Shown: positions 1-64,000 of the stretch, one piece after another
How the letters are laid out: each line of letters starts with the position of its first letter
Position numbering within the stretch: position 1 is the first letter of the stretch
DNA from: Litoreibacter meonggei
GTDB taxonomy: Bacteria; Pseudomonadota; Alphaproteobacteria; Rhodobacterales; Rhodobacteraceae
Direction: 5' to 3'
Length of the DNA stretch: 64,000 bases
Assembly (NCBI RefSeq): GCF_003663885.1
Contig: NZ_RCCE01000001.1
Location: 496,001-560,000, forward strand
Position numbers and translations under genes: made by a program
The notes under the pieces: model-generated
Database searches by the model: none
Told to the model about the DNA's origin: nothing
Seen by the model: the letters and a program-made list of their open reading frames with translations, nothing else

Positions 1-94
1 TGACCGCTGCCCCGATCTGGCACTGGCGGAAGAGCCTGAATACGCCACCAGCTACCATTTCCACGGGCTAACCCGCCTGATGGTCACGCGCTAA
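1..94 (+). CDS. C-terminal fragment, possibly cytochrome P450
   Basis: Only the last 30 codons are in the window; the reading frame starts at base 2 and ends with TAA at 92-94. The visible tail has the pattern R-x-P-x-L-x-LA ... HGLxRLxVT, which resembles the C-terminal end of bacterial cytochrome P450s (usually FPxLxLA ... RGLxxLPV). The haem-binding cysteine loop would lie upstream and cannot be seen, so the family call rests on this short pattern alone. The next gene is on the opposite strand (convergent). Confidence 0.4.
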   Translation, partial: DRCPDLALAEEPEYATSYHFHGLTRLMVTR

Positions 95-147
95 ACGGTC
101 AGCTAAGCGCCAATCAAAATGTCGCGCCGCGCAGCGGCTCATTTAGG

Positions 148-1218
148 TCAGGCCGGGAAAACAAAGCAGCGCTCGCGGCGCATAGTGAGCCACAAGGTCG
201 TGCCCTCTTTCGGCAAAAACACCGCCGGCACGGTGGCCTTCAGATGCGATCCGTCCGAGTCCATGCGAAATTCCACCAAGCTCTCGCGGCCCATGAAGCG
301 GGCACGCTCCACGATGGCGCGCGCGGGCGTGCCGTCTTCCGGCGTCGGGTTCGGTCCCTGCCCGTGGCGGTCAAAGTCGATTTTCAAATGCTGTGGGCGG
401 ATCACGATTTCAACCGCGCCACCATCCGGATGCCCCGGTGTCAGGAATTGTCCGAACGGCGTATCCGTCAACGCACCATTGGACTGGCTGCGTATCACAT
501 TGATATCGCTAAAGAAAGCTGCGGCCTCCTTGTCCACCGGTGCGTTGTAGATGTTGTAGGGATTGCCTTGCTGCACGATCCGCCCGCCACGCATCAGCGC
601 GATCTCGTCAGCCATGCGCATCGCCTCATGCGGCTCATGGGTGACCAGCAAAACGGCGGTGCCTTCTTCCTTCAGCACCGACAAGGTTTGGTCACGAATA
701 CCATCGCGCAAGCGATCATCGAGGCCCGAAAACGGCTCGTCCATCAGCATAATTTTCGGACGAGGAGCCAGTGCCCGCGCCAAGGCCACGCGCTGCTGTT
801 CACCGCCGGATAATTCATGCGGGTATTTCGCCTCGAAGCCGTCCAACCCAACGCGGTCCAGCAGTTCCATCACGCGGCTATGCGTCTCGGATTTGCCCCC
901 CGTCAGCCCGAAGGCCACGTTCTGCGCGACGCTCAGATGCGGGAACAGCGCGAAATCCTGAAACATCAACCCGATGGAGCGGCCTTCCGGCGGCACACGA
1001 ACCCCGTCGCCGCAGATCAGATTACCGTCGACCCACAACTCGCCGCTGGTCTGGCGTTCGACCCCAGCGATGATCCGCAAGGTCGTGGATTTACCGCAGC
1101 CCGATGGCCCCAAAAGGCAGGTCACCTGCCCCGGTGCCACGCTTAGCGACAGGTCTGACACGACCCGCTTGCCTGCAAATTCCTTGCAGATATTCTTCAA
1201 CTGAAGCCTTGGGGTCAC
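148..1218 (-). CDS. ABC transporter ATP-binding protein, ferric iron (FbpC) type
   Basis: This 356-aa protein is the ATPase of a binding-protein-dependent importer and should sit on the cytoplasmic side of a membrane permease. Walker A (GPSGCGKST) is at about residues 37-45, the Q-loop near 87, the LSGGEQ signature at 136-141 and Walker B (IMLMDEP) at 156-162. The stretch [20 protein letters not shown] is typical of FbpC/Fe(III) importer ATPases, and residues from about 280 form a TOBE-like tail. The start is GTG; the match to the family begins directly there. No permease or binding protein lies beside it on the downstream side within the window, so the substrate (iron, or possibly another small solute) is inferred from similarity only. 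It is followed upstream by a symporter gene on the same strand. Confidence 0.8.
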
Positions 1219-1286
1219 GTCACTTGCCGCCTCTTACCCGATCAAAACAATCGGAAAACTCGGGGGTTTTGGTAACAGCCCCGCCC

Positions 1287-2657
1287 CTAGTCGGCAACCC
1301 TGCGCGCGCCGATCAGCACTGCGGCAAAGCCGACCACCAGCACGACAATGCAAATCGCCAGCAACTGCTCGTATTTGGGCGCATCCGGCAGCACCATCGC
1401 CATGACCTCCGTCCCGCGCAGGAAATATGTCGCCGCACCTGCGATAGCCGCGGTGAAGGACACGAGGTAGGACCACAACGGCACCGACCATCCGAACACG
1501 AAGATCGCAACCATAACCGGCGTCAGGAACATCGACGCGGTGCCGGACACCGCCACCGCGTCGAACAGCGTGGCGTTGCCCCACAGGGTCAGCGCGCCGC
1601 CCAAGACCATGAACACCACCATAACGGCTCGCCCGCCCGCCAACGAGCGCGGCGCGAGGCGCAGTTCCTCCACACACAACCGCGCGGCGGAGGACAGCGC
1701 GGAATCGAGTGTCGACAAGGCCGAGACCAGCAAGGACACCAAAAGCGCCACAAACACCCAAGACGGGAACATACCCGCCCATGTGGTCAGCAACTGCCCC
1801 TCATAAACCGCACCCAGATTGGCCGCATGAATGCCGAACACGCCAAAGGCCAGAATGCACAGCGCCGACAGCCAGAACGCGTGCAGGAAGGAGTTGCGCG
1901 TGGTTTTGCGGTCCGCAATGAAGCCGCGATCCATCATCACGGGGTCATGCGCCGGGTATGAAAACACCTGCAACAGCGCCACAATCAGCAGCACCCAGCC
2001 TTGGCGAGACCCCGACGCGCCCTCGGATGTGACAATCGCGGTCAGTGAAAACTCCGGTGACGCGATCAGGTACACGAACGCCACGCCGAACACCGCCAGA
2101 AACAGCACCATCTGCACCACATCGGTGCGCAGTGCAGCACTAAGCCCGCCCCATGCGGAATAGGCCAAGCCCAGCAATGCGACCACCACAATAGCATAAG
2201 TCCCCGCCTGCGCGACTTCCGGCAGGACGGCGTCGAAAATCAGCCCGACCACCAGCAGGTTCGCGAACACCTCAGACAGCAGCCGCAAAGCGATGACGGC
2301 GTTGTAGGTGCCCGTGCCGACACCCCCGAACAGCGCCCTTAGCCAGTCCTGCACCGAGGTCGCATCGCGGGTGCGCAACTGGCCGATAATATAGCCGCCC
2401 GTCAGGAAGGACAGGTAGTAGGCCGCGTAGGCCAGCGTCCCAGCCGCGCCGTAGTAGTAACCGAGGATCGCCGAGTTCATCAGCGAGCGGGCGAAAATCC
2501 ATGTGGTCACTTGGCTCAATACCATCGTCCAAAGCCCCGGCGCTCGTCCCGCAACCTGCCCTGCAAAGAACCCTTCGACCGAGGCGCGGCGCGGGGCCAT
2601 CAGGAACGAGACCACAATAACCGCCCCGAAGGCAGCGATAACGTAAAGGCTGAGCAT
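1287..2657 (-). CDS. sodium:solute symporter family protein
   Basis: A 456-aa inner-membrane protein with about a dozen hydrophobic segments, of the SSS (solute:sodium symporter) family. It keeps the sodium-site helix signature (SALSTLDSALSSAARL) near residues 315-330 and the early loop TTWIFARSLMNSA that follows the unwound first helix in this family. The substrate is not identifiable; related proteins carry urea, acetate, proline or sugars. The ATG start has a GGGA sequence about 9 bases upstream. The gene lies 68 bases upstream of the ABC ATPase on the same strand, so the two might share a transcript, but a functional link is not evident. Confidence 0.8.
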   Translation of the reverse strand: MLSLYVIAAFGAVIVVSFLMAPRRASVEGFFAGQVAGRAPGLWTMVLSQVTTWIFARSLMNSAILGYYYGAAGTLAYAAYYLSFLTGGYIIGQLRTRDATSVQDWLRALFGGVGTGTYNAVIALRLLSEVFANLLVVGLIFDAVLPEVAQAGTYAIVVVALLGLAYSAWGGLSAALRTDVVQMVLFLAVFGVAFVYLIASPEFSLTAIVTSEGASGSRQGWVLLIVALLQVFSYPAHDPVMMDRGFIADRKTTRNSFLHAFWLSALCILAFGVFGIHAANLGAVYEGQLLTTWAGMFPSWVFVALLVSLLVSALSTLDSALSSAARLCVEELRLAPRSLAGGRAVMVVFMVLGGALTLWGNATLFDAVAVSGTASMFLTPVMVAIFVFGWSVPLWSYLVSFTAAIAGAATYFLRGTEVMAMVLPDAPKYEQLLAICIVVLVVGFAAVLIGARRVAD

Positions 2658-2701
2658 GAAACGGTCCCGTAATGGAAAATTTGCGGATAGACGCGCATAA
2701 C

Positions 2702-2728
2702 AAAGCCCCGCCCGATGGGCGAGGCTTT
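2702..2728 (-). terminator. putative terminator behind the SDR gene
   Basis: An inverted repeat AAAGCC-c-CGCCC / GGGCG-a-GGCTTT with a three-base loop and one internal mismatch lies between the SDR stop and the symporter start. Read on the minus strand it is followed by TTTGTT. The weak T run makes this a moderate call. Confidence 0.55.
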
Positions 2729-2756
2729 AGAGCCGTTCCAACAAAAACGTGATGGA

Positions 2757-3536
2757 TCAGAGGGTTGAGTTTACCCCGCCCCCGTCCAGCAGGATATTCT
2801 GCCCGACGATGAACCCCGCATGTTTTGAGCACAGAAACGCGCAGGTCGCGCCGAATTCCTCGCGGGTGCCATAGCGGCGGGCAGGTATTGTGGCCTCACG
2901 CGCCGCGCGGGCCTCGTCCATGGTGATCCCTTGCTGCGTGCTGACGCCCGTGTCCAGCGACACCGCGCGGTCCGTTGCGTGAATCCCCGGCAACAGATTG
3001 TTCATCGTCACACCCGAAGGCGCAACCTGCCGCGAGGTTCCAGCAACATAGCCCGTCAGCCCCGCGCGCGCGGAATTCGACAGTCCCAGCACCGCAATTG
3101 GTGCCTTCACCGATTGCGAAGTGATGTTGACCACGCGGCCCCAGCCACGCTCCATCATCGCGGGCACCAGCGCTTTGATCAACGCAATTGGCGTCAGCAT
3201 ATTGGCATCCAGCGCCGCGATGAAATCGTCACGCTCCCAGTCGGTCCACATGCCCGGAGGCGGCCCGCCTGCATTGTTCACCAAGATGTCCACCTCCCCT
3301 GCGGCCTTCAGCACCTTGGCGCGGCCGTCTTCGGTGGTGATGTCAGCGGCAACGGCCACCACCTCGACGCCAAACCGGTCGCGAATAGTTTGTGCGGCCT
3401 CTTGCAGCGGGCCGTCGGTGCGCGCGTTCATCACCAGATCAACGCCTGCTTCCGCCAACGCCTCGGCGCAGCCAAGGCCCAACCCCTTGCTCGACGCGCA
3501 CACCAAGGCGCGCTTCCCTTTGATACCTAGATCCAT
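2757..3536 (-). CDS. SDR family oxidoreductase with altered catalytic motif
   Basis: A 259-aa Rossmann-fold protein of the short-chain dehydrogenase/reductase superfamily. The glycine motif (ASSKGLGLG) is at about residues 14-22, NNAGG at about 88-92 and the NITSQS serine segment near 138. Where a classical SDR has YxxxK, this one reads SNSAR (LGLSNSARAGLTG), so tyrosine and lysine are replaced. The FabG-like subfamily with SNxxR at this place is known and its chemistry is less clear. The ATG at 3536 is chosen over a TTG 15 bases upstream because AGGG precedes it and the protein begins MDLGIKGKRALV as usual. The substrate is unknown. Confidence 0.8.
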   Translation of the reverse strand: MDLGIKGKRALVCASSKGLGLGCAEALAEAGVDLVMNARTDGPLQEAAQTIRDRFGVEVVAVAADITTEDGRAKVLKAAGEVDILVNNAGGPPPGMWTDWERDDFIAALDANMLTPIALIKALVPAMMERGWGRVVNITSQSVKAPIAVLGLSNSARAGLTGYVAGTSRQVAPSGVTMNNLLPGIHATDRAVSLDTGVSTQQGITMDEARAAREATIPARRYGTREEFGATCAFLCSKHAGFIVGQNILLDGGGVNSTL

Positions 3537-3894
3537 CTCAACCCTGTTCAATTTGTTGCAATTATTTACTCTCGCCTATGCCTACCAACTAAGCGCGGCA
3601 GGGAGAAGAGCCACAGTCCGATGTACTTGATTCGCGGAAACATGGTGGAGCGCCACCCGAGTTCCCGAGCAATATGACCAAAGCTGATGATAACTGTGAA
3701 TTGTTTCCCCATTCTTTCGGGCTTCTTCTGGATTTGCTACAGATTTAACCAAATTCCCCTGAAATCGTTGCTATTCGTCAGTCATACAGGGTAAGTATTT
3801 CCTTACTATGGCGGTGGGGTTCGTCAGAAAATGTCGGCGTGGGGACGCTCGGTATTTTGATCTGAAGAAGCGTTTTACCACTGTATGTTTATGA
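3537..3894. other. intergenic region without a gene
   Basis: This roughly 358-base stretch separates the divergent SDR and Hint genes. No convincing reading frame, RNA gene or terminator is seen. It is visibly richer in A and T than its surroundings. It contains one imperfect palindrome (see 3791-3806) about 100 bases before the Hint gene, and probably the promoters of both neighbours, which could not be fixed with confidence. Confidence 0.6.
3791..3806. promoter_or_regulatory. imperfect palindrome upstream of the Hint gene
   Basis: GTAAG-TATTTC-CTTAC, 5-bp arms with a 6-base centre. Its right half TTCCTTAC is identical to the right half of the perfect 16-bp palindrome at 45163-45178, which also lies about 100 bases before a plus-strand gene. 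A role as a protein-binding site is inference. Confidence 0.3.
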
Positions 3895-3906
3895 GTGAGC
3901 TGTCAC

Positions 3907-4923
3907 ATGCAACACCATCTGCCGACCGATTTCGTCGCCAACCATGCGTTTCTGGTTTACCCGGCTGCGGAGTTTCGCGTGATAAGCGGTGTGAACCACG
4001 GCGATCCAGTTGCAGGCGTGAATGATGTTTGTTTCGGCGACGGTTACAGCCTGAAACGCCGCGCCCAGATATATTCGATGGATCTTGCTGAATGTGTCGG
4101 CGTAAGCGCGCACCCTGTCTTTTCGGTGTCCGCTGGTAGCCAGATCGAGGCACCCGGCACACATACCCGTATTTCCGCCCGTCTGACCTTCATGACCCAG
4201 ATTGGTGCATCCGTGGATGCATTAATCATCAGCTGTGACTCTCCTGTATCGCGCGACTACCTTTACCCTCTGGGACCGATTGAATCCGGTGTGGAATACA
4301 CCCTGATCGCCGCAGAAGACTTCCCCCGTGAGATTCCATTAGCCGATCTAACCGGCATGAGCTTCGGGCGTGGTACCCGCATTACAATGTCTGACGGCTC
4401 TCAATGCCCTGTCGAGCAACTGAAAACCGGCGATCGCGTTTTGACCCGGGACAACGGCATGCAAGACATCCGGTGGGTCGGCAACCGTACTGTGCAAGGT
4501 GCAGGCGACTTCGCGCCGGTGGTGATTTCCCAAGGTGCCATGGGCAACGCCGAGGACATCACCGTCAGCCAGCAACACCGCATGCTGGTTTCCGACTGGC
4601 GGGCCGAGGTTATGGTAGGTTCTCGTGACGTGCTGATTTCGGCGATTGATCTGGTCAATGACGACACGATCTTCATCCGCAAGGGTGGCTTCGTGGAATA
4701 CACGCAACTGGTCTTCGACCAGCACCAGATTCTCTATGCCGAGGGCGTCCCGACCGAAAGCCTGCATATGTCGAAGCAAATACTCAAAAACTTGCCAGAA
4801 GACATCGCAACCCAAGTGCTGCAACTTTTCCCGGACTTGCCGTCTTCCGAGCCAAAATTCAGCCGCGTCCCGCTAGAAAGCAAAGACGCGGCAAACTTGT
4901 TGAGGCAAACGGGACGGCTTTAA
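3907..4923 (+). CDS. Hint-domain protein (Roseobacter type)
   Basis: A 338-aa protein whose second half, about residues 150-290, is a Hint (hedgehog/intein) domain of the kind common in marine Rhodobacterales: GRGTRI, then VEQLKTGDRVLTRDNG, IRWVG, a QQHRML segment and HQILYAEGVPTESL. In the usual Hint domain the block starts with Cys (CFxxGT); here the residue at that place is Ser152 (MSFGRGT). The first 150 residues match no family I recognise. The function of these proteins is not settled; autoprocessing or an exported role has been supposed. The start is uncertain: GTG at 3895 is in frame, but ATG at 3907 is preferred with a weak GAG 7 bases before it. Confidence 0.75.
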   Translation: MQHHLPTDFVANHAFLVYPAAEFRVISGVNHGDPVAGVNDVCFGDGYSLKRRAQIYSMDLAECVGVSAHPVFSVSAGSQIEAPGTHTRISARLTFMTQIGASVDALIISCDSPVSRDYLYPLGPIESGVEYTLIAAEDFPREIPLADLTGMSFGRGTRITMSDGSQCPVEQLKTGDRVLTRDNGMQDIRWVGNRTVQGAGDFAPVVISQGAMGNAEDITVSQQHRMLVSDWRAEVMVGSRDVLISAIDLVNDDTIFIRKGGFVEYTQLVFDQHQILYAEGVPTESLHMSKQILKNLPEDIATQVLQLFPDLPSSEPKFSRVPLESKDAANLLRQTGRL

Positions 4924-4924
4924 C

Positions 4925-5293
4925 CTAGCCGCCAGCGTAGAAGAATTCTTCGCGTACGATCTTCCCGTCCGCGACGTGATAGATAGCGACCTCTTTCATC
5001 ACCTCCATCTCGCCTGTTTCCTTGCTTTTGGCGTTCATCTCGAAGATCACCGCAAACCGGTCATCCCCATGCGGGAAGGGGTCGGAGACTTCGCCGTCCA
5101 GAATCTCGTACATGCTGTCGAACCACGCATGTTTGCCCTTGATGCCTTCGACTCCGGTAATTTCGCGCCCGTTGCCCATGTCCATCGCTTCGACCGACAC
5201 GGCATCCTTGGCATAGAGCTTATCCAGATTTGCCAACTCACGGTTTTCCCGGCATCCCGCGACCAGTTCGTGCGCGACATCCATCATTTTCAT
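4925..5293 (-). CDS. SnoaL-like / nuclear transport factor 2 family protein
   Basis: A 122-aa single-domain protein with the cone-shaped SnoaL/NTF2 fold signature: an N-terminal helix pair (ELANLDKLYAKDAV), the GVEGIKGKHAWFD segment and a closing strand VADGKIVREEFFYAGG. Such proteins are small cytosolic enzymes or binding proteins with varied ligands; no specific activity can be given. The ATG at 5293 is preferred over GTG at 5299 because GGGAG stands 7 bases before it. The gene is divergent from prfC, and a LexA-type box lies 19 bases upstream of this start. Confidence 0.75.
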   Translation of the reverse strand: MKMMDVAHELVAGCRENRELANLDKLYAKDAVSVEAMDMGNGREITGVEGIKGKHAWFDSMYEILDGEVSDPFPHGDDRFAVIFEMNAKSKETGEMEVMKEVAIYHVADGKIVREEFFYAGG

Positions 5294-5311
5294 ATTCACT
5301 CTCCCACATGT

Positions 5312-5326
5312 GTTCTATCTATGTTC
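5312..5326. promoter_or_regulatory. LexA-type box GTTC-N7-GTTC
   Basis: GTTC at 5312-5315 and GTTC at 5323-5326, separated by seven bases, exactly match the direct-repeat SOS box known for alphaproteobacterial LexA (GTTC-N7-GTTC, or GAAC-N7-GAAC on the other strand). It sits between the divergent SnoaL-like gene and prfC, closer to the former. Eight fixed bases are expected about twice per 64 kb by chance, so the intergenic position carries the weight. Confidence 0.4.
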
Positions 5327-5411
5327 TCACTATGACCAACTCCTCCTTCCCGATCAAGACGCGTGTTGTGACCGATTGCGGAACCCCGCCGACGCCTCTA
5401 TATCCCGTCCC

Positions 5412-7019
5412 ATGTTAGACCGCGCACATAACCAGCCAGAACTTCCGCCCGAGATTGCCCGGCGCCGGACCTTCGCCATCATCTCGCACCCCGATGCGGG
5501 CAAGACGACGCTGACCGAGAAGTTCCTTCTTTACGGTGGCGCGATCCAGATGGCTGGCCAAGTGCGCGCCAAAGGCGAGGCGCGGCGCACCCGCTCCGAC
5601 TTCATGCAAATGGAGAAGGACCGCGGGATTTCGGTCTCCGCCTCCGCCATGTCTTTCGACTTCGACGGGCACCGCTTCAACCTTGTCGACACCCCCGGTC
5701 ACTCCGACTTCTCGGAAGACACCTACCGCACGCTCACGGCGGTGGATGCTGCCGTGATGGTCATCGACGGGGCCAAGGGTGTCGAGAGCCAAACGCAAAA
5801 ACTGTTTGAAGTCTGCCGCTTACGCGACCTTCCTATCTTGACTTTTTGCAACAAAATGGACCGCGAAAGCCGCGATACATTCGAGATTATTGACGAAATT
5901 CAAGAAAATCTGGCAATCGACGTCACACCCGCCTCTTGGCCCATCGGCGTGGGTCGTGACTTCATGGGCTGTTATGATCTGATCAACGACCGCCTTGAAT
6001 TGATGGACCGCGCCGACCGTAACAAGGTCGCTGAGAGTATCGAAATTAACGGCTTGGATGATCCAAAACTGGCCGAACATGTGCCCGCCGCGCAGTTGAG
6101 CCAGTTCCTTGAAGAGATTGAAATGGCAAAGGAATTGATGCCCGAGTTCAATCACCAGGACTTCCTTGACGGCACCTTGACGCCGATCTGGTTCGGCTCT
6201 GCGATCAACTCGTTCGGGGTGCAGGAGCTGATGCAAGGCATCGCGGATTACGGCCCGCAGCCGCAGCCGCAAAAAGCCAGCCCGCGTGCGATTTCCCCTG
6301 AAGAGCCAAAGGTTTGCGGCTTTGTCTTCAAGGTGCAGGCCAACATGGACCCCAAGCACCGCGACCGCGTGGCCTTCGTGCGCCTCGCGTCGGGGCATTT
6401 CTTACGGGGCATGAAGCTGACCCATGTGCGTTCCAAAAAGCAGATGGCGATCACCAACCCCGTGCTGTTCCTCGCATCAGACCGTGAGTTGGCCGAAGAG
6501 GCGTGGGCCGGTGACATCATGGGCATCCCCAACCACGGCCAGCTGCGCATCGGCGACACACTGACCGAGGGCGAAGCGATCCGTGCGACGGGCATCCCCT
6601 CCTTCGCGCCGGAGCTGCTGCAAACCTGCCGCGCAGGTGACCCGATGAAGGCCAAGCATCTGGAAAAGGCCTTGATGCAATTCGCCGAGGAAGGGGCCGC
6701 TAAAGTGTTCAAACCTGCCTTTGGCTCCGGCTTCATCGTCGGCGTCGTCGGCGCGCTGCAATTCGAGGTTCTCGCCTCACGGATCGAGCTGGAATACGGC
6801 CTGCCCGTGCGTTTCGAGGCATCGCAATTCACCTCCGCGCGGTGGGTCACCGGCGACAAAGCCGCCGTGGACACGTTCATCGAGGCCAACAAGCAGCATA
6901 TCAGTCACGACAATGACGGCGACGTCGTTTTCCTGACGCGGCTGCAATGGGACATCGACCGCGTGGCACGGGACTATCCCGACGTGACGCTCAGCGCGAC
7001 CAAGGAGATGATGGTCTAA
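5412..7019 (+). CDS. prfC: peptide chain release factor 3
   Basis: RF3 is a cytosolic translational GTPase that removes RF1 and RF2 from the ribosome after peptide release. The 535-aa product has the P-loop SHPDAGKTT at residues 25-33, DTPGHSDFSED (G3), NKMD (G4), and the EF-G-like second domain and C-terminal domain III expected of RF3. The length is usual for the family (about 530). The ATG at 5412 is chosen because homology begins there; an in-frame upstream extension to 5310 has no family match. It is convergent with the OsmC gene. Confidence 0.95.
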   Translation: MLDRAHNQPELPPEIARRRTFAIISHPDAGKTTLTEKFLLYGGAIQMAGQVRAKGEARRTRSDFMQMEKDRGISVSASAMSFDFDGHRFNLVDTPGHSDFSEDTYRTLTAVDAAVMVIDGAKGVESQTQKLFEVCRLRDLPILTFCNKMDRESRDTFEIIDEIQENLAIDVTPASWPIGVGRDFMGCYDLINDRLELMDRADRNKVAESIEINGLDDPKLAEHVPAAQLSQFLEEIEMAKELMPEFNHQDFLDGTLTPIWFGSAINSFGVQELMQGIADYGPQPQPQKASPRAISPEEPKVCGFVFKVQANMDPKHRDRVAFVRLASGHFLRGMKLTHVRSKKQMAITNPVLFLASDRELAEEAWAGDIMGIPNHGQLRIGDTLTEGEAIRATGIPSFAPELLQTCRAGDPMKAKHLEKALMQFAEEGAAKVFKPAFGSGFIVGVVGALQFEVLASRIELEYGLPVRFEASQFTSARWVTGDKAAVDTFIEANKQHISHDNDGDVVFLTRLQWDIDRVARDYPDVTLSATKEMMV

Positions 7020-7049
7020 GCCCTTGGCGCGCTGAGCAAGGCCAACCGG

Positions 7050-7478
7050 TCAGCTGACCAGTTTGGCGTCCATGGTGATGTCGCAGTCCAGCAGCTTGGA
7101 AATCGGGCAGTTCTCCTTCGCGCCATTGGCCGCTTCCATGAATGTTTCCTCCGAAGCGTCAGGGATATCCGCCTTCACTGTCAGATGCGATTTGGTGACT
7201 GCAAACCCACCTGCCTGCTGCTCCAATGTGATATCGGCAGACGTCTCGATGCTGTCTGCGGTCAGGTCGTGCTCGCCCAGCACCATCGACAGCGCCATGG
7301 AGAAACACGACGCGTGCGCCGCACCAATCAGCTCTTCGGGGTTGGTTCCGGGCGCGTCCTCGAAGCGGGTGTTGAAGCCGTAGGGCTGATCGTTCAGCGC
7401 GCCGCTTTTCGTGGACACGTGGCCTTTGCCCTCTTTGAGGGTGCCGGACCATTCGGCCGATCCTGTATTAACTGACAT
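7050..7478 (-). CDS. OsmC family peroxiredoxin-like protein
   Basis: A 142-aa OsmC/Ohr-family protein, a cytosolic thiol peroxidase that reduces organic hydroperoxides. The two redox cysteines are visible: one in HASCFSMALS (about residue 52) and one in ENCPISKLL (about residue 123). The N-terminal SAEWSGTLKEGKG and the segment FEDAPGTNPEELI are typical of the OsmC (YhfA/OsmC) branch. The ATG at 7478 follows AAGGAG by a good distance; the longer frame has no ribosome-binding site. The stop lies inside a 12-bp palindrome at 7048-7059. Confidence 0.88.
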   Translation of the reverse strand: MSVNTGSAEWSGTLKEGKGHVSTKSGALNDQPYGFNTRFEDAPGTNPEELIGAAHASCFSMALSMVLGEHDLTADSIETSADITLEQQAGGFAVTKSHLTVKADIPDASEETFMEAANGAKENCPISKLLDCDITMDAKLVS

Positions 7479-7644
7479 GGTGATCTCCTTAACTTGGGTC
7501 AGGTTCATAAGCCAACGTCTGCCAAGGCCACACGGTTCCGCCGCGCATCAGTGTCGATTTGCGCAAGCACATCTGCTATGTTTGCTGTATCAAGGCCGGA
7601 AAACGGTCAAAACATAATAACAACAAATAGATAGAGCAGCGACA

Positions 7645-8979
7645 GTGACCACACCCCACACACAAGAGAAGATGCCCAAGGGCCTCTTGGCCGCAGCCCG
7701 TTGGGCAGCAGAACGCACACCAGAATCGCGCAATCGTGCAGTTGACCTCTACCGCGCCATTGCGATCATGTTCGTAATCTTGGGCCATTGGTTGTTGGTT
7801 GCGGGCGTCATCCGTGACGGCGAATTGAGCTTCGTCATCCTGCTCGCCGAACAACGCTGGACCCATTACGCCACTTGGCTGTTCCAAGTCATGCCGGTCT
7901 TCTTCTTTGTCGGCGGCTTCTCCAACGGGTTGTCTTGGACGTCGGCCCGCAAGGACCCTGTGAAAAAGAGCGCTTGGGCCGCCTCCCGCCTGTCGCGCTT
8001 GCTAAAACCAACAGTTCCGGTTGTTCTGGTCTGGGCCCTTGCGGGCCTAGTTGCCCATGCCATGGGCGTGTCTGTCGACCTCATCTCGGACGCGTCGCAA
8101 GCCGCCCTCGTGCCGGTGTGGTTCCTTGCCGTCTATATCATCATGACCATGGCAGTTCCCGTGACGGTTGCGCTGTGGGACAGGCTCGGCGTCCTTTCCG
8201 TTGGTCTGTTGGCCCTCGCTGCAATCGCCGTGGACGCCATCGCATTCGGCGCGGATCAGGGCTGGTTGCGCTGGTCAAACTACGCCTTCGTCTGGCTCGC
8301 CGTGCACCAGCTTGGTTACTGGTGGGGCAGCGCCGAGCGGCCAAAGTCATGGGCACTTGGCTTCATCGCCTTGGGTGTCCTCTGGCTGTATATCCTGATC
8401 GTCCAATTCGACTTCCCCGTCGCCATGGTCAGCGTTCCGGGGGCCGAGATGTCCAACACCCGCCCGCCGACAACTGCCATGCTGGCTGTGGGGAGCGTGC
8501 AAATTGGCGTCATTCTATTGCTCACGGATCTGGCGCAAAAATGGCTCCGTAACGAGCAGATTTGGGCGTGGGTGATCGTGTTCAACCAGATGATCATGTC
8601 GATCTACCTCTGGCACATGACCGCCCTGCTCATCGTTACCGGCATCGCCGCCTATGTGTTTGGCGGGGCCGGATTGCACGAGCCTCCCGGAACCGGCTTT
8701 TGGTGGGCCATGCGCCCGATCTGGGTCGTGCTGTTCACCCTCGTCCTGATCCCGTTTGTGCTGATCTTCGTGCGCTTTGAAGCCGGCAGTAAGACAACGG
8801 CTGAGATGCGCCCCGGTCCATGGCAAGCGGTGCTGGGCGCTTTGATGACCTGCTCGGGCTTGGTCGTCATGGCGATGGTCGGGTTGGGCAAGGAGAACGC
8901 CATCGGGGTCAATTGGCTGGCAGTGGGCCTCGTTGTGATTGGCGTTTTGGTCGCAACCCGCCGATTCTCTCGGGCATGA
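7645..8979 (+). CDS. acyltransferase family membrane protein
   Basis: A 444-aa integral membrane protein of the acyltransferase 3 family, which O-acylates surface sugars or other extracytoplasmic groups. The opening motif RNRAVDLYRAIAIMFVILGH (about residues 29-48) with its invariant histidine is the family signature, followed by VMPVFFFVGGFSN and about ten hydrophobic segments. The start is GTG with no strong ribosome-binding site, so a few residues of uncertainty remain. The substrate is not known and no glycan cluster is nearby. It is divergent from the OsmC gene. Confidence 0.8.
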   Translation: MTTPHTQEKMPKGLLAAARWAAERTPESRNRAVDLYRAIAIMFVILGHWLLVAGVIRDGELSFVILLAEQRWTHYATWLFQVMPVFFFVGGFSNGLSWTSARKDPVKKSAWAASRLSRLLKPTVPVVLVWALAGLVAHAMGVSVDLISDASQAALVPVWFLAVYIIMTMAVPVTVALWDRLGVLSVGLLALAAIAVDAIAFGADQGWLRWSNYAFVWLAVHQLGYWWGSAERPKSWALGFIALGVLWLYILIVQFDFPVAMVSVPGAEMSNTRPPTTAMLAVGSVQIGVILLLTDLAQKWLRNEQIWAWVIVFNQMIMSIYLWHMTALLIVTGIAAYVFGGAGLHEPPGTGFWWAMRPIWVVLFTLVLIPFVLIFVRFEAGSKTTAEMRPGPWQAVLGALMTCSGLVVMAMVGLGKENAIGVNWLAVGLVVIGVLVATRRFSRA

Positions 8980-9064
8980 CACTCCCTGTTTTGTGTTAAA
9001 TAACCGTTGATTGCGCTAATTGGGTGCTTTTTATCGCATTCATTGGCCGTCTACCCTGTATTTA

Positions 9065-9093
9065 TTGACGTTCCGGTCCACTCGGGCTAAATG
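9065..9093 (+). promoter_or_regulatory. candidate sigma70 promoter of the DEAD-box helicase
   Basis: TTGACG at 9065-9070 and TAAATG at 9088-9093 are separated by 17 bases. Transcription would begin near 9100, exactly where the first hairpin of the leader begins, leaving a leader of about 105 bases. The -10 box is a partial match. Confidence 0.4.
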
Positions 9094-9099
9094 CTGCGT

Positions 9100-9151
9100 A
9101 CCTGTGGAAAACGTCCGCAGGTCGACGCAGGGACGCGTTGAAACCTGCGTC
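9100..9151 (+). promoter_or_regulatory. structured 5' leader of the DEAD-box helicase mRNA
   Basis: Two hairpins follow each other: ACCUGUGG (9100-9107) pairs with CCGCAGGU (9115-9122), 8 bp with one G-U and a 7-base loop; GACGCAGG (9124-9131) pairs with CCUGCGUC (9144-9151), 8 bp with a 12-base loop. CGCAGGU (9116-9122) can instead pair with ACCUGCG (9143-9149), which would break both. A regulatory role is inference; DEAD-box helicase mRNAs often have cold- or self-regulated leaders. Confidence 0.45.
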
Positions 9152-9204
9152 CCCAAATTCTGCCGCATCTTGCCTCATCACGGGGCTGCGCAACTTGGAT
9201 ATAC

Positions 9205-10761
9205 ATGACAAAATTCTCAGACCTGAAGCTACACGCCAAAGTCCTCAAAGCAATTGACGACGCTGGCTACACCACCCCCACCCCCATTCAAGCTGGTGCT
9301 ATTCCACCCGCACTGGAAGGCCGCGACGTACTTGGCATTGCCCAAACGGGTACTGGTAAAACCGCCGCCTTCACCATGCCGATGATTACCTTGTTGAACC
9401 GTGGCCGCGCCCGCGCCCGGATGCCGCGCAGCCTTGTGCTGGCCCCGACCCGCGAGCTTGCGGCACAAGTGGCCGAAAACTTCGACACCTACGCAAAATA
9501 CACCAAGCTAACCAAAGCGCTGTTGATCGGCGGCGTGTCGTTCAAGGAACAAGACGCCAAGATTGACCGTGGCGTGGACGTTCTGATCGCGACACCAGGC
9601 CGCCTTCTGGACCATTTCGAGCGTGGCAAGCTGATCCTGTCGGACGTGAAAGTCATGGTCGTCGACGAAGCCGACCGGATGCTCGACATGGGGTTCATCC
9701 CTGATATCGAGCGCATCTTCCAGATGACGCCCTTCACCCGCCAGACCCTGTTTTTTTCTGCCACTATGGCGCCCGAGATCGAGCGGATCACCAACACCTT
9801 CCTGTCGAATCCCGAGCGGATCGAAGTGGCCCGTCAGGCGACGACTTCTGACACAATCACGCAGCAGCTGTTTGAGCTGCCCGGCACCCGCCGCGACGCT
9901 CAAGCCAAGCAAAAACGCGACTTCCTGCGCAAGTTAATCGACCAAGAGGGTGAAAAAGTCACCAATGGCATCATCTTCTGCAACCGTAAGGTTGACGTGG
10001 ATGTCGTCGCTAAGTCGTTGAAAAAATACGGCCACGACGCCGAGCCGATCCACGGCGATCTGGACCAATCCCATCGCACGCGCACACTCGAAGGCTTCCG
10101 CAATGGCGAAATACGCTTCCTTGTAGCCTCCGACGTCGCCGCACGCGGCTTGGATGTCCCGAACGTGAGCCACGTGTTCAACTTCGACGTCCCGAGCCAT
10201 GCCGAAGACTACGTGCACCGGATTGGCCGCACAGGTCGCGCAGGCCGCTTAGGCGCTGCAATGATGATCTCGACCCCAAAAGACGACAAGCTGTTAGCTG
10301 CCATTGAAAGCTTGATCAAATCCACCATCCCGCGTGGGGAGGTTGGCGAGCAGCAAGCGCCTGTTTCCAAGGCGTCCGAGGCTGACGCGGCGGCGGAGAA
10401 CAAGGAAGAGCGTCCCAAGTCGCGCTCCCGTTCTCGTTCGCGTAGCAGCTCGAAACCCAAAGACGAGGCAAAGGCTGACGCGCCGGAAACGGTGGCGGAG
10501 TCCAAATCCGCACCCAAGCAGGAACCCAAGGCAGAGCCGAAGGCGAAGTCCGAGCCCAAGGCAAAACCGGAACCACGCGCGAAACCGGAGCCGAAAGCCT
10601 CTGAAGCCGCATCACATGACCAGCCCCGCGAAAACCAATCCCGCTCTCGCGGTGGCAAGGGGCGTGGCCGCAATGAGGATCGTGGACCGAAAGTTGTGGG
10701 CCTTGGCGATCACCTGCCAACCTTTATCGAGAAAAGTTTCGCCGACCGCCGCACCGACTAG
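9205..10761 (+). CDS. DEAD-box ATP-dependent RNA helicase, RhlE-like
   Basis: A 518-aa RNA helicase that unwinds RNA duplexes in ribosome assembly or RNA decay. Motifs in order: Q motif (GYTTPTPIQ, 21-29), Walker A AQTGTGKT (46-53), PTREL (81-85), DEAD (154-157), SAT (185-187), and HRIGRTGRAGR near 335-345. After about residue 395 comes a low-complexity tail rich in Lys, Glu, Pro, Ala and Arg-Ser repeats, ending in an Arg-Gly-rich piece and GDHLPTFIEKSF, as in basic-tailed RhlE proteins. The ATG at 9205 has a GGA about 9 bases before it. A strong bidirectional terminator follows. Confidence 0.93.
   Translation: MTKFSDLKLHAKVLKAIDDAGYTTPTPIQAGAIPPALEGRDVLGIAQTGTGKTAAFTMPMITLLNRGRARARMPRSLVLAPTRELAAQVAENFDTYAKYTKLTKALLIGGVSFKEQDAKIDRGVDVLIATPGRLLDHFERGKLILSDVKVMVVDEADRMLDMGFIPDIERIFQMTPFTRQTLFFSATMAPEIERITNTFLSNPERIEVARQATTSDTITQQLFELPGTRRDAQAKQKRDFLRKLIDQEGEKVTNGIIFCNRKVDVDVVAKSLKKYGHDAEPIHGDLDQSHRTRTLEGFRNGEIRFLVASDVAARGLDVPNVSHVFNFDVPSHAEDYVHRIGRTGRAGRLGAAMMISTPKDDKLLAAIESLIKSTIPRGEVGEQQAPVSKASEADAAAENKEERPKSRSRSRSRSSSKPKDEAKADAPETVAESKSAPKQEPKAEPKAKSEPKAKPEPRAKPEPKASEAASHDQPRENQSRSRGGKGRGRNEDRGPKVVGLGDHLPTFIEKSFADRRTD
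10405..10600 (+). repeat. low-complexity coding repeat (RS and KPEP tail)
   Basis: Within the helicase tail the DNA encodes an Arg-Ser run (RSRSRSRSSS) and then imperfect repeats of the unit E-P-K-A-K. The repeats are degenerate at DNA level and encode a disordered basic tail that probably binds RNA. Confidence 0.7.
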
Positions 10762-10785
10762 GCGCGCTTGAATAGCAAAAGAAAA

Positions 10786-10820
10786 GCCCCCGAAGCACGC
10801 ACTGCTTCGGGGGCTTTTTT
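10786..10820. terminator. strong bidirectional terminator
   Basis: A perfect 12-bp stem GCCCCCGAAGCA / TGCTTCGGGGGC with a 5-base loop is followed by TTTTTT on the plus strand and preceded by an A-rich run that gives a T run on the minus strand. It lies between the convergent helicase and RNase J genes and can end both transcripts, including the long nuo-rnj message. Confidence 0.92.
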
Positions 10821-10839
10821 GTCTCAACGGCCTAAACAG

Positions 10840-12504
10840 TTACGCAGTCAGCCGCGAAATCAGCACCACCACTTCGGGCTTCTTGCCGATTTCCTTTTGT
10901 GACGCCTGACGCACGATCCGTTTGATCTGCTCTTCCAGCTTGTCGTCATTGGCAACCGTCTTGGCATCGGCGCGGCCCAGGAACTGTCCCACCTCTTCTT
11001 CCAGAACATCCTGCAAAGGCGCGTTGGAGCGACCCTTTTCCGGCAATCCGCGCAGTTCGCACCACGCATCCGTCAGCGGCTCGTCATCTTCGTCGATCAG
11101 AATGCCAATCACCGCCTGCCCGTTCAGCGCCATGCGGATACGGTCGCGCACGACCCCGTCCAACGCGCCGATCTGCACGGAGCCATCCAGATACAGGCGA
11201 CCCGTCTCGACAAACTCGACCACTTCGGGCCGGTTGCCAGACAACGACACCATCGTGCCGTTCGGGGCGACGACGGACGCGATGCCATTGGCCTCGCCCA
11301 CCTTGGCGTGCTCGCGCAACATGCGGTGCTCGCCATGGTTCGGGATCAGGATTTGCGGCTTCAACAGCCGGTGCATTTCTTCCAGATCAGGACGGTTGGC
11401 GTGGCCGGAGACGTGAATATCCGCCATCTTGTCGTCGATCACATCGACGCCCAACTCGCTGAAATTGTTGACGATCTGGCCCACGGACGTCTCGTTGCCC
11501 GGAATGGTTTTGGACGAGAACAGCACCGTATCGCCTTCGCGCAAGGATATGCCAAGGAACTTGCCCCGTGACAGTTGCGCAGTCGCCGCACGCCGCTCGC
11601 CCTGTGATCCGGTGGCAAGGATCATCAGGTTTTCGCGCGGCACGTCGCGCGCCTCTTCGGGCAGGATGTAGGGCGGGAAGTTTTTGACCACGCCAGTCTC
11701 CACGCCCGCCTTCACCATGCGCTGCATGGAGCGGCCCATCAGCACGACAGACCGTCCCGCTTCGCGGCCAGCCTCCGCCAAGGTTTTCACCCGCGCAATG
11801 TTGGACGCAAACGTGGTCGCCACGACCATGCCTGTCGCCTCGCGCACGATCGGCACAATGTTCGGGCCAACGGTCGCCTCGGAGCGGCCTTCGTGACGCG
11901 AGAACACGTTGGTCGAGTCGCAGATCAGCGCTTTCACGGGCGCCAAAGCTGCCCAGGCGTCATGGTCAAACGGCTCGCCCACACCGGGGGTCACATCGAT
12001 CTTGAAGTCGCCCGAATGCACCACACGCCCGTCCGGCGTGTCGATCACAAGGCCGGAGCTTTCGGGGATCGAGTGCGAGATCGGCATGAAGCCGACCTTG
12101 AACTTACCCACTTGAACCTGCTCAGGCATCTTGTCGACCACGTTGATCTCGGATCCGTCATAGCCATGCTCTGCCATTTTCAGCGCCGCAATATGGGCGG
12201 TGAATTTGCGCGCATAGATCGGCGCTTTCAAGCGGCTATACAGATGCCCGATCGCGCCGACATGGTCTTCATGCGCGTGGGTGATAAAGATCGCATCCAG
12301 CTGCTTTGCGCGGTCCGCAATCCACTCGATGTCCGGAAAAATCAGATCGACACCCGGGGTGCCGTCCATATCGGGGAAGGTCACCCCCGCGTCGACCAGT
12401 ATGAACCGCTCTTTGCCCGGTTTCCCGTAGCCGTAGAGATACATGTTCATGCCGACTTCGCCCGCCCCGCCTAGGGGAAGGTAGACCAATCGTTCGCCTG
12501 CCAT
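10840..12504 (-). CDS. rnj: ribonuclease J
   Basis: A 554-aa cytosolic metallo-beta-lactamase-fold RNase with endonuclease and 5'-3' exonuclease activity in RNA processing and decay. The zinc-binding motif HAHEDH is at residues 76-81, followed by the beta-CASP domain (ATGSQGE near 295) and the late motif SGHANR. Length and order match RNase J. The ATG at 12504 is one base from the coaX stop, so the two genes are almost certainly co-transcribed and may be coupled. It is the last gene of the nuoA-to-rnj block. Confidence 0.95.
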   Translation of the reverse strand: MAGERLVYLPLGGAGEVGMNMYLYGYGKPGKERFILVDAGVTFPDMDGTPGVDLIFPDIEWIADRAKQLDAIFITHAHEDHVGAIGHLYSRLKAPIYARKFTAHIAALKMAEHGYDGSEINVVDKMPEQVQVGKFKVGFMPISHSIPESSGLVIDTPDGRVVHSGDFKIDVTPGVGEPFDHDAWAALAPVKALICDSTNVFSRHEGRSEATVGPNIVPIVREATGMVVATTFASNIARVKTLAEAGREAGRSVVLMGRSMQRMVKAGVETGVVKNFPPYILPEEARDVPRENLMILATGSQGERRAATAQLSRGKFLGISLREGDTVLFSSKTIPGNETSVGQIVNNFSELGVDVIDDKMADIHVSGHANRPDLEEMHRLLKPQILIPNHGEHRMLREHAKVGEANGIASVVAPNGTMVSLSGNRPEVVEFVETGRLYLDGSVQIGALDGVVRDRIRMALNGQAVIGILIDEDDEPLTDAWCELRGLPEKGRSNAPLQDVLEEEVGQFLGRADAKTVANDDKLEEQIKRIVRQASQKEIGKKPEVVVLISRLTA

Positions 12505-12505
12505 T

Positions 12506-13279
12506 TTAGATATTCTTTCTGTTATGCTCGTTGATGACCACCAAGCCGTGCATGGTCAGGTCATCGTTAAATTCGTCAAATAGGGCCTCGGCCTGTTGGA
12601 ACAACGGCGCCAGCCCCCCGGTAGAAATTACTTTCATATCGCGGCCATGCTCGGCCTTGATGCGGGCACAGATCTCCTTGATCAGCCCGATATAGCCCCA
12701 GAACACACCCGACTGCATACACGCAACCGTATTCGTGCCGATGACGTTCTGCGGTTTGGTGATGTCGACATGCGGCAACGCCGCCGCCGCTTGGTGCAGT
12801 GCCTCAAGCGACAGGTTCACACCGGGCGCGATAACACCCCCGATATAGGCGCCGTCTGTGTCCACCACATCGAAGGTGGTCGCGGTGCCGAAGTCGACGA
12901 CGATCAGGTCGCCCCCATACAGATTGTAGCCCGCGACCGTATTTACAAGGCGGTCGGGTCCGACGGCGGTGCCTTCATCCACGCGGACATCCACTGGCAG
13001 CACGCAGCCATCCTTGCCGACCACGATGGGGCGGGTGTTGAAATAGCGGTCCGCGAAGACCCGCAGGTTGAACACCACACGCGGCACGGTGGACGACACG
13101 ATCACCTCGGTGATGTCCGCCTCGATCTTCTGGAAATGCATCAAGGTGGACAGCCAGACATAATACTGGTCCGCCGTGCGCTGCCACTCGGTCGAGGTCC
13201 GCCACGTCGCGATAAACCGCTCCCCATCCCAGATGGAGAACACGGTGTTGGTGTTGCCGCAGTCAATCGCCAGTAGCAT
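12506..13279 (-). CDS. coaX: type III pantothenate kinase
   Basis: CoaX phosphorylates pantothenate, the first step of coenzyme A synthesis, in the cytosol. The 257-aa product shows the ASKHA-fold nucleotide motif DCGNTNT (6-12), the GxDR segment (GPDRLVN) and DFGTATTFD, all diagnostic for type III enzymes. AAGGG precedes the ATG by about 9 bases. It lies between birA and rnj, an arrangement common in alphaproteobacteria. Confidence 0.95.
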   Translation of the reverse strand: MLLAIDCGNTNTVFSIWDGERFIATWRTSTEWQRTADQYYVWLSTLMHFQKIEADITEVIVSSTVPRVVFNLRVFADRYFNTRPIVVGKDGCVLPVDVRVDEGTAVGPDRLVNTVAGYNLYGGDLIVVDFGTATTFDVVDTDGAYIGGVIAPGVNLSLEALHQAAAALPHVDITKPQNVIGTNTVACMQSGVFWGYIGLIKEICARIKAEHGRDMKVISTGGLAPLFQQAEALFDEFNDDLTMHGLVVINEHNRKNI

Positions 13280-13568
13280 CTCTCAAGCCCTTTCGCCTCT
13301 TGCCCCGTCTCTACAGTGCGCAACCGTCAGGGTCAAAGCGCACCGCGCGCTGCTTTTGCGCGCCGTTAACCTGTTCCGCGCTATACCCTGCCCCGTTAGC
13401 ACTGGCCGCCGACGGAGTTTAAACCCGACGTGGCCACCCAAAGGACCAGATTGCACGCAAGCCGCAATCACCGGTGAGACAAGGCTGACCCATGTGCAGC
13501 GTCCGATATAAGCTCGGGCGGCGCCGCCTTTCCCTTTCCCCGCAAGGTGGGTTTTCAACCCACTATCC
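13280..13568. other. spacer between birA and coaX
   Basis: About 290 bases with no convincing gene; a 104-codon frame on the minus strand has no recognisable features. It contains a 7-bp hairpin GTGGGTT-TTC-AACCCAC (13547-13563) right after the birA stop and a GGCGGCGCCGCC palindrome (about 13519-13530 region). Neither has a T run, so a termination role is unproven; coaX-rnj may have its own promoter here. Confidence 0.5.
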
Positions 13569-14321
13569 TCACGAGAAATAGACATCCGCCGCAGCAATCA
13601 CCTGCGCGCCTTTCGGCGTGCGCAGGATCAGGTTGCCTGCTTCGTCGATGCTCTCGAACGTGCCGGTGATTTCCTCGCGCGACGTGCGTGCAGTGATCAC
13701 CTCGCCCAGCCGCGCGGCGCGTTTCAGCCAATCCTCGCGAATTCTGGCAAAGCCCAGTTCCGCAAAAATCGCCTCCTCGGTGGCGAAGTTCGCCGCCAGT
13801 TCTTCCAGGAATTCCTCGGGGCTGACCGCCTCGCCGTGCTCTGCCAGTGCGGTCGGTGGGAAGGCTGCGTCCTGCACGCCATCCGGCACCGCCGCCAGAT
13901 TGACGCCGATGCCAACCGCCAGCCAGTCCACGCCCTGCGCGGACCCCATGCTTTCCAAAAGAATGCCCGCGACCTTGCCGCCAGACAGCAGCACGTCATT
14001 GGGCCATTTCACCGCCAGCTTGGTGCGATCCACATGCAGCGCCAGCGTCTCGAACAACGCATTCGCCGCCATGAACGAGCGCAACGCCGCGTCCGCAGGG
14101 CCACCCAACGGACGCATCAACAATGTTACGGCCAGATTGCCTTCGGGGTTTTGCCAAGCGCGCCCCTGCCGCCCGCGGGCGGCGGTCTGGCGACGGGCCA
14201 TAATCCATGTCGGATGTTTCAGTTCCGGCGCAAGCCGCGCCGCTTCGGCCATAGTGCTGCCGACCTCATCAAGGATGATGCGGTCGACACCTTCGGGCCA
14301 CAGATCAGTTGACAAGCGCAC
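13569..14321 (-). CDS. birA: biotin--[acetyl-CoA-carboxylase] ligase
   Basis: A 250-aa biotin protein ligase that activates biotin with ATP and transfers it to a carboxylase lysine. The biotinyl-AMP loop is ARGRQGRAW (about 48-56), with EVGSTMAEA before it and KWPNDV after it. No N-terminal helix-turn-helix is present, so it is a ligase only and not the biotin repressor. The start is GTG at 14321, inside the end of nuoN (17-base overlap), which suggests coupling. The LiuD subunit encoded at 38.2-40.2 kb is one likely substrate. Confidence 0.9.
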
Positions 14322-15744
14322 CTGCGGCGGCCATCGCCAGCCCCTCGATGCCGAACAGGTTGATCACACCCAGCACCATCACAGCGGCCGAGCCGACCAG
14401 CAGCAGCCAGTTGACCATCGGCATGGAGCCGTTCAATGCGTCGCGCTCTTCGCCGAAATACATGTAGTAGATGATGCGCAGGTAGTAGAACGCACCGATC
14501 ACCGACGCGATCACACCGGCCACGGCCAGCCACGCCATGTTGGCGTCCACGGCGGCTTTCAGCACATAAAACTTGCCGAAGAAGCCCACCAGCGGTGGAA
14601 TACCGGCCAGCGAGAACATCAACACCAGCATCGCCAGCGCCCGCAGCGGCTCCTTCTTGGAATAGTTCTGCAACGCGTCGATATCGGTTACCGGTTGGCC
14701 GTCCTTCTCCATCGAGAGAATGAAGGCAAAGGTGCCGATATTCATCGTCACATAGATCGCCATATAGATCAGCATCGCCTGCACACCTTCGGCAGTGCCA
14801 GCGGCCAAGCCCATCAGTGCGAAGCCCATATGGGCAATCGACGAATAGGCCATCAGGCGTTTGATGTCGCGCTGGCCTATGGCCGCGATTGCGCCAAGGA
14901 ACATGGACACCACCGACAGGAACGCCACGATCTGGCTCCAGTCCGCCACGGCCCCGCCAAACGCGTCATGCACGACGCGGGCAAACAGGCCCATGGCCGC
15001 CACTTTCGGTGCGGTCGCAAAGAACGCGGTGATCGGCGTGGGGGAGCCTTCGTAGACGTCCGGCGTCCACATATGAAACGGTGCTGCGGAGACCTTGAAG
15101 GCCAAACCGGACACAACGAAGACCAGACCAAACAGCAGGCCAAGTGAGATATCGCCCGCATTCACGGTCGAGAAGATACCTGTGAACAACGTGGTGCCCG
15201 CATAGCCATAAACCAGCGAGGAGCCATAGAGCAGCATGCCCGACGACAAGGCCCCCAACACAAAGTATTTCAGGCCAGCTTCGGTGGATTTCACCGAGTC
15301 GCGGCGCAGGGAGGCCACGACATACAAGGCCAGCGATTGCAGCTCCAGCCCCATATACAGCGCCATCAGATCGCCTGCCGAGACCATCATCATCATGCCG
15401 ACAACCGACAAGGCCACAAGGATCGGATACTCGAACCGCAGCAACCCTTGGCGGGTCATGAAGTCCTGGCTCAGCAGCAGAATTGCCGCGGCGGATAGCA
15501 GGATCGTCACCTTGGCAAAGCGCGAGAACCCGTCATCGACGAAGGCCCCGCCGAAGGCCGCGTTCGTGCCCTCCCCGTTGACCCCGATCCATGCGGCAAG
15601 CAGCACAAACACAAGGCTGGTGGCCCACAGGATCACCGGTGCGGATTTGTCCTTGGTCGTGTAGACCCCGCCCATCAGCGCCAGCATGGCGAAGACCGCC
15701 AGTAGAACTTCGGGCAGAACGTTATTCAGGTCAGCTTGGATCAT
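14305..15744 (-). CDS. nuoN: NADH-quinone oxidoreductase subunit N
   Basis: One of the three antiporter-like proton-pumping subunits of complex I in the inner membrane. The 479-aa protein has about fourteen hydrophobic segments and the family core around [20 protein letters not shown] (about 225-244), including the lysine used in proton transfer. The ATG at 15744 is preceded by AAGGA. It overlaps birA by 17 bases and follows nuoM by 11 bases. Confidence 0.96.
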
Positions 15745-15755
15745 CTTATCCGTCC

Positions 15756-17297
15756 TTAGTGTCCGGCCACAGCCGTGGTCACGCCGCTATCAAGCAACGC
15801 GGTATCATAATTGGAGACCAGCGCTTCCACGCTTGGCCCGATCAGGTCCAGCACCAGCGCGGGGTAGACGCCCAGCAGGATGGTCATAAAGACCAATGGC
15901 GCAAAGATCGCACGCTCTCGGGTGGTCATGTCGGTGATCGATTTCAGGCTTTCCTTGATCAGGTCGCCCATGACCACGCGGCGGTAAAGCCACAGCCCGT
16001 AAGCCGCCGACAAGATCACACCCGTCGTCGCGAACATGGCAACCCATGTGTTCACTTGGAACACGCCCATCAGCGTCAGGAATTCCCCGACAAAGCCGGA
16101 CGTACCCGGCAAGCCGACATTGGCCATGGTGAAGAACATGAAGATCAGCGCATAGGCCGGCATGCGGTTCACAAGCCCGCCATAGGCGTCGATCTCGCGA
16201 GTGTGCATGCGGTCGTAGATCACGCCGACACACAGGAACAGCGCGCCCGAGATAAACCCGTGGGAAATCATCTGGAAGATCGCCCCGTCCACGCCTTGCT
16301 GGTTGGCCGCAAAGATACCCATGGTCACGTAGCCCATGTGGGCAACAGACGAGTAAGCGATCAGCTTTTTCATATCCGACTGCGCCAGTGCCACCAGCGA
16401 GGTGTAGATAATCGCAATCGCCGACAGCCACAGCACATAGATGCCCAGCACCTCTGCCCCGACAGGGAACATCGGCAGCGAGAAGCGCAGGAAGCCGTAA
16501 CCGCCCATTTTCAAAAGGATCGCCGCCAGCACGACCGAGCCTGCGGTCGGTGCCTGAACGTGCGCGTCAGGCAGCCATGTATGCACAGGCCACATCGGCA
16601 TCTTCACCGCGAAACTGGCAAAGAACGCAAGGAACATCAGGGTCTGCAAGCCGCCCACGACGGTCACGCCCGCAACGCTGAACGTCTCGGACGCGAAGGT
16701 GTGGGTCAACAATGTCGGAATGTCGGTGGTGCCTGCGTCCATATACATGGCGATCATGGCGACCAGCATCAGCACCGAGCCGAGCAGCGTATAGAGGAAG
16801 AACTTGAACGACGCATAGATGCGGTTCACCCCGCCCCAGATGCCGATAATCAGGAACATCGGGATCAGGCCCGCCTCGAAGAACAGGTAGAACAAGATCA
16901 GATCCAGCGCGCAGAACACGCCAAGCATCAGCGTTTCCAACAACAGGAAGGCGATCATATAGTCCTTCACCCGCGATTTCACATCCCAGCAGCTGGCGAT
17001 CACAATCGGCATCAGGAACGTGGTCAACAACACGAAGGTGACGGAAATCCCGTCCACGCCCATCTTGTATTGCAGGCCCATCAGCCAGTCGCGCTCTTCC
17101 ACGAACTGGAAGCCGGTGTTGGAGGCGTCGAAGCCGGTATAGACGAAGATCGACAGCAGGAACGTCACGCTGGTGGCGATCAAGGCCAGCCATTTGGCGT
17201 TGCGCTGTGACGCTTCATCGTCGCCACGCAGGAACAGCGCGAGGATCAGCGCCGCGACAAGCGGCATGAAGGTGATAACGGAAAGCAGGTTGTCCAT
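15756..17297 (-). CDS. nuoM: NADH-quinone oxidoreductase subunit M
   Basis: A 513-aa antiporter-like membrane subunit of complex I. Core motifs include [20 protein letters not shown] with the membrane glutamate and the loop [18 protein letters not shown]. The ATG at 17297 overlaps the nuoL stop by one base (TAATG), pointing to coupled translation; the longer frame upstream runs inside nuoL and is not used. The length is usual for NuoM. Confidence 0.96.
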
Positions 17298-19405
17298 TAT
17301 TCGGCCCCCCCGATGCTCGGGCCGCCGATGGCGAACCATGTGATAATCAGCACCACGCCGATGACCATGGCGAAGGCGTAGTGGAACATGAAGCCGGACT
17401 GCGCGCGACCTGCCAGACGTGTCAGGAACGGCACAGCGCCCATGGCGACCCCGTTGATAGAGCCGTCGATGATCTTGCCGTCGCCACGGGTCCACAGGAA
17501 GTTGCCAAGCCATTTGGCAGGGCGGATGAAGATCACGTCATACAGCTCGTCAAAATACCACTTGTTCAGCAGGAACTGGTACAGATGTGGCTGGTTCGCT
17601 GCCAGACGTCCCGGCAGGCTCGGGCTTTTGATGTAGAACAACCAGGACGTGAAGAAGCCGATCAGCATCGCAATGAACGGAGCCACCTTGACCCAAGCGG
17701 GCGCATGGTGGGCGTTGTCCATCGTGTGGTTGTCAGGGGCCATGTAGATCGCACCCTGCCCCGGCAGCGCGGCTTCGCCTTCGCCACCCTCAACGTGGCC
17801 TTCCGCCGCTTCTTCGGTGCCAGCGGCGACCGCCGCCATGCTCAGCACGTCAGGGTCCACAAGCGCATGTTGCTCGCCTTGGGTAATGCCAAAGAACTTC
17901 TCGACGTCGTGGTGATCGCCGAAGAACGGCTTGAAGAAAACCATGCCTGAGAAGATCGCACCAACAGCCAGAACACCCAGCGGGATCAGCATGGTTTTCG
18001 GGCTTTCATGGGCATGCTCATGGGTGTGCTTGTCGCCGCGCTCGGTGCCGTAGAAGGTCATGAACATCAGACGCCACGAATAGAACGAGGTGAACACAGC
18101 CGCGATGACCAGCAGCCAGAAGGCATAGCCGGAGCCACCGCCCCAAGCGCTCTCGATGATCGCGTCCTTGGACAGGAAGCCCGCGAAACCAATGTGCGTT
18201 AACGGAATGCCGACACCGGTAATGGCCAGCGTGCCGATCATCATCGCCGCAAACGTATACGGAATTTTCTTACGCAGGTTGCCGTAGTTGCGCATGTCCT
18301 GCTCGTGGTGCATCGCGTGGATGACGGAGCCTGCGCCAAGGAACAACATCGCCTTGAAGAACGCGTGGGTCAGCAGGTGGAACATCGCGACCGAGTAGAC
18401 GCCGACGCCTGCGGCCACAAACATATAGCCCAGTTGCGAGCAAGTCGAATAGGCAATCACGCGTTTGATGTCGTTTTGCACAAGGCCCACGGTCGCGGCG
18501 AAGAACGCGGTCGAGGCACCGATGATCACGATGAAGGTCTTGGCCTCTGGTGCGAACTCGATCAGCGGCGACATGCGGCAGACGAGGAACACACCAGCGG
18601 TAACCATGGTCGCCGCGTGGATCAGGGCCGACACAGGTGTCGGGCCTTCCATCGCGTCGGGCAACCACGTGTGCAGGAACAGTTGTGCCGATTTGCCCAT
18701 GGCCCCGATGAACAGCAGGAAGGCCAGCAGGTTGGCGGCGTTCCAATCGGTCCACAAGAAGTGCAACTGTGTCTCGGCCAGAGTCGGGGCGGCCTCGAAA
18801 ATGTCGGACAGGTTGATGCTGTCGGTCAGGAAAAACAGACCGAAGATACCAAGCGCGAAGCCGAAGTCACCCACACGGTTGACCACAAACGCCTTGATCG
18901 CGGCGGCATTGGCCGACGGTTTTTTGTAGTAGAAGCCGATCAACAGATAGGATGCGACGCCTACACCTTCCCAGCCAAAGAACATCTGGACCAAATTGTC
19001 CGAGGTCACCAGCATCAGCATCGTAAAGGTAAAGAACGACAAGTAGGCAAAGAAGCGCGGCTTGTAGCTGACGCCTTCGCCGAAGTTCTCGTCATGGGCC
19101 ATGTAGCCGAAGGAATACAGGTGCACGAGGCTGGACACCGTGGTCACCACGATCAGCATGATCGCCGTCAAACGGTCCATGCGGATGGCCCAAGACGTGT
19201 CCAATGTGCCGGATTGGATCCAGCGCATGATTTCAATGGTTTCTGTCGTCCCGTCAAAGGTCAGGAAGACGATCCAGCTGAGCAAAGCCGACAGGAACAA
19301 AAGCCCCGTTGCAATGATGCAGCCCGCTTGCTCGCCGATGAACTTCCAGCCGAAGCCGCAGATCAAGGCGCCGATCAGGGGACCAAAGAGGATGATGGTT
19401 TCCAT
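17297..19405 (-). CDS. nuoL: NADH-quinone oxidoreductase subunit L
   Basis: A 702-aa subunit, the largest antiporter-like proton channel of complex I, with the long lateral helix at its C-terminus. [19 protein letters not shown] (about 145-165) and [20 protein letters not shown] carry the conserved membrane Glu and loop. A histidine-rich hydrophilic loop (HTHEHAHE) lies near residue 455, before the last third. It is followed by nuoM with a one-base overlap and preceded by nuoK with 6 bases between. Confidence 0.96.
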
Positions 19406-19411
19406 AGTGAC

Positions 19412-19717
19412 TTAGCCCTTCATCACGTTGACGTCTTCCACGGCGATGGAGCCGCGGGTACGGAAGAAGCAGACCAGAATGGCCAGCCCGATCGCCGCCT
19501 CAGCCGCCGCGACCGTCAGCACGAACAAGGTAAACACCTGCCCTGCGAGGTCGCCGAGGTAGCTGGAGAAGGCCACGAAGTTGATATTCACCGCGAGCAA
19601 CATCAGCTCGATCGACATCAGAATGATGATGACGTTCTTGCGGTTCACAAAGATGCCGAAAATGCCGATGACGAAAAGGGCCGCCGCAACTGTGAGGTAG
19701 TGTTCAAGTCCGATCAT
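19412..19717 (-). CDS. nuoK: NADH-quinone oxidoreductase subunit K
   Basis: A 101-aa subunit with three transmembrane helices. The conserved [20 protein letters not shown] (27-46) and [11 protein letters not shown] hold the two membrane glutamates needed for proton transfer. The ATG at 19717 overlaps the stop of the preceding 159-aa gene as ATGA; the extra 20 residues of the longer frame lie in that gene and are rejected. Confidence 0.96.
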
Positions 19718-20193
19718 TTTGCATCTTTCTTGTAGGGTGTCTTGGACCCGACAGTGTCGGGAAAGTAAGTCTGGCACGCGCAGCTTTCGCGCTTGGAGGT
19801 AAAGCGTTTCGTGGGAACGCCCTGATCGCGTAGCAGCGCCTGCAAGTCGCCCATTGTGTAAGGGGTCTCGGAGGCCAATGCATCATACACGGTGGCTGAG
19901 ATTTCGCTGGCGTCCCTTGGGCCGGTCGACGTCAAAGAATGTGGTTGCGACTTGCTCCGCAAAACTCTGCCGCTGGGACAATGCTCAAGATAGAAATACG
20001 TGCGATCCGCTTTGTCGTAGGTCGTATAGGAAACGAACTGATTGGACCAATTGCCCGTTGATGCTATTTCGCGACCTTCCGCCATGTCCCCGCTATACGC
20101 GCAAGGCGGCGGTGGGGGCGTCAGGCCAAAGGCCTGCCCTGCACACAGCGCGACAAGAGCGCTGGACAAAGTGATATGACGCGCTGCGTGCAT
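19714..20193 (-). CDS. exported protein of unknown function inside the nuo operon
   Basis: A 159-aa protein with a signal peptide (residues 1-23, ending AGQAFG), then a PPPPP run and a cysteine-containing mature part (four cysteines, including CACQ near the end). I do not recognise the family. It starts 5 bases after nuoJ and ends in an ATGA overlap with nuoK, so it is translated with the complex I subunits. A periplasmic role connected to complex I or its assembly is possible but not shown. Confidence 0.7.
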
Positions 20194-20198
20194 CCGGC

Positions 20199-20813
20199 CT
20201 ACAACCCCTGCCCCGGTTTCACGTCTTTCAGCTCCATCTGCTCCGCTGGATCGCGGTAGATTTGGCTTAGGACGTTCTGGCGTTTGATGTCCGGACGGTG
20301 GCGCAAAGTCAGCACGATGGCGCCGATCATGGCGACCAGCAGGATCAGGCCCGCCGCTTGGAACAGGTAGATGTATTTGGTGTAGATCAGCTGGCCCAAG
20401 GCCGCCGTATTGTGGGTCTCTTCCAGTGCGGGGGCCACGGCGTCACGCAACGCAGTTGCATTTTCCGCGCCTGTCCATGTGCCGAAGACCAGCGCCAGTT
20501 CCATCAACAAAATAACGCCGATCAGCCCTGCGAGTGGTACGAATTTTGCCAACTCGCCACGTAACTCCGCGAAGTTCACGTCCAGCATCATCACCACGAA
20601 CAGGAACAACACGGCGACCGCGCCGACATAGACGATGATCATCAGCATTGCGACGAATTCCGCGCCCAGCAGCACGAACAAGCCGGCCGAGGACAGGAAC
20701 GCGAGGATCAGCCACAACACCGAGTGCACGGGGTTGCGCGACACCACGACGAACAGGCCGGCGGTCACGACCGTGATGGCAAACAGGTAGAATGCGAAAT
20801 CAGCGAAACCCAT
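20199..20813 (-). CDS. nuoJ: NADH-quinone oxidoreductase subunit J
   Basis: A 204-aa membrane subunit of complex I with five hydrophobic segments. The family core [20 protein letters not shown] and [19 protein letters not shown] (about 60-78), which contains the pi-bulge helix, is clear. Its ATG shares one base with the stop of the preceding gene (TGATG). Confidence 0.96.
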
Positions 20814-21214
20814 CAGTCTTTTCCTTCTCCGTCCAGCACCTCTGTCGCCAGCTCCATCGCTTTCGACATGGCCGGAACGCCGCCAAACATCGCTGCTTGG
20901 GCGATGGTTTCGGCAATCTCTTGTTTCGTCGCACCCGCCTCAACAAGGTGGCGCACGGTGATCCTGATCTGGCTTTCAGCCTGTGCGCCCTGAATGGTCA
21001 GCCCTGTGAGGGTCAGCAACAGTCGCGTCTTGGCGTCGAGACCTTCAGGGTTCATCCCCTTGCCCATGAACTGCTCCATGATCTCGGCAGACATGGTGGG
21101 CATCATGTTTTCAAAGCCCTTCGGCGTGAACGCCTCCAGCGCAGGGTTCATGTTCTTGGCCATATCCTGGCCCATCTTCATCATGGCCTCGAAGGGGTTG
21201 TTGGGGTCAGACAT
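20813..21214 (-). CDS. carboxymuconolactone-decarboxylase-like protein without cysteines
   Basis: A 133-aa protein with the all-helical CMD/AhpD-like fold: [18 protein letters not shown], a helix [20 protein letters not shown] and [13 protein letters not shown]. The peroxidase members of this family use a CxxC motif, but this protein contains no cysteine at all, so a thiol peroxidase activity is unlikely. The N-terminal 50 residues are rich in methionine. The ATG at 21214 is chosen because GGAG lies 8 bases before it; it overlaps the preceding gene by 8 bases and nuoJ by one. Function in the nuo context is unknown. Confidence 0.75.
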
Positions 21215-21737
21215 TGGCTTCTCCATCTTCGGGGTACATGGTGATTTCGAACGTGCCATCACCGGTTATTTCGATCCGTTCGCCAGGATTGCGATCCTTG
21301 GCAGCGGCGACCGAGCTTTGAACCTTGGACGTGATCTCCAGAAACTCGGAGCGCGTCGCAAGCTCGCCTGTCATGGTGCCATAAAACGGGCTGGAATCGT
21401 CCATGATCACGGCGAGCGCTTTCGCCGCCAGATCAACCACGCCATCGGTGTCGCGCAGATCTTCGGCAAACGGCGTGACGGCGCGCATCAGCTTTTCGTC
21501 AAGAACGGACTGCATCTCGCCATGGCTGACGGCGATCGCATCCGCAGCGACAACAGCGGTGATCACCTGTCCTTCATACATGTCCCGTGTGACGCCTTCG
21601 GAGACGATCACGCCGTTGCTCTCCGACAGGACAGCATCAAGCGTGCCGATGGCAAACTCGGCGCCCATGTCTTCGATCATGTCGACCAAGTCGTCCAGAA
21701 TGCCCGGATCAAAAGGATATGTGGCATGGACGCTCAT
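21207..21737 (-). CDS. unrecognised 176-aa protein coupled to nuoI
   Basis: A soluble acidic protein with no signal peptide and no cysteines. It opens with [17 protein letters not shown] and ends with a strand-rich stretch ([19 protein letters not shown]). I do not recognise a family. The ATG at 21737 overlaps the nuoI stop as ATGA, and its own end overlaps the next gene by 8 bases, so it is probably made in step with complex I subunits. An assembly role is possible but nothing in the sequence shows it. Confidence 0.7.
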
Positions 21738-22225
21738 CTGTACGGTGCATCCATTTCTAGGTTGTGGGCAATCGCGGCCTCCCAACGGTCACCGTTCGCC
21801 AGCAGCTTGTCCTTGTCGTAGAAAAGCTCTTCGCGGGTCTCGGTGGCGAACTCGAAATTCGGGCCCTCAACAATGGCATCTACAGGACAGGCTTCTTGGC
21901 AAAACCCGCAATAGATGCATTTCGTCATGTCGATGTCGTAGCGGGTGGTGCGGCGGGAGCCGTCATCGCGCGGCTCCGCGTCGATCGTGATGGCTTGCGC
22001 GGGGCATACGGCCTCGCACAGTTTACACGCGATGCAACGCTCTTCCCCGTTGGGGTAGCGGCGCAAGGCATGCTCCCCACGAAAACGTGGGGACAAAGGC
22101 CCCTTCTCGTGCGGGTAGTTCAAGGTCGCCTTTGGCGCGAAGAAATACTTCAGGCCCAGCTGCATGCCTTTGAACATGTCCATCAGCAGGAAGTACTTGG
22201 CCTTGCGTGCGAATGAAGTTGCCAT
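21734..22225 (-). CDS. nuoI: NADH-quinone oxidoreductase subunit I
   Basis: A 163-aa ferredoxin-like subunit carrying two 4Fe-4S clusters (N6a, N6b) of the complex I arm. Both motifs are intact: [12 protein letters not shown] (about 63-74) and [12 protein letters not shown] (about 102-113). An AGGAGG lies just before the ATG, within the end of nuoH. The gene is followed by the 176-aa gene with an ATGA overlap. Confidence 0.97.
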
Positions 22226-22229
22226 TGGG

Positions 22230-23267
22230 TTAACCTCCTACTGCCCAGCGGGCATAGGCCCCGCCGAAAGCACCGTATTGCGCAAAAAATGCCACCAGAA
22301 CGACCCAGCCCAGCGACAGCGGCAGGAACACTTTCCAACCGATGCGCATCAACTGGTCGTAGCGGTAGCGCGGCACGATGGCCTTCACCATGGCGAACAT
22401 AAAGAAGAAGAACGCCATTTTGCCGACCATCCACAACGGGCCATCCGGCAGGAACGGGATCGGGGACAGCCAGCCGCCGAAGAACAGCAGCGAGATCAGC
22501 GCGCACATCAGGAAGATGGCGATATACTCACCGGCCATGAACAGCAGGAACGGGGTCGAGGAGTATTCGACCTGATAGCCTGCAACCAGTTCCGATTCCG
22601 CTTCGGGAAGGTCGAAAGGCGGGCGGTTGGTTTCAGCCAAGGCGCTGATAAAGAACAAGAATACCATCGGGAAATGCGGCAGCCAGTACCAGCTGAAGAA
22701 GCCGTAATCGCCGTCTTGCGCGCGGACAATGTCACCGAAGTTCAGCGAACCGGTCGACAGCACCACACCGATGATAATAAGGCCGATGGACACCTCATAG
22801 GAAATCATCTGCGCCGCAGAGCGCAAGCAGCCAAGGAACGGGTATTTGGAGTTGGACGCCCAGCCCCCCATGATCACGCCGTAGACCTCAAGCGAGCCGA
22901 TGGCGAAGATATACAGGATGGCGACGTTCAGATCGGCCAGAACCCATGTGTCGTTGAACGGGATTACCGCCCACGAGATGATCGCCAGCACGAAAGCCAG
23001 CATCGGGGCCAGCATGAACACGAACTTGTCGGCCCCTGCGGGAATGACGATCTCTTTGACCACATATTTCAGCGCGTCGGCCACAGATTGCAGCAGCCCG
23101 AAGACCCCGACCACGTTCGGGCCACGCCGCATTTGCACGGCGGCCCAGATTTTCCGGTCGCCATAAACCAAAAACAGCAGCGAGATCATCACGAAGGCGA
23201 TCATTGCCAGGCATTGGGCAACGATGATCAGGGTGATCCCCAGTCCAGATGAAAGAAATTCAGCCAT
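22230..23267 (-). CDS. nuoH: NADH-quinone oxidoreductase subunit H
   Basis: A 345-aa membrane subunit at the quinone site of complex I, with eight hydrophobic segments. [20 protein letters not shown] (about 30-49) and [21 protein letters not shown] are the classic NuoH motifs next to the quinone channel. It is separated from nuoI by four bases and from the preceding lipoprotein gene by six. Confidence 0.97.
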
Positions 23268-23273
23268 GGTCCC

Positions 23274-23663
23274 TCAAACTGTTGGTATGCCGGTTTCGGC
23301 ACATTCTGCGACGGCCACTTCGGCGTCGATTGTTTGCAATCCGTCGGGTAGTGCAGCCGAGATGGTGTAAACCGCATCTCCGGCCCAAAGGCCACCCTCT
23401 TCCTGTACGTTTGTGCGCACATGTCGCGCAAATCCGAAGCCGCGGATCAGTGCGTACTGCGCCGCGGCGCATTTTCCGTAATCCGCCACATCGGCTTTGG
23501 TCCGCGCGCCCCTCATCCGCACCAGAAAGCTGACGAGGTCATCGTCAAGCCGTCTGGTCTCGATGCCAAGGTAATCCGGCGCAAAATACTCCTGCGTCGG
23601 GTCCTCGGTCGGGGTGCAGGCCGCTAGCATGGCTGCCCCCAGAAAGGATATGCGCGTGCGCAT
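23274..23663 (-). CDS. small lipoprotein between nuoG and nuoH
   Basis: A 129-aa protein with a lipoprotein signal: a short hydrophobic stretch and the lipobox AMLAAC with Cys16 as the likely lipidated residue. The rest is soluble, with cysteines at KCAAAQY and AECAETG. I do not recognise a family. It lies 6 bases after nuoG and 6 bases before nuoH, so it is part of the operon. It could be an envelope protein only carried along, or an accessory factor; the sequence does not decide. Confidence 0.72.
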   Translation of the reverse strand: MRTRISFLGAAMLAACTPTEDPTQEYFAPDYLGIETRRLDDDLVSFLVRMRGARTKADVADYGKCAAAQYALIRGFGFARHVRTNVQEEGGLWAGDAVYTISAALPDGLQTIDAEVAVAECAETGIPTV

Positions 23664-23669
23664 GTCATG

Positions 23670-25685
23670 TTACTCCGCTGCCATCGGGGCGCTGGCCCGC
23701 GCCTTGGCATTTGCCGACAGCTCGGCCATCAATTCAGACGCACGGGCGATCGGGTTGGTCAGGTAGAAATCGGTCAGGGCGTGGCGGAAGTCGGCCTTGC
23801 CCATCTTTTTGGCTTTCAGCGGCGTCCATGCGTTCTCCGGCACGATGTCGACACCCGCCAGATGCGGAACCTCGGCGACCAGCGCCTGACGCAGTTGCGC
23901 CAGCGTGTCGTAAGGCAATGTCGCGCCCAATTCGGCGGACAGCGCGCGCAGGATGGCCCAGTTGTCTTTCGCCTCACCCGGAGCAAAGCCCGCACGCAGC
24001 GCCAGTTGCGGCCGCCCTTCGGTGTTCACGAACAGCGCCTGTTCTTCAGTATAGGCAGCCCCCGGCAGGATGATGTCGGCACGATGCGCGCCGCGATCCC
24101 CGTGGGAGCCTTGGTAGATCACGAACGGACCCGCCTCGATATCGATCTCGTCGGCGCCAAGATTATAGATCACCTCCGCGTCCTTGATCCCGTCCATGCC
24201 AGCGTCATTCGTACAGCCCACATCCATTGCGCCTACACGGCCAGCGGCGGTGTGCAGCACCATGAATTTGGAGTTGGTTTTTTCCGCCAGCTCCATCGCG
24301 GCAGCCAGAACGGCAGCGCCATCGGCCTCGCCCAAGGCACCCATGCCGATGATGATAACGGACGGCTCGTCCAGAACCTTATCGAACTTGTGGCTCAGCA
24401 AGCCTTCCAGCGCCGCGCGGTCGGTGCCGATATGCGCATATTCATACGTCAGATCAACAGCTTGCCCGACCAAACCTACATTTGCACCAAGGGTCCATGC
24501 CTTGCGGATACGCGCATTCAGAACGGGCGCTTCCACGGCGGGGTTGGTGCCGATCAGCTGGATATGCTTGGCGGTGTCGAGGTCTTCGATACGCGCGGTG
24601 CCAACATAGCCGGAGCGGTTGCCCGCAGGCAGCTTCGCGCCATCGGTGCGGCATTCCACGACGCCGCCTTGGCCTTCGATCATCTGCTTCAGGGCAAACG
24701 CGGCTTCTACAGGAGCCAGATCGCCCACCAGACCAGCCAGCTTCTTGCCTTTCATCGCCTTCGCAGCAGCTTCCAACGCCTCACCCCAGCCTGCTTTGCG
24801 CAGCTTGCCGTTCTCACGGATGTAAGGCGTGTCCAGCCGCTGGCGGCGCAGGCCGTCCCACACGAAACGCGTCTTGTCGGAAATCCATTCCTCGTTCACG
24901 CCGTCATGGTTGCGCGGCAAAAAGCGCATGACTTCGCGGCCTTTGGTGTCCACGCGGATGCTGGAGCCAAGGGCGTCCATCACGTCGATGCTTTCCGTTT
25001 TGGATAGCTCCCACGGGCGTGCCGTGAAAGCGTAAGGCTTCGAGACCAAAGCCCCAACAGGGCACAAGTCGATGATGTTACCTTGCAGGTTGGAGTTCAG
25101 CGTTTGGCCCAGATAAGACGTAATCTCCGCATCCTCACCGCGACCAGTCTGGCCCATTTGCGTGATGCCCGCGACCTCGGAGGTGAAGCGCACGCAGCGG
25201 GTGCAGGAAATGCAGCGGGTCATATGGGTCTCGACCAGCGGGCCAAGGTCCAGATCATCCGTCGCGCGTTTCGGCTCGCGGTAGCGGGAGAAGTCGACGC
25301 CATACGCCATGGCTTGGTCTTGCAGATCGCATTCACCGCCTTGGTCGCAAATCGGGCAATCCAGCGGGTGGTTGATCAGCAGGAATTCCATCACCCCTTC
25401 GCGGGCCTTCTTGACCATGGGCGAGTTGGTTTTCACCACGGGCGGCTGGCCTTCCGGACCGGGGCGCAAGTCGCGCACCTGCATCGCACAAGATGCGGCA
25501 GGCTTCGGCGGGCCACCAACCACTTCGACCAGACACATGCGGCAGTTGCCCGCAATCGTCAGGCGCTCGTGATAGCAGAACCGAGGCACTTCGACGCCCG
25601 CTTGCTCACACGCTTGGATCAGGGTCATCGCCCCGTCACACTCGACCTCTTTACCGTCGATGATTACTTTTTTTAGGTCAGACAT
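23670..25685 (-). CDS. nuoG: NADH-quinone oxidoreductase subunit G
   Basis: A 671-aa iron-sulfur subunit of the electron-input arm. The 2Fe-2S ligands are in [15 protein letters not shown] (about 37-51), the histidine-ligated 4Fe-4S cluster in [14 protein letters not shown] (about 105-118) and another 4Fe-4S cluster in CISCTRC (about 158-164). The C-terminal part is the molybdopterin-oxidoreductase-like domain without visible cofactor ligands, as in mitochondria-like NuoG. AAAGGG precedes the ATG by about 9 bases. Confidence 0.97.
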
Positions 25686-25748
25686 ACGCCGTACCCTTTC
25701 GTTTTTCGTACAAGACAGGATGAACCGTCGAATTGTTATGAAGTGGAA

Positions 25749-26066
25749 TCACAGGCAGGACCCCGCCCCCGCAGCGTCGATCATCCGAGCTGCCGAAAGT
25801 CCCGCAGTCAAAATGATCGTATGAACGAAGGGCCATGCGAATTCTTGAAGCTTGTCCCTGAAAAACAGTGCGCTGATCACCGTTGCTATCGCTAGCCCTA
25901 TTATTGCGATCCGATACAATATGAAAAACGCCATAAAGGGCGGAAACAGCAACCACAAATGAGCGCAAGCCAGAAAATTGCCATTGTCCCAATCCGTCCA
26001 ATAGACGGCTACTATCAGGCACCAAACAAGTGCGTGAGAAACGGCGGCTGTCAATTTCCATCTCAT
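25749..26066 (-). CDS. small membrane protein between the DUF3291 gene and nuoG
   Basis: A 105-aa protein with three to four hydrophobic segments (residues 5-22, 31-51, 52-67, 80-95). I do not recognise a family. The ATG at 26066 directly follows the TGA of the DUF3291 gene (TGAATG). Another frame over the same bases on the same strand is longer but lacks coherent features. A membrane role linked with complex I is inferred only from position. Confidence 0.6.
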   Translation of the reverse strand: MRWKLTAAVSHALVWCLIVAVYWTDWDNGNFLACAHLWLLFPPFMAFFILYRIAIIGLAIATVISALFFRDKLQEFAWPFVHTIILTAGLSAARMIDAAGAGSCL

Positions 26067-26552
26067 TCACTCCGCAGCCACTTGGCAGCCATGTGTTTTC
26101 CACATGGTCGCGTCTTTCAAATAGTCCCAGCCGAAGGCGTCGGGGCTGTCGCCCTGCTCCCGCAGCATCTCAAGTCTCTCCAGCGCCTCGGCCAGTGTTG
26201 GTTCATGCCCAATCGGCACCCACCACATGACGAAGTGCATTTTACCAAGCACCTCGAACCACTCTTGGCGCTTTTCGTAGAATTTCTTGTGCAGCGTGCC
26301 CCAGACGAAGGTTTCCAACGCCTCGGCGCTTTCCCACACGGTCAGGTTCGGCACATAGAGCGGATCGCCCGCAATCGCGTGCTCGGTCGCACCCGGCGAG
26401 CCGGAGCCTTCCAGCATCCACACAAACCCCGGCATCCGTTTGCCCAAAGCGTTGATCCGCTCGATATTGTCGATGAACTCGGCCACGCGCGGATCACCCA
26501 CAGGGGCGAGCAGCTTGCCGACATTCAGCTCTGCCAGATGGTGACCCTTCAT
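26067..26552 (-). CDS. DUF3291 domain protein
   Basis: A 161-aa protein of the DUF3291 family, recognised by HHLAELNVGKLLAPVGDPRV at the start, MPGFVWMLEGSGS, and the paired segments TVWESAEALETFVW and FVMWWVPIGHEPTLAEAL. The fold is thought to resemble antibiotic-biosynthesis monooxygenase (dimeric alpha-beta barrel) proteins; no activity is established. The ATG at 26552 overlaps the previous stop as ATGA, and the longer frame is rejected for that reason. Confidence 0.8.
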   Translation of the reverse strand: MKGHHLAELNVGKLLAPVGDPRVAEFIDNIERINALGKRMPGFVWMLEGSGSPGATEHAIAGDPLYVPNLTVWESAEALETFVWGTLHKKFYEKRQEWFEVLGKMHFVMWWVPIGHEPTLAEALERLEMLREQGDSPDAFGWDYLKDATMWKTHGCQVAAE

Positions 26553-26965
26553 TGCGGCACCTCCACCAGCAAAAGCCCGATCTCGGTGCCTTCCGACATC
26601 TCGGCACGGCCAGCCGCACACACATCATCGCTGCCAGCGCCCTCAAGCTTGTGTTTGTCCATGAACGCCTGTTGGGCGGCGCCGAGTTCGGCATCGCCAT
26701 TGTCCATACCAGCAGAGGGGTCATTCGGGTCGAACCCGTCTTCTTCCAACTGCGTGAACAGCGTCTCGGATGCTTTGACGATGGCCACAGGATCCACGCT
26801 CAGCTCCGCGCAGGACAGCGCCAAGGCTTGCGCCGCAGACGTCGCCACAAGGGCCGAGACGAAGTAATCCGGCATCGGGCGCGTATCGGCCATCACAGGC
26901 GCAGCCGCCAGAAGGGCGACAACGACAGGTCCGAATTTCACTACGCTCGACATTCTCAATTCCAT
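26549..26965 (-). CDS. DUF5333 exported protein
   Basis: A 138-aa protein with a signal peptide (about residues 5-26, ending VMA) and a mature part ending in VCAAGRAEMSEGTEIGLLL, which matches the DUF5333 proteins of Rhodobacterales nuo operons. Two cysteines (SCAEL and VCAAG) may form a disulfide in the periplasm. The start is either ATG at 26965 (next to the upstream TAG) or ATG at 26953; the difference is only four residues. It overlaps the DUF3291 gene by ATGA. Function unknown. Confidence 0.68.
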   Translation of the reverse strand: MELRMSSVVKFGPVVVALLAAAPVMADTRPMPDYFVSALVATSAAQALALSCAELSVDPVAIVKASETLFTQLEEDGFDPNDPSAGMDNGDAELGAAQQAFMDKHKLEGAGSDDVCAAGRAEMSEGTEIGLLLVEVPQ

Positions 26966-26966
26966 C

Positions 26967-27308
26967 CTACCGCGCGATACAGCGCGCGTTGAACACCAGC
27001 TTGTCGCCGTCTTGGGTGAACGCCCAATCGTCGCTGACTGGGCTGATCTGCCATTCGGCGTCGGAGCCGCCATAGTTCAGGAGGCAATACTTGGTGGCCT
27101 CGAACCGCACGCTTTCACGTACTTCCTCGACACCAGCGCCCTTGTTGACCACGGCAATCGCGATATCGCGCTTGTCCTCACCTTTCGACAGCTTGGCTTT
27201 GAACGGTAACGCGCGTTCGCTCGAAGCGTTGCGCGACTTGTCACGGCTGAGCCGCGAACAAGAGGCTGTACCAAGCACCAGCGATATGATGAGCAGTAGT
27301 CGGATCAT
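26967..27308 (-). CDS. small lipoprotein of unknown function (113 aa)
   Basis: The N-terminus has a hydrophobic stretch and lipobox GTASC with Cys17 as the predicted lipidated residue. The mature part (about 95 aa) has two more cysteines (YCLLNYGG and ARCIAR) that could pair in the periplasm. It starts in an ATGA overlap with the preceding lipoprotein gene and ends two bases before the DUF5333 start. I do not recognise a family. Confidence 0.7.
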   Translation of the reverse strand: MIRLLLIISLVLGTASCSRLSRDKSRNASSERALPFKAKLSKGEDKRDIAIAVVNKGAGVEEVRESVRFEATKYCLLNYGGSDAEWQISPVSDDWAFTQDGDKLVFNARCIAR

Positions 27309-27649
27309 GTTTTCAGCCTCGAGCCATCAATCACCTGATCACTTTGCAACACGCCGACGCAGAACACTTTGACGGTCAACAAACCATCCGCACGTGTGCG
27401 GGTGTCGGGAATGGCGCTCTCGCCCTCTTGGCAAGCAATTTCCATCGCACGGATCACGGCACGATTTTCGTCCGCCGCAGGAATGGCGGCCCCGTCCTTG
27501 TAGCGCAAGACGACGCGGGTGGTATCACCGGCGCGGGCCGCTTCGACGATGTCGATGGGCGGGCCTTTGGGTTTCTCGGACACCGGTCCTGCTGGCACAC
27601 AAGCGGCAAGAACCGCCGCGACGGGGATGAGGAACAGAGCGCGCATCAT
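27305..27649 (-). CDS. small lipoprotein coupled to nuoF (114 aa)
   Basis: Lipobox VLAAC with Cys at about residue 17, then a soluble domain with two cysteines (IACQEG and KVFCVG). The first ATG (27649) overlaps the nuoF stop as ATGA; a second ATG follows directly. The 40 residues upstream in the longer frame lie inside nuoF and are rejected. The paired-cysteine layout resembles that of the next lipoprotein, so the two may be distant paralogues, but identity is low. Confidence 0.7.
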
Positions 27650-28944
27650 TCTGCCGCTACCGCCGACACGCGGCCGGTTCGTTTGTGCTTGATGCGGTCT
27701 TCGATTTCGTCGCGGAAGTGGCGCACCAGACCCTGGATCGGCCAAGCCGCCGCGTCGCCCAAGGCGCAAATCGTGTGGCCTTCGACCTGTTTCGTCACGT
27801 CCAGCAGCATGTCGATTTCCTCGACTTCCGCCTCACCAGTCACCAAGCGATCCATCACGCGCATCATCCAGCCGGTGCCTTCGCGGCACGGGGTGCATTG
27901 GCCGCATGACTCATGCTTGTAGAACTTCGACAGACGCCAGATGGCTTTGATGATGTCGGTGTTCTGGTCCATCACAATGACGGCAGCCGTCCCCAATCCG
28001 GAGCGTTGCTCGCGCAGCCAGTCGAAATCCATGATGCATTCTTTTTCCATCATCTCGGCGGGCAACATCGGCACGGACGAGCCACCGGGGATCACCGCCT
28101 TCAGGTTGGACCAGCCGCCACGGATGCCACCACAATGGCGGTCGATCAGCTCTTTGAACGGGATCGACATGGCCTCTTCGACCACGCAGGGGTTGTTCAC
28201 ATGGCCGGAAATCGCAAACAGCTTGGTGCCTGCGTTGTTCGGGCGGCCGAAGCCCGAGAACCATTCCCCGCCACGGCGCAGGATGGTCGGCACAACGGCA
28301 ATGGATTCGACGTTGTTAACTGTGGTCGGGCAGCCATAGAGGCCAGCCCCCGCAGGAAACGGCGGCTTCATCCGCGGCATCCCTTTTTTGCCCTCAAGGC
28401 TTTCCAGCAACGCGGTTTCTTCACCGCAAATATACGCGCCCGCGCCATGATGCAGGTAGATGTCGAAGTCCCAGCCGGATTTCGCGGCGTTGGGGCCGAC
28501 AAGGCCAGCCTCGTAACATTCGTCGATGGCGTTTTGCAGCGCCTCTTTCTCGCGAATATATTCGCCGCGAATGTAGATGTAGCAGGCGTTCGCTTGCATC
28601 GCGAAGCTCGCGATCAGGCAGCCTTCGATCAGCGTGTGCGGATCGTGGCGCATGATCTCGCGGTCTTTGCAGGTGCCCGGCTCGGACTCGTCTGCATTCA
28701 CCACCAGATAGCTGGGGCGCCCGTCGCTTTCTTTAGGCATGAAGGACCATTTCAGCCCCGTCGGGAAGCCAGCGCCCCCGCGTCCACGCAGGCCAGAGGC
28801 CTTCATCTCGTCGATGATGCTGTCACGGCCACGCTTGATGATCGCGGCGGTGCCGTCCCAATGCCCACGGGCTTTCGCGCCCTTCAGGGAGCGGTCATGC
28901 ATCCCGTAGAGATTGGTAAAGATGCGGTCCTTGTCTGCCAACAT
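27646..28944 (-). CDS. nuoF: NADH-quinone oxidoreductase subunit F
   Basis: A 432-aa flavoprotein subunit that takes electrons from NADH. The NADH site [16 protein letters not shown] (about 51-66), the FMN site [16 protein letters not shown] and the 4Fe-4S ligands [12 protein letters not shown] (about 346-357) are intact. It follows the DUF5337 gene by 44 bases and overlaps the next lipoprotein by ATGA. Confidence 0.97.
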
Positions 28945-28988
28945 AGCTTTCGCGTCCTGTCTGCTTCTTCATGTGCGGTGTCGCGCGC

Positions 28989-29207
28989 CTAGCTTCTGGC
29001 GCGCCACACCCGGAATAAAACGACCAACGCCCAGATGAACGCGGCCCCTGCCATCAGGTCGAACAGGAAGGCAAAGCGTGCGGGCCAGCCAAGCTGCCCC
29101 CCGATCACCTGCGCCCCGACCCAGATCAGCATCGTGGCAAAAATCACGATCGCCGCCTGTCGGGCCTGTCTGACCATACGCGGGTCCTCTTGCGAGGGCC
29201 CGCTCAT
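28989..29207 (-). CDS. DUF5337 small membrane protein
   Basis: A 72-aa protein with two transmembrane helices (about 19-35 and 45-66). The segment GGQLGWPARFAFLFDLMA between and in the helices is the DUF5337 signature found in Rhodobacterales nuo operons. It lies between the 314-aa membrane protein and nuoF. Function unknown; a small accessory membrane subunit or assembly factor is a fair guess from context. Confidence 0.72.
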   Translation of the reverse strand: MSGPSQEDPRMVRQARQAAIVIFATMLIWVGAQVIGGQLGWPARFAFLFDLMAGAAFIWALVVLFRVWRARS

Positions 29208-29226
29208 CGTTTCGTCTCAGTCGGGA

Positions 29227-30171
29227 TCAATAGACCCCGCCCTTTTTTACCTTCTTCGAGAACTCGGTTTCGCCGCCTTTGGCAAGCAACTTGGCCTGCT
29301 TCACCCATTCGTCACGAGAGGCGCGGCCTTTGATGCCCTCGATATTGTTGTCAGCCCAGTCCACCTCTTTCTTGCGCCAGCTGGCGACCTGATCGAAGTG
29401 GTAGACGCCCATTTTGTGCAACTCGCCTTCGAGTTTCGGACCGACGCCTTTGATCTGCTTGAGATCATCAGCACCGCCCGCACGGGCTTTTTTCAGAAGT
29501 TCCGGCTTACCGTCAGCGGCCACTGGCTTGGCCTTGGCAGCGGTTGCCGCCTTTGCTTTCGGTGCCGGTTTCGCAGCAGCTGCTTTGGCCTTCGGCGAAG
29601 CTTTCGCCTTGGCCGCAGGTTTCGCATCCGCTGCCTTGGCTTTTGGCGCGGCCTTCGGCTTCGCGGCTGCCTTGGTCTTTGGCTCTGCCTTGGCCTTCGG
29701 CTCTGCCTTGGCCGTTGCATCAGCCTTGGTTGCGGATTTCGCGGCGGTTTTGGTCGTTGTCGCCTTCTTCGCAGCGGGCTTCTTCGCATCTGGCTTTTTG
29801 GCAGCAGGCTTCACCTTCGGCGCGCTGCTTGCAGCCGCAGGACTCAAGCTGGCGGCGGCGGCGCCCGCATTCTCGGCAACTGGCGAGGATGTGGTCGCAG
29901 CATCGGTGCTGGCCAGCGGTGCGGCGGCGGTCGCCACATCCGCGCGGGACGCGGCAGGAACCGAAGACACTTCCGCTTCTGCCTTGCCGCAGAACGCCCA
30001 GTTCAACACGAAGCCCCCGACGAGCAGTATCACGAGGCCCCAAAAGACGGCCCCCAAAAATCCAAAGTCGCGCATCGACATCAGCAATGCGGCAACCAAT
30101 ACGCCCGCGATCAACGCAGCAAGCCAGCAAACCGTTTTGCAGCTTCCCCCGTTTGTGTTGTTCTGTCCCAT
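29227..30171 (-). CDS. membrane-anchored protein with Ala/Lys/Pro linker and helix-hairpin-helix-like C-terminus
   Basis: A 314-aa protein with two transmembrane helices (about 14-32 and 38-59), a long Ala/Lys/Pro-rich linker (about 65-222) and a compact C-terminal domain of about 92 residues. That domain contains [20 protein letters not shown], a helix-hairpin-helix-like motif, and ends in KKGGVY. The same domain, about 80 percent identical by eye, forms the end of NuoE, encoded directly upstream. GGGGAG lies 8 bases before the ATG. The layout suggests it anchors something near complex I at the membrane; DNA binding is less likely in this setting. Function not established. Confidence 0.75.
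   Translation of the reverse strand: MGQNNTNGGSCKTVCWLAALIAGVLVAALLMSMRDFGFLGAVFWGLVILLVGGFVLNWAFCGKAEAEVSSVPAASRADVATAAAPLASTDAATTSSPVAENAGAAAASLSPAAASSAPKVKPAAKKPDAKKPAAKKATTTKTAAKSATKADATAKAEPKAKAEPKTKAAAKPKAAPKAKAADAKPAAKAKASPKAKAAAAKPAPKAKAATAAKAKPVAADGKPELLKKARAGGADDLKQIKGVGPKLEGELHKMGVYHFDQVASWRKKEVDWADNNIEGIKGRASRDEWVKQAKLLAKGGETEFSKKVKKGGVY
29520..29830 (-). repeat. degenerate coding repeat (Ala-Lys-Pro linker)
   Basis: Imperfect tandem units encoding KAKAEPK / KPKAAPKAKAA-type sequence. The DNA repeats GCCTTGGC-like cores. The linker is low complexity and probably disordered; a shorter relative lies in nuoE between its two domains. Confidence 0.7.
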
Positions 30172-30197
30172 TCTTCGTACTCCCCGTCTGTTTCAGA

Positions 30198-31403
30198 CTA
30201 GTAGACGCCGCCTTTTTTGACGCGGCTTGAAAATTCCGTAGTGCCACCTTTGGCCAGCACCTTGGCTTGCTTCACCCACTCGTCCCGGGAAACGCGGCCT
30301 TTAAAGCCTTCGAGGTTCTCATCAACCCACTCGACTTCCTTCTTGCGCCAGGACGAGACCTGATCGAAGTGGAAGACACCCAGCTTGTGCAAAAGCTGTT
30401 CGAGTTTGGGGCCAACGCCCTTGATCATCTTGAGGTCGTCTGGCCCACCTGCCCGCGCCTTTTTCAGCAGTTCGGGCTTGCCGTCCGCAGCGACCGGCTT
30501 GGCTTTTGCCGCGCCCTTGGGTTTTGCGGGGGCTTTGGTTTTCGGAGCCACCGTGCCGGTCTTCGGACGCGCCACTTTTTTGGCATCGACCTCGGCCTTG
30601 GTCGCGTCGACTTGGCGTGCGTCTTTTTTCGCCGCCTCCGTCTTCGACTTGGCTGGTACAGACGCCTTGTTCGCGGCACCACCCTTGGCTTTGCCGCCAT
30701 GTTGCCACGGGGCCAGCAGCGGCACTTCGGTGCCGTCGATGCGTTTCACCGTGTCGCCAATATCGGCCGCCAATTGCACGGAGGCGTTGTACTGCGTCTT
30801 GCCGCTGTCGAATTCTGTCAGCGATGTCAGGCCTTTACGCGGCTCGGCGGCGTAACGGCCGTTTTGCGATCCGGGTGTCGGCACGTCGCCCTTCGCCAGC
30901 ATGTCGAGAATCTGCGCCATGCTTTTGGCGGTCAGGTCTTCATAATAGTCCTTGCCGATCTGGGCCATGGGCGCGTTGGCGCAAGCGCCGAGGCACTCGA
31001 CCTCTTCCCACGAGAACTTGCCGTCAGCGGACAGCTGATGCGGCTTCTCGGCGATCTTTTCCTTGCAGACCCCGATCAGGTCTTCCGCACCGCAGATCAT
31101 GCAGGACGTCGTGCCGCAAACCTGAATATGTGCCACAGACCCAACAGGTTGCAGCTGGAACATGAAGTAGAACGTCGCCACTTCCAGCGCACGGATATAG
31201 GCCATGCCCAGCTTGTCCGCCACGTGTTCAATGGCAGGGCGGGTCAGCCAACCCTCCTGCTCCTGCGCCCGCCAAAGCAGCGGGATAATCGCCGAGGCCT
31301 GACGCCCCTCGGGGTATTTCGTAATCTGCGCATCCGCCCACGCAAGGTTTGCGGGGGTGAAAGCGAAGCTGTCAGGCTGGTCTGCGTGAAGTCTACGAAG
31401 CAT
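30198..31403 (-). CDS. nuoE: NADH-quinone oxidoreductase subunit E with C-terminal extension
   Basis: A 401-aa protein. The first 200 residues are the thioredoxin-like 2Fe-2S subunit of the NADH arm, with ligands in CGTTSC and CLGAC. Ordinary NuoE is about 160-240 aa; here an Ala/Lys-rich linker (about 240-308) and a 92-residue helix-hairpin-helix-like domain (about 310-401, with [20 protein letters not shown]) follow. The same domain occurs in the 314-aa protein encoded next, so it was duplicated or fused. The extension is known in Rhodobacterales NuoE; its job is not. Confidence 0.93.
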
Positions 31404-31442
31404 GGAGGTCTGTGGCCTTTATCTGTGCGTTTAGGGCAGCGC

Positions 31443-31727
31443 TTACGCGCAAGCCCCTACGGTGGAGCGGATACCGCCGCCGGCTTGCTCGATCGCTTGC
31501 AGTTGGGCTACGGCCTCTTCCTGCACTTTATCGAGCTTCATATCTTTCCAGCCAGTGATTTTGCGGATTTCGGCGTGGGTGATGCCGTCAAAATCAATGC
31601 AGCCCACTTGCGCCATCGCCGACGCGTAACGCGCCAGATCAAAATCATCGACGCTGAGTTCAGGGGCGGGAAGGCAGGCGCTCAAAGTCATGGCGCCAGC
31701 AACGGCAACAGCAGAAAACTTTTTCAT
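31443..31727 (-). CDS. small lipoprotein coupled to nuoD (94 aa)
   Basis: Signal with lipobox LSAC (Cys18), then a short soluble domain with [20 protein letters not shown] and two further cysteines (GCID, GACA). The ATG overlaps the nuoD stop as ATGA and nuoE begins 39 bases after its end. I do not recognise a family. It is one of four lipoproteins spread through this operon. Confidence 0.72.
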
Positions 31728-32938
31728 CGGTCAATTTCTCCAAAAACTACGTCCATTGTTCCAATAATCGCGGCCACGTCGGCAAGCTGGTGGCCTTTGC
31801 AGATATAATCCATCGCCTGCAAATGCAGGAACCCGGGGGCCTTGATTTTGGCGCGGTAGGGTTTATTCGTCCCGTCCGCCACCAGATACACGCCAAACTC
31901 ACCTTTAGGGGCTTCGATGGGCACGTAGACCTCACCTTTCGGCACGTGGAAGCCCTCGGTGTACAATTTGAAATGATGGATGAGCGCCTCCATGGAGGTT
32001 TTCATCTCCGCGCGTGGTGGAGGGGTCATTTTGCCCCGCGCCATCACGTCGCCCTTCTCTACCCGCAGTTTTTCGATGCACTGGCGCATGATCGACAGCG
32101 ACTGGCGCATCTCTTCCATGCGGCACAGGTAGCGGTCAAAGCAGTCGCCGTTTTTGCCGACGGGGATTTCGAACTCCATCTCGTCATAGCACTCATAGGG
32201 CTGCGCACGGCGCAGGTCCCATGCAAGGCCGGAGCCGCGCACCATCACGCCGGTGAAGCCGTAATCGAGGATATCCTGCTCGGTCACGATCCCGATATCG
32301 GCGTTGCGTTGCTTGAAAATACGGTTGTCGGACAGCAGCCCGTCAATATCGCTGAGAACTTGCGGGAAGGTCGTCGTCCATTCCTCGATGTCGTCGAGCA
32401 AATCCTCCGGCAGGTCTTGATGTACCCCGCCGGGACGGAAATACGCGGCGTGCAAACGTGCACCGCAAGCCCGCTCGTAGAACACCATCAGCTTTTCGCG
32501 CTCCTCGAAGCCCCAAAGCGGCGGTGTCAGCGCGCCCACGTCCAAGGCCTGCGTGGTGACGTTCAGCAGGTGGTTCAGGATACGGCCAATTTCCGAATAC
32601 AGCACACGGATCAAGGATGCGCGGCGTGGCACTTCGGTGCCTGTCAGCTTCTCGATGGCCAAGCACCAAGCGTGCTCTTGGTTCATTGGCGACACATAGT
32701 CGAGGCGGTCAAAATACGGCAGGTTTTGCAGGTAGGTCCGGCTCTCCATGAGCTTTTCCGTGCCACGGTGCAGCAAGCCGATATGCGGGTCGCAACGCTC
32801 CACGATTTCGCCGTCAAGTTCCAGTACCAAGCGCAACACGCCGTGCGCCGCAGGGTGCTGAGGCCCGAAGTTGATGTTGAAGTTCCGGATCTTCTGTTCG
32901 CCCGTCAGGGCGTCGTCGAACTTGGAGCCGTCCATCAT
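31724..32938 (-). CDS. nuoD: NADH-quinone oxidoreductase subunit D
   Basis: The 49-kDa-type subunit, 404 aa, which forms the quinone-reduction site with NuoB and descends from the large subunit of NiFe hydrogenases. [21 protein letters not shown] (near the start; the His is at the quinone site) and the closing DVVFGEIDR are typical. Two ATGs in a row open the gene; GGGAG precedes the first by 8 bases. Its start overlaps the 47-aa ORF by ATGA, and its stop overlaps the next lipoprotein the same way. nuoC and nuoD are separate genes here. Confidence 0.97.
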
Positions 32939-33078
32939 GTGTTAGTCTCCCGAACAGCTTGACCAATCCCAATGTCGAGCATTTCGACATCCGCGATTTT
33001 TTTAAAAAAGGGCATTGCAGGCAACACCATCAACACCGCAGCAAACAAGCTTAGAAATTCGGTCGCAAATTCCATCAT
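32935..33078 (-). CDS. 47-aa small membrane protein between nuoC and nuoD
   Basis: A 48-codon frame: [20 protein letters not shown] opens a single hydrophobic helix of about 20 residues, followed by [11 protein letters not shown] and a polar tail ending RETNT. Its ATG overlaps the nuoC stop as ATGA (33078-33075) and its TGA overlaps the nuoD ATG as ATGA (32938-32935). GAGG lies about 7 bases before the start. Coupling on both sides and the clean transmembrane segment argue that it is a real gene, too short for usual gene callers. The function is unknown; a complex I accessory peptide is the natural guess. Confidence 0.65.
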
Positions 33079-33686
33079 TTCTTCGCCTCTTCAGCTTTCT
33101 CGTCACCCGGCATGATGTATTCCGCGCCCTCCCATGGGGACATGAAGTCGAACTGGCGGTATTCCTGAACCAGCTTCACCGGCTCATAGACAACGCGCTT
33201 TTCGGCTTCGTCATAGCGGACCTCGACATAGCCCGTGGTCGGGAAGTCCTTGCGCAGCGGATAGCCGCGGAAGCCGTAATCGGTGAGGATGCGGCGCAGG
33301 TCGGGGTGGCCGGAGAACATGATGCCGAACATGTCGAAAATCTCGCGCTCGAACCAGTTGGCCGCCGGATAGACCTCGTGCAGGGACGGTACAATCTCGT
33401 CTTCGCGGATCGCCATTTTCACGCGGATGCGGTGGTTCTGGTACATCGACAGGTATTGATAAACGACATCAAACCGCGCGTCGCGGGTCGGGTAGTCCAC
33501 CGCCGTGATATCCACCATGGTGGAGAAGCGGCAAGCGCGGTCGGTTTTCAGAAACTCCGAGAACGACACAAGCGAGCTGGGCGCGATATGCACGGTCAGT
33601 TCGCCAAATGCGATCTCGGTGGACAGCACGCAATCAGGGCGTTTCAGCTCTATGTGAGCCGCGAGTTCTTGAAGGGCAGCGGTCAT
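33075..33686 (-). CDS. nuoC: NADH-quinone oxidoreductase subunit C
   Basis: The 30-kDa-type subunit, 203 aa, in the hydrophilic arm near NuoB and Nuo[21 protein letters not shown] followed by [20 protein letters not shown] is the family signature. The ATG at 33686 overlaps the nuoB stop as ATGA; the 27 extra residues of the longer frame lie in nuoB and are rejected. Confidence 0.97.
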
Positions 33687-34216
33687 CGAATGATATTCCC
33701 CGTCCGGCGGATTTTGCGTTGCAGCTGGAGCAGGCCATAGAGCAATGCCTCCGCTGTGGGCGGGCACCCGGGCACGTACAGATCAACCGGAACGATCCGG
33801 TCGCAACCGCGCACAACGCTATACGAATAGTGGTAGTAGCCGCCGCCATTGGCACACGACCCCATGGAGACCACGTAGCGCGGCTCCGGCATCTGGTCGT
33901 AGACCTTGCGCAGCGCAGGGGCCATCTTGTTGGTCAGCGTGCCGGCCACGATCATCAGGTCCGACTGGCGCGGGGAGGCGCGAGGGGCCGTGCCGAAGCG
34001 TTCCATGTCGTAGCGCGGCATCGCGGTGTGCATCATCTCGACGGCGCAGCACGCCAGCCCGAAGGTCATCCAGTGCAGCGAGCCGGTGCGCGCCCAGTTG
34101 ATGATGTCCTCGGTCGAGGTGACAAGGAAGCCCTTGTCCTGAAGCTCGGAGTTCAGCTGCGCGGTGGCGACGTCTTTGTCCCAGCCAGCTGTGTTAAGAC
34201 CGGTTGCTACTCCCAT
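33683..34216 (-). CDS. nuoB: NADH-quinone oxidoreductase subunit B
   Basis: A 177-aa subunit holding cluster N2, the last iron-sulfur centre before quinone. The ligands are visible in [10 protein letters not shown] (two adjacent cysteines), GSCANGGG and VPGCPPTAE. The ATG at 34216, with GGGAG 8 bases before it, overlaps the end of nuoA by 10 bases and opens MGVATGL as in relatives. Confidence 0.97.
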
Positions 34217-34572
34217 TCGAGTGCTCCCTTTTTCCATTCGTAAGCGAAGCCGATGGTCAGCACGGCGAGGAAGACCATCATCGACCAGAAGCCAAGCAAC
34301 CCGACATCCTTGAAAGCAACCGCCCAGGGGAACAGGAAGGCGATTTCAAGGTCGAAGATGATGAACAGGATCGACACCAGATAAAACCGCACGTCGAACT
34401 TCATTCGCGCATCGTCGAAAGCGTTAAAGCCACATTCGTAGGCAGACACTTTTTCGGGGTCTGGGTTCCGCACTGCGACGACTGCCGCTGCAAGAATCAG
34501 AACCAACCCGAGGCCAATGGCTATTGCCAAAAATATCAGGATGGGCAGGTATTCGCGTAGAAGCTCGTCCAC
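34207..34572 (-). CDS. nuoA: NADH-quinone oxidoreductase subunit A
   Basis: A 121-aa membrane subunit with three helices, first gene of the operon. [21 protein letters not shown] (43-63, the loop next to the quinone site) and [16 protein letters not shown] are the family motifs. The start is GTG at 34572 with AAGGAG about 9 bases upstream. Confidence 0.97.
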
Positions 34573-34628
34573 GTAAGTCTCCTTCTCGCCTGCATGTCAC
34601 GACACACAGGAAGTAATTGCTGCGGTGA

Positions 34629-34657
34629 TCTTTACGCCCGAGCGCGCAGGGGGTCAA
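34629..34657 (-). promoter_or_regulatory. candidate nuo operon promoter
   Basis: On the minus strand TTGACC (34657-34652) is followed after 17 bases by TAAAGA (34634-34629), giving a leader of about 50 bases before the nuoA GTG. The -35 box is good, the -10 box weak. The -35 box lies within the inverted repeat at 34649-34670. Confidence 0.35.
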
Positions 34658-34670
34658 CCGATGGACCCCC
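34649..34670. repeat. perfect 7-bp inverted repeat upstream of nuoA
   Basis: GGGGGTC (34649-34655) and GACCCCC (34664-34670) with an 8-base centre. It can form a hairpin but has no T run, so it may be an operator over the -35 box rather than a terminator for the transglycosylase gene behind it. The choice is open. Confidence 0.45.
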
Positions 34671-34687
34671 CCACTTGTCACCGAATA

Positions 34688-34713
34688 GTCCTAATTTTTG
34701 CGGCATTTAGGAC
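34688..34713. repeat. second inverted repeat upstream of nuoA
   Basis: GTCCTAA (34688-34694) and TTAGGAC (34707-34713), perfect 7-bp arms with a 12-base centre, about 30 bases upstream of the candidate -35 box. The position suits an activator or repressor site; no regulator is identified. Confidence 0.4.
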
Positions 34714-34788
34714 GGTTGTTTTGGTTGGCATTTGACGCAGCGCAACAAGCAGGCCGATTTCGCCAGCACCAGCACGCTGAGTCGCCCC

Positions 34789-35901
34789 CTACCCCAGCCG
34801 CTGCAAAAGCGCCGGAGACGGGTTGCCCGTGGCCTCCAGACCGACGCTGCGCTGATAGGCTGCGATGGCGGCTTTGGACTTTGGCCCCAGCACCCCGTCC
34901 GCCCCGCCCGTGTCGAAGCCCTTGGCCGTCAGGCGGGTTTGCAGGCGCTTGCGGTCGTCTATTCTCAGCCCGTATTTATCCGGCCCGAACGGCGTCTTCA
35001 GCGGCCCGCCGCCTGCCAGCCGGTCCGCCAGATGGCCCACCCCCAGCGCGTAGTTGTCGGAATTGTTGTAGCGCTTGATCGCGCGGAAGTTCTGTCCCAC
35101 CTCGAAGCGCGGCCCGCCGGGGTCGGGCTGCAACCCGCCGGAGGCCACTTCGCGCCCCCAAGGCTGCGCGCGTTGCCAGCCAGAGCGCGCCAGATAGGCG
35201 GCGGTCGATGCCAGCGCATCAGATGGATCTTCGGACCAGATGTCGCGCCGCCCGTCGCCGGTGAAATCCACCGCAAACAGCTGGTAGGAGGTCGGGATAA
35301 ACTGGGTATGCCCCATCGCCCCGGCCCAAGACCCGACCAAGCGGCTCGGCGTCGTGTCGCCCGTTTGCAAAATCTTCAACGCGGCGATCAACTGCTTTTC
35401 GAAGAACGCGCCACGCCGCCCCTCAAAGGCCAGCGTCGCCGTGGCCGAGACCACAGGAACATTGCCGCGACGGGTGCCGAAATTGCTCTCCACCCCCCAG
35501 ATGGCCGCGACCACATTGGCGGGCACGCCATACTTCGCCTCGATCGCGTTCAGGCGGGACCGTTCGCGGGCGAAGGCCACCCGGCCGGCGCGGATTTTCT
35601 CCTCCGAGGCGACGATGGCCAGATAATCCTCGAAGCTGCGTTTGAATTCTGTCTGGTTGCGGTCGCGCTCGATCACCTCGGGCAGGAAGCCCACACCGCG
35701 CATCCCCGTTTGCAGGGTGCTGGCGGTGATGCCTTTGGACAGCGCGCGGGTTTTGAAATTCGCCACCCAAGCATCGAACGCAGGGTTGGGCAACGCGCGC
35801 ATCGTCGGGGTTGCGGTCGGTGCGGAGACACCCCCGCCGGTGCTGCACGCCTGTAGGGCTGAGGCCCCTGTCAGGGCAATAAAATGGCGGCGGTTGATCA
35901 T
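34789..35901 (-). CDS. lytic murein transglycosylase, MltB type, lipoprotein
   Basis: A 370-aa enzyme that cleaves peptidoglycan between MurNAc and GlcNAc with anhydro-ring formation, probably anchored in the envelope: twin-arginine-like MINRRHF start and lipobox LQAC (Cys19). The catalytic glutamate is in WGVESNFGT (about residue 136), with GAMGHTQFIPTSY and GDGRRDIW further on (SLT_2 / MltB domain). The last 60 residues form a peptidoglycan-binding domain (GADGVLGPKSKAAIAAYQ). It is the last gene of the liu strand run, 71 bases after liuC, and probably functionally unrelated. Confidence 0.9.
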   Translation of the reverse strand: MINRRHFIALTGASALQACSTGGGVSAPTATPTMRALPNPAFDAWVANFKTRALSKGITASTLQTGMRGVGFLPEVIERDRNQTEFKRSFEDYLAIVASEEKIRAGRVAFARERSRLNAIEAKYGVPANVVAAIWGVESNFGTRRGNVPVVSATATLAFEGRRGAFFEKQLIAALKILQTGDTTPSRLVGSWAGAMGHTQFIPTSYQLFAVDFTGDGRRDIWSEDPSDALASTAAYLARSGWQRAQPWGREVASGGLQPDPGGPRFEVGQNFRAIKRYNNSDNYALGVGHLADRLAGGGPLKTPFGPDKYGLRIDDRKRLQTRLTAKGFDTGGADGVLGPKSKAAIAAYQRSVGLEATGNPSPALLQRLG

Positions 35902-35972
35902 CGAGCTGCTCCCTCTGTTATGGGGTTGTTTTGCGCCACGTTAGCGCATTCCCACATGCCGTGAAACAGCCC

Positions 35973-36749
35973 TTAACGCACCCAAGCCGCCTTTCGCTTG
36001 TCGAAGAATGCGGCGATGCCCTCGGCGCTCTCGGCGCTGTCCCAGCGGGTCACCAGTGCCTTGATGGAATGATCCACCTCCGCCTGCCCCGGCGCGCCGC
36101 CAAGGTGCAGGGCCAGTGCTTTGGCCTCGGCCACAGCACCCGGCGCGCAGGCCAGATAGGGGGTGATTTCCGCGTCGACGGCGGCGTCTAGGTCGTCGGA
36201 TACGCGGGCAATGATGCCCAACGCTTGCGCCTCATCTGCGCCAAAAACACGGCTGGACATGAACACCCGCCGCGCGTTGCCCTCGCCCATGCGGGCGACC
36301 ACATAGGGGCCGATGGTGGCGGGGATCAGGCCCAGTTTGGTTTCGGTCAGGCCGAACTTGGTGTCCAGTGCCGCAAGCGCCACGTCGCAGACGCAGGCGA
36401 GGCCGACGCCGCCACCAAAGGCCGCGCCTTCGATGCGGCCAATGACGGGTTTGGGCAGCGTGTTCCATGCGCCCAGCATTGCGGCCAGCTTGCCGGCTTC
36501 ACGACCACGGGTCTCGCCATCCGCGTCGATCTGCGCGCGCATCCAGTTCAGATCACCGCCCGCACAAAACAGCGCCCCCGCGCCGCGCAACACCACCGCA
36601 CGCACGGTATCATCAGCACCGAGCGTTGCTGCGCAATCCGTTAACTCCGCAATCATCTCGCCAGACATGGCGTTGCGTTTGTCGGGGCGGTTCAGGGTGA
36701 CCGTCGCTACGCCGCGCGTGTCGGTTTTTACCAGCAAGGTCTCATACAT
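35973..36749 (-). CDS. liuC: methylglutaconyl-CoA hydratase (enoyl-CoA hydratase family)
   Basis: A 258-aa crotonase-fold enzyme that hydrates 3-methylglutaconyl-CoA to HMG-CoA in leucine breakdown. The oxyanion-hole segments GALFCAGGDLNWM (about 57-69) and GAAFGGGVGLACVCDVALAA (about 108-127) are present, with two acidic candidates TETKLGLIPATIG for the active site. The substrate is inferred from its place behind HMG-CoA lyase and the methylcrotonyl-CoA carboxylase genes; by sequence alone it could be another crotonase. Confidence 0.85.
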   Translation of the reverse strand: MYETLLVKTDTRGVATVTLNRPDKRNAMSGEMIAELTDCAATLGADDTVRAVVLRGAGALFCAGGDLNWMRAQIDADGETRGREAGKLAAMLGAWNTLPKPVIGRIEGAAFGGGVGLACVCDVALAALDTKFGLTETKLGLIPATIGPYVVARMGEGNARRVFMSSRVFGADEAQALGIIARVSDDLDAAVDAEITPYLACAPGAVAEAKALALHLGGAPGQAEVDHSIKALVTRWDSAESAEGIAAFFDKRKAAWVR

Positions 36750-36761
36750 CGGCTCGTCTCC

Positions 36762-37601
36762 TTATCCGCGCATCGCTTGGGCCATGCGGCCCGCTTGTGC
36801 AATAATTTCTGCGTTTAGTCCGGTCGTGTGGCCTGCGCTTTCCAGATGGGCCAGAACCGCCTCCGTCGCGACATTGCCCGCCGCACCGGGCGCATAGGGG
36901 CACCCGCCCAAGCCCCCGACCGCAGCGTCAAAAACCCGCACTCCGTGGGACAGAGCCACGTCGATGTTCAGCAAGGCGCGCCCCGCTGTGTCATGGAAGT
37001 GACCTGCCAACTTATCAGCCGCGCAGACTTGCGTAACCGCCGTCAGCATCGCGTCAATTTGTTCCGGCGTGGCACGGCCAATGGTGTCGCCCAGCGAGAC
37101 CTCGTAGCAGCCCAGCTTGAACAACCGCGCCACCACGCGGGCCACATCGGCAGGGTCCGTCGGGCCGTCATAGGGGCATTCCGCCACGCAGGACACGTAG
37201 CCGCGCACCGGCATCGGGGCTGCCTCCATGATCGGCACGAACCGCGCGATACTCTCCTCGATCGTGGCGTTCACATTGGCCTTGGAGAACCCCTCCGAGG
37301 CGCTGGCGAACACCGCCACCTCATCCGCCTTCGCCGCAATCGCCCCCTCCAGCCCCCGCATGTTCGGGGTCAGCGCGGCGTAGGACACGCCTTTGGCGCG
37401 TTTGATGCCCGCAAGCACGTCTGCACTGTCGGCCATTTGCGGCACCCATTTGGGCGAGACGAAACTGGCCACCTCGACCCTCTTGAAGCCCGCCGTGGAC
37501 AGCAGGTCGACCAACGCGATCTTGTCGGCGGTGGCGATCTGCGCTTTCTCGTTTTGCAGCCCGTCGCGGGGGCCGACCTCGAAAATTTCGACCGCACTCA
37601 T
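36762..37601 (-). CDS. liuE: hydroxymethylglutaryl-CoA lyase
   Basis: A 279-aa TIM-barrel enzyme that splits HMG-CoA into acetoacetate and acetyl-CoA, the last step of leucine degradation. EVGPRDGLQNEK (about 7-18), SLGDTIGRATP, HFHDTAGRALLN (metal-binding histidines) and GGLGGCPYAPGAAGN with the active-site cysteine are all intact. It overlaps the GST gene by 4 bases. Confidence 0.95.
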   Translation of the reverse strand: MSAVEIFEVGPRDGLQNEKAQIATADKIALVDLLSTAGFKRVEVASFVSPKWVPQMADSADVLAGIKRAKGVSYAALTPNMRGLEGAIAAKADEVAVFASASEGFSKANVNATIEESIARFVPIMEAAPMPVRGYVSCVAECPYDGPTDPADVARVVARLFKLGCYEVSLGDTIGRATPEQIDAMLTAVTQVCAADKLAGHFHDTAGRALLNIDVALSHGVRVFDAAVGGLGGCPYAPGAAGNVATEAVLAHLESAGHTTGLNAEIIAQAGRMAQAMRG

Positions 37602-38254
37602 GCAGGCACCTCATAGAACTCGTTGGGGTAAAGACGCTCCCCGTCCGGCGGCAGAGACTTTTGAAAGCCCTCACGGGCGGTGATGCGGGCGTACCAGTCG
37701 CATAGACGCGGGAAAGGTTCGATATGTGTAAAATGGCGGCCAGAATACACTGAATACCCGCAAGAAATGTCGGCTGCGGAAAAGTCGCTCTCCAACAGAT
37801 AGTCGCGATTTTGCAGCCGTCTCTCCAACGCGGCGTAGCATTTGGCGATCCGCGCCGCCTCCAGCTTCATCACGATGGGGCTGCGCATATGGTCTTCATA
37901 CAGCGCGATATGCTGTTGGGTCAGAGCGGCGCAATGCTGGGTGATAGTCTCGGCGAAATGCACCCAGACCAGCCAGTCGGCCCGCTCCGCATCGCCCGCT
38001 GCACGACCCAGCCCCGCGTCGGAGAAGGTTTCGCACAGATATTCGGTGATCGCGCCCGTTTCGAACAGCGTTTGCCCGTCGATCTCCAAAGCTGGAACGC
38101 GGCCCGAAGGGTTCAGCTTCAGATACGCCTCCGACCGCAGGTTCTTGCCGAACGGATGCACGACGATATCGAACGGCACGCCCAGCTCGTGCAGCAACCA
38201 CAGGCTGCGCATAGAGCGGGTCTGGTGCGCGTGATGCAGCGTGATCTCAGTCAT
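37598..38254 (-). CDS. glutathione S-transferase family protein
   Basis: A 218-aa cytosolic GST. The thioredoxin-like N-terminal domain has HHAHQTRSMRSLWLLHEL with the likely catalytic serine, LNPSGRVPALEIDG with the cis-proline, and FETGAITEYL for glutathione binding; the C-terminal helical domain follows from about residue 85. It overlaps liuD by 8 bases and liuE by 4, so it is translated with the leucine genes. A role on a CoA or acetoacetate-related compound is possible, but GSTs are commonly hitch-hikers in such clusters. Confidence 0.88.
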   Translation of the reverse strand: MTEITLHHAHQTRSMRSLWLLHELGVPFDIVVHPFGKNLRSEAYLKLNPSGRVPALEIDGQTLFETGAITEYLCETFSDAGLGRAAGDAERADWLVWVHFAETITQHCAALTQQHIALYEDHMRSPIVMKLEAARIAKCYAALERRLQNRDYLLESDFSAADISCGYSVYSGRHFTHIEPFPRLCDWYARITAREGFQKSLPPDGERLYPNEFYEVPA

Positions 38255-40178
38255 CGGCCTCCATCCGCACCAAGGCGGCCCCCGCCGTCACCTGATCGCC
38301 GGCGCTTGTCATGACTTCGGCAACGGTGCCGTCCGCCTCGGCCCGCAAGGCGTGTTCCATCTTCATGGCCTCCAGTACCAGCAAGCGGTCGCCCGCTTTC
38401 ACCTGCGCCCCTGCCGCCACGTCCACGACGCGTACAAGTCCCGGCATCGGTGCACGGGTGACCCCGTCGCCTGCGCCCTGAACGGCAGCCCGATCCAGCG
38501 GGTCCACTACGGTGAACGGATAGGTCTCGCCCCAGAACACAGCACCTTGGTCACCATTGCACCAAACCGAAGCGGCGGTTTTGGCGCCGTCAACGCGCCA
38601 TGTGCCGTCGGTGTGAATGATGTCATGGATGGCGTCCGCCAGCGTGACCCTGAATTGTGTGGGCGACAGCGTCTCGACCTGTGCGGTCTCGTCCTCGTCA
38701 AAGGCGAACCGAGCGGTCTGTTCGACCCCGCCCCACAGCGACACCCCTGCGAACGCAGGCACCGTGCGGTGCAACCCGAGGGTTGCGACCGCTGCCAGCG
38801 CGCGGGTTTTGGTGCAGGGCGCGGTGGCCTTGGTCAACGCCTCCAAGTCGCGCTCGATCAGTCCGGTGTCCACGTCACCCGCCGCAAACCCGGAGTGTTC
38901 CGACAGTGCCGCGAGGAAGCCGATATTGGTCACCGTCCCGCCGATCCGCGTGGCTTTCAGCGCCCGCGTCAGTTGCGCCAAAGCGGTGGCGCGGTCGGGG
39001 CCGTGCACGGTCAGCTTGGCAATCATCGGGTCGTAATGCGGGCTGATCTCGTCACCCTTCCGCACGCCGGTATCAATCCGCGCGCCGTCCGCGAAGTGCA
39101 ATTGGTGCAGTGTGCCGATGGCGGGCAGGAACCCTGCGGGGACGTCCTCGGCATAGATGCGGGCCTCGAAGGAATGACCGGTGATCGACAGGTCGTCCTG
39201 CTGCGCCGGAAGCCCCTGCCCCGACGCCACACGCAGCTGCCATTCCACCAGATCGACGCCGGTGATGGCCTCGGTCACGGGATGCTCGACCTGAAGCCGC
39301 GTGTTCATTTCCATGAAGTAGAACCGGTCCGCCTGTAGTCCGTCCGAGGCGTCCACGATGAACTCCACCGTGCCCGCGCCCGCATAGCCCACAGCTTCCG
39401 CTGCGCGCACTGCCGCCTGCCCCATGGCGTCGCGCATCTCGGGCGTCATGCCGGGGGCCGGAGCCTCCTCGATCACCTTCTGGTGGCGGCGTTGCAAGGA
39501 GCAGTCGCGCTCGAACAGATGCACGGCTTTCGTGCCGTCACCAAAGACCTGCACCTCGATATGGCGCGGGGTGGAGACGTATTTCTCGATGAGCACAGCG
39601 GCGTTGCCGAAGGCCTTTTGCGCCTCGGTCTGGGCGGCTTCCAACTCCTGCGCGAAGTCCTTGGCGGCGTTGACGCGGCGCATGCCTTTGCCACCGCCGC
39701 CAGCGACGGCTTTGATCAACACGGGGTAGCCGATTTTGTCAGCCTCGGCGGCCAGATTGTCTTGGCTCGCCTCGTGGTAGCCCGGCACCACGGGAACGCC
39801 CGCCTTGACCATCAACGCCTTGGCGGCGTCCTTCAGTCCCATGGCGCGGATCGCGTGGGCGGAGGGGCCGATGAAGGTCAGGCCCGCCTGCTCCACCGCT
39901 TCCACGAAATCGGGGTTTTCCGACAGGAAGCCATAGCCCGGATGGATCGCCTGCGCGCCTGTAGCTTTAGCCGCCGCAATGATCGCGTCGCCGCGCAGGT
40001 AGCTTTCCGCAGGGGTAGCGCCGCCAAGGGAGATAGCTTCGTCGGCCATTTCCACATGGCGGGCGTTTGCGTCCACGTCAGAATGGACCGCCACAGTGCC
40101 AACACCGAGGCGACGGCAGGTGTCGATGATCCGGCAAGCGATTTCGCCGCGATTGGCGATGAGGATTTTATTGAACAT
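38247..40178 (-). CDS. liuD: methylcrotonyl-CoA carboxylase biotin subunit (alpha)
   Basis: A 643-aa protein with biotin carboxylase, linker and biotin carrier domains. KILIANRGEIACRI opens the carboxylase domain, GGGGKGMRRV is the ATP-grasp loop, EMNTRLQVEHPVTE the catalytic region, and the biotin lysine is in EAMKMEH about 38 residues from the end. The pairing with the adjacent carboxyltransferase gene and liuE/liuC points to 3-methylcrotonyl-CoA rather than propionyl-CoA. ATG at 40178 (MFNKIL) is preferred; an ATG six bases upstream is equally in frame. Confidence 0.93.
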   Translation of the reverse strand: MFNKILIANRGEIACRIIDTCRRLGVGTVAVHSDVDANARHVEMADEAISLGGATPAESYLRGDAIIAAAKATGAQAIHPGYGFLSENPDFVEAVEQAGLTFIGPSAHAIRAMGLKDAAKALMVKAGVPVVPGYHEASQDNLAAEADKIGYPVLIKAVAGGGGKGMRRVNAAKDFAQELEAAQTEAQKAFGNAAVLIEKYVSTPRHIEVQVFGDGTKAVHLFERDCSLQRRHQKVIEEAPAPGMTPEMRDAMGQAAVRAAEAVGYAGAGTVEFIVDASDGLQADRFYFMEMNTRLQVEHPVTEAITGVDLVEWQLRVASGQGLPAQQDDLSITGHSFEARIYAEDVPAGFLPAIGTLHQLHFADGARIDTGVRKGDEISPHYDPMIAKLTVHGPDRATALAQLTRALKATRIGGTVTNIGFLAALSEHSGFAAGDVDTGLIERDLEALTKATAPCTKTRALAAVATLGLHRTVPAFAGVSLWGGVEQTARFAFDEDETAQVETLSPTQFRVTLADAIHDIIHTDGTWRVDGAKTAASVWCNGDQGAVFWGETYPFTVVDPLDRAAVQGAGDGVTRAPMPGLVRVVDVAAGAQVKAGDRLLVLEAMKMEHALRAEADGTVAEVMTSAGDQVTAGAALVRMEADD

Positions 40179-40185
40179 TACCATC

Positions 40186-40704
40186 CTACTTCGTCTCCCA
40201 TTGACCAGTGAAGCTCAGGCTCAAAGGTTGATCTTGGAACATTTTGCATCCTTGATCGCCAAACCCACACACCGTCACATAGTTTTGGTGGGCTACAAGC
40301 ATTGTGGTGCCGCAGCCCATAGGGAAGGTGGCAGCGATTTGGTCGTTTAGTTTCAACTCGTATTTTGCCCAAGGCGCTCCACCGCACATTCCTGTGGGCT
40401 TCGGCACATTTTGATAAATCCGGTGCAGCGACGCGACGCGGTTTGGCGTCAACGCGCACGAAACAATCTCGTTTGGGACGATGGGGTCGCGTAAATCTTC
40501 CGTTTGAACAAATAATCCATCACGCGAGATTGGGTGAGTTTTATTTGCGTCAAATGAAATCGGAAAAACCGTAAGTTGCCCAAGTTCTTCGTCACAACCG
40601 TAACCCACAGCAGTCCACCATTCATCGGCTAAAGACGCACTGGTTAGCAGGCACAAAATAGCTACAGTGCTTCCACCGCATCCAAATACTCGTTCCCAGA
40701 CCAT
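40186..40704 (-). CDS. exported protein of unknown function between liuB and liuD
   Basis: A 172-aa protein with an N-terminal signal peptide (about residues 1-26, ending ASLADEW) and a mature part with six cysteines, including GMCGG, GCGT, VCGFG and GCKMF, probably in disulfides. I do not recognise a family. The ATG at 40704 shares one base with the liuB stop (TGATG); a GTG just before it is also in frame. The coding stretch is less GC-rich than liuB and liuD, which may mean it was inserted into the cluster later. Confidence 0.65.
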   Translation of the reverse strand: MVWERVFGCGGSTVAILCLLTSASLADEWWTAVGYGCDEELGQLTVFPISFDANKTHPISRDGLFVQTEDLRDPIVPNEIVSCALTPNRVASLHRIYQNVPKPTGMCGGAPWAKYELKLNDQIAATFPMGCGTTMLVAHQNYVTVCGFGDQGCKMFQDQPLSLSFTGQWETK

Positions 40705-42299
40705 CACATCCGGAACACGCCGAAGCGTGTCTCCTCTATCGGGGGGGTCAGCGCGGCACGCAAAGATAACGCCAGCACGTCGCGGGCCTTGCGGGGGTCA
40801 ACTATGCCGTCGTCCCATAGCCGTGCGGAGGCGTAGAGGGGGTGGGATTGCTCCTCAAACATATCAATCGTGGGTTGCTTGAATGCGGCCTCCTCTTCGG
40901 CGGACCATGTGCCGCCCTTGCGCTCGATCCCGTCGCGTTTGACCGTTGCCAGAACGCCCGCAGCTTGCGGGCCGCCCATGACCGAAATGCGGGAGTTGGG
41001 CCAGGACCACATGAAGCGCGGCTGGTAGGCGCGGCCCGCCATACCGTAATTCCCCGCCCCGAAGGAGCCGCCGATCACCATGGTGATTTTCGGCACCGAG
41101 GTCGTTGCAACAGCGGTCACCAGCTTGGCCCCGTGCCGCGCGATGCCTTCGTTTTCATATTGGCGACCGACCATGAAGCCGGTAATATTTTGCAAGAACA
41201 CCAAAGGGATACGGCGTTGCGAGCAGAGTTCCACGAAATGCGCGCCCTTCTGGGCGGCCTCGGAGAACAGCACGCCGTTGTTGGCGATGATGCCGACCTG
41301 CATGCCGCAGATTTCCGCAAAGCCGGTGACCAAAGTCTCGCCGAAGCGCTTCTTGAACTCATCGAAGCGGGAGCCGTCAACGATCCGCGCGATGACCTCG
41401 CGGATGTCGTAGGGGGTGGTCAAGGAGGCTGGCACCACGCCGAGCAGTTCAGACGGGTCATAGGCCGGAGCCTCGCCCTGTGTCGCGCCGTCAATCCCGC
41501 CACCAATGTTCCCGACCGCCTGCCGCGCCAAAGCCAAAGCGTGCGCGTCGTCCTCGGCCAGATAATCCGCCACACCTGACAGGCGCGTGTGGACATCGCC
41601 GCCGCCCAAGTCTTCCGCCGTGACGACCTCGCCCGTTGCGGCCTTCACCAAGGGTGGGCCTGCGAGGAAGATGGTGCCCTGCTCTTTCACGATAATCGTG
41701 ACGTCGGACATGGCGGGCACGTAAGCGCCGCCTGCGGTGCAGGAGCCCATGACCACGGCGATCTGCGCGATGCCTTTGGCGGACATTCGGGCCTGATTGT
41801 AGAAGATGCGTCCGAAATGGTCGCGGTCGGGGAAGACCTCGTCCTGATTGGGCAGGTTCGCCCCGCCTGAGTCCACGAGATAGACGCAAGGCAGGTGGTT
41901 TTCCTCGGCAATCTCTTGCGCGCGCAGGTGCTTTTTCACCGTCATCGGATAGTAGGTGCCGCCCTTCACGGTGGCGTCGTTGCACACGACCATGACTTGG
42001 CGGCCCTGCACCAAGCCGATGCCCGCGATCACCCCCGCACAAGGGGCCGCGCCGTCGTAGAGGCCGTGGGCTGCGGTCGCGCCGACCTCCAGAAACGGCG
42101 AGCCGGGGTCGAGCAGGTTCGCGACACGGTCGCGGGGCAGCATTTTGCCACGGCTCTCGTGGCGCTCGCGCGGGCCTTCGCCACCGCCAAGTGCGGCATG
42201 CTGTGCCGCCTCTTGAACCACGCGCAAGGCGTCTAGATTCGCGGCTTCGTTGGCGCGGAACGCCTCGGAGCCTGCGGCGATGTTGGAGGTTAATTTCAT
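40704..42299 (-). CDS. liuB: methylcrotonyl-CoA carboxylase carboxyltransferase subunit (beta)
   Basis: A 531-aa carboxyltransferase with two crotonase-like halves that transfers the carboxyl group from biotin to 3-methylcrotonyl-CoA. [38 protein letters not shown] and the second-half [11 protein letters not shown] and [16 protein letters not shown] are the MCC-beta signature. It lies upstream of liuD with one small gene between. Length is normal (about 535). Confidence 0.95.
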
Positions 42300-42330
42300 G
42301 TCATACCCTCAAGTTGCACACTGAGACACA

Positions 42331-42807
42331 TCATTCCCTGAACTCGCAATACCCCGCCTTGGAGCGCCCCTCTAGGCAGGCCGCGAACTCGCCTGATAGC
42401 CCCGCAAATTCACTGATCTCGCAACCCAGCCGCGCGCTTTCTGCGCCTTCCTGCTTGGAGGCTGCGACCTCTTGGCATTTCTGCACAACATAGCTTGTCC
42501 ACTGGCCCAGAAGGTCCAGCAATTGGGACGACCCGCTGGTGGTCACGGCATCAATAACCTCGTCTTGCAAGGTTTTCACCGTACCGGACCATTCCTCTCG
42601 CACGCCGCCAAGGCAGGTTGCATGGGCGTCGGTGCCGACCTCGTGGGACACGCAGGGCTGGAACATCAATTCCACGCATTGGGGCCATGTGGTGCCCGCC
42701 TCCATGGTTTCCAAACACGCCAGCACGAGGACTTTGTCCTGCGCGATGGTGTCTTGCGCCATGGCGGGGGTGGCAGCCAGTGCGGCGATGAGGGGGAGGT
42801 ACTTCAT
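42331..42807 (-). CDS. cysteine-rich exported protein in the liu run
   Basis: A 158-aa protein with a signal peptide (residues 1-18, ending PAMA) and a helical mature part with eight cysteines spread in pairs (ACLE, QCVE, PCVSH, TCLGG, KCQEV, GCEIS, ACLEG, YCEF). I do not recognise the family by name. It begins 10 bases after the stop of the preceding small membrane protein and ends 31 bases before liuB. Its function in the periplasm is unknown. Confidence 0.7.
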   Translation of the reverse strand: MKYLPLIAALAATPAMAQDTIAQDKVLVLACLETMEAGTTWPQCVELMFQPCVSHEVGTDAHATCLGGVREEWSGTVKTLQDEVIDAVTTSGSSQLLDLLGQWTSYVVQKCQEVAASKQEGAESARLGCEISEFAGLSGEFAACLEGRSKAGYCEFRE

Positions 42808-42817
42808 GGGCGATCCT

Positions 42818-43165
42818 TTAAGCCGCGTCGCGCGGGGCGACGGGAGTTTGCGTGGCCCAGTCGGCGGGGCCGTTTTGAGCAATCAAGCCGCCAAGGGGGC
42901 CGACGTGATATTCGTAGTGCCGTGCGGCATCAAACGGCTCCGGGCCGCAAATGACAACCATGCGTGTGGTTTTGACAAGTGCAGGGCGTGCGCGGCAGTC
43001 GGTGCGTTTGGCTGCTGGGTGGGTGTCGAGATAGCGGGCGGCGTAAGTTTCGATGATCTGCGCTTCGGTGAGTTTGAGCGTGGCGCGTTGGTATTGCGCG
43101 ACGGCGAGGATGCCGACGAGGCAGAGCAGGGCGAGACCTGCGTAGTGGAGGGGGCGGAGGGTCAT
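42818..43165 (-). CDS. small single-pass membrane protein
   Basis: A 115-aa protein with one N-terminal transmembrane helix (about 8-26) and a soluble domain with cysteines at TDCRARP and VICGPEP. The ATG at 43165 is preferred. No family is recognised. It is the first gene of the downstream part of the liu run, 260 bases after the AT-richer gap that separates it from the plus-strand gene at 43426. Confidence 0.6.
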   Translation of the reverse strand: MTLRPLHYAGLALLCLVGILAVAQYQRATLKLTEAQIIETYAARYLDTHPAAKRTDCRARPALVKTTRMVVICGPEPFDAARHYEYHVGPLGGLIAQNGPADWATQTPVAPRDAA

Positions 43166-43425
43166 TGTACGACACCATTGCAAACGCAATTATGCAACAC
43201 GACGCGCATCGAGTCCGCTTGCGTTTTCTTCCAATATTGAAGCACACCTCCAACCCGACTAAGAGATCCGAGTCTACGCAACCTATTTTCGAGGGCGACA
43301 TGTTTTTCATTTCGCACATCGCGATCCCAAAACCACCCGCACGCGCCTAATCTCGCCTGCGGGGCGATGCTCCTCACCTTTTCCATTAATAGCAGATAGG
43401 CCCGTGCATTGCGCGGGAAGTGTAG
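43166..43425. other. AT-richer gap splitting the liu gene run
   Basis: No gene is certain here. A 74-codon minus-strand frame (43162-43386) starts with ATG and ends in an ATGA overlap with the 115-aa gene, but has no ribosome-binding site and no recognisable features; its composition is lower in GC than either side. It may be a degenerate gene or a leader. Confidence 0.4.
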
Positions 43426-43821
43426 ATGTATATTCGATTTGTAATTCCTGTGCGCGACACAAGATGCCGCGCGGAGCTTGGCTTTTTCTATGGTGCCTTT
43501 AAGATTTTTGCTGACGAAAGATTCCTTGAGTGCTGGGAGCGATGTGAGTTGAGGCGTGAGATCGACTGGTTCAACGATCACCTCGATGCGCCTGATGCTG
43601 TTGCCCGTCGGTTCGGTCGCCATGGACCGCGAAGTGGCGTTTGTTGGTTCCGCGACACGGCGCAAGTCTGCATTCGTCGCGCGCGTTATGCGGGGTGGTT
43701 GATGGGCGAACTTGGGACGCCCGTTGCCGAAATAAGATCGCACAGACCCGGCCCTTTGGTTTGGGCTGATGAGCAACAAATTGTCGCGCTTGCTGGACCT
43801 CATGTGCCCCAAGCGTTTTAG
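43426..43821 (+). CDS. conserved protein of unknown function, opposite strand within the liu run
   Basis: A 131-aa cytosolic protein: MYIRFVIPVRDTRCRAELGF opening, IDWFNDHLDAP in the middle, then VCWFRDTAQ and RPGPLVWADEQQIVALAGP near the end. This order (RFVI ... DWF ... WF ... RPG .. V.E/D...V.A.P) matches small hypothetical proteins I know from other proteobacteria, so this frame, not the long antisense one, is taken as real. GGAAG precedes the ATG by 7 bases. It is convergent with liuA and breaks the strand run of the leucine cluster. Confidence 0.65.
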   Translation: MYIRFVIPVRDTRCRAELGFFYGAFKIFADERFLECWERCELRREIDWFNDHLDAPDAVARRFGRHGPRSGVCWFRDTAQVCIRRARYAGWLMGELGTPVAEIRSHRPGPLVWADEQQIVALAGPHVPQAF

Positions 43822-43835
43822 GGGGCGGTGTATTT

Positions 43836-44999
43836 TCACCCCATCGCCCCCATCAGCTCCCGACCGACAAGCATCCGCCTGATCTCGGAGGTGCCGGCAC
43901 CAATCTCCATCAGCTTGGCGTCGCGGAACAATCGCGCCACGGGAGCATCGGCCAAGAACCCTGCGCCGCCCATGGCTTGCACGGCTTGGTGGGCTTGGAC
44001 CATCGCCTGTTCGGAGGAATAGAGACAGCACGCGGCGGCATCGGCTCGCGTGATATCCCCACGGTCACAAGCGCGGCCCGCCTCGTAGACATAGGCGCGG
44101 GCGGAGTTCATCGCCGTATACATATCCGCGATCTTGCCCTGCATCAGCTGGAACGAGCCGATGGGTTGGCCGAACTGCTTACGCTCGGCCATGTAGGGCA
44201 TGACCTCGTCCAGACAGGCGGCCATGATGCCGGTGCCGATGCCCGCCAGAACCACGCGTTCATAGTCGAGGCCGGACATCAGGACGCGCACGCCGCGCCC
44301 CTCCTCGCCCAGCACGTTCTCGAACGGGACTTCCACGTCGTCGAAGATCAGCTCTGCGGTGTTGGAGCCGCGCATACCAAGCTTGTCGAAATGTGGGGAG
44401 GTGGAGAAGCCTTTCATCGACTTCTCGATAATGAAGGCGGTGATGCCTTTGGGGCCAGCCTCGGGGTCGGTCTTGGCGTAGACCACCAAGGTGGAGGCGT
44501 CGGGGCCGTTGGTGATCCAGTATTTGTTGCCGGACAGACGGTAGTGGTCGTTGCGCTTTTCCGCCTTAAGGGACATGGACACTACGTCGGAGCCTGCGCC
44601 CGCTTCGGACATTGCCAAGGCGCCGACATGCTCGCCGGACATGAGGCCGGGGAGGTATTTCGCTTTCTGCTCTGGCGTTCCGTTCAGCTTGATCTGGTTC
44701 ACGCAGAGGTTGGAATGAGCGCCGTAAGACAGCGACACGGAGGCGGAGGCGCGGGCGATTTCTTCGACCGCGATCACATGGGCAAGATAGCTCATGCCGG
44801 AGCCGCCGTCTTCCTCGGGGACGGTGATGCCCAGAAGGCCAAGCTCACCCATTTCGGTCCAGAGATGCGCTGGGAATTCGTTGGTGGCGTCAATCTCGGC
44901 GGCCAAGGGCTTGACGCGCTCTTGCGCCCAGCGATGGATCATATCGCGCAGCGCGTTAACATCCTCACCCAAATCGAATTTCATCGAAGCGTTAAACAT
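43836..44999 (-). CDS. liuA: isovaleryl-CoA dehydrogenase
   Basis: A 387-aa FAD-dependent acyl-CoA dehydrogenase that oxidises isovaleryl-CoA to 3-methylcrotonyl-CoA. [19 protein letters not shown] and YWITNG (FAD site), [13 protein letters not shown] with the glutamate placed as in isovaleryl-CoA dehydrogenases, and QAMGGAGF near the end support the call. The ATG at 44999 follows GGGAG. It heads the leucine cluster and has a clear promoter with an operator-like palindrome directly upstream. Confidence 0.93.
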
Positions 45000-45015
45000 G
45001 CCGATTCTCCCGTTA

Positions 45016-45031
45016 TTGAACGCGCGTTCAA
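45016..45031. promoter_or_regulatory. perfect 16-bp palindrome over the liuA transcription start
   Basis: TTGAACGCGCGTTCAA begins one base after the -10 box of the liuA promoter, so it covers the expected start of transcription. The form suits a dimeric repressor, for example of the TetR family that often controls acyl-CoA genes. The regulator gene is not in the window and the pairing is inference. Confidence 0.65.
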
Positions 45032-45060
45032 ATAATAGCCACAGCTCTCTCACGGGTCAA
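45032..45060 (-). promoter_or_regulatory. sigma70 promoter of liuA
   Basis: On the minus strand TTGACC (45060-45055), a 17-base spacer and TATTAT (45037-45032) form a close match to the housekeeping consensus. It is the best promoter seen in the window. The leader to the ATG at 44999 is about 25 bases. Confidence 0.75.
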
Positions 45061-45140
45061 CAGCGGCCATACGCAGCAAAAAATTAACCCGCCGTAAAGG
45101 GGAAAGAAAGACAATAAGCCCCTCTAAACAAAGGGAGGAA

Positions 45141-45156
45141 TTGCCAATTGTGGCAA
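45141..45156. promoter_or_regulatory. inverted repeat upstream of the papain-like gene
   Basis: TTGCCA-ATTG-TGGCAA, 6-bp perfect arms with a 4-base centre, six bases before the next palindrome. It could be a regulator site for the gene at 45296 or for liuA on the other side. Confidence 0.4.
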
Positions 45157-45162
45157 CAATAA

Positions 45163-45178
45163 GTAAGGAATTCCTTAC
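45163..45178. promoter_or_regulatory. perfect 16-bp palindrome upstream of the papain-like gene
   Basis: GTAAGGAATTCCTTAC reads the same on both strands. It lies 117 bases before the ATG at 45296. Its half site TTCCTTAC recurs at 3799-3806 before the Hint gene. Confidence 0.45.
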
Positions 45179-45295
45179 CTTCCGCGTACCCTACGTACCG
45201 TAACCCATTGCCAAATCAGCATTTACCTTGCGTTGGAAGCTGATTCTGCCCCATTTTCGTCATATTACAGAACCCGTCAAACTGAGTTATCAAAA

Positions 45296-46165
45296 ATGAT
45301 CTATCTAGCCTTCTATAGGGGAGAGGGTCGGCCGTTAAGCGATACGCTCGTCAAGTGGGTCACCCGCTCCGAGTTCTCGCATTGTGAGTTGTTAGTGAGT
45401 TCCCGACCGCCCAAAACCGGCGAAACCCACCGTTGCGTTACCGCTCAAGGTAAGAACGGCGGCGTCTGCGTGCGCGACCTGCACTTCCGTGAGGGAGCTT
45501 ACGAATTTGTGCAAGTGCCTTGGGCACCACATGACACGTTCGAACGCGCTGCCAGCCACACCGGACGCGGCTATGACTACTGGGGCCTGCTGATGAGCCA
45601 GTTCATCAACCTGCGCCGCCATGTCGAAGACCGTTGGTTCTGTTCCAAGCTGTGCGCGCAAGCACTCGGGCTGTCGGAGGCGCACACCTATGCGCCCGGC
45701 GACCTGAAACGGATCGTTGAAGAGCATAACCGCGTGTACCGCATGGCCCATATGGCCGCGAGCCACGCGGCACCCGCGCATGGTGTGTCCACAGAGTTGC
45801 CTGCCACATCGCCAGCGCCCGCCAACCAGCCGGGCTATCCGGCAACCGGTCTGTCCGCGTTAGCCCGCCAAGGCCGCGCGGCCCTGCAAGGCGCGGGCCT
45901 CGCTTTGAATAATGCGTGCAATCAACTCGCAGTCGTCGACGGAGAAGGTCAAAGGCAGGCGCATGTCCAGCAAGCCGGACAAAATCTCGTCCGTCCGCGC
46001 CAAGGCCTGCGGCCGCGCGTATCGCCAGCTGTCATAGCGCGAGGTGAAGGCTTTGGGTTCGGCCGCGCCGAACCACTTAAGCTCCACGCCGCGGGCGGCG
46101 CAGCGGGAGGTAAACTCCTCAACTTCAATCCCCGTGGCGTCCGGCAAGCGGAACTGGATGGATGA
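45296..46165 (+). CDS. permuted papain-fold (YiiX/NlpC-P60-like) enzyme with antisense-overlapping tail
   Basis: The first about 150 residues form a small hydrolase-like domain: MIYLAFYRGEGRPLSDTLVKW, FSHCELLV with the candidate catalytic His, GYDYWGLL, and WFCSKLCAQALGL with the candidate catalytic Cys. This matches permuted NlpC/P60-type proteins known from phages and Roseobacters, usually about 150-190 aa. The frame continues to 289 aa, but from 45860 on it runs antisense to the end of the DegT gene and shows no domain, so the true tail may be shorter or frameshifted. ATG at 45296 is used; the upstream 21 codons lack support. Substrate unknown. Confidence 0.7.
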   Translation: MIYLAFYRGEGRPLSDTLVKWVTRSEFSHCELLVSSRPPKTGETHRCVTAQGKNGGVCVRDLHFREGAYEFVQVPWAPHDTFERAASHTGRGYDYWGLLMSQFINLRRHVEDRWFCSKLCAQALGLSEAHTYAPGDLKRIVEEHNRVYRMAHMAASHAAPAHGVSTELPATSPAPANQPGYPATGLSALARQGRAALQGAGLALNNACNQLAVVDGEGQRQAHVQQAGQNLVRPRQGLRPRVSPAVIARGEGFGFGRAEPLKLHAAGGAAGGKLLNFNPRGVRQAELDG

Positions 46166-47071
46166 GCCGACATACACCCCGCGCTGGTCGCGTTCGATAA
46201 CCGCAAGGCCCGGCGCATTGCGCAAGCCGTTTTCCAAGGCGGCATAGCGGTCGTTCCACGCCTGCACCTGCGCTGGCAATTTCGCCAGCTGCGGGCGCAG
46301 GATTGCAGCGCGCAGATTGTCCATGCGACCCGATATGTTCGGAGTGACGTATTTCACCTGCTCGAACACCTCGGCAGGTGGAGCCGCCGCATGGCGTTCA
46401 TAGAGCATGTAGGAGCCGGACAGGATAATCGCCCGCGCCATGACTTCCGGGTCATCAGAGACCAGAAAGCCACCTTCGCCGGAGTTGACGTGTTTATAGG
46501 TCTGGCAAGAATAGCACCCGACAACGCCGTGCCGCCCCGAGGGCGTGCCTTGCCAGCTAGCCCCCATCGTATGTGCGCAATCCTCGATCACGACGACGTT
46601 CGCCGCGTCACAAATTGCCATCAGTCGATCCATGTCACACAGATGCCCGCGCATGTGTGACAGTAGCAAAAATCTGGCCGCCGAGGCCTCAATCTGCGCT
46701 TCCAGATCATCAAGGTCGATGGTCAAGTTGTCTGAGGTCTCCACGAACAACACCTCTGCCCCAACCGAGGCAATGGCGCCGGGCACAGGGGCCAGTGTGA
46801 AGCCATTGGACAAAACGGTGTCACCGGGCTTCACTCCGACGGCGCGCAACGCACAGCCCATGGCGTAACCACCCGAAGCTACGGCCAGCGCAAATTTCGC
46901 TCCGGTGAACGCCGCGAATTCCTGCTCCAGAAGCGCCGTCTCGCCAAGCTCGCCCTCAGCCACATTATAGCGGTGCAGCCGCCCGTGCTGAAGAACGGCC
47001 ATGGCGGCGGCAATCCCTTCGTCGGGGATTGGCTCTTGCTGAGTAAAGCTGCCGTCAAAAACTTCGAACAT
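45860..47071 (-). CDS. DegT/DnrJ/EryC1/StrS family aminotransferase
   Basis: A 403-aa PLP enzyme of the sugar aminotransferase fold. VASGGYAMGCALRA binds the cofactor phosphate, EDCAHTMGA holds the aspartate, and the PLP lysine is in SCQTYKHVNSGEGGF (about residue 190). Family members aminate keto sugars or related compounds for surface glycans or secondary products; no sugar cluster lies nearby, so the substrate is open. The ATG at 47071 is chosen because GGAGG is 8 bases before it; a longer start at 47089 is less likely. Confidence 0.88.
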   Translation of the reverse strand: MFEVFDGSFTQQEPIPDEGIAAAMAVLQHGRLHRYNVAEGELGETALLEQEFAAFTGAKFALAVASGGYAMGCALRAVGVKPGDTVLSNGFTLAPVPGAIASVGAEVLFVETSDNLTIDLDDLEAQIEASAARFLLLSHMRGHLCDMDRLMAICDAANVVVIEDCAHTMGASWQGTPSGRHGVVGCYSCQTYKHVNSGEGGFLVSDDPEVMARAIILSGSYMLYERHAAAPPAEVFEQVKYVTPNISGRMDNLRAAILRPQLAKLPAQVQAWNDRYAALENGLRNAPGLAVIERDQRGVYVGSSIQFRLPDATGIEVEEFTSRCAARGVELKWFGAAEPKAFTSRYDSWRYARPQALARTDEILSGLLDMRLPLTFSVDDCELIARIIQSEARALQGRAALAG

Positions 47072-47126
47072 CACCAATGCCTCCGGCATGTTGCGGCCCT
47101 GACATTGGGCGGGCGCAGATAGACAG

Positions 47127-47792
47127 TCAAGCGATGAGCCGCGCGACAATCCCGTCTAGGTCGTCGAAATGATCCAGCAGCGCCTCGGGCTTCAAAGTGG
47201 ACACGTCGAAATTGCCGGGCCCGAAGGTCACGAGGATCGACGGGGCACCGGCATTGGTCGAGGTGTCGCGGTCGGTTTGGGTGTCGCCCACCAACACGGC
47301 ACGGGCCGGATCGCCCCCTGCCCGCTTTACCGCTTCGACAAATGGCAGCGGGTCCGGCTTGCGGACTGGCAAGGTATCAGCCCCGACAAGGCTGTGGAAC
47401 ACATCGCGAAAATCCAGCGCCGCCATAAGCTGCTCGGCCAGTCCTTCGGGTTTGTTGGTACAGATGCCAACCTTATAACCCGCATCGCGCAACCGAGACA
47501 CGGCTTCGCGTGCGCCGGGGTAAATCGTGGTACGGCTGGAAATATCCTTGCCATAGGCATCAACGACCACCGGAAAATGAGCGTCAATGTCGGCATCAGT
47601 GTAATTGAGTCCGAGCCGATCAAATCCGAGCGCCAGCATCGCCCGCACACCTTTAACCGCTGTCCCGCCATCGGTGGCAGTTGTCAGCACGTCACCATGG
47701 CCCAATCCGCGAAAGCAGACATTGGCAGCGGCAAGCAGATCGCCACTGGTATCGGCCAAAGTGCCGTCCAGATCAAAAATAACCGTGCGCAT
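47127..47792 (-). CDS. gph: phosphoglycolate phosphatase-like HAD hydrolase
   Basis: A 221-aa HAD-superfamily phosphatase; Gph removes phosphate from 2-phosphoglycolate formed by DNA repair or photorespiration-like reactions. The nucleophile motif is FDLDGTLADTSG (5-16), the second motif CTNKP and the lysine/acid motif KPDPLPF ... LVGDTQTDRDTS. A perfect AGGAGG precedes the ATG at 47792. Specificity within the PGPase branch (pyrophosphatase PpaX is similar) cannot be proved from sequence. Confidence 0.85.
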   Translation of the reverse strand: MRTVIFDLDGTLADTSGDLLAAANVCFRGLGHGDVLTTATDGGTAVKGVRAMLALGFDRLGLNYTDADIDAHFPVVVDAYGKDISSRTTIYPGAREAVSRLRDAGYKVGICTNKPEGLAEQLMAALDFRDVFHSLVGADTLPVRKPDPLPFVEAVKRAGGDPARAVLVGDTQTDRDTSTNAGAPSILVTFGPGNFDVSTLKPEALLDHFDDLDGIVARLIA

Positions 47793-47913
47793 AGTTGCCT
47801 CCTGTAACGCGGCGAAACCTGTTGTGACGTAGCGCACCTTGCGCCGCAGCACGATACGGATAGAACGGGGCCACCAAGAAGGAAAGGCCGGGCAACCGGG
47901 AAAGGCCTCACGC

Positions 47914-49269
47914 GTGAGCAGTAAACCAGTCGCATTAATCCTATTGGCCGCCGGACAAGGCAGCCGCATGAATTCCGACCTACCAAAGGTTTTGCACCAG
48001 ATCGGCGCGGCCCCGCTGGCCATCCACGCCCTGCGCGCGGCGTCGGTGCTAGAGCCGGAGAAAACCGTGGTTGTCACAGGCCACGGCGCGGATCAGGTCG
48101 AAAAAGTGCTGGCAAAGCATGACGACCAACTCACCTTCGCCCGCCAGACCGAGCAAAACGGCACCGCGCACGCAGTGGACCAAGCCCGTGACGTCTTGGG
48201 CGATTTCGAAGGCGACGTGGTGGTCTTGTATGGCGATACGCCCTTCGTCTCTGGCGATACGCTGGAGCGGATGGCCGAAGCCCGCGCCACCGCGGATGTG
48301 GTCGTACTGGGGTTCGATGCCGCTGATCCCGGCCGGTATGGCCGGTTGATCACCAAGGGCGACACGCTGGAAAAAATCGTTGAGGCCAAGGATGCCAGCC
48401 TTGAAGAACTTGCTGTAACGCTTTGTAATTCAGGCGTTATTATGTGCGATGCGCGGACTGTCTTTGATCTCATTTCACGCGTTGGCAACGACAATGCCAG
48501 CGGCGAATACTACCTGACCGACATCGTCGGCCTCGCCCGTGCTGGCGGCATGAGCGCCGCCGCAGTGACCTGCGACGAGGCGGAAACCTTGGGGATCAAT
48601 ACCCGCGCCGAGCTGGCCGCCGCCGAAACCGCGTTTCAGGCGCGGATGCGGGCGGACGCGCTGGAGAACGGCGTCTCCCTCGCCCAGCCCGAAACCACCT
48701 ATTTCGCCTATGACACGGTGCTTGGCCGCGATGCGGTGATCGGCCCGAATGTGGTGTTTGGCCCAGACGTCACCGTCGAATCCGGTGCCGAGATCAAGGC
48801 GTTCTGCCATCTGGAGGGCTGCCACGTTTCGCAAGGTGCGGTCGTTGGCCCCTTCGCCCGCCTGCGCCCCGGTGCGGAGCTGGAGGAAGGTGCCAAAGTC
48901 GGCAACTTCGTCGAGATCAAGAACGCCACGCTGGCCGAGGGCGCGAAGGTCAACCACCTGTCCTATGTGGGCGACGCCCATGTTGGGGCTGGCGCGAATG
49001 TCGGCGCAGGCACGATCACCTGCAATTATGACGGCGTGTTCAAGCACCGCACGACGATCGGCGCGGGGGCGTTCATCGGCTCGAATACTTTGCTGATCGC
49101 CCCTGTAGACGTAGGTGCGGACGCCATGACAGGCTCTGGCACCGTGGTGACCGAGGATGTGCCTGATGGCGACCTTGCCCTGTCGCGGGTCCGGCAGACC
49201 AACAAGGCGGGGCTTGCCCGAAAGCTGATGCAAATGCTGCGCGCCGAAAAGATGAAGAAGGACGCTTAA
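47914..49269 (+). CDS. glmU: bifunctional UDP-GlcNAc pyrophosphorylase / GlcN-1-P acetyltransferase
   Basis: A 451-aa cytosolic enzyme that makes UDP-GlcNAc, precursor of peptidoglycan and lipopolysaccharide. The pyrophosphorylase domain has LAAGQGSRMNSDLPKVLH (about 9-26), and the C-terminal half is a left-handed beta-helix of hexapeptide repeats with NYDGVFKHRTTIG near the acetyl-CoA site. The start is GTG at 47914 with AAGG 8 bases before it; the longer upstream frame is not supported. glmS follows directly (TAAATG). Confidence 0.96.
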   Translation: MSSKPVALILLAAGQGSRMNSDLPKVLHQIGAAPLAIHALRAASVLEPEKTVVVTGHGADQVEKVLAKHDDQLTFARQTEQNGTAHAVDQARDVLGDFEGDVVVLYGDTPFVSGDTLERMAEARATADVVVLGFDAADPGRYGRLITKGDTLEKIVEAKDASLEELAVTLCNSGVIMCDARTVFDLISRVGNDNASGEYYLTDIVGLARAGGMSAAAVTCDEAETLGINTRAELAAAETAFQARMRADALENGVSLAQPETTYFAYDTVLGRDAVIGPNVVFGPDVTVESGAEIKAFCHLEGCHVSQGAVVGPFARLRPGAELEEGAKVGNFVEIKNATLAEGAKVNHLSYVGDAHVGAGANVGAGTITCNYDGVFKHRTTIGAGAFIGSNTLLIAPVDVGADAMTGSGTVVTEDVPDGDLALSRVRQTNKAGLARKLMQMLRAEKMKKDA

Positions 49270-51093
49270 ATGTGTGGAATCGTTGGAGTTCTCGGAACTC
49301 ATGAAGTTGCACCGATCATAGTCGAAGCGCTGAAGCGTCTCGAATATCGCGGCTATGACAGCGCAGGGATCGCGACCGTCAATAACGGCGAGTTGGACCG
49401 CCGCCGCGCCGTGGGCAAACTTGTGAACCTGTCGGACCTTCTGGTCCACGAACCGCTCGCAGGGAAATCCGGCATCGGCCACACGCGCTGGGCCACCCAT
49501 GGCGCGCCATCCGTGGTGAATGCCCACCCGCATCAATCGGGTCCGGTTGCAGTTGTGCACAACGGAATTATCGAGAATTTCAAAGAGTTACGCGCCGAAC
49601 TTGCAGCGGACGGCTATGTCAGCGAGACGGAGACGGATACGGAAACAGTGGTACTGCTGGCGCGCCGGTTTCTGGAGCAAGGCCTTGCCCCGCGCGACGC
49701 CGCCGAGCAAACCATCGCAATGCTGGATGGCGCATTTGCGCTGTGCTTCCTGTTCCATGGTGAAGAAGATTTGATGATCGCGGCGCGCAAAGGCTCCCCC
49801 CTTGCGATCGGCCATGGCGACGGCGAGATGTATGTCGGATCAGACGCCATTGCGCTGGCCCCGATGACCAACCGCGTGACCTATCTGGAAGAGGGCGACC
49901 GCGCGGTGCTCACCCGCACCAGCCTCGAAATCTACGATGCGAACGGCAAGCTGACGAACCGCGCGGCGAAGACGCTGGCAATTGACGAAGCGCGGATCGA
50001 GAAAGCCGGCCACAAACACTTCATGGCCAAGGAAATCGCCGAGCAGCCCATCGTGCTGGCGGATGCGCTGAAGGCGTATAGCACCGCGGACGGCAAAGGC
50101 ATCGAGCTGCCCAACGGCACGCTGGATTTCACCAAATGCGACCGCATCACCATGGTGGCCTGCGGCACGGCAAACCTTGCGTGTCAGGTGGCGAAATACT
50201 GGTTCGAGCAGATCGCGGGCCTGCCCGTCGACGTCGATATCGCGTCTGAATTCCGCTACCGCAAGCCGGTGATCTCGGACAAGTCCTACGCGTTGTTTGT
50301 GTCCCAATCCGGCGAGACGGCAGATACCTTGGCCGCCCTGCGCTACGCCAAGGACCGCGCCGCGATGATCCTGTCGGTGGTGAACGTCCCCGAAAGCTCC
50401 ATCGCCCGGGAAAGCGATCTGGCGTTGCCGATCATGGCGGGAGTCGAGGTTGGGGTGGCCTCCACCAAAGCGTTTACCTGCCAGCTTCTGGCGCTGGCGG
50501 CGCTGGCGTCGAAGGCAGGTCATCAACGCGGTCATCTGGACGATGCAGCCTTGGCCGCGCATATGGCGGACCTGAACCTGCTTCCGGGCATTTTGAACCA
50601 ATCCCTTGCGCTGGAGAAATCCATCAAGCGCGTGGCGCGGAAGATCGCCTCGGCACAGGACGTGCTGTTTTTGGGGCGCGGCCCGATGTATCCACTGGCC
50701 CTTGAAGGCGCGTTAAAATTGAAAGAAATCAGCTATATACACGCCGAAGGTTATGCATCAGGCGAATTGAAACACGGCCCCATCGCGCTGATTGACAAGA
50801 ACGTACCGGTCGTGGTGATGGCCCCGACGGACGAGCTGTTCGACAAGACCGTATCCAACATGCAGGAAGTCATGGCGCGCGGCGGAAAGGTCGTGCTGAT
50901 CACCGACGCCGAAGGCGCGAAAGAAGCCAGCGACGGCGTTTGGGAGACTGTGGTGATGCCCGGCATCAGCCCCTTCCTCGCGCCCATCTTGTATGCGGTT
51001 CCGGCGCAACTTCTGGCTTACCACACCGCCGTTGCCAAAGGCACCGATGTGGACCAGCCCCGCAATCTCGCAAAATCGGTGACAGTAGAATGA
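49270..51093 (+). CDS. glmS: glutamine--fructose-6-phosphate aminotransferase
   Basis: A 607-aa enzyme that makes glucosamine-6-phosphate from fructose-6-phosphate and glutamine. Cys2 of MCGIVGVLG is the amidase nucleophile; two SIS domains follow (SQSGETADTLAAL and the closing DVDQPRNLAKSVTVE, with the catalytic C-terminal lysine). Length is standard. It is adjacent to glmU and overlaps the next gene by ATGA. Confidence 0.97.
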   Translation: MCGIVGVLGTHEVAPIIVEALKRLEYRGYDSAGIATVNNGELDRRRAVGKLVNLSDLLVHEPLAGKSGIGHTRWATHGAPSVVNAHPHQSGPVAVVHNGIIENFKELRAELAADGYVSETETDTETVVLLARRFLEQGLAPRDAAEQTIAMLDGAFALCFLFHGEEDLMIAARKGSPLAIGHGDGEMYVGSDAIALAPMTNRVTYLEEGDRAVLTRTSLEIYDANGKLTNRAAKTLAIDEARIEKAGHKHFMAKEIAEQPIVLADALKAYSTADGKGIELPNGTLDFTKCDRITMVACGTANLACQVAKYWFEQIAGLPVDVDIASEFRYRKPVISDKSYALFVSQSGETADTLAALRYAKDRAAMILSVVNVPESSIARESDLALPIMAGVEVGVASTKAFTCQLLALAALASKAGHQRGHLDDAALAAHMADLNLLPGILNQSLALEKSIKRVARKIASAQDVLFLGRGPMYPLALEGALKLKEISYIHAEGYASGELKHGPIALIDKNVPVVVMAPTDELFDKTVSNMQEVMARGGKVVLITDAEGAKEASDGVWETVVMPGISPFLAPILYAVPAQLLAYHTAVAKGTDVDQPRNLAKSVTVE

Positions 51094-51776
51094 GCCCTGA
51101 CGCCGCACTCGCCCATCTCGAAAGCCTTGCCGATGAGAGCAAGGCCCGCGACCTCGCCGCCCATCACGGGGTGGAGCGTCGGTATCTGGGCATCCCGACC
51201 CCGACGCTGGATACACTGGCGAAAGACTGGCGCGGCGACGATCTTGCCGCCCGCCTAATCCTTGCCGCAGCCCTGTGGGACAGCAACATTCACGAGGCGC
51301 GCATTTGTGCGGCGAAGCTGCTGACACAGGCAAGGTTGCGCCCTGACGACGGGCCCGCTTGGGACTTGATCGTGTCTTGGCTGCCGGATGTGGATTGTGC
51401 CGCCATCGCCGACCAAGTTGCCAATGCCGGAGCCAAACGCGTGGTTTGGGATACCTCAAGGCTGGGCCAGATGGACGCGTGGACGGCATCCGAGCATGTG
51501 TGGACGCGCCGCGCGGTGATGGATTTCACCCAGCCATGGACCAAACAAAGCCGCTCCAAACTGGAGGACGAGGCCGTTCGCGACCGTGTTCTGGGCTGGG
51601 CCGCGCTTTATGCCGAAGACCATGACCCGCTGATCCAACGCGCCGTGGCGTGGTGGCTGCGGGACCTGTCGCGGTTCGATGTGCCACGGGTGCAAGCGTT
51701 TCTGGAGGAGCATGGCGAGCGGATGACCCGCTCCGCCCGTCGCGAAGCGGCCCAGATGATCAAGCGTCAGAGCTAG
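51090..51776 (+). CDS. DNA alkylation repair protein (AlkD-like)
   Basis: A 228-aa all-helical HEAT-repeat protein of the AlkC/AlkD family, DNA glycosylases for positively charged alkyl-bases. RYLGIPTPTLDTLAKDW (early), LWDSNIHEARICAAKLL, the DLIVSWLPDVDCAAIAD stretch and the later WTRRAVMDFTQ fit the DNA-alkylation-repair domain. It starts with an ATGA overlap on glmS. Its TAG and the TAG of the convergent lipoprotein gene share the four bases CTAG. Confidence 0.82.
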   Translation: MSPDAALAHLESLADESKARDLAAHHGVERRYLGIPTPTLDTLAKDWRGDDLAARLILAAALWDSNIHEARICAAKLLTQARLRPDDGPAWDLIVSWLPDVDCAAIADQVANAGAKRVVWDTSRLGQMDAWTASEHVWTRRAVMDFTQPWTKQSRSKLEDEAVRDRVLGWAALYAEDHDPLIQRAVAWWLRDLSRFDVPRVQAFLEEHGERMTRSARREAAQMIKRQS

Positions 51777-52279
51777 CTTTTAGAAACGGTCAACGTCGCC
51801 AGATCGGTAAGTCCCAAATCCAGCGCCCGCATGGCTGCAAGTGAGATGCGGCTGCCCGCAGTGGCAGGACCATCAATCGGGATCAGTTTGACCTGAACCA
51901 CCGCGCCGCCTGCTGTCTCGACCGAGCCTTGCGTTTCGGCGCTGACCAATGGCGTACGTAGCCAGAAACCCTGCTCCGTCGGGTCGCCCAAGCTGGCCAC
52001 GGTCTTGCCAAGAACGGAACCGCCCGCAGGTGCGGCAGTGGCGGCTTCCTTCTCGGCTTCGGTGGTTTTGTCCAGCGACGCGGCGCTTTGACCACCTGCC
52101 CCGACTTCGACCACCGATGGTTCCGCCGATGTTGGTAGATCGGTGCCGTCGACATCGTTTAACGGCTCGTCGATCGGGGGTTCGGACTGAGCGCCCAGCC
52201 CTTCAAACGGGTTTGAAAACTGCCCCCCGCATGCGGAAAGCGTCACGACAAGGGCTGCGGAGAGGATATGGTGTTTCAT
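51773..52279 (-). CDS. lipoprotein of unknown function
   Basis: A 168-aa protein with signal and lipobox LSAC (Cys17), an acidic low-complexity middle ([19 protein letters not shown] and an Ala/Glu-rich run) and a C-terminal domain of about 60 residues ending [14 protein letters not shown], which may be a small beta domain facing the periplasm. Relatives in Rhodobacterales are sometimes mislabelled as galactarate dehydratase; nothing here supports that enzyme. ATG at 52279 is used; the frame extends 12 residues further without a signal. Confidence 0.72.
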
Positions 52280-52364
52280 GCCAAAAAGGTTAGCCGCTCC
52301 GAAACCGTTCATCAACGACCTAAGTTGGGTTGTCGCGAGGCGCGTCGGGGACTACCTTGGGCGC

Positions 52365-53369
52365 ATGAAAACTCCTCTCGTCGATCCGTTCCAGCGTGCC
52401 ATCACCTATCTGCGCCTGTCCGTCACGGACCGTTGCGACTTTCGCTGCGTCTATTGCATGTCCGAGAACATGCAGTTTTTGCCGAAGAAAGAATTGCTGA
52501 CTCTGGAAGAACTGGACCGCCTGTGCACCGCATTTATTGGTCTCGGCGTTGAAAAGCTGCGCATTACCGGCGGGGAGCCGCTGGTGCGGCGCGGCATCAT
52601 GAGCTTTTTCGAAGGCATGGGGCGACATCTGGAAAGCGGCACTTTGAAAGAGCTGACGCTGACCACCAATGGCTCCCAGCTGGAAAAATACGCGGCTGAC
52701 CTGTATGCGGCTGGTGTCCGTCGGGTGAACATCTCGCTTGATACACTGGACGAGAAAAAATTCGCCGAAATCACCCGCTGGGGCCGCCTGCCCCAAGTCT
52801 TGCGCGGTGTAGAAGCCGCATTGAAAGCGGGCTTGCGGGTCAAGATCAACGCCGTGGCGCTGAAAGGCTTCAACGAGGACGAGCTGTTCGATCTGGCCGC
52901 GTGGTGCGCCGATCTGGGGATGGACCTGACCTTCATCGAAGTGATGCCTATGGGTGATATCGGCGACGAAAACCGGATCGGTCAATTTTGGTCGCTTGAC
53001 GATTTGCGCGCGACATTGGCCGAACAGTTCACTCTGACCGACCTGTCGGATCGCACGGGCGGCCCTGCCCGCTACATGCGGCTGGAGGAAACGGGCCAAA
53101 AGATTGGCCTGATCACGCCGCTGTCGCACAATTTCTGCGAAAGCTGCAACCGCGTGCGGATCACCTGCACGGGCGAGATTTACACCTGTCTTGGCCAAGA
53201 AGGGAAATCCGACCTGCGCGGACCTTTGCGGTCCTCCGAAAGCGACGTGCCGCTGGAAGAGGCCATTCGCGCCGCCATCGGCCTGAAGCCCAAGGGCCAC
53301 GATTTCGACTACTCCCGCCAAGAGCTTGGCGGCCAGATGACAAGGCATATGAGCCATACGGGTGGCTAA
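52365..53369 (+). CDS. moaA: GTP 3',8-cyclase
   Basis: A 334-aa radical SAM enzyme for the first step of molybdenum cofactor synthesis. The SAM cluster cysteines are in CDFRCVYC (24, 28, 31), the second cluster in [12 protein letters not shown], and the protein ends in GG as needed by MoaA. The ATG at 52365 is chosen because family homology starts at MKTPLVDPF; the frame upstream overlaps the divergent lipoprotein start. It stands alone here without other moa genes. Confidence 0.95.
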
Positions 53370-53401
53370 TAACTGGCACGGTATTTACCTCTGGCAGTTA
53401 T
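53369..53401. repeat. inverted repeat at the moaA stop
   Basis: ATAACTG and CAGTTAT, 7-bp perfect arms with a 19-base centre, beginning within the moaA stop codon. There is no T run, so termination is uncertain. Confidence 0.35.
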
Positions 53402-53515
53402 ACTGAAGCTTCAATCGGGTACACTCGCCGTTGTGGTGCGTAATTAAGCCCGCTGGTCAGCGCCGTCGTCTTGTGGCACTGGATGAAGCACACATTCCAA
53501 GAACCTCGGACCGCC

Positions 53516-54277
53516 ATGACCCTTTTCGAAATTCTGCTGCTCCTCTCCGCCGCCTTCGGCGCTGGCGTTCTGAACACCATTGCGGGTGGCGGCACATTCC
53601 TGACCTTCCCTGCCCTCGTCTTTGTCGGCATCCCGCCAGTGGTGGCCAATGCAACCTCGACCGTGGCCGTGTTGCCCGGCTATCTGGGTGGTGCGTTGGG
53701 CTTTCGCAAAGAAGTTATGGAGTTTGACCGCAAGCAGCTGATCCGTCTGATCGGGATCGGGCTGCTCGGGGGCGCAGTTGGATCATTCCTGCTGCTTATC
53801 TCGTCGGACCGCGCGTTCTCGGCCCTTGTGCCGTTCTTGCTGTTGCTGGCCACGCTGGTCTTCCTGTTCGGCGCGCGCATCCGTGCGTGGGCGGCCAAGC
53901 GGTCGCAATCGGTCACACCGTTCGGCTTTGTCGGCATGTTCGCGGTGTCGACCTATGGCGGATATTTCAACGGCGGGCTCGGGATCATCCTGCTGGCGCT
54001 GTTCTCGCTGTGGGGGATGACGAATATCCACCAGATGAACGGACTGAAAACCGCGATGAGTTTTATTCTATCTGTGATCTCGGTCGCAATCTTCGCGGGT
54101 GCAGGGATTATCGAGTGGCAAGCAGGCCTGATGATGATGGTCGCCTCCACTGCGGGGGGCTACGCGGGTGCGCCAATTTCCAAAGCGCTGCCAATGTCTG
54201 TCGTTCGCGCCATTGTCGCAACCGTCGGCTTCGTGATGAGCGCCGTGTTTTTCTACCGCGTTTTCATCGGCGGTTAG
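53516..54277 (+). CDS. TauE/SafE family permease
   Basis: A 253-aa inner-membrane protein with seven to eight hydrophobic segments, of the sulfite-exporter TauE/SafE (DUF81) family. GAGVLNTIAGGGTFLTFPAL (about 15-34) and the repeat-like NGGLGIILLALFSLWG in the second half are the family marks, with the NGLKTA segment between. Family members export sulfite, sulfoacetate or other organic anions; the substrate is unknown. ATG at 53516 matches the family start. Confidence 0.88.
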   Translation: MTLFEILLLLSAAFGAGVLNTIAGGGTFLTFPALVFVGIPPVVANATSTVAVLPGYLGGALGFRKEVMEFDRKQLIRLIGIGLLGGAVGSFLLLISSDRAFSALVPFLLLLATLVFLFGARIRAWAAKRSQSVTPFGFVGMFAVSTYGGYFNGGLGIILLALFSLWGMTNIHQMNGLKTAMSFILSVISVAIFAGAGIIEWQAGLMMMVASTAGGYAGAPISKALPMSVVRAIVATVGFVMSAVFFYRVFIGG

Positions 54278-54426
54278 CGCCAACACTCACCAAGCGTGAG
54301 AAAACCGTGTGGGGACCGTGAATACGGCCCCGCGCGTATATTCAGGCGATATTTCCTCCTCTAAGCAAGGATCAGGCACAGCTTTATTTCAGTGCCTCAG
54401 ATCATGTTTTTTTGGAGTTCTGTCTG

Positions 54427-54699
54427 ATGGACAGCCTTGGTTTTCTTGCTTACGGATTCGTTCTCTTATCCGCATCGACTAACGATATTCGTTGGTTACG
54501 TGTCGCGCTTTTCACATCCAATCTATTTTTCATAGCCTACGGTTTCGCGCTGCAATTGATGCCTATTTTGCTGTTCAACCTGCTGCTCGGATGTATCAAC
54601 GGGTATCAGGCCTATCGGGCGTGGCGACGCCCACTAATTGTTTTGACCTCTAAGGACCAGGTCGGGGTAGGCCCCGCTTTGGTGCCATCAACCCGCTAA
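54427..54699 (+). CDS. small membrane protein, YgjV-like half
   Basis: A 90-aa protein with three hydrophobic segments (about 5-20, 28-44, 46-64) and a basic end. The pattern LGFLAYGFVLLSAST ... LFFIAYGFALQLMPILLFNL resembles half of the YgjV-type inner-membrane proteins; that is the extent of the recognition. GGAG lies 9 bases before the ATG at 54427; a TTG 15 bases upstream is rejected. Its end overlaps the convergent peptidase gene by 12 bases. Confidence 0.68.
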   Translation: MDSLGFLAYGFVLLSASTNDIRWLRVALFTSNLFFIAYGFALQLMPILLFNLLLGCINGYQAYRAWRRPLIVLTSKDQVGVGPALVPSTR

Positions 54700-55848
54700 G
54701 CGCTGCTCCACAATTTCTGCCCACCAGCTGCACCCTGCCGGAATTGCCTCATCATTAAAATTGTATTCCGGGTGGTGAACGCTCGCGGTGTCGCCGTTGC
54801 CGACAAGGATATAGGCACCAGGGCGTTCTTCCAGCATGAAAGCAAAGTCCTCGCCTCCCATGATCAACGGGGCTTCGTCGCAACCGCCGGACACTTTAGC
54901 AGCAACGGACGCTGCGAACTCTGCCTGCTCGCCATGGTTCACCATGACGGGGTAGCCTTTCATATAATCAACATCAATTGCGCCGCCGAATGTGGCCGCA
55001 ATCCCTCCCGCGATCTCCTTCAAGCGAGCAGCGGCCATGTCGCGCATTTCTGGCGACAGGGTACGCACGGTACCTTTGAGCGTCACTGTCTCGGGGATCA
55101 CGTTGAACGCCTTGCTTTCGGTCTCGAAGCTGGTGACGGACACAACAATCTGCCCCACAGGGTCCGCGTTGCGTGACGCTATCGTTTGCAATGCCAGCAC
55201 CAAATGTGATGCCATAACAGTGGTATCAATTGTCTCGTGCGGCTTGGCCGCGTGTCCACCGCGCCCCTTGACCGCGATAGTGAAGGTGTCGGTCGCCGCG
55301 AAAAACGCGCCGGGGCGGATCGCAAAGCTTCCCACAGGGTTACCGGGCCAGTTGTGCATGCCGTACACCTCGTCAATCGACCAGCGGTCCATCATTCCGT
55401 CTTCACACATCTCACGACCGCCACCGCCGCCTTCTTCTGCGGGTTGGAAAATCACCACGACAGTGCCGTCAAAATTGCGCGTCTCGGACAAGTATTTAGC
55501 CGCCCCGAGCAACATTGCCGTGTGACCGTCATGTCCGCAGGCATGCATGGCGCCAGGGGTCTTGGAGGCATAGTCCAACCCCGTTGCCTCAAGGATCGGT
55601 AGCGCGTCCATATCGGCACGCAGCCCAATGGTCTTGCCCGACTTATCCGACTTACCTTTTATGACGCCAACAACACCGGTGCGTCCAATGCCCTCGACCA
55701 CCTCGTCGCACCCGAACGCACGCAACTTCTCGGCCACAAGAGCCGAGGTGCGGTGCGTCTCGAACAGGATTTCGGGGTTTTGATGAATATCCCGACGCCA
55801 TTCGGTAATTTCCGGCAAGAGTTCGGCAAAGCGGTTCTTCACAGGCAT
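54688..55848 (-). CDS. M20 family amidohydrolase (hippurate hydrolase type)
   Basis: A 386-aa zinc hydrolase. The metal and catalytic residues are visible in RADMDALP (near 75-82), HACGHDGHT (near 98-106) and FQPAEEGGGGG (near 130). The dimerisation domain follows from about residue 180 (KGRGGHAAKPHETIDT). It cleaves N-acyl amino acids or similar amides; the exact substrate cannot be told. AAGGAC precedes the ATG at 55848. It lies 49 bases after argE and may be co-transcribed with it. Confidence 0.9.
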   Translation of the reverse strand: MPVKNRFAELLPEITEWRRDIHQNPEILFETHRTSALVAEKLRAFGCDEVVEGIGRTGVVGVIKGKSDKSGKTIGLRADMDALPILEATGLDYASKTPGAMHACGHDGHTAMLLGAAKYLSETRNFDGTVVVIFQPAEEGGGGGREMCEDGMMDRWSIDEVYGMHNWPGNPVGSFAIRPGAFFAATDTFTIAVKGRGGHAAKPHETIDTTVMASHLVLALQTIASRNADPVGQIVVSVTSFETESKAFNVIPETVTLKGTVRTLSPEMRDMAAARLKEIAGGIAATFGGAIDVDYMKGYPVMVNHGEQAEFAASVAAKVSGGCDEAPLIMGGEDFAFMLEERPGAYILVGNGDTASVHHPEYNFNDEAIPAGCSWWAEIVEQRLAG

Positions 55849-55897
55849 AGGCAGTCCTTTTCGGGATGGTTGATCTATCTGATATATCAACGATGCG

Positions 55898-57049
55898 TCA
55901 TTCGGCGAGATGGTCCACCAGTTTTTCCATAAACACCTGTCCCGCTTCGAACTGTGATATTTCGAGAAATTCATTGGGCTGATGCGCCTGAGCTATGTCG
56001 CCCGGCCCACAGATGATGGCAGAGTAGTCTTTTTCCTGAAATTGGCCCGCCTCGGTGCCGTAGCTGACCACATGGGAGGCATTATCACCCGTAAGCTGAC
56101 GCACCAGACGTTCCGCCTCTCCCTCATTCTCCGGCTGTAAGGGCGGGACATGGAAGCGTGGTGTAATCTCGATGCGCGTCTCAGGCACCACGTCTTGCAT
56201 GAGGGCTTCGACCTCTGCGACGCGGGCAAGCATTGCCTCACGATAGGCGTTGATATCCTCACCGGGGACCAAACGGAAGTCGATACCGAATTCGCAATCC
56301 TTTGCCGTGATGTTATGCGCGGTGCCACCCCAGATTTTACCAGTATGGGCGGTGGTAAACGGCGGATCAAACTGCGCCGCCAATGGCGATGGCGTCGCGG
56401 CCATGTTCGCGTCATTCACCTGATTGGCCCATTCGATCAACTTCACGCCATACATTATCGCGTTGACCCCGGTATGGAGCAATGACGAATGGACCTCGAA
56501 CCCGTGCACATGCACCCACCAACCATAGCTGCCTTTATGTCCAGACACGGCCTTCATCATCGACGGTTCACCCACCACAACAGCGCTCGCCGCGGGCAAG
56601 TGCTTGCGCATCTCGGCGATCATCGGTGGCGCGCCAAGGCAACCCACCTCTTCATCATAACTCAGAGCGATTTGCAGGGGCCGCTTTATCCCGCGCTTCA
56701 GCGCCAGCGGAACAGCGGCCAAAGCCAGCGCATCAAACCCCTTCATGTCACAGGTGCCGCGGCCATAGAGCCTGCCGTCTTTCTCGGTCACAGTGAACGG
56801 GTCCGTGTCCCAAGCCTGCCCCTCGACCGGAACGACATCGGTATGGCCAGACAGCACGACACCGCCCTCCACCTCAGGGCCGACATTTGCATAGAGCGAG
56901 GCTTTGGTTCCCTCATCGTTATAAACGAGGGTGGGCGAGACGCCGTGGCCCTTCAGATAATCTTCGACCCAATTCACAAGGTCCAGATTGCTGACAGTGC
57001 TGACGGTTTGAAATGACACCAGCTTATCGAGAATGGCGCGCGCATCCAT
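55898..57049 (-). CDS. argE: acetylornithine deacetylase
   Basis: A 383-aa M20-family zinc enzyme that removes the acetyl group from N-acetylornithine in arginine synthesis. SGHTDVVPVEGQAWDTDPF, GTCDMKGFDA and SYDEEVGCLGA carry the zinc and catalytic residues in the ArgE form. The ATG at 57049 (MDARAILDKLVSFQTVS) fits the family start. Close relatives with other acyl-amino acid substrates exist, so the arginine role is probable, not proven. Confidence 0.88.
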   Translation of the reverse strand: MDARAILDKLVSFQTVSTVSNLDLVNWVEDYLKGHGVSPTLVYNDEGTKASLYANVGPEVEGGVVLSGHTDVVPVEGQAWDTDPFTVTEKDGRLYGRGTCDMKGFDALALAAVPLALKRGIKRPLQIALSYDEEVGCLGAPPMIAEMRKHLPAASAVVVGEPSMMKAVSGHKGSYGWWVHVHGFEVHSSLLHTGVNAIMYGVKLIEWANQVNDANMAATPSPLAAQFDPPFTTAHTGKIWGGTAHNITAKDCEFGIDFRLVPGEDINAYREAMLARVAEVEALMQDVVPETRIEITPRFHVPPLQPENEGEAERLVRQLTGDNASHVVSYGTEAGQFQEKDYSAIICGPGDIAQAHQPNEFLEISQFEAGQVFMEKLVDHLAE

Positions 57050-57113
57050 GACGGAGTGACCTTTGCAAATTGGAGTCCAAGTCGAGAGGTTGAGCCTCGC
57101 AGGATCGCGCGTC

Positions 57114-57145
57114 AAGGCCCGGTTACGATGCGCACCGGGCCTTTT
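57114..57145. terminator. hairpin between argE and the glycine-rich gene
   Basis: A perfect 10-bp stem AAGGCCCGGT / ACCGGGCCTT with a 10-base loop, followed by TT on the plus strand. It lies after the stop at 57169 on the minus strand, where it probably ends that transcript; the minus-strand T run is very short. Confidence 0.6.
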
Positions 57146-57168
57146 CAGTCTAATCAGAATAGAAAGGT

Positions 57169-57453
57169 TTAGCCCTTCATCTTCTTCATGATCATGCCAA
57201 CAACCATCTGAACGACCATGCCGCCGACGCCACCACCGACAAGGTTGCCTGCGATCGCGCCGATGTCCATGCCGCCTGCCGCATCACCGCCAGCCGCGCC
57301 CAAGAGGCCGCCCAGCAGCGAGCCGCCCCCAACACCGCCAACAGCGCCGGCAACAAGATTGCCAATGTTGCCCATGCTGCCGCCAGAATTGATCTTCCCG
57401 CCGGCCATGCCGCCAACGGCACCACCGATCAGTTGTGAAATAAGTGCTTCCAT
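57169..57453 (-). CDS. glycine-rich hydrophobic small protein
   Basis: A 94-aa protein dominated by Gly, Ala, Val and Met, with repeated GG-x-GG blocks (GGAVGGMAGG, AGAVGGVGGG, GGLLGAAGG) and a basic MKKMKG end. It may be membrane-associated or a glycine-zipper protein. I do not recognise a family. GAGGG stands about 6 bases before the ATG at 57453; the longer frame upstream is not supported. Confidence 0.65.
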   Translation of the reverse strand: MEALISQLIGGAVGGMAGGKINSGGSMGNIGNLVAGAVGGVGGGSLLGGLLGAAGGDAAGGMDIGAIAGNLVGGGVGGMVVQMVVGMIMKKMKG

Positions 57454-57558
57454 AAGGATCCCTCGCTCTGTTGTCCCACTGGTCTTTGCCTGTGGGTTGA
57501 GGGAAGTGATCATTTTTTAGGCAATGAAGTCAACATTTAGTGCATGTTGACGTAACGC

Positions 57559-58839
57559 CTACCCCATCTTCTCTCGTATGCGGCGCACCATCCACCACAC
57601 CGCGAGAACGACAAGCGGCGTCACACCCGCTGCAAGCAGCAATTTGGACAACCCCAGGGCGTAAGCGGCGGGCTGCGCCATATAGAGCACCAGATTGACC
57701 GCGTAGTAGCTGATCGCCACCACGGACAATCCTTCCACCGTCTTTTGCAGGCGCAGCTGTAAATCGGCGCGCTTGTCCATGCTTTCCAGCAGTTTCTGGT
57801 TTTGCGACGAGCGTTCCACATCCACCTGCGTGCGCAGCAAGTCCCCTGCCCGCGTGGCGCGTTCGGCCATGTTTTGCAAACGCCGCTCAGAGGCTTTCAC
57901 CGTGCGCATCGCCGGATCAAACCGGCGCATCATAAACTCGGCGAAGGTTTGACGGCCATTGAAGCGTTCTTCGCGCAAGACCTCGATGCGTTGGTTCACG
58001 ATCGCCTCGTAGGCCCCCGTTGCCCCAAACCGGAAGGACGATTGCGCCAGCAGGCTTTCCAACTCGGCGGAGGTCGCGAGAAGCTCCCTCAACGTGTCCT
58101 CTGCCCCAGTATCGCCTTTGGTCATGGCGCTCATCAGGCCAGACAAAATTGTGTCCAACTCGCCCAAACGCGGCCCCATGTCCCGCACGCGCGCTAGGCC
58201 CAGCATCGACATGCTTTTGTAAGTCTCGATCTCGCATAGACGCTGGACAATGCGACCAATGCGGCGCTCGCCCGTGATGTCGGCCACGAAAATGGCCAGC
58301 CGCATATGACCCGCAGCATCAATGCGAAAATCGCCTGCGACGGTCGCAGCGCCATCCAGAACGGTGCTGACCGCAACGCTTTCAGGCACAAACCAATCTT
58401 CAACACGCGTGACGATTTCGTCGGCACCGGGATCGGCCTCAACACGGATCAAGGCCGATGTGATGCGCACGCCCGGTGCGTTTGCCAGCCAGTCGGCGGG
58501 AAACGTCTCGAACGCTTTTGGGTCGAACGGACGGTCTTCAAGCGTAGGCATGAACATCGTGTAGGTGACGAATTCGGTATGCTGCTCCCATTTGAGCTTG
58601 AATTTGCCCACCTCCCCGAACCAATGGGTCGCACCGGGTTGCGGATGCGGTGCGCCATAGCGGTCGAGCAATTGGGTCAGATGCGCACGGTCCGCGTCGC
58701 GGTCGCGCTCGGCGGCGTCCTCGGGACGCTTGATGGCGAGGTAGATCGCCCCGCAGGGCGCCTCCAGCGACGGGAAAGGACGCGCGTGCAGCTCGTTGGC
58801 CAAAGTGTAGCGCAGCGGGTGGTCTTCTATCGGGGTCAT
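57559..58839 (-). CDS. DUF3422 family membrane protein
   Basis: A 426-aa protein of the DUF3422 family, known from alpha- and betaproteobacteria. NELHARPFPSLEAPC opens the soluble domain, LIRVEADPGADEIVTRVEDW lies mid-way, a helical, coiled-coil-like stretch (about 280-370) follows, and two transmembrane helices close the protein (about 378-395 and 402-420). The architecture resembles CorA-like or sensor proteins, but no function is established. Confidence 0.88.
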   Translation of the reverse strand: MTPIEDHPLRYTLANELHARPFPSLEAPCGAIYLAIKRPEDAAERDRDADRAHLTQLLDRYGAPHPQPGATHWFGEVGKFKLKWEQHTEFVTYTMFMPTLEDRPFDPKAFETFPADWLANAPGVRITSALIRVEADPGADEIVTRVEDWFVPESVAVSTVLDGAATVAGDFRIDAAGHMRLAIFVADITGERRIGRIVQRLCEIETYKSMSMLGLARVRDMGPRLGELDTILSGLMSAMTKGDTGAEDTLRELLATSAELESLLAQSSFRFGATGAYEAIVNQRIEVLREERFNGRQTFAEFMMRRFDPAMRTVKASERRLQNMAERATRAGDLLRTQVDVERSSQNQKLLESMDKRADLQLRLQKTVEGLSVVAISYYAVNLVLYMAQPAAYALGLSKLLLAAGVTPLVVLAVWWMVRRIREKMG

Positions 58840-58965
58840 GCGGTCAACCGTAAGTGAATTTCACCTAGGCATAGAGCCACACGGCGCTCATGAAAACAAA
58901 TTTTTCATCAAAATCATAGGTTTAGCGGTGTGCAACGGCATACAGTTCCACCTATCGGAAATTGT

Positions 58966-58997
58966 CGCGCCCCGGAGCCTCCCCACTCCGGAGCGCG
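58966..58997 (-). terminator. hairpin after the decarboxylase gene
   Basis: A stem of about 11 bp with one mismatch (CGCGC-CCGGAG region paired with CTCCGG-GCGCG) and an 8-base loop, lying just downstream of the stop at 59006 on the minus strand. The following bases (ACAATTT) are only weakly T-rich, so it is a tentative terminator. Confidence 0.5.
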
Positions 58998-59005
58998 GAA
59001 TTGGC

Positions 59006-60178
59006 CTAAATGGTTACGACCGCGAGGGGCGGGAACCCATTGAAACCAATAGACGAATAGGCGGATGTATACGCGCCTGTGTTGCGGATCAGCACGCGGT
59101 CGCCCGCTTTCAGAGACAGCGGCAACTGCATCGGTCGCTTTTCATACAGCACATCCGCACTGTCGCAGCTTGGGCCAGCCATGACGCAAGGGCCACACTC
59201 TTCGCCGTCGCGCGGGGTCTCGAACTGGTAGCGGATGGCTTCGCCTTCGGTTTCGGCCAGACCGGAGAAGCGGCCAATGTCGAGATAGACCCAGCGGTGC
59301 ATGTCACGGTCCGACTTACGCGACACCAGCATGACTTCGGCGACGATAACGCCAGCTTCGGCCACCATACCGCGACCCGGCTCTGCCATGATGCGGGCGA
59401 CATTGCCAAAACGCGAGGTCACTTGCGCCATGACAGCAGCCGCGTATGCGGTCGGGGCCTCGATAGCCTCGCCATAGAACGCAGGGAAACCGCCACCGAT
59501 GTTCAACAGGCTCAGGTCGTGGCCAGCATCACGGGCGTCGTGCCAGATCAGGGCCAGCGCGTCCAAAGTCGGTGCCCACATCTCAGCCTTGCGAGTTTGC
59601 GAGCCGACATGGAACGAGAAACCAACAGGGTTCAGACCCAGCTCTTTGGCGTAGTCCAGAAGGCGCAGCGCGGTATCACGGTCACAACCGAACTTGCGCG
59701 ACAGCGGCCAATCGGCTTGGCTGACTTCAACGATCAGGCGGATATATACCTGTGCGCCGGGGGCGTGCTCTGCGATCTTTTCCAGCTCTTCTTCGGCGTC
59801 CGCAGCAAACAGCGTGATACCAGCGGCGTGCGCGAAGGCGATGTCGGAGGCGCGTTTGACAGTGTTGCCAAACGAGATGTCAGCAGGATCAGCACCAAGG
59901 CTCAGGCACAATTCAACTTCGCCGCGCGATGCTGCGTCAAAGTGGGACCCGAGGTTCACGAGGGTCTCGATGACTTTGCGTTCTGGGTTTGCTTTGACGG
60001 CGTAGTGGATGTCGGCGCGGCCAAGGCCCGCTTTCAATGCGCGGTATTGCTGTGCAACCAGAGCGGTGTCGACGACCAGTGTTGGGCGGTCAAACTCGTG
60101 CGATGCAACAAAGGCATCCAGACGGTTACGGACAACAGGTTGAGCGGACGCCTGCGCGTCCGAGAATTGTACAGTCAT
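59006..60178 (-). CDS. fold-III ornithine/lysine decarboxylase
   Basis: A 390-aa PLP enzyme with the alanine-racemase-type barrel. The PLP lysine is in YAVKANPE (about residue 60), the glycine loop NIGGGFP (about 224-230) and the cysteine/aspartate of the dimer active site in GPSCDSADVLY. It forms putrescine or cadaverine, the start of polyamine synthesis; the choice between ornithine and lysine is not clear by eye. The ATG at 60178 is preferred over 60184 because GGAG lies 6 bases before it. Confidence 0.9.
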   Translation of the reverse strand: MTVQFSDAQASAQPVVRNRLDAFVASHEFDRPTLVVDTALVAQQYRALKAGLGRADIHYAVKANPERKVIETLVNLGSHFDAASRGEVELCLSLGADPADISFGNTVKRASDIAFAHAAGITLFAADAEEELEKIAEHAPGAQVYIRLIVEVSQADWPLSRKFGCDRDTALRLLDYAKELGLNPVGFSFHVGSQTRKAEMWAPTLDALALIWHDARDAGHDLSLLNIGGGFPAFYGEAIEAPTAYAAAVMAQVTSRFGNVARIMAEPGRGMVAEAGVIVAEVMLVSRKSDRDMHRWVYLDIGRFSGLAETEGEAIRYQFETPRDGEECGPCVMAGPSCDSADVLYEKRPMQLPLSLKAGDRVLIRNTGAYTSAYSSIGFNGFPPLAVVTI

Positions 60179-60377
60179 GGTCATCTCCAGTTAGACCCGG
60201 CCATAACGGGGATTACCCGTGCGAGACCGCTCACTTCCAAGGGGAGACGTTACCGTCGCTACGTAAACACGTGTTGCGTTGACTGCTACAGGCCAGAGGC
60301 GCGTGCGTTGGCGTCTATTCTGGCCGTATCGGGCCAAACGTGAGTCGTTGCAATACGGAAAATTGCGTGGCGGTAAA

Positions 60378-60410
60378 AAAAATGCCCCGCCGCCATGGCA
60401 GGGCATTTTT
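60378..60410. terminator. terminator of the YghU-type GST gene
   Basis: A perfect 10-bp stem AAAAATGCCC / GGGCATTTTT with a 13-base loop; on the minus strand it ends in eight T residues, directly behind the stop at 60429. It works as an intrinsic terminator for the minus strand and possibly also the plus strand. Confidence 0.82.
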
Positions 60411-60428
60411 GCTTCAGTATCCTGCGGA

Positions 60429-61286
60429 TCAGCTTTCCAGCTTGTCCTGCGTTTTGGTGTCGAAGTCTGACGCGTCATGACGTTCGTGCAACTGGCCTTC
60501 CAACGGGCCGGATGTGCGGTTGACCATCTGGCCCCGCTGCACAGCCGGACGCGCCGCGATCTGTTGTTCCCAGCGGATGACGTGATCGTATTCATGCACG
60601 CTCAGGAACTCTCCTGCGTCGTACGCCTCGCCGGTCACCATGCGACCATACCACGGCCATGTGACCATATCGGCGATGGTATAGGTGTCCCCTGCCAGAT
60701 ACTCGTTTTCTTCCAGATGCTGATTCAGCACGTCCAACTGGCGCTTGGCCTCCATCGCGAAACGGTTGATCGGGTATTCCTGCTTGGTTGGCGCATAGGC
60801 GTAGAAATGGCCGAAGCCCCCGCCCAGATACGGCGCAGACCCTTGCAGCCAGAACAGCCAGTTCATGCATTCCGCGCGGGCGGCAGGCTCCGTGGGCAGG
60901 AACTCCCCGAACTTTTCGGCCAGATAGAACAGGATTGAGCCGCTTTCGAACACGCGCGTCAGAGTGGTAGTGTCAAACATCGCGGGGATCTTGGAATTCG
61001 GGTTTACGTCTACGAAGCCGCTGGAGAATTGATCCCCGTCCCCGATCTTGATTAACCAAGCGTCGTATTCGGCGCCGGAATGTCCCAACTCCAGCAGTTC
61101 CTCCAGCATGATAGTGACCTTCTGCCCGTTGGGCGTGGCGAGGCTATAGAGCTGCAAGGGATGTTTGCCGACGGGCAAATCCTTGTCATGGGTCGGCCCC
61201 GCAATGGGTCGATTGATCGAGGCGAAGGTGCCCCCAGACTCGTTCTCCCATGTCCAAACCGTGGGCGGGATATACTCTTCAGTCAT
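60429..61286 (-). CDS. YghU-type glutathione disulfide-bond oxidoreductase
   Basis: A 285-aa GST-superfamily protein. YghU/YfcG enzymes use glutathione to reduce disulfides or peroxides. The N-terminal SINRPIAGPTHDKDLPVGKH and SLATPNGQKVTIMLEEL, the middle FVDVNPNSKIPAMFD, FESGSILFYLAEKFG and ending RTSGPLEGQLHERHDASDFD match this branch. The ATG at 61286 has purine-rich AAGGAAGG upstream. It stands as a single gene. Confidence 0.9.
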   Translation of the reverse strand: MTEEYIPPTVWTWENESGGTFASINRPIAGPTHDKDLPVGKHPLQLYSLATPNGQKVTIMLEELLELGHSGAEYDAWLIKIGDGDQFSSGFVDVNPNSKIPAMFDTTTLTRVFESGSILFYLAEKFGEFLPTEPAARAECMNWLFWLQGSAPYLGGGFGHFYAYAPTKQEYPINRFAMEAKRQLDVLNQHLEENEYLAGDTYTIADMVTWPWYGRMVTGEAYDAGEFLSVHEYDHVIRWEQQIAARPAVQRGQMVNRTSGPLEGQLHERHDASDFDTKTQDKLES

Positions 61287-61610
61287 GTGATTTTCCTTCC
61301 TTGTCTCGCTTACGCACACCAAAGCCCCTCGCGGCGGAAGGTGCAAACCGAAAAACTTTCAGACGTTATGGTGGGCAATGACAGGGCGGCGAGAAGGTGA
61401 AACCCATAGCTAGCTAACCATCTGATAATAATAAATTTAAAAATGCAATCATGCTCACATTCTTCATTGAGCTTTGGGTAGGCAGTTAGCACGCGGCAGT
61501 GGAAGTTCCTAAAGTTTCTCGGAACTTTCCAACAAAGGCATCCGTTGTCTCTTCATACAGCGTCCGGAACACGTCCTGACGCATAGGAACTGACTACTAG
61601 GAGACACAAC
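61287..61610. other. intergenic region with a candidate ECF promoter
   Basis: About 324 bases between two divergent genes with no gene of its own. It is AT-rich around 61420-61470. It contains an inverted repeat AAGTTCC / GGAACTT (61503-61509 and 61521-61527) that overlaps the candidate promoter at 61521-61546. No RNA gene is recognised. Confidence 0.6.
61521..61546 (+). promoter_or_regulatory. candidate ECF-sigma promoter (GGAAC-N17-CGTT)
   Basis: GGAAC (61521-61525) and CGTT (61543-61546) are 17 bases apart, the arrangement used by general-stress EcfG-type sigma factors of alphaproteobacteria. The leader to the ATG at 61611 is about 60 bases. Whether this organism has such a sigma factor cannot be seen. 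Confidence 0.4.
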
Positions 61611-61913
61611 ATGACCAAGTTCATCACAACGACCGCACTCGCGCTGACACTTTCTGCACCGGCATTCGCCGCGGATATCAACGTCGAAGAGTATCTGGCG
61701 TTGTCAAATAATTCTGCTGCCGATCGTATGGTCGAGGAAACATCCACCGGTGACGTCGAAGCCGCGGAGATTAAGTTTGCATTGGGCAACATGAGCGCGG
61801 CTGAGCGCAAAGTGTTCTTCGAAATGGACGAAGAGTCCCGCATGGCGGAGCTAATCGCCCTGCGCAAGACCGCACCGATGAACAGCCCCGCTGAGGCCGC
61901 TGCTTCCAACTAA
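61611..61913 (+). CDS. small exported protein of unknown function
   Basis: A 100-aa protein with a clear signal peptide (residues 1-20, ending PAFA) and an acidic, helical mature part (EEYLALSNNSAADRMVEE and LRKTAPMNSPAEAAASN at the end) without cysteines. TAGGAG precedes the ATG. I do not recognise a family. A candidate stress promoter stands upstream and a strong terminator follows, so it forms a single-gene unit. Confidence 0.75.
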   Translation: MTKFITTTALALTLSAPAFAADINVEEYLALSNNSAADRMVEETSTGDVEAAEIKFALGNMSAAERKVFFEMDEESRMAELIALRKTAPMNSPAEAAASN

Positions 61914-61954
61914 GTAATACGTGGGCCGGCCATCGCCGGTCCCCGAAACAAAAA

Positions 61955-61983
61955 ACGGGCGCTCCCCTCGGAGCGCCCGTTTT
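61955..61983. terminator. bidirectional terminator between the small exported gene and pntB
   Basis: A perfect 11-bp stem ACGGGCGCTCC / GGAGCGCCCGT with a 4-base loop, flanked by AAAAA and TTT. It separates the convergent genes and can serve both. Confidence 0.88.
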
Positions 61984-62015
61984 CATGCGTAGGGCGGGTA
62001 CACCCCGCCGCACAC

Positions 62016-63440
62016 TCAATCAATCTTGGGTAGCAAGGTGTCCAGCGATGCCTTCGCATCCCCGTAGAACATCCGCGTGTTGTCCTTGAAGAACAGCGGG
62101 TTCTCGATACCCGAATACCCCGTGCCTTGCCCCCGCTTGGACACAAACACCTGCTTGGCTTTCCAACATTCCAGCACTGGCATGCCAGCGATGGGCGAGT
62201 TCGGATCGTCCTGAGCCGCAGGGTTCACGATGTCATTGGAGCCGATGACGATAGCGACGTCCGTGCTGGGGAAGTCGTCATTGATCTCGTCCATCTCCAT
62301 GACGATGTCGTAAGGCACCTTGGCCTCCGCTAGCAGCACGTTCATGTGACCCGGCAAACGCCCTGCAACGGGGTGAATGGCGAAGCGCACGTTCTTGCCC
62401 TTGGCACGCAGCTTGCGGACGAGTTCAGCCACCGAGGACTGCGCCTGCGCCACGGCCATGCCGTAGCCCGGGATAATGATGACGCTGTCAGCTTCATTCA
62501 AAGCCGTCGCAACACCGTCCGCATCAATCGCAACCTGTTCGCCTTCAACCGCCATCTGCGGGCCAGCCGCGCCGCCGAAGCCACCCAAGATAACCGACAC
62601 GAAGGACCGGTTCATCGCCTTACACATGATGTAGGACAGGATCGCACCGCTTGATCCGACCAACGCGCCGACCACGATCAGCAGATCGTTGCCAAGCGAG
62701 AAGCCGATCGCCGCCGCGGCCCAGCCGGAATAGCTGTTCAGCATCGACACAACGACAGGCATGTCCGCGCCGCCGATGCCCATGATCAGGTGATAGCCGA
62801 TGAACAGCGCCGCCAAGGTCATCAAGAACAGCGGGAAGAAGCCGCCTGTGTTGAAGTACCAGACCAGACAGATCAGCGAGAGTGCCGCCGCGCTTGCGTT
62901 CAGCATATGGCCGCCGGGCAGCTTTTTCGCCGCCGAGTCCACTTTGCCCGCCAGTTTGCCATAGGCAATGACGGAGCCGGTGAAGGTCACGGCACCGATG
63001 AAGATGCCCAAGAACAGCTCGACCCGCAGGATCGAAATCTCAACGCCCGATTTCTTGGCAATGAGCTTGGCAAAGGTGCCGAATGTCTCGGGGTCGGCGG
63101 TCGCTACATTTCCGATCTGGATATGGGCAATCAAGCCCACAAACACAGCGGCCAGACCAACGAGCGAGTGCATCGCTGCGACAAGCTCTGGCATTTGTGT
63201 CATCTGAACCTTGGTCGCCAGCTGGTAGCCAATGGCCCCGCCGCCCGCGATCAGGATCAGCGACAACAGCCAATAGCCGGAGCCCGGCCCGATGATCGTC
63301 GCCGCCACGGCCAAAGCCATGCCGGCAATGCCGTACCAAACAGCGCGTTTAGCGCTTTCTTGCCCCGACAAGCCGCCTAGCGAAAGGATGAAAAGTACTG
63401 CGGCAACTACGTAAGCCGCGGTGGTAAATCCGAATTCCAT
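62016..63440 (-). CDS. pntB: NAD(P) transhydrogenase subunit beta
   Basis: The 474-aa beta subunit of the proton-translocating transhydrogenase, which drives NADPH formation with the proton gradient in the inner membrane. The first half has about nine hydrophobic segments; the C-terminal NADP-binding domain contains [10 protein letters not shown], the [20 protein letters not shown] stretch and [20 protein letters not shown]. It follows pntA by 15 bases. Confidence 0.96.
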
Positions 63441-63455
63441 GATCTCTACCCCTAC

Positions 63456-64000
63456 TTACGATTTCTGGAACATGGCGAGCATGCGCCGTGTCACGAGGAA
63501 GCCGCCGAATATGTTGATGCCGGTCATGAAGACCGCCAACGCCGCCAGCAAGATCACAAGGAACGACCCTGACCCGATCTGCATCAAAGCGCCCAAAATG
63601 ATGATCGACGAAATTGCGTTGGTCACGGCCATCAGCGGTGTGTGCAGCGAATGCGCCACGCCCCAGATCACTTGGAAACCGACGAAGACTGCCAGCACGA
63701 ACACGATGAAGTGCTGCATGAAGCTGGCAGGGGCGACAAGGCCGACCCCCAGCAACAGCACCGCACCAACTGCAAGCAAGGTGACTTGCGTCTTGGTTTG
63801 TTGCTTGAATTCGGTGACCTCTTTGGCGGCCTTCTCCTCATGTGTCAGTTCAGGGGCTTTCGCCTTCTTAGGCGCTGCCGCAATAGCTGCGATCTTTGGT
63901 GGCGGTGGCGGGAAGGTGATCTCTTTATCAAAGGTCACGGTCGCACCACGGATCACGTCGTCTTCCATGTTGTGATTGATCACGCCGTCTTTTTCCGGCG
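63456..64000 (-). CDS. pntA: NAD(P) transhydrogenase subunit alpha, partial
   Basis: Only the C-terminal part is inside the window; the frame stays open to base 64000 and reads PEKDGVINHNMEDDVIRGA at the edge, which is the end of the NAD-binding domain of full-length PntA. A proline run (FPPPPPKIAAIAAAPKKAKA) and a charged linker lead to four hydrophobic segments of the membrane domain, ending GGFLVTRRMLAMFQKS. It should pair with pntB next to it. A GTG inside the frame could mimic a start but is not one. Confidence 0.93.
   Translation of the reverse strand, partial: PEKDGVINHNMEDDVIRGATVTFDKEITFPPPPPKIAAIAAAPKKAKAPELTHEEKAAKEVTEFKQQTKTQVTLLAVGAVLLLGVGLVAPASFMQHFIVFVLAVFVGFQVIWGVAHSLHTPLMAVTNAISSIIILGALMQIGSGSFLVILLAALAVFMTGINIFGGFLVTRRMLAMFQKS

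Follow-up and report, generated by a model that had tools for sequence, protein, structure and literature searches.

Very short membrane proteins such as CydX, KdpF and similar peptides are stable parts of their complexes. The small open reading frame (ORF) analysed here resembles them in its length, its single predicted transmembrane (TM) helix, its place in an operon for a membrane complex and the ease with which it is missed, but differs in being patchy, in being swapped between species and in having no Pfam match above the cut-off. To our knowledge, none of the proteins NDUFS4, NDUFS6, NDUFA12 and CI-PIMT is a single-helix membrane peptide of such a kind. These four, the last of them a methyltransferase, are the extra subunits named for complex I of P. 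denitrificans in the available part of the report on its structure (PMC11522691); as the product of the small ORF would be, they are supernumerary components of complex I in an alphaproteobacterium. According to an excerpt of another study, two small hydrophobic core subunits escaped mass spectrometry (PMC8115037), which makes a lack of small peptides there weak evidence.

Translational coupling by termination and reinitiation offers a second comparison. In the accessible portion of one report, a spacing of about 20 nt nearly abolished coupling in six tested gene pairs (PMC10666635). The small ORF shares the ATGA overlaps of such overlapping pairs, here at both of its ends, and differs in being an optional gene placed between two neighbours that, in other species, directly overlap each other. 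A third comparison is provided by the slippage sites of dnaX, IS elements and spa13/spa32, for which excerpts of two papers describe a hairpin that in ribosomal slippage generally lies 5-8 nt downstream and, in spa13, an effect of slippage on the overlapping downstream gene (PMC4066793, PMC5009743). A slippery run is common to those sites and the small ORF, which unlike them lacks a conserved shifted product, carries only an A_AAA tetramer in the window and is a candidate for slippage. Older papers reportedly mention unidentified reading frames in the nuo operons of Rhodobacter and Paracoccus; they did not surface in our literature searches, in which neither the insert nor any variability of the nuoC-nuoD junction came up.

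The window, that is, the whole 64-kb stretch of DNA analysed, carries on its minus strand nuoC (33075-33686) and, downstream of it, nuoD (31724-32938). An earlier note had described between them a 48-codon frame with one TM helix, joined to both genes by ATGA overlaps and preceded by GAGG, and all of these features are present in the sequence. The frame, supported by ORF reading, by relatives at nuoC-nuoD and by synonymous bias, runs on the minus strand from 33078 to 32935 and consists of 47 codons plus TGA, encoding 47 amino acids. Its ATG shares ATGA with the nuoC stop and its TGA shares ATGA with the nuoD start, so that both junctions show an overlap of the kind found in coupled pairs (-4 or -1 nt), and its location inside the nuo operon is that expected of a gene for a complex I subunit. 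A likely ribosome-binding site of the small ORF (GAGG, 33086-33089, minus strand) lies within nuoC, 7 nt ahead of the ATG, and that of nuoD (GGGAG, 32947-32951, minus strand) lies within the small ORF. The helix is predicted at residues 7-25 (33004-33060, minus strand; best 19-residue hydropathy window 1.92) and is directly followed by Lys-Lys. Basic residues mark the cytoplasmic side of membrane proteins under the positive-inside rule, on which basis we infer a single-span peptide with N-out/C-in topology. The small ORF has a GC content of 0.44; nuoC and nuoD have 0.58, and the 64-kb window has 0.60. The first 8 nt of the small ORF (ATGATGGA, 33071-33078, minus strand) recur identically at the nuoD start (ATGATGGA, 32931-32938, minus strand), and the gapless relatives L012 and L017 have one copy. 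A target-site duplication was considered on these grounds. However, start sequences are frequently shared between such ORFs and nuoD (4-7 nt in 65 of 91, at least 8 nt in 7 of 91, this case and others together), and nothing firm can be drawn from the repeat.

The same note had held the exact fit at both ends to be hard to get by chance, which was overstated. When the ends were fixed and the interior was dinucleotide-shuffled, 2,085 of 20,000 sequences (about 10%) stayed open, and 251 of 20,000 were open and carried a TM-like stretch. Among all gaps of 91-250 nt, an exact two-ended fit was found in 29 of 43 real gaps versus 76 of 430 shuffled ones. The excess in real gaps is real, yet 18% of the shuffled short gaps fit as well, and the two-ended fit of this single ORF, which exceeds chance moderately, is not very improbable and is weak evidence when taken alone. 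The putative gene status of the small ORF is a matter of comparative evidence, not of the fit.

Searched alone against 61 genomes, the window ORF gave a good match in the congener G008 (67% identity) and a weak one in G010; against 394 family genomes it gave no further credible match, and within its own genome its own locus was the sole match at E<=10. Relatives at nuoC-nuoD were collected by synteny, and eight of them formed profile A3, which retrieved 29 loci besides the window's from the 394 family genomes, five of them at nuoC-nuoD. Two of these five (G119 and G345) are rows of A3. The other three were new (G271, E 8.6e-9; G141, E 1.9e-4; G255, E 0.0077), with frames open and coupled at both ends, that of G271 sitting behind a 2-TM ORF. 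A match in G397 (E 0.0035) outranked that of G255, yet lay off the junction, as did the remaining A3 loci. Addition of the three new members yielded profile A4, with 11 members, in which the Lys-Lys columns are almost invariant. A4 gave six matches at E<=1.5e-9 in the 394 family genomes, the window's included and all at nuoC-nuoD; as these six are rows of A4, their E-values follow by construction. Apart from them, no match in these genomes fell below E 0.012, and of the eleven weaker ones (E 0.012-0.048) one, L179 (E 0.029), lay at nuoC-nuoD and ten elsewhere. Altogether, the ORF family was found at nuoC-nuoD in 12 genomes, representing at least six genera by handle, and at 4 of 19 congeneric junctions, the window being counted in both figures; a reading by eye of 51 additional distinct junctions revealed no new member. 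Among named species of Litoreibacter, L. ascidiaceicola carries a relative of the ORF. NuoD was detected at E<=1e-150 in 376 of the 394 family genomes, versus a strong match to the small-ORF family in 6 of 394. Thus, the small ORF is not kept wherever complex I is kept, and close species also differ.

Synonymous and nonsynonymous change (pS and pN) was computed frame by frame over a 24-codon core. In six pairs picked out of 21, in which L011 denotes the window's locus, frame 0 showed pS 0.89 and pN 0.31 for L014/L016 (p 2e-5), 0.87 and 0.34 for L108/L142 (p 3.5e-5), 0.84 and 0.39 for L011/L016 (p 0.002), 0.75 and 0.32 for L108/L113 (p 0.002), 0.73 and 0.40 for L113/L142 (p 0.01) and, as a weak bias only, 0.42 and 0.20 for the window pair L011/L014 (p 0.08). 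Frames 1 and 2 of the same six pairs were not significant, with no p below 0.18. Among all 21 pairs, in a comparison that was ungapped and anchored on Lys-Lys, with L050 one residue out of register, pN exceeded pS in two, and both values were nearly equal in several. Conservation of the C-terminal tail was limited to the closest pair. A search for synonymous-biased conservation in relatives, which the earlier note had proposed as a check, was thus answered positively in several pairs and in the ORF's own frame only. The note had also named breakage of the frame in close relatives as a reason to abandon the idea; in L014 and L016, congeners with closely related DNA, the frame is intact, and beyond these two the insert is replaced or missing in other relatives. 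Taken together, these comparisons indicate that the small ORF very probably belongs to a real small-protein family.

No match above the curated cut-offs was found for the window ORF in Pfam, NCBIfam or PHROGs, the best sub-threshold Pfam match being Antimicrobial12 (13.1 bits, cut-off 22). Profile A3 retrieved no PDB chain at E<=5, and a search for RNA families over 32700-33400 gave none at E<=1. A phage or plasmid origin was discarded, the best E-values being 4 for phages and 2 for plasmids, and PHROGs having no match.

The comparison of 224 distinct nuoC-nuoD junctions (173 + 51), among the matches listed, revealed that the small ORF is one of many occupants of this position. Two loci without one of the genes and 15 + 4 duplicates had been dropped, and nearer genera are over-sampled because genomes were taken in order of NuoD similarity. 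Among these 224 junctions, the gap was at most 10 nt in 57, 11-90 nt in 12 and more than 90 nt in 155, ranging from overlap up to 2 kb, with unrelated coupled ORFs inside. The tiled ORFs read there comprised 2-TM peptides, the single-TM family with Lys-Lys (KK) described here, other single-TM peptides, proteins that look by eye sulfotransferase-like, GFA-like or SnoaL-like, and combinations of these. In 80 named loci, gaps of at least 90 nt were found in 52 of 79 C-D, 58 of 74 D-E, 13 of 77 A-B and 7 of 78 B-C junctions.

Several of these occupants are recurrent. Sulfotransferase-like genes, so named by eye, occupy the nuoC-nuoD slot of six congeners (L018, L019, L020, L023, L026 and L027). 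A 2-TM peptide family with the pattern PMLKLLPHFGINK.WA....P.G...L.WVMAMKLQELEKR occurs often in the slot (e.g., L090, L099, L138 and L278), and the examples tested had no Pfam or NCBIfam match. A second type of single-helix peptide has a GP(L/E) motif, a basic tail and no A6+ runs (L088, L217, L222, L209 and L187). Single-TM peptides with a basic RVRV-like tail occur in L108, L179, L256, L100 and L229; two of these peptides, in L108 and L179, are similar to the KK family but lack the A run described below.

Turnover of the insert is visible among the closest relatives. In a nuoD tree of 19 congeneric loci, the window falls inside a clade of six (support 100/99) whose slots hold the KK ORF in three non-sister species, a 3-TM ORF in one, a 2-TM ORF in one and nothing in one, two inner forks of this clade being slightly below full support. 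L013 and L015, whose NuoC is 98-99.5% identical to that of the window, have unrelated ORFs in the slot, and the family ORF is replaced or absent in all of L012, L013, L015 and L017 (NuoC 94-99.5% identical). In another genus, the ORF is present in two of seven genomes (G119 and G439), where it is identical at 155 of 156 nt, compared with 91.8% identity over the last 500 nt of nuoC and 95.6% over the first 500 nt of nuoD. Over 1.4 kb each way, these two genomes share a single long near-identical stretch, extending from about 300 nt before the nuoD start to 200 or 300 nt past it, which comprises the ORF, about 150 nt on its upstream side and 200-300 nt on its downstream side. This tract points to a recent transfer of the insert by homologous recombination. 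No such signature was seen in the window's own pair.

Members of the KK family share a further feature. In the window, a run of seven A (AAA AAA A, 32997-33003, minus strand) encodes Lys-Lys and the first base of Ile, and 5 nt past it, within the distance at which hairpins follow known -1 frameshift sites (5-8 nt), begins a stem-loop, GATGTCGA-aatgc-TCGACATT (32971-32991, minus strand), whose stem is identical in L014, with a changed loop. An A6-A9 run after the helix (nt 60-90) was found in 8 of the 11 A4 members, with A7+ in 7 of 11, and is missing in L108, L122, L029 and the weak member L179. In a looser set of 15 the counts were 11 and 10, but this set is not an independent test, since L203, L199 and L226 were picked by eye, with Lys-Lys as a criterion, once the run was known, and L048 was not among the rows of the profiles. 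The Lys-Lys codons are biased to AAA (18 AAA and 2 AAG in the 11 members minus L029, which has no Lys-Lys at this place, versus 83 and 158 in the nuoC/nuoD parts of these loci, p 1.2e-6; 24:2 versus 91:196 in the looser set, p 1.1e-9), these p values ignoring relatedness. The looser set has 4.44 A7+ runs per kb; none occurred in the remaining ORF classes sampled from these junctions, namely nuoD starts (51.8 kb), nuoC ends (51.8 kb) and, within the slot, 2-TM ORFs (9.5 kb), other short ORFs (3.9 kb) and long ORFs (63.5 kb). On both strands of the 80 named loci, A or T runs of 7+ occurred at 0.032 per kb; in the 64-kb window there were five, versus 4.3 in a first-order Markov control, which indicates that they are not avoided genome-wide. 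In agreement with the negative half of a prediction made beforehand, 51 further junctions, in which no new member was seen by eye, had a single A6 run in their gaps, inside a sulfotransferase-like ORF.

The hairpin is less regular than the run. Several members have unrelated stems after the run and some have none, so that a sequence-conserved hairpin was rejected, stems differing between genera. Mean z at that place was -0.72 in 15 members, -0.28 in 252 2-TM windows and 0.01 in 672 nuoD windows, a signal that is suggestive only, ten offsets having been examined. A stem score of 6.5 was reached in 4 of 15 members versus 29 of 896 nuoD, 12 of 252 2-TM and 3 of 60 other windows of the same ORFs, a count that omitted stems more than 15 nt past the run, such as the 9-bp stem of L016. 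The window reads TTT AAA AAA ATC, with no X_XXZ_ZZN heptamer in the zero frame and only the Z_ZZN tetramer (A_AAA), whereas by codon reading the heptamer fits in L016, L113, L142, L203 and L226. Shifted frames yielded short unrelated tails and no conserved product. Fusion to NuoD by a -1 shift was dismissed, a stop preceding nuoD in 14 of 15 members of the looser set; only in L108 (Leisingera sp. ANG-Vp) is the -1 frame past the run open into NuoD, over 426 codons. The run and hairpin suggest, but do not show, programmed slippage, for which they provide a lead.

Several explanations for the insert have to be weighed against each other. The earlier note had spoken of a small complex I peptide, and a true accessory subunit bound to the membrane arm, as CydX is in cytochrome bd, would suit a gene between two subunit genes of the operon, start and stop overlaps that would allow coupled translation, and a single TM helix followed by Lys-Lys, with columns nearly invariant in A4. 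Such a subunit is nevertheless unlikely, given the patchy occurrence of strong matches, the replacement or absence of the ORF where NuoC is nearly identical, and an excerpt on the P. denitrificans structure in which no extra TM subunit is named (PMC11522691). What stands of the note's proposal is the coupled small membrane gene, favoured by the profile matches at the junction and by synonymous bias; its role in complex I does not fit a gene found in 4 of 19 congeners and 6 of 394 genomes and swapped in near relatives. No more probable is a mere spacer, whose frame would be open only so that ribosomes reach nuoD, the peptide being useless. The unrelated yet coupled contents of the slot, the freely varying tails and the overlap or very short distance reported as required for coupling in the accessible text of PMC10666635 would all agree with it, whereas the synonymous-biased change in the helix part and the three further members recognised by profile at nuoC-nuoD would not. 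Moreover, the 57 of 224 junctions without an insert, among the matches listed, indicate that a spacer is not needed.

Somewhat more doubtful is a slippage-controlled leader, in which the A run and hairpin would let polymerase or ribosome slip, truncating the peptide and altering the frequency of restart at nuoD. The confinement of A7+ runs to the KK family among the junction ORF classes sampled, their presence in most A4 members, the AAA bias of the Lys-Lys codons and the hairpins in several members speak for it, as does the under-representation of AAAAAAA in E. coli genes, in all frames, stated in the available part of PMC4066793. Against this reading, shifted-frame products are not conserved, the T AAA AAA of the window lacks a two-tRNA heptamer, the hairpin signal is modest, the run is missing in four members including the weak one, and 7+ runs in the window are near the Markov expectation. 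Finally, a chance open frame without product, which the shuffles remaining open in about one case in ten might suggest, is very improbable in view of the same family at nuoC-nuoD in other genera and of the frame-specific synonymous bias.

We therefore return to the reading that we consider probable from the comparison of genomes, namely that the small ORF is a true gene, encoding a peptide that spans the inner membrane once, and an optional occupant of an exchangeable, coupled nuoC-nuoD slot; an open spacer with any hydrophobic content is a less probable alternative. Ribosomes would finish nuoC, begin anew directly on the small ORF and do so once more on nuoD, and an insert would persist only as an open frame overlapping both neighbours. 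Indeed, since coupling needs overlap or a very short distance, an insert that keeps nuoD coupled has to be an open frame touching both neighbours, and the exact fit would be explained without the peptide acting in complex I. The peptide would enter the membrane close to freshly synthesised complex I and be at most accessory and non-essential. A bolder and rather improbable extension is that nuoC-nuoD is an operon-internal cassette slot moved by recombination in the flanking nuo genes, with the window's family using slippage at the A run and hairpin to set peptide completion and nuoD restart, and so tuning the supply of a core complex I subunit.

Of greater interest are the slot itself and the A run, a signature so far unexplained. 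Coupled cargo exchanged at a fixed junction of a core respiratory operon makes a tractable case of operon remodelling, and the slot would explain why inserts look perfectly fitted. It also exposes several unnamed families of small membrane proteins and allows testing whether inserts alter the ratio of NuoC to NuoD. The A run, if a slippage site, would give slippage a new regulatory role in respiration. The D-E junction is a second variable slot: in the window, a 94-aa ORF that appears lipoprotein-like by eye (31443-31727, minus strand) sits within the 320-nt nuoD-nuoE gap, has no Pfam match above the cut-off and overlaps the nuoD stop by 4 nt.
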